This document shows, one piece after another, positions 1 to 18,978 of a stretch of 18,978 bases of DNA. The position numbers and the translations under genes are program-made. Origin of the DNA: an uncultured Leucothrix sp. (GTDB lineage: Bacteria; Pseudomonadota; Gammaproteobacteria; Thiotrichales; Thiotrichaceae). Position 1 is the first letter of the stretch; each line of letters opens with the position of its first letter. The stretch lies in the NCBI GenBank assembly GCA_938004025.1, contig CALKXC010000440.1, positions 1-18,978 on the forward strand, given 5' to 3'. Under the pieces are notes generated by a model. The model did not search any database. It saw only the letters and a program-made list of their open reading frames with translations, and was not told the origin of the DNA.

Positions 1-22
1 GCGGCTTCGTGCAGTACCTGAT

Positions 23-98
23 GGCCAGGTAGCTCAGTCGGTAGAGCAGGGGACTGAAAATCCCCGTGTCGGCAGTTCGATTCTGTCCCTGGCCACCA
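23..98 (+). tRNA. tRNA-Phe (anticodon GAA)
   Basis: This is a complete 76-nt tRNA whose 5' end GGCCAGG pairs with the acceptor strand CCTGGCC before an encoded CCA at 96-98. The D-arm, a five-pair anticodon stem (GGGGA/TCCCC), the variable loop and a T-loop with the canonical TTCGATT are all visible. The anticodon is GAA at 56-58, reading Phe codons. It delivers phenylalanine to the ribosome. Its 3' half is duplicated at 18126-18175, so this gene is the chromosomal attachment site of the island and stays intact after integration. Confidence 0.97.
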
Positions 99-100
99 TT
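51..100 (+). other. attL: tRNA-Phe 3' half, 50-bp direct repeat
   Basis: Positions 51-100 are identical, base for base, to 18126-18175. The shared block runs from the anticodon stem to two bases beyond the CCA, and the flanks differ on both sides. Many tyrosine-recombinase elements insert into the 3' half of a tRNA gene and leave such a repeat. I infer that this is the left attachment site and that the DNA between the copies came in as one unit. Confidence 0.9.
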
Positions 101-314
101 CAGTGATTTCCTACAGCGCGAACATCCAATATCGATAGAAATCTGACCGAACTGCCGACTTGTCGGCACCCTGGCCGGGCGCGTTCGATTCTGTCCCTGG
201 CCACCATTGTTTAGTTTGCTGCAGCGTGTAGATCCCGCATCGATTGACACTTCGACGAATTGCCGACAAGTCGGCACTCTGTTCGGGCGTGTTTGATTCT
301 GTCACTGGCGACCT
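101..314 (+). repeat. Two diverged ~107-bp tandem units ending in tRNA-Phe tail copies
   Basis: Unit A (101-207) ends with a 26-bp exact copy (182-207) of the tRNA T-arm, acceptor, CCA and following TT. Unit B (208-314) aligns with unit A over its whole length but is more diverged, ending in a mutated tail (about 291-313). Each unit also holds a small palindrome, TGCCGA-CTTG-TCGGCA or close to it, whose left arm is the reverse complement of part of the tRNA (GTCGGCAGTTCG). They look like fossil attachment sites from earlier integrations, or recombinase-binding DNA carried by the element. They are not functional tRNAs because no 5' half is present. Confidence 0.7.
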
Positions 315-352
315 CCAGCGTTTTTTACAAATTTAGCTCTCTCGGTTGCTTA

Positions 353-522
353 GTGTCTAAAAGGGGCTCGCGTGAATTTTGCGTGAGCTAGTTGAGTGTC
401 TAACAGAGCCGCTCTTGATTTTGCATGAGCTAGCTGGCGTGCAATTTAGTCATGCTTCGTTTTTTAGTGAGCTAGCTAGGTGTCCAATATTGTTATGTTT
501 GACTTTTGATTGAGCTAGCGAG
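353..522 (+). repeat. Four degenerate ~43-bp tandem repeats with AGCTAG core
   Basis: Four units start at about 353, 396, 439 and 480, with lengths 43, 43, 41 and 43. Each begins GTGTCTAA or a variant (GTGTCCAA, GTGCAATT), has a T-rich middle, and ends with TGAGCTAG followed by a few bases. They lie about 250 bp inside the attL junction, where integrases or excisionases of tRNA-targeting elements often bind repeated arm sites. That role is inferred from position only. Spacer-like unique segments of constant length are absent, so this is not a CRISPR array. Confidence 0.65.
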
Positions 523-1033
523 AGCTTAGGCTGTGTGGAGCTACTATTTCGGAAGCTTAGGGCTTTTATCACTTTGGCAAGCGCTATGGGCAGCTGCTAA
601 TAGACGCGATAGTTCGGCTGCTGAGTGGTGGGTGGTGTCTCGGCCTGGCCTGTGATCTAGTATTTCTTTTCTGTCTCCGACAGCTTACACCTGCTGATCT
701 TAGTTTTCTGCCGAAGGTGTTTTTTGTGCCGCGGACTCATACTAGCATCCATACGGATGGGTGCTTGCGTGAACCGCTTCTTTCGTAGCGAGTAAATCTG
801 ATACCGTTGCTGTTGGGTGAACGGTGCATTGCTTTCAGGTTATGCTATTCATCTTTGTTGGTACCATTAATATGAATGGTCTCTCAGATTACCTACTTTC
901 GCTTTGACTTATTGAGTTGTGCTTAGAAATTGAATTCACCAAACTGCAATAATACTAGCTATATATACAGTTATACTATTGAAAGCTCTGCCACTCATAT
1001 AGCCCTGGACAAACCGGCAGTTTGTACGTAAAA
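523..1033. other. Gene-free stretch left of the methyltransferase
   Basis: I see no convincing gene here on either strand. A perfect 6-bp inverted repeat (ACCATT at 863-868 and AATGGT at 875-880) could be an operator. A small hairpin, CATCC-ATAC-GGATG, lies near 747-760. The right part (about 900-1030) is AT-rich and contains TATACT around 973, a possible -10 element for the methyltransferase gene; a matching -35 box is not clear. Confidence 0.4.
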
Positions 1034-1051
1034 TTTGTTAAAACGAACAAA
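1034..1051 (+). promoter_or_regulatory. Inverted repeat just upstream of the methyltransferase start
   Basis: TTTGTT (1034-1039) and AACAAA (1046-1051) form a perfect 6-bp inverted repeat with a 6-base gap, ending 10 bases before the ATG at 1062. It occupies the place where a Shine-Dalgarno sequence would be expected, and none is visible. Several C5 methyltransferases of R-M systems repress their own genes through such sites, but this protein has no obvious N-terminal helix-turn-helix extension. The role is a guess. Confidence 0.3.
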
Positions 1052-1061
1052 ATAACACTAT

Positions 1062-2636
1062 ATGAATCACATAGAATTATTTGCTGGCTGTGGGGGATTA
1101 TCAATAGGTCTAGAAAACTGTGGCTTTGATTTGCTTTTGGCAAACGAATTATCACCCATGGCTGCCGAAACATTTTCGTTCAATTTGTTGGATGAAGATT
1201 TATCGTATTTCGCTGCTAAAAAAAAGCAGCCTTCCAAAACACTATGGATTAACAGCGCGTTTTCTAGCGACGATATAGCACTGCGTTTACGAGAAAATCC
1301 TCAGGCTCTGCCCTCGACCCACCCGAGGCACTGCGATTTAAGTGATTTTGACACTATGCGTGGTAAGTTATTAGTAGGATCGATAATTGATTTAAACGCG
1401 CATCTTAAGGAAAATAAAAAATTAAGTAATCGACTTAGGACGGAGGATGTGGACCTTGTGTCTGGTGGGCCTCCCTGTCAAAGCTTTAGCATGGCTGGAT
1501 TGCGAGAATTAAAAAATTCACGAAATTCACTGCCCATGGAATTTGCCAATTTCGTTGAACATGTAAAACCTAAAGTCGCACTTCTGGAGAACGTTTCTGG
1601 CATATTGCGGCCTTTTACAATAGGAAATAAGCAACATTACGCTTGGTTTGAAGTTGCCCGGGCCTTCGCATCAAAGGGCTATTATCCTCTTTGCTTGCAT
1701 GTAAATGCTAAATACGTGGGTGCAGCCCAAAACAGACCACGCTATATCATGCTGGCATTGCGATCAGACATTTTTAAAAAGCTGTTTAAAAATAGTATGA
1801 ACAACGAACACCTATTAACCTGTTTTAAGAAAATTCAGCGGTTCTTTGAAAGTGAGAGGAAGGGCGTGTCAACGAAACCATTCACAGACCTAAGCTATTA
1901 CGATATCGAGAAAGACGAGCAGATTTTTGAAACTGATCTACTTCAATCGCTAATTACTAACAGGCACGAAGATACTTGGGTCTCAGTCAAGGACGCAATA
2001 GATGACCTTAGGGAAAACCGACGGGGGAACGAAACTGGAGAATACGCTCATTACCTTAGCTCACTATTCCGTTTCAAACTCCAAGATCGTTCTAGAGTTA
2101 AAAATCATGACCAAAGGAGAAACAGTGAGCATGTAAAACAACGCTTTAAGCTTTATCAAAATATTAGTAGAGCGGACGGTAAAATAAAATCTGACACGGT
2201 TAATTACCTTAAAAACCCAGATTCTCATGTACTCAGAAAGGCAACCATAAAATTTCTTCTGAACAAAACATATTTGCATGCCAATGGAACTTGCGAGAAA
2301 TTTTCGAGCACTCAAGATTTGCTGAAGCATCTCGCAGAGCTCAGGACAAAAAAACAAACGCAACGAGCATTGATCGCTTCCAAACCAGCGCCTGCCGCCC
2401 TCTCAATACCGGACGACGCGTGCCATTACCATCCTTCACTTTTACGCACACTGACTGTACGTGAAATGGCTCGATTACAGTCGTTTCCTGATTGGTTCGA
2501 GTTTAGATCTAAGGTAACTACTGGTGGTCAAATGAGAAAATTTGAGGTGCCTCAATACACCCAAGTTGGAAATGCTGTACCTCCACTTTTGGCTAACGCG
2601 TTAGGTATTGTTGTAAAAAAAATACTTGCTCAGTAA
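1062..2636 (+). CDS. C5-cytosine DNA methyltransferase (type II R-M)
   Basis: The 524-residue product should transfer a methyl group from S-adenosylmethionine to C5 of cytosine in a specific DNA site, protecting it from the partner nuclease. The classic motifs occur in order: motif I FAGCGGLSIGLE (7-18), motif IV GGPPCQSFS (135-143) with catalytic Cys139, motif VI ENV (176-178), motif VIII QNRPRYI (223-229), motif IX LTVREMARLQSFPDW (about 464-478) and motif X GNAVPP (about 503-508). The segment between VIII and IX, about 235-455, is the likely target-recognition region. The ATG at 1062 lies only six codons before motif I, as usual for bacterial enzymes, though no clear Shine-Dalgarno precedes it. 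The gene converges on the MvaI/BcnI-like nuclease, 41 bp away stop to stop. It appears intact. The recognition site cannot be read from sequence alone; CCNGG-type sites are plausible given the partner. Confidence 0.95.
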   Translation: MNHIELFAGCGGLSIGLENCGFDLLLANELSPMAAETFSFNLLDEDLSYFAAKKKQPSKTLWINSAFSSDDIALRLRENPQALPSTHPRHCDLSDFDTMRGKLLVGSIIDLNAHLKENKKLSNRLRTEDVDLVSGGPPCQSFSMAGLRELKNSRNSLPMEFANFVEHVKPKVALLENVSGILRPFTIGNKQHYAWFEVARAFASKGYYPLCLHVNAKYVGAAQNRPRYIMLALRSDIFKKLFKNSMNNEHLLTCFKKIQRFFESERKGVSTKPFTDLSYYDIEKDEQIFETDLLQSLITNRHEDTWVSVKDAIDDLRENRRGNETGEYAHYLSSLFRFKLQDRSRVKNHDQRRNSEHVKQRFKLYQNISRADGKIKSDTVNYLKNPDSHVLRKATIKFLLNKTYLHANGTCEKFSSTQDLLKHLAELRTKKQTQRALIASKPAPAALSIPDDACHYHPSLLRTLTVREMARLQSFPDWFEFRSKVTTGGQMRKFEVPQYTQVGNAVPPLLANALGIVVKKILAQ

Positions 2637-2677
2637 CTCAATTATTTAATCCTTAGGCTGCGGCTTATAAGTCAACC

Positions 2678-3880
2678 TTATGACAGTGTATATTCATCTG
2701 TTGTTTCGAATAACAAGGGGATGTATTTTGAGGCCATTTTGAAAAGATAGCCTTGATCTTTTGCAGCCCCAGTAGTAAGTTTTTTAATTGTGTAGTGAAC
2801 AGTTATACTTCCGGATTCTAGTAAAATAGGCAAAGCAGAGAGATCGATACCTCTGGAATGTTTGACGTGTCGATACCAAAATTCTTCACTATCACGCTTC
2901 CCTTGAGTTTCAGCTGATACCCACATTGTCTCTCGATGTTTTTCCTTCAACCTCGCTTGCAGCTTAGCCATCATCCAAAGAACATCGCCACATTTACCGA
3001 CAGGATTATCTGGTGGTACGTAGATCTGATGCAGCTCCGACAGATTTTCTGAAATTTCCAACTGCATATGATAAGAGTTCGGCTTAACACAGCTCATCTC
3101 ATGGAAGAGTTGCTTGCGTTCTTTCTTAACACTGTATTTCCCTCTTGTTTCTAACACTTGATTAGAGCCTTTCAACGCGCTCTTTTTCCAGTCAGGAACT
3201 TGAGAAAACAAGGCAGCTTGCCCGCCGTTCCCGGACCTATATCTACCAGATTTAATTTCGATCCCTTTGAAGTCTGGCTTCTTTGAGTTGTTAGCTTCTA
3301 TTCCTAATAATGACTCTAATGTATACCCAACACCGGTATCTCCAGCTCGCATATTAGGGACAAATCCACGCTTAGAAACTTCGGTAAGTTTCGATAACAG
3401 CTCTAATGCCGCCTCGGACTTGCCAGCTTCAACGATAGGAAAAAATTCGGAAAACTCTTGGTTATCTTTATGCAGTAATTCATCCATATTGCTTTGGGAG
3501 CAATTGACAACAATAAGCCTACCCGCGCTTTCAGCGATTGCAAGTAGGTCGCCAGGAGTCGCAAATTGTTTTAACTTATAAATCCATATCCGGGTGTCGC
3601 CTTCTTTGGAAATTGGTCGATACAGAGATGTTTTAGTTTTTACACTGCGACCCTTGGAGAAAAGTACGGTCGTAACTAGTCGTTTGTTCTCAGGGCCTTG
3701 GCTTTGATTTTCAAAGATATGTACATCTTGCGCTTTCAAAAACTCTCTAATGGAGCCAGTTGCATCCATAATGGATTTGGCTAGCCCGGTTTGAGTGGGG
3801 ACCAAGAATGAAGTTGAGATGCCTCGATTTTTAAAATGCTGCATTACTTCTGGTATGGCAATGTTTGAAAGTGTAAGCAC
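2678..3880 (-). CDS. MvaI/BcnI-family type II restriction endonuclease
   Basis: This 400-residue protein is the likely nuclease partner of the adjacent methyltransferase. Residues about 181-245 carry the hallmark of the MvaI/BcnI family: GVGYTLESLLGIEAN, then PDFKGIEIKSGR with the PD-(D/E)XK catalytic set Asp203, Glu208 and Lys210, followed by LFSQVPDWK. MvaI and BcnI cut CCWGG and CCSGG and act as monomers; cleavage at a related site is inferred. MvaI itself is only about 250 residues, so the first ~150 residues here, including SLYRP near 86-90 and DTRIWIYKLKQFATPGD near 95-111, form an extra domain I cannot name, perhaps for DNA binding. Translation probably starts at GTG 3880-3878, preceded by AGGA at 7-base spacing. 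It is read divergently from the druH-like gene, with about 730 bp between them. The frame appears intact. Confidence 0.88.
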   Translation of the reverse strand: MLTLSNIAIPEVMQHFKNRGISTSFLVPTQTGLAKSIMDATGSIREFLKAQDVHIFENQSQGPENKRLVTTVLFSKGRSVKTKTSLYRPISKEGDTRIWIYKLKQFATPGDLLAIAESAGRLIVVNCSQSNMDELLHKDNQEFSEFFPIVEAGKSEAALELLSKLTEVSKRGFVPNMRAGDTGVGYTLESLLGIEANNSKKPDFKGIEIKSGRYRSGNGGQAALFSQVPDWKKSALKGSNQVLETRGKYSVKKERKQLFHEMSCVKPNSYHMQLEISENLSELHQIYVPPDNPVGKCGDVLWMMAKLQARLKEKHRETMWVSAETQGKRDSEEFWYRHVKHSRGIDLSALPILLESGSITVHYTIKKLTTGAAKDQGYLFKMASKYIPLLFETTDEYTLS

Positions 3881-4609
3881 TGTGTAATCCTATTATATAC
3901 CGCAGTTTTCAATTGCTATATGTCGGTGACTCTGGTAACAGCCTAAACGATTGTCAACACAAAAGCTCTACATCGGGAAGCTACTAAACGGTATTGTACA
4001 ACCACAATCTATTTCAGCGTGTGAAGTGGTTTTCCTCGTTTGATTCTGGGCATAAGAGATATAGTCTTCTTGTAACTGCTTAACTTCAATCGATCGTTCT
4101 TCGCATTGACGGTTGTAGAGGAATTCTGACTGCCAAGCAGGATAGGGCTTAATTTTAAATATACCTAATATACATGCGATGTATCGATCTTAGTGTGAGC
4201 CGATGCCTTTTCTCCAGCTCTCGTTTTCTAGAATAGATAAAACGCTTTTACATCCATAATGCCAGCCAACGTTGACGTTTAGCTTGTCCAATTTCTATGT
4301 ATATTTAATAGAAGTTGCATCACCCAATCAGATTGTTATTCATTGTAATGGAAGACTGCGTGGCATAAACTTCGTACTCTGTTGTAGGGCGCTAATAATG
4401 CTTCAAATAATTTGTTAATAATTGTCTCTTGCCGCGGTACCACAATTCTATGTAAGCGTTGTCGCAGTAGGGTGTAAATTCGATTTAGTAACTTGGCGAG
4501 ATCATATAATGGATTATCTGGTTTTGAGCAAAAATCAATATTGTGAACGTGCGACATTTGGTTTTAGTTTATATGGTGTGGTCGCACTTCTGGATTCGGT
4601 CTATTTGCA
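3881..4609. promoter_or_regulatory. Divergent intergenic region, R-M versus Druantia-like operon
   Basis: Roughly 730 bp separate the nuclease start (minus strand) from the druH-like start (plus strand), so promoters for both must lie here. On the minus strand, TATAAT-like DNA (reverse complement of about 3893-3899) lies just before the nuclease, with the Shine-Dalgarno AGGA between it and the GTG. Toward druH the DNA is AT-rich (about 4155-4170 and 4300-4430) without an unambiguous promoter. No full gene is recognisable. A short frame from ATG 4509 (34 codons) ends at 4613, overlapping the druH ATG by four bases. Confidence 0.45.
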
Positions 4610-7600
4610 ATGACAGACTTATTCGAGGAATGGAATCTGATACTGCTTAAGGAATACTTTACGCCGGCCGTCGCCGGTGAGGAAGTTTGGATTCAAACTA
4701 GCCGAAGTGAGTTAGATGCGTTTGGTTTTCACTTGGGCGGCGCTGCGGGACTGATTGATACAGTAAAGTTGGGCCCCACATGGTATCGAATGGGCAACAC
4801 AGATTTGGCTCAAAATGCTATGAGTTTGGCTAAGTTTAGACTCTCTCCAACGAAGAGGCCTTTACGTTATCAAGATCCTGGCGACACTTCTGAGTTTTAC
4901 AAGCAGCTTCACGCCCCAACCTATCTTCCCTACGTTGCGTTATGGGTTCTAGCTGCCTCGCAGCAGGAATCGGAAGGTTTTTACAAAACAGTTGGTGGAC
5001 TAGTTGGTTTCGAATTTCAAGGCTCTGCTGCCCGTAAGGCCATGGAAGTGCTTTGGCAAGATCTAGAATTTTGGTCCAAAAAGCAGTGTCAGGGTCAGTT
5101 TGGTCTCTTTTATTCCAAACCGCTCGGTGCTCACCCCTATGTTGGGTTAGCCAAAGCGCAAGCTTTAGTGACAGGTAAAGATAGGGAGGGTATGCATCGG
5201 CTGTTCAAGCAAGAAGGGCTAGCTGGGGGGCAAGCGTTGTCAGATGAGGAATTTTCAATGCTGGCGAGTGTAGGAAAGAACTCTTACTACCTCAGCAAAA
5301 GCTTATGTGAAGCGATGGGCAAGCTAGAGACTTACGGTTCTGTTTTGCAAGAGCTGTTCAGTTCACGGTTGCTCGAATGGAACGGCCGAATATCAGCAGC
5401 TCAAACTAGTGGAACGAATCCAAATAGTATTGGCGCTGATGATGATCAGCATATCCACGAAATAGAAGATGAACTCTCTGTTGTGCTTAGACCAGCCTTT
5501 GAAACTGACTGGGAGCTAGGATGGCGCTTTGAATCAAGCGCGGATGCCGAGGGGTATACGCTAGATATTGGCAATTCGATTTACCGTGGGTGCCTCAATG
5601 CGACAACCGGATACGTCACATGCTTAGATCCGGCGAATGACAAGCAGCTTGCAGTCCAATCTGTTTTCAATTCTCCAGCTGATCATGAAACGATTGCCGC
5701 CGTCGGTTACATAAGAGATGGCGATGAAAACGGACAGACCTCAAGATCCTATATTTTTCGCTCTAAAAGTACCCGACTATTTGGTTGGGATGCACTTAAC
5801 CCAATTCATGCACAGGAGCTGGTAGAACGAACATTACCGGTTGCTGGCCCGGTGTATTTGCTTTCCTCTGCCACAACGGTCTTTGACTGGCTTGATAAAA
5901 ATAACATTGAACATAGCCGAGTAGAAGAGAAAAAAGGTCTACCGGAAGGTTGGAGTCTCTGTGCAGTACTTCGTGTTGAAGATTTATCTCTTGCGCAAAA
6001 GTCAGCCATTCAGGCTCTTGTGGGTGATCCGGAAGATGGATTTGTCAGGGCTCGAATAAAATTTGTCAGTGGGTGTCCGATACTTCGAGGAGGGAAAAAA
6101 CAATACGCCGATTATGATTTGCCATTGGTTGAATTGGATGCACCCATCGGATGCGAAGTCGAGGCTGATGGGCTGCGCCTCGAAGAAGTAACGCTATCGA
6201 ATTCAATCTCCAGTGATGTTCATCAATCTAGTATACGGCGCTTTGTAATTCACCGAGAGAGCCATGAAAGGCACCGTTTTGAACTAATCGCCACGCTGAA
6301 CCAAGGTATCTTGTGCAAGGCTACTTTGAAAGTCGCTTTGTCTGTTGGGTTAGAAGCTAGCGCGGGGAAAGCCTTTGCCATAGATCGATTTGGTGAGTCT
6401 CACCGATCTGTTGGCGGAATCCGCGGCGCGATACTGGATGATAATATTGAGCGAACTACACCACCCGTGTTTAGAACATTTGCGGGAACAGCGTCATGGG
6501 GAAGGCCGACTTCGCTGGATGAATATGATCAATACGTTAAGAGCAATATCGCTTGCCAGTTAGTTGATATGGTAGCGCAGAAGGGCTCGATCGAATATGG
6601 CGCGGCAAAACTAATGATTCTGCGTCTCGCTGATGGCGCTAATGTAAAACCCGCCATATTGATGCTGCAGCTTCGAAGTCGAGGATTCCTTGAAGTCGAG
6701 ACTGATCAAAAAGGGCGCCTTCTTCGATTGCATGCAGCAAGTCCCACTATTTACAGTACCCCTATAACACTTAGCACCGGCGCTCAGTGGTACGGGATAT
6801 GTGGCAGTTTACGACTTGAGCAGTGGAGACAGTTAATTGTTTACACCGGAATTGCAGCTCGAATTGAATTGAGCTCGCCCCAGTACATACCTACTATTCG
6901 ACTATCGGTGACTCATAAGGACACGCTTGCCGGTTTAGTGGAGCACGGAAATTTCCAAATTGTGGATTACCCTGCATTGACGGTTTCAATTTGGGCGTCG
7001 ACTTTGGTGCAGAAGAGACAAAGGCTGCAATCGAATAAGGGATATGAGAATTTTAGGGTTAACAACCAACAGCGATTAAACCCTCAAAAAGCATTGTTTA
7101 GTTATGACCGTTCAGTTTATATGAAGGTCGACCCTTTTCGGAAGGTTGAGCTGTTTAAAATAGATGATCCGGTTATCCAAGGCAGTCAAGTGTACATGTT
7201 AGGCTCGCTAGTCGATGAGGGGGAGGAGTATAACTATATTCAAGATTCGAGGTGGGGAGTGTGGTTGGCAATCTCTGCTTTTTCCCAAATGCTATTAGAG
7301 CAGGGATATGATTCAGTCGCATACCCTTGGCCCATTCCCTACGCACAACGTGACGGTTCGTTTTGGCTGCCAGCTAGGCTGAAGCCACCTGTATTGCTTG
7401 AGCGTGCGCTGTGCTTTTCTTCCGGTGGCCAACCAGAGCAAGTTCGCGTTAAAAAGATCGCATCAATGGATGAAGATTATGTTGAATTGGTTGATGCCGC
7501 AGCTAACGATCAGCCCATTGGAAAAGTAAGTCGCCTTTACACTGAGATGTGTGATGGTAAGTGGCTCCGCTACCCCTATGTACCCGAAGAGTTGGCCGAT

Positions 7601-7642
7601 TCAGTTGCCACTCATTTGGGGTGTAAACTGATGTACCTATAG
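4610..7642 (+). CDS. druH: DruH-like protein, Druantia type III (unknown function)
   Basis: This is a 1010-residue protein in which I recognise no catalytic motif, signal peptide or membrane segment, so it is probably cytoplasmic. The assignment rests on context: a ~1000-residue protein of unknown fold directly upstream of a ~2100-residue DUF1998-type DEAH helicase is the published layout of Druantia type III (DruH-DruE), an anti-phage system. The N-terminal ~130 residues are tryptophan- and glycine-rich; a short acidic segment lies near residues 284-291. No Shine-Dalgarno precedes the ATG at 4610, but a short upstream frame ends across it (ATGA overlap), so coupled translation is possible. 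The stop is 31 bp before the helicase start, consistent with one transcript. The frame is open throughout. DruH has no known biochemical activity, so no reaction can be given. A homology search against known DruH would settle the name. Confidence 0.72.
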   Translation: MTDLFEEWNLILLKEYFTPAVAGEEVWIQTSRSELDAFGFHLGGAAGLIDTVKLGPTWYRMGNTDLAQNAMSLAKFRLSPTKRPLRYQDPGDTSEFYKQLHAPTYLPYVALWVLAASQQESEGFYKTVGGLVGFEFQGSAARKAMEVLWQDLEFWSKKQCQGQFGLFYSKPLGAHPYVGLAKAQALVTGKDREGMHRLFKQEGLAGGQALSDEEFSMLASVGKNSYYLSKSLCEAMGKLETYGSVLQELFSSRLLEWNGRISAAQTSGTNPNSIGADDDQHIHEIEDELSVVLRPAFETDWELGWRFESSADAEGYTLDIGNSIYRGCLNATTGYVTCLDPANDKQLAVQSVFNSPADHETIAAVGYIRDGDENGQTSRSYIFRSKSTRLFGWDALNPIHAQELVERTLPVAGPVYLLSSATTVFDWLDKNNIEHSRVEEKKGLPEGWSLCAVLRVEDLSLAQKSAIQALVGDPEDGFVRARIKFVSGCPILRGGKKQYADYDLPLVELDAPIGCEVEADGLRLEEVTLSNSISSDVHQSSIRRFVIHRESHERHRFELIATLNQGILCKATLKVALSVGLEASAGKAFAIDRFGESHRSVGGIRGAILDDNIERTTPPVFRTFAGTASWGRPTSLDEYDQYVKSNIACQLVDMVAQKGSIEYGAAKLMILRLADGANVKPAILMLQLRSRGFLEVETDQKGRLLRLHAASPTIYSTPITLSTGAQWYGICGSLRLEQWRQLIVYTGIAARIELSSPQYIPTIRLSVTHKDTLAGLVEHGNFQIVDYPALTVSIWASTLVQKRQRLQSNKGYENFRVNNQQRLNPQKALFSYDRSVYMKVDPFRKVELFKIDDPVIQGSQVYMLGSLVDEGEEYNYIQDSRWGVWLAISAFSQMLLEQGYDSVAYPWPIPYAQRDGSFWLPARLKPPVLLERALCFSSGGQPEQVRVKKIASMDEDYVELVDAAANDQPIGKVSRLYTEMCDGKWLRYPYVPEELADSVATHLGCKLMYL

Positions 7643-7673
7643 CTCCACAGATTCGAAGAGAGAACCGCGAAAC

Positions 7674-10600
7674 GTGTATAGAAAATTAGCAACAGACCCT
7701 GTCGGGGCATGGGATGAATTGCAAGACTATCTTAAAAAATATGTAACCTCGGCTTTTGGAACGAACTCCACGAGCTTTGAGAATGAACGCAAAGCCCTAC
7801 TGGATACACCTGGCGTATTTTTTCAACAACCGTATTTGGAATTATTACCTGAGTACAGGTCTGGAGAAGGGCTGCGTGATCTCACTGCAGCAGATGTTCC
7901 AAATCTGTCCGAAGAGGCGCGTGATGCATTTTTCCAATTGGCAAGCGTGGCCCTTATTCCAAGTGAGTTCAACCTCTTTTCGCATCAACAAACGATGTTA
8001 CGAGAGGCGCTGGTTGGAAAGCACTGTGTGGTTGTCACTGGTACTGGCTCCGGTAAAACTGAAGCATTTCTACTACCAGTCTTAGCAGGGATTATTAGAG
8101 AAGCGAAGTCTGGTAAGGCTGGCTGGAAAAAAGCGGAATCTTCTGTAGTTTCTGCATGGAGTAAGAATAATATCCCTAAATGGGATGAGCGTCGGACAGA
8201 AACTCGCTCGGAGAGTCGAACGCCTGCGGTTAGGGCGCTGCTGCTCTATCCCATGAACGCGTTAGTGGAAGACCAAATTTCACGGCTTCGCGCAGCACTT
8301 GATTCTGACTCAGCACACATCGTTATGGATAAGTACCTTGACGGTAATCGCATTAGGTTTGGACGATACAACGGCAGCACACCAGTCGCAGGGCACCCCT
8401 TTCAAATAAGTGGCGACGGTCAAGTTGAAAAGAATAAGTCCAAACACACTGAGCTGCGAAAAGCACTGAAGAGTGCTATTAGCCAGTACGAGGATTTACG
8501 GGAAAGAATGGCGACCAAGGAGCAAGAACTTACTTTGGCGCGACAGGTGGGTGATCGGGAAGCAATTGCAGCAGCGCAAAAAATACTTAAGCAGTTGGCG
8601 GAGCAAAGTACGTTTATTCCCAGAATGGATGTCAATGCCAGCGAGATGTATCACCGATGGGAGATGCAGGAGTGTCCGCCTGATCTATTGATCACCAACG
8701 TTAGCATGCTATCCATTATGCTCATGCGAAATTTGCACCCTGAACTGGATAACGATCGTGCAGATGCGATGATATTTGACAAAACCAAAGAGTGGTTAAA
8801 CGAAGATACCGAACATCATGTTTTTCATCTAGTCATTGACGAATTACACCTCTATCGAGGCGCTACTGGAACAGAGGTTGCCTACTTGCTGCGTCAACTT
8901 CTGGATCGGCTGGGCCTTGGGCCCGATAGTCGCCAACTACGCATCCTTGCATCGAGTGCCTCTTTAGACGGTAAGAGTGATTCTACTTATGAATTTTTGG
9001 GTGGAATGTTTGGTCTTAGTGCGGATGAAGCAAAAAATTGTTTTCACATAGAAGATGGGGAGTTACGGTATTCAGCAGAGAACTTATCGGATGGTTTGAA
9101 AAACGACTTTGGAACAGAGTTAGCCGCGCAGTGCCTCAAGATTGGTCAAAACGCGAAGGGGTTGCAAGAGGTCACACCTGCGCACAGAGACGCAATCATA
9201 AAGTCCTTGACGATGTTGGCCGACACACAAAAGCTAGAAACTTTCGCCAAGGCGTTCATAGATTTGGATCAGAGGAGGTTTGTGGCGCGCAGCATGACAA
9301 GCTTGGCGCAGAGCTGGTTTCCAATGTTGGACAGTCCTGAAGATCAATTGTTTGCTGCTCGTGGGTTGTGCCTTACGCTTGGGGTAGGCTCAGAATCTGC
9401 TCATCAAGCCGATTTAGCATTGCCAAGGATCCGGTTTCATTGGATGGTGAAGAACATCAATGGCCTTTGGTCAACCATCAGGCTTGGAACTGCGGATGGT
9501 GAGGACACTGAGCGGCGCGTTGGAACGTTGCTTGCTGAACCTGCCATGAGCTATCGAGGCAAAAGGGTCTTGGAAGTTTTGTATTGCGAATGCTGTGGCA
9601 CACAGTTGTTGACCGGTTATAAAATCCCTATTGATCGAGGAAATCGCTTTGAGTTAGCTAACCTTCCGGCTGCGCTTGAGGGTATGCCTGATGAAGCTGT
9701 CCAGTCGCGTACCGATTCACAATCGTACGAGGCGCTGGGTGTGCTCTACTTATTACCTGAAAATGCTAGTGCCCCTGATGCAGCCAAATTAGAATGGCGC
9801 CATGGGTCGATAGCACAATCAGGTAATGGTCATCCGCTAACGCGCTGCGTTGCACGTTGGCAAGAGGCCGTTGTGAATCCAGATACTGCGATTGTTGAAC
9901 TTGGTGGAGTCGTCGACGATCGGAATTTGCGCTGCTTGTGGTTTGAGATAGCGGTGAACGCAGAAGAGCACTCAGACTATTCAGCGATGCCTCAAGTTTG
10001 TCCTAAGTGTTGTATCAATTATTCTGAGAGGCGTGGTGGTAAACGATCGCCAGTAAGGGCGTTTGCGACCGGTCTAACGCAAATATCGTTATTACTCACA
10101 AAGCATCTTATGATGTCGTTGCCTGAAGGTGATGCAAGAAAATTAGTGGCTTTCTCGGATAGCCGGCAGGCAGCAGCCAAGCTGTCGAACGATATCGAAG
10201 AAGAACAATGGCGCCACTTACTTCAATATTTTATTTTAAGTGAGATACGGAGTAGAGCAGGTGATGAGGTTGTTTCGCTCAAGAAAGAATGTTTGGATAG
10301 GGTCAGAAAATCACAAGCTGATAATGATTGGTTAGTTCAAGTTAGATCAACTCTGGATGAAAAGGGTTGGGAAGATTTTCACGAATTTTATACTGACGTA
10401 AACTCTGTCGTTCATAATCCGGATTTAGCAACTGAGAAAGCGAAACGAAAACTAAACCAGATTGAGAATCAAGAATCTGGGGTCATAAGATTAGATGACA
10501 TCTTAGCGATTCCTAACACTGATAAAATGCTGCCTCCAATCTGGAGTAAATTGGCAGCCCTTGGCGTGTCGCCGGCTGGGCCCGAGGTCGGTTTTTTCGC

Positions 10601-13600
10601 TTGGGCAAATCTAATGGAATTCGACACGAATAGTGATTCCAAAGACAGTGTAAAGCTGCGAACGAGTCCGCCTCTAGAGGTTGCTGAGGTCGATTTTCTC
10701 ACCGAAATGGGACTGACATTGAGGAAGCATTCATGGAGAGCACTGTCGGGTAGGCTGCTCTACGACCTTGAATCAAAAGGGTTCGGTTACTTCATCCTGC
10801 CGACAGGGGAGCCAATTAAATTACCTGCCAGTGTTGATGAAGCTCTTTTTCGACAGATTTGCGCAAGCGTCATTCGTATCTTCACCGAGGAATATTGTAC
10901 TGATCCGTATCAGTTCGATCGTGCAATCGATGAGTGGAATAGTGATCACCCCAATGCAGGAACACCTGCTGTAAAGAAGAGACGAGTCTTCAATTACTTG
11001 AACGCCTGTGCCAACGCACAAGGTATTGGGTGGGAGCTCTTAAGAGATGCTGTTCGCGAGACCTTGATCACGGCCGGCCATATTTGGGGGGCGGTGAAGT
11101 TATCCCAACTGTGCGTGAAGGTGGTGGAGCGACAGGCAACGCCTTGGGTATGTATTAACTGCTCGCAGGTTCATTGGCATCCTTCGGGCGGTGTTTGCTC
11201 TCGATGCTGCGAATCGCTAACAACTGAGCCTAATTCGATAAAGACAGCTCTGGACTATGAGCAAGAACATTATTATGCTTCTTTGTCTCAAAAACCCGCG
11301 TCGGCATTTAGAATTCATGCTGAAGAGCTCACTGGTCAAACGGACGACCAAGCGCAACGGCAACGGCACTTTCGGGACATTTTCTATAAAGATGAACTGT
11401 TGGGTGAGCTCGAAGATCAACGACGTGACGTTGTTCCTAAGGTGGACGGTATCGATTTACTCTCGGTGACCACAACAATGGAAGTTGGTGTAGATATTGG
11501 TTCACTGCAGTCGGTATTTCAGGCCAATATGCCGCCTGAGCGTTTCAACTACCAGCAACGCTCTGGTCGTGCGGGTCGTAAACAGCAAGCCTTTTCAGCG
11601 GCGTTGACCTATTGTCGCGGACAGACACATGACCGAATTCACTTCGAACATCCAGAGGAGATGACCAGTGGCATTCCTCCGCAGCCCACTGTCACAGTTG
11701 GTGAAGGTCAAAAAATCTTGGCTGAAAGGCTTATGTCTAAGGAGGTGCTTCGACGGGCTTTTAAAGTAAATGATCTCACTTGGATGGACTCTGGGATACC
11801 AGCGGACTCACATGGCGAGATGGGTACCGTCCAACGCTACAGAGCAGATGAAAATTTGCGATTCGCGCTCGGGCAATGGATAGAGAAAAACCAAGTCGAC
11901 GTTCAACACATTGCTGGCGTGCTGACCAAGGGGACCAAAATTAGGTCTGAGTTGCTGGTTTCTTATATCAACAATGAACTGCTCAGGCGTATAAATAAAT
12001 CCGCAATTGAGGCGACAGATCAATCTCGCGGGCTTGCACATGTATTGGCTGATGCAGGAGTATTGCCTATGTACGGTATGCCTACTGCGATTCGAAACCT
12101 CTTCTTCTACCTTCCTAATGGTAGCGGTAGCCAAGAGCCTAAATCGCTTGATCGCAACTTGGAACAGGCAATCTCAGAGTTTGCGCCGGGCAATGAACTT
12201 GTTTGGGATAAGCGGCTACTGACTCCCATCGGCTTAACCGGACCTATTAGGAAAAATATGAGGTCTCAGAATAACTGGAAAACGGCCTCGACCGCAGTGG
12301 GTGATGTGTCGAGACAAGTGTTTTGCAAGAATTGTCGGTTTTTTCGCATAGTTCCGATCACTGCGGCAGAACTGACAAGCGAAGTAGGCGTTGAGAGATG
12401 TCCAGTATGCGATGTAGAGGATGCCAGAAGTTATGAGGCCGTTACACCTAACGGTTTCATGACTGATTTTGATATTTCAAGGCCATCAAAAGATGCAAGT
12501 TATGACAACGTTGTGTCTTCATATATGGCATCACCGAGTATTGATGCTCAAGAACAGCACCCGCATGGTCGAGCCCAGTTAGCTTTTTCAAGCCAAGGCC
12601 GTGTGTTTCGCATAAGCCAACAAGCCGATGGCACACCTTTCGAATTTGATAGAACCACAAGGCGGAAAACCAAAAATCTTCAATGGGTGCAATCAGAAGA
12701 AGATGAGCTCTGGGTCAAGAGCAACGAAGGCAATGGTACTCGGGTCAGGTTATCAGCATCCAAGACCACTGATTTGCTGAGCGTTCGGTTGATGAACCAC
12801 CAAGGCTTGGCCTTCATCGACGAACGTCGAGAAGTGTCTGCGAGACGGGCTGCCTGGTATTCGGCGGCCACTATTGTCCAGCGCGCGATTGCATTGGAAT
12901 TGGATGTGGATTCAACGGCGATTGAGATCGCGTCAGTACATAGGGTCAATGATGATAAAGATGGAAAAGGGGCTGAACTCTATTTGGCCGATGAGCATCC
13001 TAACGGTGCAGGATTAGTTGGTTGGGCCATGCAAAACTGGACTGAACTATTGGAAGGTTGCACAAGCGCGACGGGTAGTCTGAATCGCATGGGCAGATTT
13101 ATGCGAGATGAATGCGAGCGTGCTGTTGGGGATCAAGATTGGCGAAGCCCTGATGTGCTGCTGAAGGGATTTAGGAATCGCCAGCTGCATGGGTTAATCG
13201 ACTGGAGGCTAGGACTTGATCTGCTAAGCGTGATGAACGACCCAGCGTACATACCAGGTCTTTCGCCGCCTCTGGACGTTCGGGCGGCGGATAAAGAATG
13301 TTGGGAGACACAAGCGCATAGTTTGGCTGAGCAGTTGCTTTTGAGTGTCAGTGCAACTCAGGATTCGAAGCGAATTATGAGTAGTAATGGCATGTTGCAG
13401 GGTGTGATCACACGCGAGAATGAAGTAAAAGTCGCTTATATTGTGTCTCACCCTTTGTGGGAGTTTGACTCGCAAGGACGAGACCCTGTGAGCGAACAGA
13501 TTATTGCTCTGGTAGGGAAAGAATCAGATGTGCAATTAGTGAGATTGTTAGATTCGTTCAACCTTACCCGTAGATTGTCTTGGGTAAGAGTGAACGTGCA

Positions 13601-13925
13601 TCCTTTCTTTCGCGATTTCCCGTTAGACAGTCCAGAGCATGACGATGCAGGTAGGCTTTTCTTAAATGAGTTGGTCAACGGTACCGCAATAGGGTCCACA
13701 TTCGAGTATAAAGAACTGCAATGGACGCGTGTTGCGCAAACCAGTGCGTGGGAAGAGCAAGGTGGAAAGTGGATTATGAGCGATGGGATAATTGAAAGTG
13801 GAGCACCGGCATTTCAGGCGCAAGTACGGTTCGTGCCACCCAGTATTATGATCGTATCTAAAGAGGGAAGGCTTGTACGCGCATCAAGACCAAATTTACT
13901 CGTACTTGCCAAATGCAACAGTTGA
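7674..13925 (+). CDS. druE: DruE-like giant DEAH-type helicase with DUF1998-like region
   Basis: The 2083-residue protein is a superfamily 2 ATP-dependent helicase or translocase. Motif I TGTGSGKTE is at 122-130, motif II DELH at 389-392, motif III SSAS near 427-430, a FSDSRQAAAKL motif near 826-836, motif V TTTMEVGVDIG at 1266-1276 and motif VI QQRSGRAGR at 1294-1302. The two RecA-like lobes are spread over ~1200 residues by large insertions. Cysteine pairs that may bind zinc occur near 636-640 (CECC), 776-779, 1161-1183 (CINC...CSRCC) and 1551-1580 (CKNC...CPVC). DEHPNGAGLVGWA near 1773 is typical of the DUF1998 region shared by DruE, DrmB and relatives. DruE is the defining gene of Druantia; the size and the upstream partner point to type III. 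The start is GTG 7674, after a purine-rich GAAGAGAGAA. The stop is 10 bp before the next gene. A DpdJ- or DISARM-type relative is less likely because their partner genes are absent. Confidence 0.85.
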   Translation: MYRKLATDPVGAWDELQDYLKKYVTSAFGTNSTSFENERKALLDTPGVFFQQPYLELLPEYRSGEGLRDLTAADVPNLSEEARDAFFQLASVALIPSEFNLFSHQQTMLREALVGKHCVVVTGTGSGKTEAFLLPVLAGIIREAKSGKAGWKKAESSVVSAWSKNNIPKWDERRTETRSESRTPAVRALLLYPMNALVEDQISRLRAALDSDSAHIVMDKYLDGNRIRFGRYNGSTPVAGHPFQISGDGQVEKNKSKHTELRKALKSAISQYEDLRERMATKEQELTLARQVGDREAIAAAQKILKQLAEQSTFIPRMDVNASEMYHRWEMQECPPDLLITNVSMLSIMLMRNLHPELDNDRADAMIFDKTKEWLNEDTEHHVFHLVIDELHLYRGATGTEVAYLLRQLLDRLGLGPDSRQLRILASSASLDGKSDSTYEFLGGMFGLSADEAKNCFHIEDGELRYSAENLSDGLKNDFGTELAAQCLKIGQNAKGLQEVTPAHRDAIIKSLTMLADTQKLETFAKAFIDLDQRRFVARSMTSLAQSWFPMLDSPEDQLFAARGLCLTLGVGSESAHQADLALPRIRFHWMVKNINGLWSTIRLGTADGEDTERRVGTLLAEPAMSYRGKRVLEVLYCECCGTQLLTGYKIPIDRGNRFELANLPAALEGMPDEAVQSRTDSQSYEALGVLYLLPENASAPDAAKLEWRHGSIAQSGNGHPLTRCVARWQEAVVNPDTAIVELGGVVDDRNLRCLWFEIAVNAEEHSDYSAMPQVCPKCCINYSERRGGKRSPVRAFATGLTQISLLLTKHLMMSLPEGDARKLVAFSDSRQAAAKLSNDIEEEQWRHLLQYFILSEIRSRAGDEVVSLKKECLDRVRKSQADNDWLVQVRSTLDEKGWEDFHEFYTDVNSVVHNPDLATEKAKRKLNQIENQESGVIRLDDILAIPNTDKMLPPIWSKLAALGVSPAGPEVGFFAWANLMEFDTNSDSKDSVKLRTSPPLEVAEVDFLTEMGLTLRKHSWRALSGRLLYDLESKGFGYFILPTGEPIKLPASVDEALFRQICASVIRIFTEEYCTDPYQFDRAIDEWNSDHPNAGTPAVKKRRVFNYLNACANAQGIGWELLRDAVRETLITAGHIWGAVKLSQLCVKVVERQATPWVCINCSQVHWHPSGGVCSRCCESLTTEPNSIKTALDYEQEHYYASLSQKPASAFRIHAEELTGQTDDQAQRQRHFRDIFYKDELLGELEDQRRDVVPKVDGIDLLSVTTTMEVGVDIGSLQSVFQANMPPERFNYQQRSGRAGRKQQAFSAALTYCRGQTHDRIHFEHPEEMTSGIPPQPTVTVGEGQKILAERLMSKEVLRRAFKVNDLTWMDSGIPADSHGEMGTVQRYRADENLRFALGQWIEKNQVDVQHIAGVLTKGTKIRSELLVSYINNELLRRINKSAIEATDQSRGLAHVLADAGVLPMYGMPTAIRNLFFYLPNGSGSQEPKSLDRNLEQAISEFAPGNELVWDKRLLTPIGLTGPIRKNMRSQNNWKTASTAVGDVSRQVFCKNCRFFRIVPITAAELTSEVGVERCPVCDVEDARSYEAVTPNGFMTDFDISRPSKDASYDNVVSSYMASPSIDAQEQHPHGRAQLAFSSQGRVFRISQQADGTPFEFDRTTRRKTKNLQWVQSEEDELWVKSNEGNGTRVRLSASKTTDLLSVRLMNHQGLAFIDERREVSARRAAWYSAATIVQRAIALELDVDSTAIEIASVHRVNDDKDGKGAELYLADEHPNGAGLVGWAMQNWTELLEGCTSATGSLNRMGRFMRDECERAVGDQDWRSPDVLLKGFRNRQLHGLIDWRLGLDLLSVMNDPAYIPGLSPPLDVRAADKECWETQAHSLAEQLLLSVSATQDSKRIMSSNGMLQGVITRENEVKVAYIVSHPLWEFDSQGRDPVSEQIIALVGKESDVQLVRLLDSFNLTRRLSWVRVNVHPFFRDFPLDSPEHDDAGRLFLNELVNGTAIGSTFEYKELQWTRVAQTSAWEEQGGKWIMSDGIIESGAPAFQAQVRFVPPSIMIVSKEGRLVRASRPNLLVLAKCNS

Positions 13926-13935
13926 ATCGGCAATC

Positions 13936-15591
13936 ATGCCAAAAATAATTGGCCCTATCCCTTATGATAAATGGGAAAAAAGGGTTTGGAATGAACTTCA
14001 GAACCGGTTGCCTGCTAGCTGGAGAGTCGTAAGTAATGTCTCCTATCAGTGGAAAAATACAGACGGTTACTTAAGGGATGGTCAAGCAGATTTCGTGGTG
14101 CTTGCGCCTGGGTTAGGGTTAGCTGTTGTTGAAGTGAAAGGCACGAAGAAAATTTGGGTAGACGATGACGGTATCTGGAACAAGATAGGGTGGAACGGTG
14201 AGAAACTAAAGCTGAAAGAGCCGCCCCCGGAGCAAGCCTGCAGAAATATGCATAACCTCTCAAGCAGAGTCGCCGTTGAGCTTAAGGAGGCTGTGTTCCC
14301 TGGCTTGTTTGGTTGGTTGGTCGTTTATCCTAATGGCGAAGTTCAGGGGAAACTTGACACCTACCTTCCAAGCTCTGTGGTTCAGAAGAAAGACCTACAT
14401 AAAATTAAACACGCGATTGAAAATGTACTTCGGGAACGAGGGAATGCGACAATTGGGAAAAAGTTCACGGATAGCTATACACATAAGGTCGCGCAAATAC
14501 TGTCCAACGCAAATTTTATTGTAAATGCGGTCGATACTGAATTGGATGTAATTGAAGAAGGCGATGATATTGATAAGCTGACAAGGCAGCAGTTTGCGGC
14601 ATTACGCGGGGCTTTTGATTTACCCAGCGTATCGGTTGTTGGGCCTGCTGGCTCAGGTAAGACAATTTTAGCGATGTGGAAACTAGAGGCGATGATTGCC
14701 AGTGGCAGAAAAGCGCTTTTTGTTTGCTATAACACAGCTCTAGCTGACTATCTCAGATATAAACACCACGATATTGCTAGTAATATCGTGAGTATTGACA
14801 ATTACTTTCTAGCAATAACTGAAGTTAGACCTCAAATCGGCAATGACTTCTTCAGAACAAAACTACCAGAGTTGGCTTATATCCCGATAAATGGTATGTC
14901 CGATAGCGAAAAGTTTGATGCCATCATAGTCGATGAAGGTCAAGATTTTGGATTGGCTCGGCTACAAGCGCTTTATTTCCTTCTGAAAGACAGTGGTAGC
15001 TCTCAGTGGTTGGTTTTTTCTGATCAGAGGCAGAACTTGTATCAAGGTGAGCAGACGTATGAGATAGAAGCTGAGGTCACGTTTCGTCTGTACGAAAACT
15101 GTCGAAATACAAAAAAACTAAATTCAGCTACCAACGCGATATGTAAAACAAATGTGATCGCTATGGAAGGTGTTCCCGCAGGCATAATGCCGAGTGTTGA
15201 GTTATGCAAACGTGAGTACATGGCACAAAAAGTCTGGCTGCTAGCGAGCGAATTAAGTCCCGACGGCGGTGCAGTTATACTTTCGCCGTATATGCTCCAT
15301 AATTCCTGTATGAAAGACAGCACGAAAGGGCACGGACTGGAGTTAACGACTGATATTAATTTTCTGGGGAAGTCTGGTTATGTATTCTTTTCAACAATCA
15401 AGTCTTTTAAAGGACTTGAGGCAGGGCATGTTATTTTTATTCATGCTGATGTGCCAGAGGCGAACAAAGCTTTATCGGACGAGGATATTTATGTGGCTTT
15501 TACTCGAGCCAGCACTAGATTAGATGTTCTAACCTCTCAATTAGAGGCACAGACCTGGTATGAGTCCCAGCTATCGGCTCTTTCCTCTTGA
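13936..15591 (+). CDS. NERD nuclease-domain / UvrD-like SF1 helicase fusion
   Basis: From ATG 13936 the product has 551 residues. The N-terminal ~120 residues form a NERD domain, a PD-(D/E)XK-like fold, with QADFVVL (Asp52) followed by VVEVKG (Glu66, Lys68). The rest is a compact superfamily 1A helicase: LTRQQ near 216-220, Walker A GPAGSGKT (236-243), Walker B IIVDEGQD (330-337), VFSDQRQNLYQG near 360, STIKSFKGLE (486-495) and YVAFTRA (519-525). It probably unwinds or senses DNA and cuts it, although NERD cleavage is predicted rather than shown for most members. An in-frame TTG at 13873, inside druE and after a good AGAGGGAAGG, would add 21 residues. I prefer the ATG because the extension lies in druE coding sequence and the family usually begins just before the NERD fold. 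It sits 10 bp after druE, so co-expression with the Druantia-like pair is very likely. All catalytic motifs look intact. Confidence 0.9.
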   Translation: MPKIIGPIPYDKWEKRVWNELQNRLPASWRVVSNVSYQWKNTDGYLRDGQADFVVLAPGLGLAVVEVKGTKKIWVDDDGIWNKIGWNGEKLKLKEPPPEQACRNMHNLSSRVAVELKEAVFPGLFGWLVVYPNGEVQGKLDTYLPSSVVQKKDLHKIKHAIENVLRERGNATIGKKFTDSYTHKVAQILSNANFIVNAVDTELDVIEEGDDIDKLTRQQFAALRGAFDLPSVSVVGPAGSGKTILAMWKLEAMIASGRKALFVCYNTALADYLRYKHHDIASNIVSIDNYFLAITEVRPQIGNDFFRTKLPELAYIPINGMSDSEKFDAIIVDEGQDFGLARLQALYFLLKDSGSSQWLVFSDQRQNLYQGEQTYEIEAEVTFRLYENCRNTKKLNSATNAICKTNVIAMEGVPAGIMPSVELCKREYMAQKVWLLASELSPDGGAVILSPYMLHNSCMKDSTKGHGLELTTDINFLGKSGYVFFSTIKSFKGLEAGHVIFIHADVPEANKALSDEDIYVAFTRASTRLDVLTSQLEAQTWYESQLSALSS

Positions 15592-15826
15592 ATATAGAGC
15601 GGATGACGTAGCTTAGTCTGGACAAATATTACGCCGATTGGTCGTAAGCCTTTACTGCAGGCGGGTTGTGCGTTTTTACGGCGTGATCAATGAAAAAATT
15701 TGGCTGTCTGTAGGGCAGCAATTTATGAACCAAGCATGTCGCGCCACTGTGGTCCGCGAATATTGTGGCCGCATTGACTTTACTGTATTTCCTGCGGATC
15801 TTACTAGCATCAGTTAAGTTGAAACG

Positions 15827-15973
15827 ATGGGTCCCGACCCCTTGCTTATCATCGCTGACATAGTGAATTTCGTGTGGCTTTGCGCAAAGCCTTTGAGGAA
15901 TTTGGCAGCTGAGAATTTGTTTCTTAGAAAAGAGCTCACGCTTTACAAAGAGCGACAGATAAACCGACCTTAA
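15827..15973 (+). pseudogene. Remnant of an integrase-core (rve/DDE) transposase, N-terminus only
   Basis: An open frame of 48 codons from ATG 15827 ends LAAENLFLRKELTLYKERQ before TAA at 15971-15973. The pattern AENLFLRKQLALYxER is the usual start of a group of integrase-core transposases, preceding their helix-turn-helix and DDE domain. No catalytic domain follows, so this is a truncated insertion-sequence relic. The exact IS family cannot be fixed from this length. Confidence 0.5.
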
Positions 15974-16233
15974 TAGTATTAGAAGGCTACTATAAAGTCA
16001 GATTTGCATCTTAATATACGGCTTGAAAAGCAGATTGTGCATTGCTGTTAGGTGTTGAATTTGCGAGAGTTTCTGGACTGCACAAGGAAGAGGCGGGTAG
16101 GGGCGCCCGGCTAAGGGCAATGGCTGCGCTGTGGAGATTGATCGGGTGCCAGATGTGTGATGGAGTGGGCTGATGGGTCGCAGCCGGTGCGTCAAACAGT
16201 ATGTGGGTGGAAAATGGGTAGCCGGCTCACTAT

Positions 16234-16307
16234 TAAAGTATCGTGATTGTAGGTTTTTTGGTGTGGCGACTTGGTAGTAATAGGCAGTTTATTCTTTTTA
16301 TACTGCG
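16234..16307 (+). repeat. Direct repeat, left copy (cassette boundary)
   Basis: The first 21 bases (16234-16254) are identical to 17953-17973, and similarity continues to a shared TTTATTCTTNTTATACT block and TGCG. The left copy has 9 extra bases in the middle (TAGTAATAG). The two copies bracket the PD-(D/E)XK-like and DUF2971 genes. Confidence 0.8.
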
Positions 16308-16466
16308 CAAAATTTTGATGGCAAAACTACTGATTTGTCAAAGTACGTCATTCAGGCTGGCCTTGAACTAGCTGATGAGCTAAAAATTATAGTGTTTCCC
16401 CTCAAGCCACTATCAACATAGAAAATTCGGTTTATCAATAACCCGCACTTATGGATACACGCACTT

Positions 16467-17012
16467 ATGGACTATTTCGAATCAATCGTGAAAACATTGC
16501 TCGAAGAGAACGGCTATTGGTGCCGACAATCTTTTAAAGTAAATGTCACGAAGGAAGAGAAGCGCCAGATAGGCAAACACAGTATCCCCAGACCAGAGAT
16601 TGACGTAGTCGCATTCAAACCAAGTGAAGGACGAATACTAGCTGTAGAGGTTAAATCCTACTTGGATTCACCGGGTGTTAGGGTCGAGGAATTAAAGCAG
16701 CGATATGAGCTGCCAACTGGCCTCTATAAGCTATTCACCTGTGCGTCCTATCGGGATATTCTTTTTAGAGCTCTTGAAAGGGATTTGATGGAGAGTGGGT
16801 TAATCGACAAGCCTTACCCAATCCAGTTAGGTCTGGCAGCAGGAAAAGTATATAAAAAAGCAGAAATTGAGCTAAAGACGTTACTAGAAGATCAAGGTAT
16901 GTTTTTTTGGGGGCCTTCCGATATAAAATCCGGTATGACAAAGCTAGCGTCGAAAGGGTACGAAAATGATCCAGTAGTAATTGCCGCTAAATTATTAGTA
17001 CGTGAAACCTAA
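16467..17012 (+). CDS. PD-(D/E)XK nuclease-like protein, function unknown
   Basis: This 181-residue protein begins with a helix typical of small restriction-like folds (MDYFESIVKTLLEENGYW). It carries PEIDVVAF with Glu44 and Asp46, then ILAVEVKSYLDSPGV with Glu61 and Lys63, the D...ExK arrangement of PD-(D/E)XK nucleases. By this signature it may cut or bind DNA; I do not recognise a named family. There is no membrane or signal segment. The start is ATG 16467. Twelve bases around it are duplicated 16 bp upstream, where a second ATG lies in another frame, and no Shine-Dalgarno is evident, so the start is moderately sure. The DUF2971 gene follows after 72 bp on the same strand, and both lie inside one pair of direct repeats, so they may act together. 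A lone domain of this kind could also be a repair or Mrr-like accessory protein. Confidence 0.7.
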   Translation: MDYFESIVKTLLEENGYWCRQSFKVNVTKEEKRQIGKHSIPRPEIDVVAFKPSEGRILAVEVKSYLDSPGVRVEELKQRYELPTGLYKLFTCASYRDILFRALERDLMESGLIDKPYPIQLGLAAGKVYKKAEIELKTLLEDQGMFFWGPSDIKSGMTKLASKGYENDPVVIAAKLLVRET

Positions 17013-17084
17013 TCAAGCAACGCAGCCAAATTGTTGAGCGCAAAATCGCACTTTGTGGTTTGATATGTTCTTTAGGAAAATATT

Positions 17085-17831
17085 GTGTATTTAAATATAA
17101 AAGAATCAAAATACGATCAGCGCATTTACCGAATAATATCCTATGAACGATTTATTGAGCTGTTCAAAGCTAGAAAAAATACGTTGGTAAAACCTAAGTT
17201 ATGGGAAGATACATTCGAAAATTATGCTTTAAAGTCAACGCTGAAATTCCCAGATGAAAGTAAGATAGAGCTAGACACTCATGAAAGATTGTACGGTCAA
17301 TGTTGGACAACGTCAAAAGCGTCTGATGCTATGTGGAGAATATATTCTCAAGATAAGAAAGGAATAAGAATAAGAACAACGGTTGATAAATTGTTGGGTG
17401 GCTTGGATTTGGCCAATGTAAATACAGCCAGGACAATGTCATGTATAGGTAAAGTTGAATACAAATCTGAAATTACGATTATGTCTGAAGCCAGAAAAGC
17501 CTTCAGCCGAGATGGTCGAATGACTTTTGGTAGCTTGTTTCGATCATTGTTAATTAAGAGAAAAGCATTTGATCATGAAAAAGAGATTAGACTGATGTAT
17601 CTTGACTGGGGACATAAATTTCCTTCACAAAGCATTTACTCTTATGAAATCGATCCTCATGATTTAATCACACAAGTTATGATCGATCCTCGTGTGAGTC
17701 ATAGTGAGTACAAGAAAATACAAACAGATATCGTAGAAAAAACTGGGTATATGGGAGATATCAAGCGCTCACTTTTATATAGGCTTCCAGATACTTTAAC
17801 TCTTGAAGTGGATCAAAAATTCACAAATTAG
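17085..17831 (+). CDS. DUF2971 family protein
   Basis: The 248-residue product matches the conserved layout of DUF2971 proteins: IYRIISYERFIELFKARK near the start, KPKLWEDTFEN (36-46), CWTTSKASDAMWRIYS (73-88), KGIRIRTTV (92-100) and KRKAFDHEKEIRL (158-170), with a C-terminal stretch of IDP and SLLYR. The biochemical role of the family is not established to my knowledge; members are common on mobile elements and near defence genes. The start is GTG 17085, with AGGAAAA about 7 bases upstream. The gene is visibly more AT-rich than the druE operon, suggesting a separate origin. It follows the nuclease-like gene by 72 bp without a clear terminator, so the pair may be one transcript. No membrane segment is seen, and the frame appears intact. 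Confidence 0.8.
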   Translation: MYLNIKESKYDQRIYRIISYERFIELFKARKNTLVKPKLWEDTFENYALKSTLKFPDESKIELDTHERLYGQCWTTSKASDAMWRIYSQDKKGIRIRTTVDKLLGGLDLANVNTARTMSCIGKVEYKSEITIMSEARKAFSRDGRMTFGSLFRSLLIKRKAFDHEKEIRLMYLDWGHKFPSQSIYSYEIDPHDLITQVMIDPRVSHSEYKKIQTDIVEKTGYMGDIKRSLLYRLPDTLTLEVDQKFTN

Positions 17832-18125
17832 AGCACTGTTTTCCTTTAGGTTGGCTGCCACAATTAGCGCTGGCTTTATAAGCACTTTCCAGACTCTTAA
17901 TTTTTTATCAATCCTGCGAATGTCTGTAAGGTCAAGTCTGGGCTTCTACAGCTAAAGTATCGTGATTGTAGGTATTTTAGTGGGGCGGCTTGGCGGTTTA
18001 TTCTTCTTATACTCCCTGCGTGATTCTTGCGTGGATCAGTGGTGCGTGGTTACGCAATGTAGTGCAATAGTCAGCTAGTCAGCCCGCTACATTGTTGAAA
18101 CTACGGGGCTGAAAAGGCGTCACGA
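17832..18125. other. Gene-free right end of the island
   Basis: This ~290-bp stretch holds the second direct repeat and small repeats before attR, with no gene. TAGTCAGC is repeated in tandem (18068-18075, 18076-18083). CAATGTAG (18055-18062) and CTACATTG (18087-18094) form a perfect 8-bp inverted repeat about 30 bp from the att core. Integrase arm or accessory binding is possible from position. Confidence 0.5.
17953..18020 (+). repeat. Direct repeat, right copy (cassette boundary)
   Basis: This is the partner of 16234-16307: its first 21 bases are identical, then an imperfect match follows with a 9-base deletion relative to the left copy, and the TTTATTCTTCTTATACT block closes it. The copies are 1,719 bp apart, start to start. 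Confidence 0.8.
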
Positions 18126-18175
18126 GGACTGAAAATCCCCGTGTCGGCAGTTCGATTCTGTCCCTGGCCACCATT
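18126..18175 (+). other. attR: detached tRNA-Phe 3' half
   Basis: This is an exact 50-bp copy of 51-100. No tRNA 5' half precedes it, so it is not a functional tRNA. It marks the right boundary of the element joined to attL. In the tandem interpretation it is also the left attachment site of the neighbouring element whose integrase fragment follows. Confidence 0.9.
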
Positions 18176-18194
18176 AAACATCAGGTTATCAGCG

Positions 18195-18611
18195 CTACTC
18201 CCCGAACTTCGATTGCGCTGGCTGTGACAATCTTGTGTCATCCAGTCGCTTCGCGACTTCCTGCAGATGTTCTCCAGCCATGTGCGCATATCTCAGTACC
18301 ATTTGATATGACGACCAGCCACCCAGCTCCATAAGTTCTTGCAAGCTCGTGCCTCTTTGCACATGCCATGACGCCCATGTGTGCCTAAGATCATGCCAGC
18401 GAAAATCCTCTATTCCCGCTCGATCCAGGGCACAGCTCCACGCCTTGGTTAAAGTGCGTTGAACGGGTCGACCAAGAAAAGTGAAAGCGAACACCTCATC
18501 TATGCCGACACGTCTGTTGCGTATTCCGGTCAAAGTGGCCAGTGATTCCGGAACTAAATGGTCAGTCTTTTCCACCCAACGCTCGAGTGTCGATAGTAGC
18601 ACTAGCAGTGG
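18195..18611 (-). pseudogene. Phage-type tyrosine integrase, 5'-truncated
   Basis: About 135 residues remain of the C-terminal catalytic domain of a tyrosine recombinase. [11 protein letters not shown] supplies His and Arg of the HxxR box, LGGWSS follows with Trp in the place of the usual His/Trp, and RYAH supplies the tyrosine nucleophile. The first catalytic arginine and the whole DNA-binding N-terminal half are missing: upstream, the frame runs straight into the IstB fragment after a stop at 18612-18614. It should be inactive. The gene ends 20 bp from the att copy and points toward it, the normal place for the integrase of a tRNA-targeting element lying to the right. It therefore most likely belonged to a neighbouring, older element and not to the defence island. 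Confidence 0.88.
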
Positions 18612-18770
18612 TCACATTGGCTTTGTTTGCTCAGCAAGTAGTCGGCGCATAGATTCCCCCTTTAATCCAAGACGATGAGCGTTGTGAAGTAGCCGATCTA
18701 GGATGGCATCGGCCAGTGTTGGATCTCCGATAGCGTAAGCGTTCATTCCAGACCGTTCTAGATATTCAAC
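18612..18770 (-). pseudogene. IS21-family IstB helper ATPase, C-terminal remnant
   Basis: A 52-residue frame ends at the stop 18612-18614 and reads [16 protein letters not shown], then [14 protein letters not shown]. This is the characteristic C-terminal region of IstB, the AAA+ helper of IS21 transposition. The ATPase core is absent and IS66-type sequence abuts it upstream, so it is a fragment. Its insertion next to the integrase probably removed the integrase 5' half. Confidence 0.75.
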
Positions 18771-18772
18771 TC

Positions 18773-18978
18773 CAAGTCTGATCCCATCGGATCATCAGCA
18801 AAGTGCTCTTTTCACAGACGCGGTGTGAGTTGCTCTATATTCTTGTTCGGATGTATCTGGATTCTTTGAAGTACGTCGGTTAGATAAACAAACGGATTGA
18901 CGTCGTGCAGCTTGCAGGTGCTGATCAGACTCTGGATGGTTCCAACTTGTTCAGCTCCAAGCTCTGTCCAACAAAAGA
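18773..18978 (-). pseudogene. IS66-family transposase, C-terminal remnant with premature stop
   Basis: Read from the window edge, the frame gives WTELGAEQVGTIQSLIS, then CKLHDVNPFVYLTDVLQRI and IEQLTPRL, the well-known C-terminal tail of IS66-type TnpC. A TGA at 18814-18812 interrupts it where relatives have TGG (Trp), and recognisable sequence ([13 protein letters not shown]) continues after the stop to about 18773. The gene is a decayed remnant here; its 5' part lies outside the window. Confidence 0.75.

Follow-up and report, generated by a model that had tools for sequence, protein, structure and literature searches.

The window analyzed here, 18,978 nucleotides of DNA from an uncultured Leucothrix sp., encodes a NERD-SF1 helicase (NERDhel) directly behind the Druantia helicase DruE. 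This raises the question of whether NERDhel is a working part of the defense system or a neighbor of it, and of which Druantia type is concerned. We consider it likely that the locus holds a Druantia operon of the DruF/DruL type, akin to PADLOC types II and IV, and that NERDhel is one of its core subunits, working by the mechanism proposed below.

Operon organization

The operon comprises the following genes:
4610..7642, plus strand: DruFL, a DruF-DruL-like fusion protein of 1010 aa
7674..13925, plus strand: DruE, a YprA-family SF2 helicase of 2083 aa with a GTG start
13936 (ATG; alternative TTG 13873)..15591, plus strand: NERDhel, a NERD-SF1 helicase of 551 aa from ATG

DruE stops at TGA 13923-13925 and ATG 13936 comes 10 bp after it, while a start at TTG 13873 would give a 53-bp overlap with DruE. 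These coordinates agree with the sequence-only reading, which had placed the NERD/SF1 helicase 10 bp after the DruE stop or, from TTG 13873, inside DruE. ATG 13936 is the likelier start, because 24 of 30 aligned homologues of the window NERDhel begin at exactly this residue. Two others begin 3 residues later, two begin 2 to 4 residues earlier, and two carry 17 to 20 extra residues. The purine-rich stretch upstream, judged by eye, is better for TTG 13873 than for ATG 13936, and TTG 13873 is kept as a possible second start. A scan for transcription signals carried little information, with 7 promoter-like sites compared to 16.3 in shuffles, and 15 terminator-like sites compared to 11.6.

Type assignment

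DruE matched the PADLOC model DruE2 (PDLC00014) with 1574 bits over residues 7-1974 and DruE4 with 1252 bits, compared to 271, 205, and 171 bits for DruE3. It has Pfam DEAD and Helicase_C domains, and its profile matched PDB 9wae_A (861 bits). DruFL matched DruF4 with 90 bits at residues 5-456, which is the N-terminal half and not the whole model, and DruF2 with 83 bits; its C end matched DruL4 weakly (19 bits, E 1.2e-4, residues 811-953). In the related locus L016, a single 1017-aa ORF matches DruF4 (531 bits) and then DruL4 (287 bits), a clear fusion. The AF2 model of DruFL has a mean pLDDT of 77.8, and a Foldseek search with it returned no match at E<=0.001. No DruH was found among the PADLOC matches of the eight window ORFs. 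In the genome of the window, which is 57% complete, the DruH model PDLC00040 matched nothing, and its control did not match either; the other DruH models were run on the window ORFs.

The locus had been read as Druantia type III, with DruH as the partner of DruE and the NERD helicase as the missing third component. This type was rejected on the DruE3 score and the absence of a DruH match in the eight window ORFs, and the partner is instead DruF/DruL-like. NERDhel is therefore not a component missing from Druantia III, in which DruE itself ends in a C-terminal PLD nuclease (PMC13192584, section 9). The YprA-family helicase DruE is common to the window and type III (DruH-DruE; PMC13192584, PMC13316683). 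However, the window has a weak DruE3 score, no DruH match, three genes instead of two, and no evident C-terminal PLD nuclease.

Druantia type IV is described as DruE, DruF, and DruL in PADLOC (PMC8565338). Of these, DruE and DruF are present in the window by the DruE4 score and by the DruF4 match over the N-terminal half, and DruE of the DruE2/DruE4 group is preceded by DruF, probably fused to a divergent DruL as in L016. The window differs from type IV in that NERDhel lies behind DruE, no DruK was found, the DruE C terminus is longer, and DruF/DruL is so divergent that the match is partial. Druantia type II (DruM, DruF, DruG, and DruE) is counted as a Type IV CoCoNuT in PMC12458937. The window resembles it in its best DruE model, DruE2, and in a nearby C5 methyltransferase; the one in the clade locus L004 matches DruM2 at nearly full length (629 bits). 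In contrast to type II, NERDhel is present and DruG is not matched, and generic type II methyltransferase models fit the window methyltransferase better than DruM2 does (MTase_II, 223 bits; DruM2, 153 bits). DruG had no PADLOC match in the eight window ORFs, and its model PDLC00024 had none in the genome, where the control matched nowhere and a very divergent DruG could escape. NERDhel was also considered as DruG, and this was rejected, as it has no DruG match.

Association of NERDhel with DruE

The sequence-only reading had left open whether the NERD gene was a chance neighbor. We surveyed the neighborhoods of 80 kept loci of DruE2/DruE4-type DruE, 10 with NERDhel (NERD+) and 70 without (NERD-). 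NERDhel (674-965 bits) lies directly 3' of DruE in the window and in all 10 clade loci, which belong to other species and show gaps of 0-23 bp, but in 0 of the 70 other kept loci. A general association with DruE of this type therefore did not hold, while the association within one clade was complete. In the DruE tree, the window, L002-L008, L026, and L075 form one branch with support of 1.0; the tree was computed without L001 (the window), L017 (where DruE is spread over two ORFs), L091 and L094 (DruE of <1,400 aa), and L135. The clade hosts include Burkholderiales, marine gammaproteobacteria, Hydrocarboniphaga, and a planctomycete MAG. The divergences of DruE and NERDhel are correlated (Mantel r of 0.967 over 37 pairs at 41-92% identity; 0 of 2000 permutations as high). 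The NERDhel tree was computed without L153, L165, matches of <150 bits, and partial matches. Among the matches listed, 29 of 120 DruE pair with one of 120 NERDhel by exactly coinciding contig size, compared to 0.18 per shifted control.

The adjacency is more than chance, because it is the same in all 10 clade loci from other species at 0-23 bp. The locus does sit in a tRNA-Phe island among other defense genes, as a chance neighbor might, but the survey already contradicts this explanation and leaves it a negligible probability. At the level of sequence, the order DruFL-DruE-NERDhel is fixed in one DruE clade, with near-zero spacing and co-varying divergence.

The slot behind DruE is held by DruK in 36 of the 70 NERD- loci and in none of the 10 NERD+ loci. 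The 10 DruK proteins scanned are 332-407 aa long, and all have Pfam PDDEXK_1. NERDhel resembles DruK in operon position and broad nuclease superfamily; however, DruK is a RecB/Cas4-like PD-(D/E)XK nuclease without a helicase, whereas NERDhel joins a nuclease of the NERD type to an SF1 motor. NERD helicases also adjoin DruE1-like YprA-family helicases in L092, L134, and probably L135, and DISARM-like ones in L136, L137, L140, L141, L162, and others.

NERDhel could instead be a self-sufficient, Nhi-like defense gene that became stably linked to this Druantia lineage for co-expression and co-transfer and has no part in its mechanism. NERD helicases without a YprA-family neighbor in the flanks occur in 3 of 12 plasmid loci (L138, L163, and L164; 12 of 13 records were taken in, and H63 was left out) and in 4 of 6 viral loci; in one of these 4, L103, the match is confined to the helicase part. 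NERD is also listed for Nhi-like and Mokosh I systems in PMC10952713. We regard this as unlikely given the fixed order and spacing, the co-divergence, the accompanying change in the C terminus of DruE, and the use of a slot that is otherwise that of DruK.

Nuclease and helicase domains

The domains of NERDhel and of the DruE C terminus are as follows:
13969..14271, plus strand: NERD nuclease domain with DFVVLAPGLGLAVVEVKG (D...ExK)
14578..15567, plus strand: SF1 helicase core with Walker A GPAGSGKT and DEGQDF
13293..13634, plus strand: DruE C-terminal PD-(D/E)XK-like domain, residues about 1874-1987
13644..13922, plus strand: extra DruE C-terminal beta domain of the NERD-bearing clade

Counted from TTG, the NERD domain (PF08378) spans residues 33-133 and the SF1 helicase matches (PF13245, PF13538, and PF01443) span residues about 242-553, all above Pfam cut-offs; the domain names are NERD, UvrD_C_2, AAA_19, and Viral_helicase1. 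NERDhel thus combines in a single chain the D...ExK and SF1 motifs that define the NERD-SF1 helicase family. The D and ExK are invariant in 31 of 31 aligned rows, the strict NERD pattern was found in 117 of 120 homologues, and both SF1 patterns were found in 119 of 120. NERDhel shares the combination of NERD and SF1 helicase with PADLOC RTasNERD-Hel (124.5 bits) and C3a187 (73 bits) and, by description, with Nhi-like proteins. In contrast to the DRT-associated RTasNERD-Hel, its partner is DruE, and no reverse transcriptase was found in the eight window ORFs among the Pfam, PADLOC, and NCBIfam matches listed.

In the NERD-bearing clade, no conserved ExK or other catalytic motif was seen in the PD-(D/E)XK-like domain of DruE, which from its sequence appears to be catalytically inactive and could be a structural element. 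This agrees with section 8 of PMC12458937, where the DruE of Druantia I/II is predicted to carry an inactivated Vsr domain. The DruE tail after window residue 1855 is 219-236 aa in all 9 NERD+ loci measured, compared to 104-139 aa in all 38 NERD- loci measured (L009-L048; L049-L081 were left out). The extra domain has an AF2 pLDDT of >90 in 7 of 9 ten-residue blocks. Judged from the alignments, the NERD and helicase motifs are conserved, and the clade has its own DruE C-terminal domain. The NERD gene is a fixed and co-diverging operon member in this clade.

NERDhel could also be a DNA-processing helper whose SF1 motor and nuclease resect ends to 3' tails for DruE loading, with DruE or another part as the true effector. 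In Druantia III, 3' tails are where DruE loads, and the activity of the system is sensitive to host recD loss (PMC13192584, sections 7 and 9), and the nuclease-motor fusion is similar in layout to end-resection enzymes. However, no conserved active nuclease motif was seen at the clade DruE C terminus; therefore, another subunit must cut if the output is cutting, and a helper role seems improbable.

Proposed mechanism

NERDhel, which is in every clade member examined, may supply the DNA cutting that DruE seems to be without. In the preferred reading, DruFL would help to recognize or license the target, and DruE, as a YprA-family motor, would open or track along the invading DNA, loading on 3' tails by homology to Druantia III DruE. 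NERDhel, in the operon slot held by DruK in many sister systems, would be recruited, perhaps via the extra DruE C-terminal domain; its NERD site would cut while its SF1 motor translocates. DruE and NERDhel would thereby form a two-motor machine, somewhat RecBCD-like, and the nearby C5 methyltransferase may mark self DNA.

A back-up or suicide effector, turned on host DNA or RNA once the main restriction has failed, has been proposed for the NERD domains of PglW and DndF (PMC12839542, PMC10853773). Such a role for NERDhel is very improbable given its presence with a full SF1 motor in every clade locus seen and given that its slot-mate DruK belongs to the RecB/Cas4-like PD-(D/E)XK nucleases.

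Section 8 of PMC12458937, which predicts the inactivated DruE nuclease domain in Druantia I/II, is silent on what cuts DNA there. NERDhel as core subunit gives a specific answer, open to testing, in one clade, points to DruK as the candidate in sister lineages, and would define a Druantia subtype that the PADLOC models scanned match only in part. The pattern suggests a conserved motor on which one nuclease subunit can replace another. More tentatively, and with somewhat less than an even chance, an exchangeable trans-nuclease slot would be common to YprA-family defense helicases with a dead fused nuclease (Druantia I-like and II/IV-like) or a separately encoded one (DISARM-like). DruK would occupy this slot in some systems and, through several separate events, a NERD-SF1 helicase in others; the dock in the window clade would be the extra DruE C-terminal domain, giving a two-motor, one-nuclease, RecBCD-like antiphage machine. 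As in the window, TALON and DISARM combine a YprA-family motor with a separately encoded nuclease (PMC12458937, sections 5 and 8). However, the same source describes the NERD protein of TALON as an endonuclease and its operon as TOTE-like, and the nuclease of DISARM as typically the PLD nuclease DrmC.

Island context

The operon shares its island with these features:
51..100, plus strand: left border, 3' part of tRNA-Phe, a 50-nt direct repeat (50/50 identical to 18126-18175)
1062..2636, plus strand: C5 cytosine DNA methyltransferase (PF00145, 174 bits)
2678..3880, minus strand: MvaI/BcnI-family restriction endonuclease (PF15515, 184 bits), convergent with the methyltransferase
18126..18175, plus strand: right border, the other copy of the 50-nt direct repeat (tRNA-Phe end)

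The tRNA-Phe was called at 23-98 of the window, and between the two repeat copies lie the R-M genes and the Druantia operon together with two other ORFs. The methyltransferase ends 2 kb upstream of DruFL, and relatives of about 48% identity adjoin the operon in L005, L008, and L026, making it a possible self-marking companion. It is not a hallmark exclusive to the NERD+ clade, as C5 methyltransferases occur in 9 of 10 NERD+ and 49 of 70 NERD- loci (Fisher p 0.27); the sole NERD+ locus without one, L017, has very short flanks. The pair of methyltransferase and MvaI/BcnI endonuclease recurs in L003 and is probably a separate R-M module.

Composition and classification of the operon

The operon in the window is made up of three ORFs:

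4610-7642, + strand, DruF-DruL-like fusion (DruFL), 1010 aa
7674-13925, + strand, DruE (YprA-family SF2 helicase), 2083 aa
13936-15591, + strand, NERD nuclease-SF1 helicase (NERDhel), 551 aa from ATG

The ORF check confirmed the coordinates of the sequence-only reading and its 10-bp gap between DruE and NERDhel; an alternative in-frame start, TTG at 13873, would run NERDhel into the preceding gene. The NERD nuclease domain and the SF1 helicase core of NERDhel each score over the Pfam cut-off. The same reading had assigned the operon to Druantia type III (druH-druE), which did not hold: against PADLOC, two DruE2 models gave the window DruE 1574 and 1331 bits, DruE4 gave 1252, and DruE1 gave 570, but DruE3 gave at most 271 bits, and the DruH models matched none of the eight window ORFs scanned. 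DruFL matched the PADLOC models DruF4 (90 bits) in its N-terminal half and DruL4 (19 bits) close to its C end. Because DruF (531 bits) and DruL (287 bits) are joined in one 1017-aa protein in a relative (locus L016), the 1010-aa gene was read as a putative divergent DruF-DruL fusion. PADLOC Druantia type IV comprises DruE, DruF, and DruL according to PMC8565338. Judged by sequence, the window holds a Druantia II/IV-type system with the NERD-SF1 helicase as its predicted third core gene.

Association of NERDhel with DruE

A profile of a 31-sequence DruE alignment was scanned against genome_contigs (84,980 species), the best 80 loci were kept, and their genes were typed by DruE, DruFL, and NERDhel profiles. 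Ten loci (L002-L008, L017, L026, and L075; NERD+) had the window's gene order and strand, with scores of 2615 to 3240 bits for DruE (1386 plus 1500 bits over two ORFs in L017), 654 to 1199 bits for DruFL, and 674 to 965 bits for NERDhel. In the other 70 (NERD-), DruE scored 782 to 1415 bits, and the profile scan found NERDhel directly beside it in none; weak matches lay 3 kb downstream in L011, 1.2 kb downstream in L080, and upstream on the other strand in L072, with one of 27 bits in L032. The sequence-only reading had called for such a neighbor count; run on this kind of DruE among the best 80 loci, it places NERDhel directly behind DruE in all ten members of the clade and in none of the 70 others. 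In a DruE FastTree of 95 rows, the window, L002-L008, L026, and L075 formed a single branch (support 1.0). Among the sources of the NERD+ loci are several marine gammaproteobacteria, Hydrocarboniphaga, Burkholderiales, and a planctomycete MAG. In the MAG (L017, 4049-10322), DruE is split into two overlapping ORFs by a frameshift or assembly error.

In the ten NERD+ loci, the conserved start of NERDhel lay 1, 0, 1, 23, 3, 1, 3, 14, 15, and 1 bp behind the stop codon of DruE; in the window, this gap was 10 bp. Pairwise distances of DruE and NERDhel correlated with an r of 0.967 over 37 pairs, the top of 2000 permutations being 0.25. Eight pairs came from the loci; we infer the other 29 from an identical length of the longest contig, a strong pairing because shifted lengths gave 0.18 coincidences versus 29. 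Across 31 aligned NERDhel rows the NERD D...ExK was invariant and Walker A and DEGQDF nearly so, and strict motif patterns were found in 117/120 (NERD) and 119/120 (helicase) homologues.

Apparent exchange of the nuclease gene behind DruE

In many NERD- loci the ORF immediately after DruE encodes a protein of about 330 to 410 aa. All 10 such ORFs scanned matched Pfam PDDEXK_1 and PADLOC DruK, a PD-(D/E)XK nuclease whose name was not found among the papers listed by the literature search, most subscription papers lying outside that search. With a profile built from these 10 proteins, DruK was detected directly behind DruE in 36 of the 70 NERD- loci and in none of the 10 NERD+ loci; among the 62 NERD- loci whose downstream sequence spans 1 kb or more, the count was 34. 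L048 and L070 were counted as DruK bearing because their start codons adjoin the stop codon of DruE; the contig end truncates L014 and L027, and L015 is fragmented. Exceptions are L080, with DruK and then a NERD helicase from another clade, and L011.

Five viral contigs (L085-L089; DruE1, 2061 bits in L085) group together, and two of them, L086 and L089, have DruK beside DruE on the DruK profile alone. Their sister branch is L092 and L134 (DruE1, 1486 and 1528 bits), which, like L135, have a NERD helicase and no DruK behind DruE. Since these loci show the two alternatives besides the window clade, similar exchanges of DruK and NERD helicase seem to have happened at least twice.

That NERDhel, a fixed, co-diverging subunit, would act as a trans nuclease for DruE is suggested by its alternation with DruK, by its conserved NERD site, and by the apparently dead site in DruE. 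As a guess, an extra DruE domain might recruit it. According to PMC12458937, nucleases of YprA helicases are fused or encoded by downstream genes, and TALON includes a NERD endonuclease. A NERD helicase tied to DruE was not found in the accessible text of that paper or of PMC10952713, the two among the papers listed that mention both Druantia and NERD. PDB 9wae and six related entries contain a solved 1970-aa helicase that the DruE profile matches at 861 bits; no paper pointing to 9wae was found in the text available to the literature search on DruE cryo-EM.

NERD helicases beside other YprA-family helicases

Thirteen plasmid records matched the NERDhel query over 80% or more of its length, and 12 were analyzed. 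A DruE-like or DrmA/DrmB-like gene was present in nine (L134-L137, L139-L141, L162, and L165; broken in L139, with L141 and L165 near-copies) and absent from the fetched stretch in three (L138, L163, and L164). Two of six viral loci from the NERDhel scan had such a gene (L099 and L101). In the class genomes, 41 of 369 had a NERDhel match; of 20 stretches around these hits, many of them weak or on short contigs, 4 had such a gene (L144, L145, L146, and L148; L144 and L145 are near-copies), with a weak, partial match in L142. In a 46-row NERDhel tree, the window kind and the DruE1-like kind each formed one group (support 100), and the DISARM-like label requires four changes. The DISARM-like and DruE1-like names follow profile similarity and annotation (DUF1998 and DUF4338), and L135 was assigned from its NERD helicase, not from PADLOC.

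The DISARM-like cassette of L136, L137, and L141 consists of UvrD-like helicase, DrmA-like, and DrmB-like (DUF1998) genes, followed with hardly any gap by a NERD helicase gene. Its DrmB-NERD end recurs in L162 and L101, and in L140, L146, and L148 the NERD gene comes first. On the Leisingera plasmid L134 (2649-13689), a DUF4338 gene, a DruE1-like helicase, and a NERD helicase are closely packed; we take DUF4338 to be a mark of DruA, and the cassette is a possible Druantia I-like variant.

Methyltransferases and the surrounding island

C5 methyltransferases, called at more than 60 bits by a profile built for this analysis, occurred in the fetched flanks of 9/10 NERD+ and 49/70 NERD- loci. Those of L005, L008, and L026 lie 38 to 573 bp from NERDhel and are about 48% identical to that of the window and 52 to 58% among themselves; that of L004 is a near full-length DruM2 match. 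The genes next to it in L008 resemble housekeeping genes, one presumably of the yicC type, and by inspection no restriction enzyme was recognized among them. An MvaI/BcnI-family endonuclease pairs with the methyltransferase in the window and L003, and a 1037-aa protein, whose L002 copy matches type IIG enzymes, lies between operon and methyltransferase in L002, L004, L007, and L075. The methyltransferase may be a candidate protector of self DNA from the Druantia machine.

An island about 18 kb long, carrying R-M, Druantia, and DUF2971 genes, lies between the two copies of a perfect 50-nt direct repeat of the 3' part of tRNA-Phe (51-100 and 18126-18175). None of the scanned ORFs inside it was recognized as an integrase; an integrase fragment (18195-18602, - strand) just beyond the right repeat perhaps derives from a tandem element. 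After the tRNA-Phe gene, two adjoining 108-nt copies (75-290; 75% alike) contain degenerate repeats of the tRNA-Phe 3' end and look like remnants of serial integration. A 181-aa ORF (16467-17012) has a DUF234 match under the curated cut-off and is nuclease-like by eye (PEIDVVAF...VEVK), a possible PD-(D/E)XK protein. The DUF2971 protein (17085-17831; PADLOC PDC-S31, 300 bits) is a candidate defense gene.
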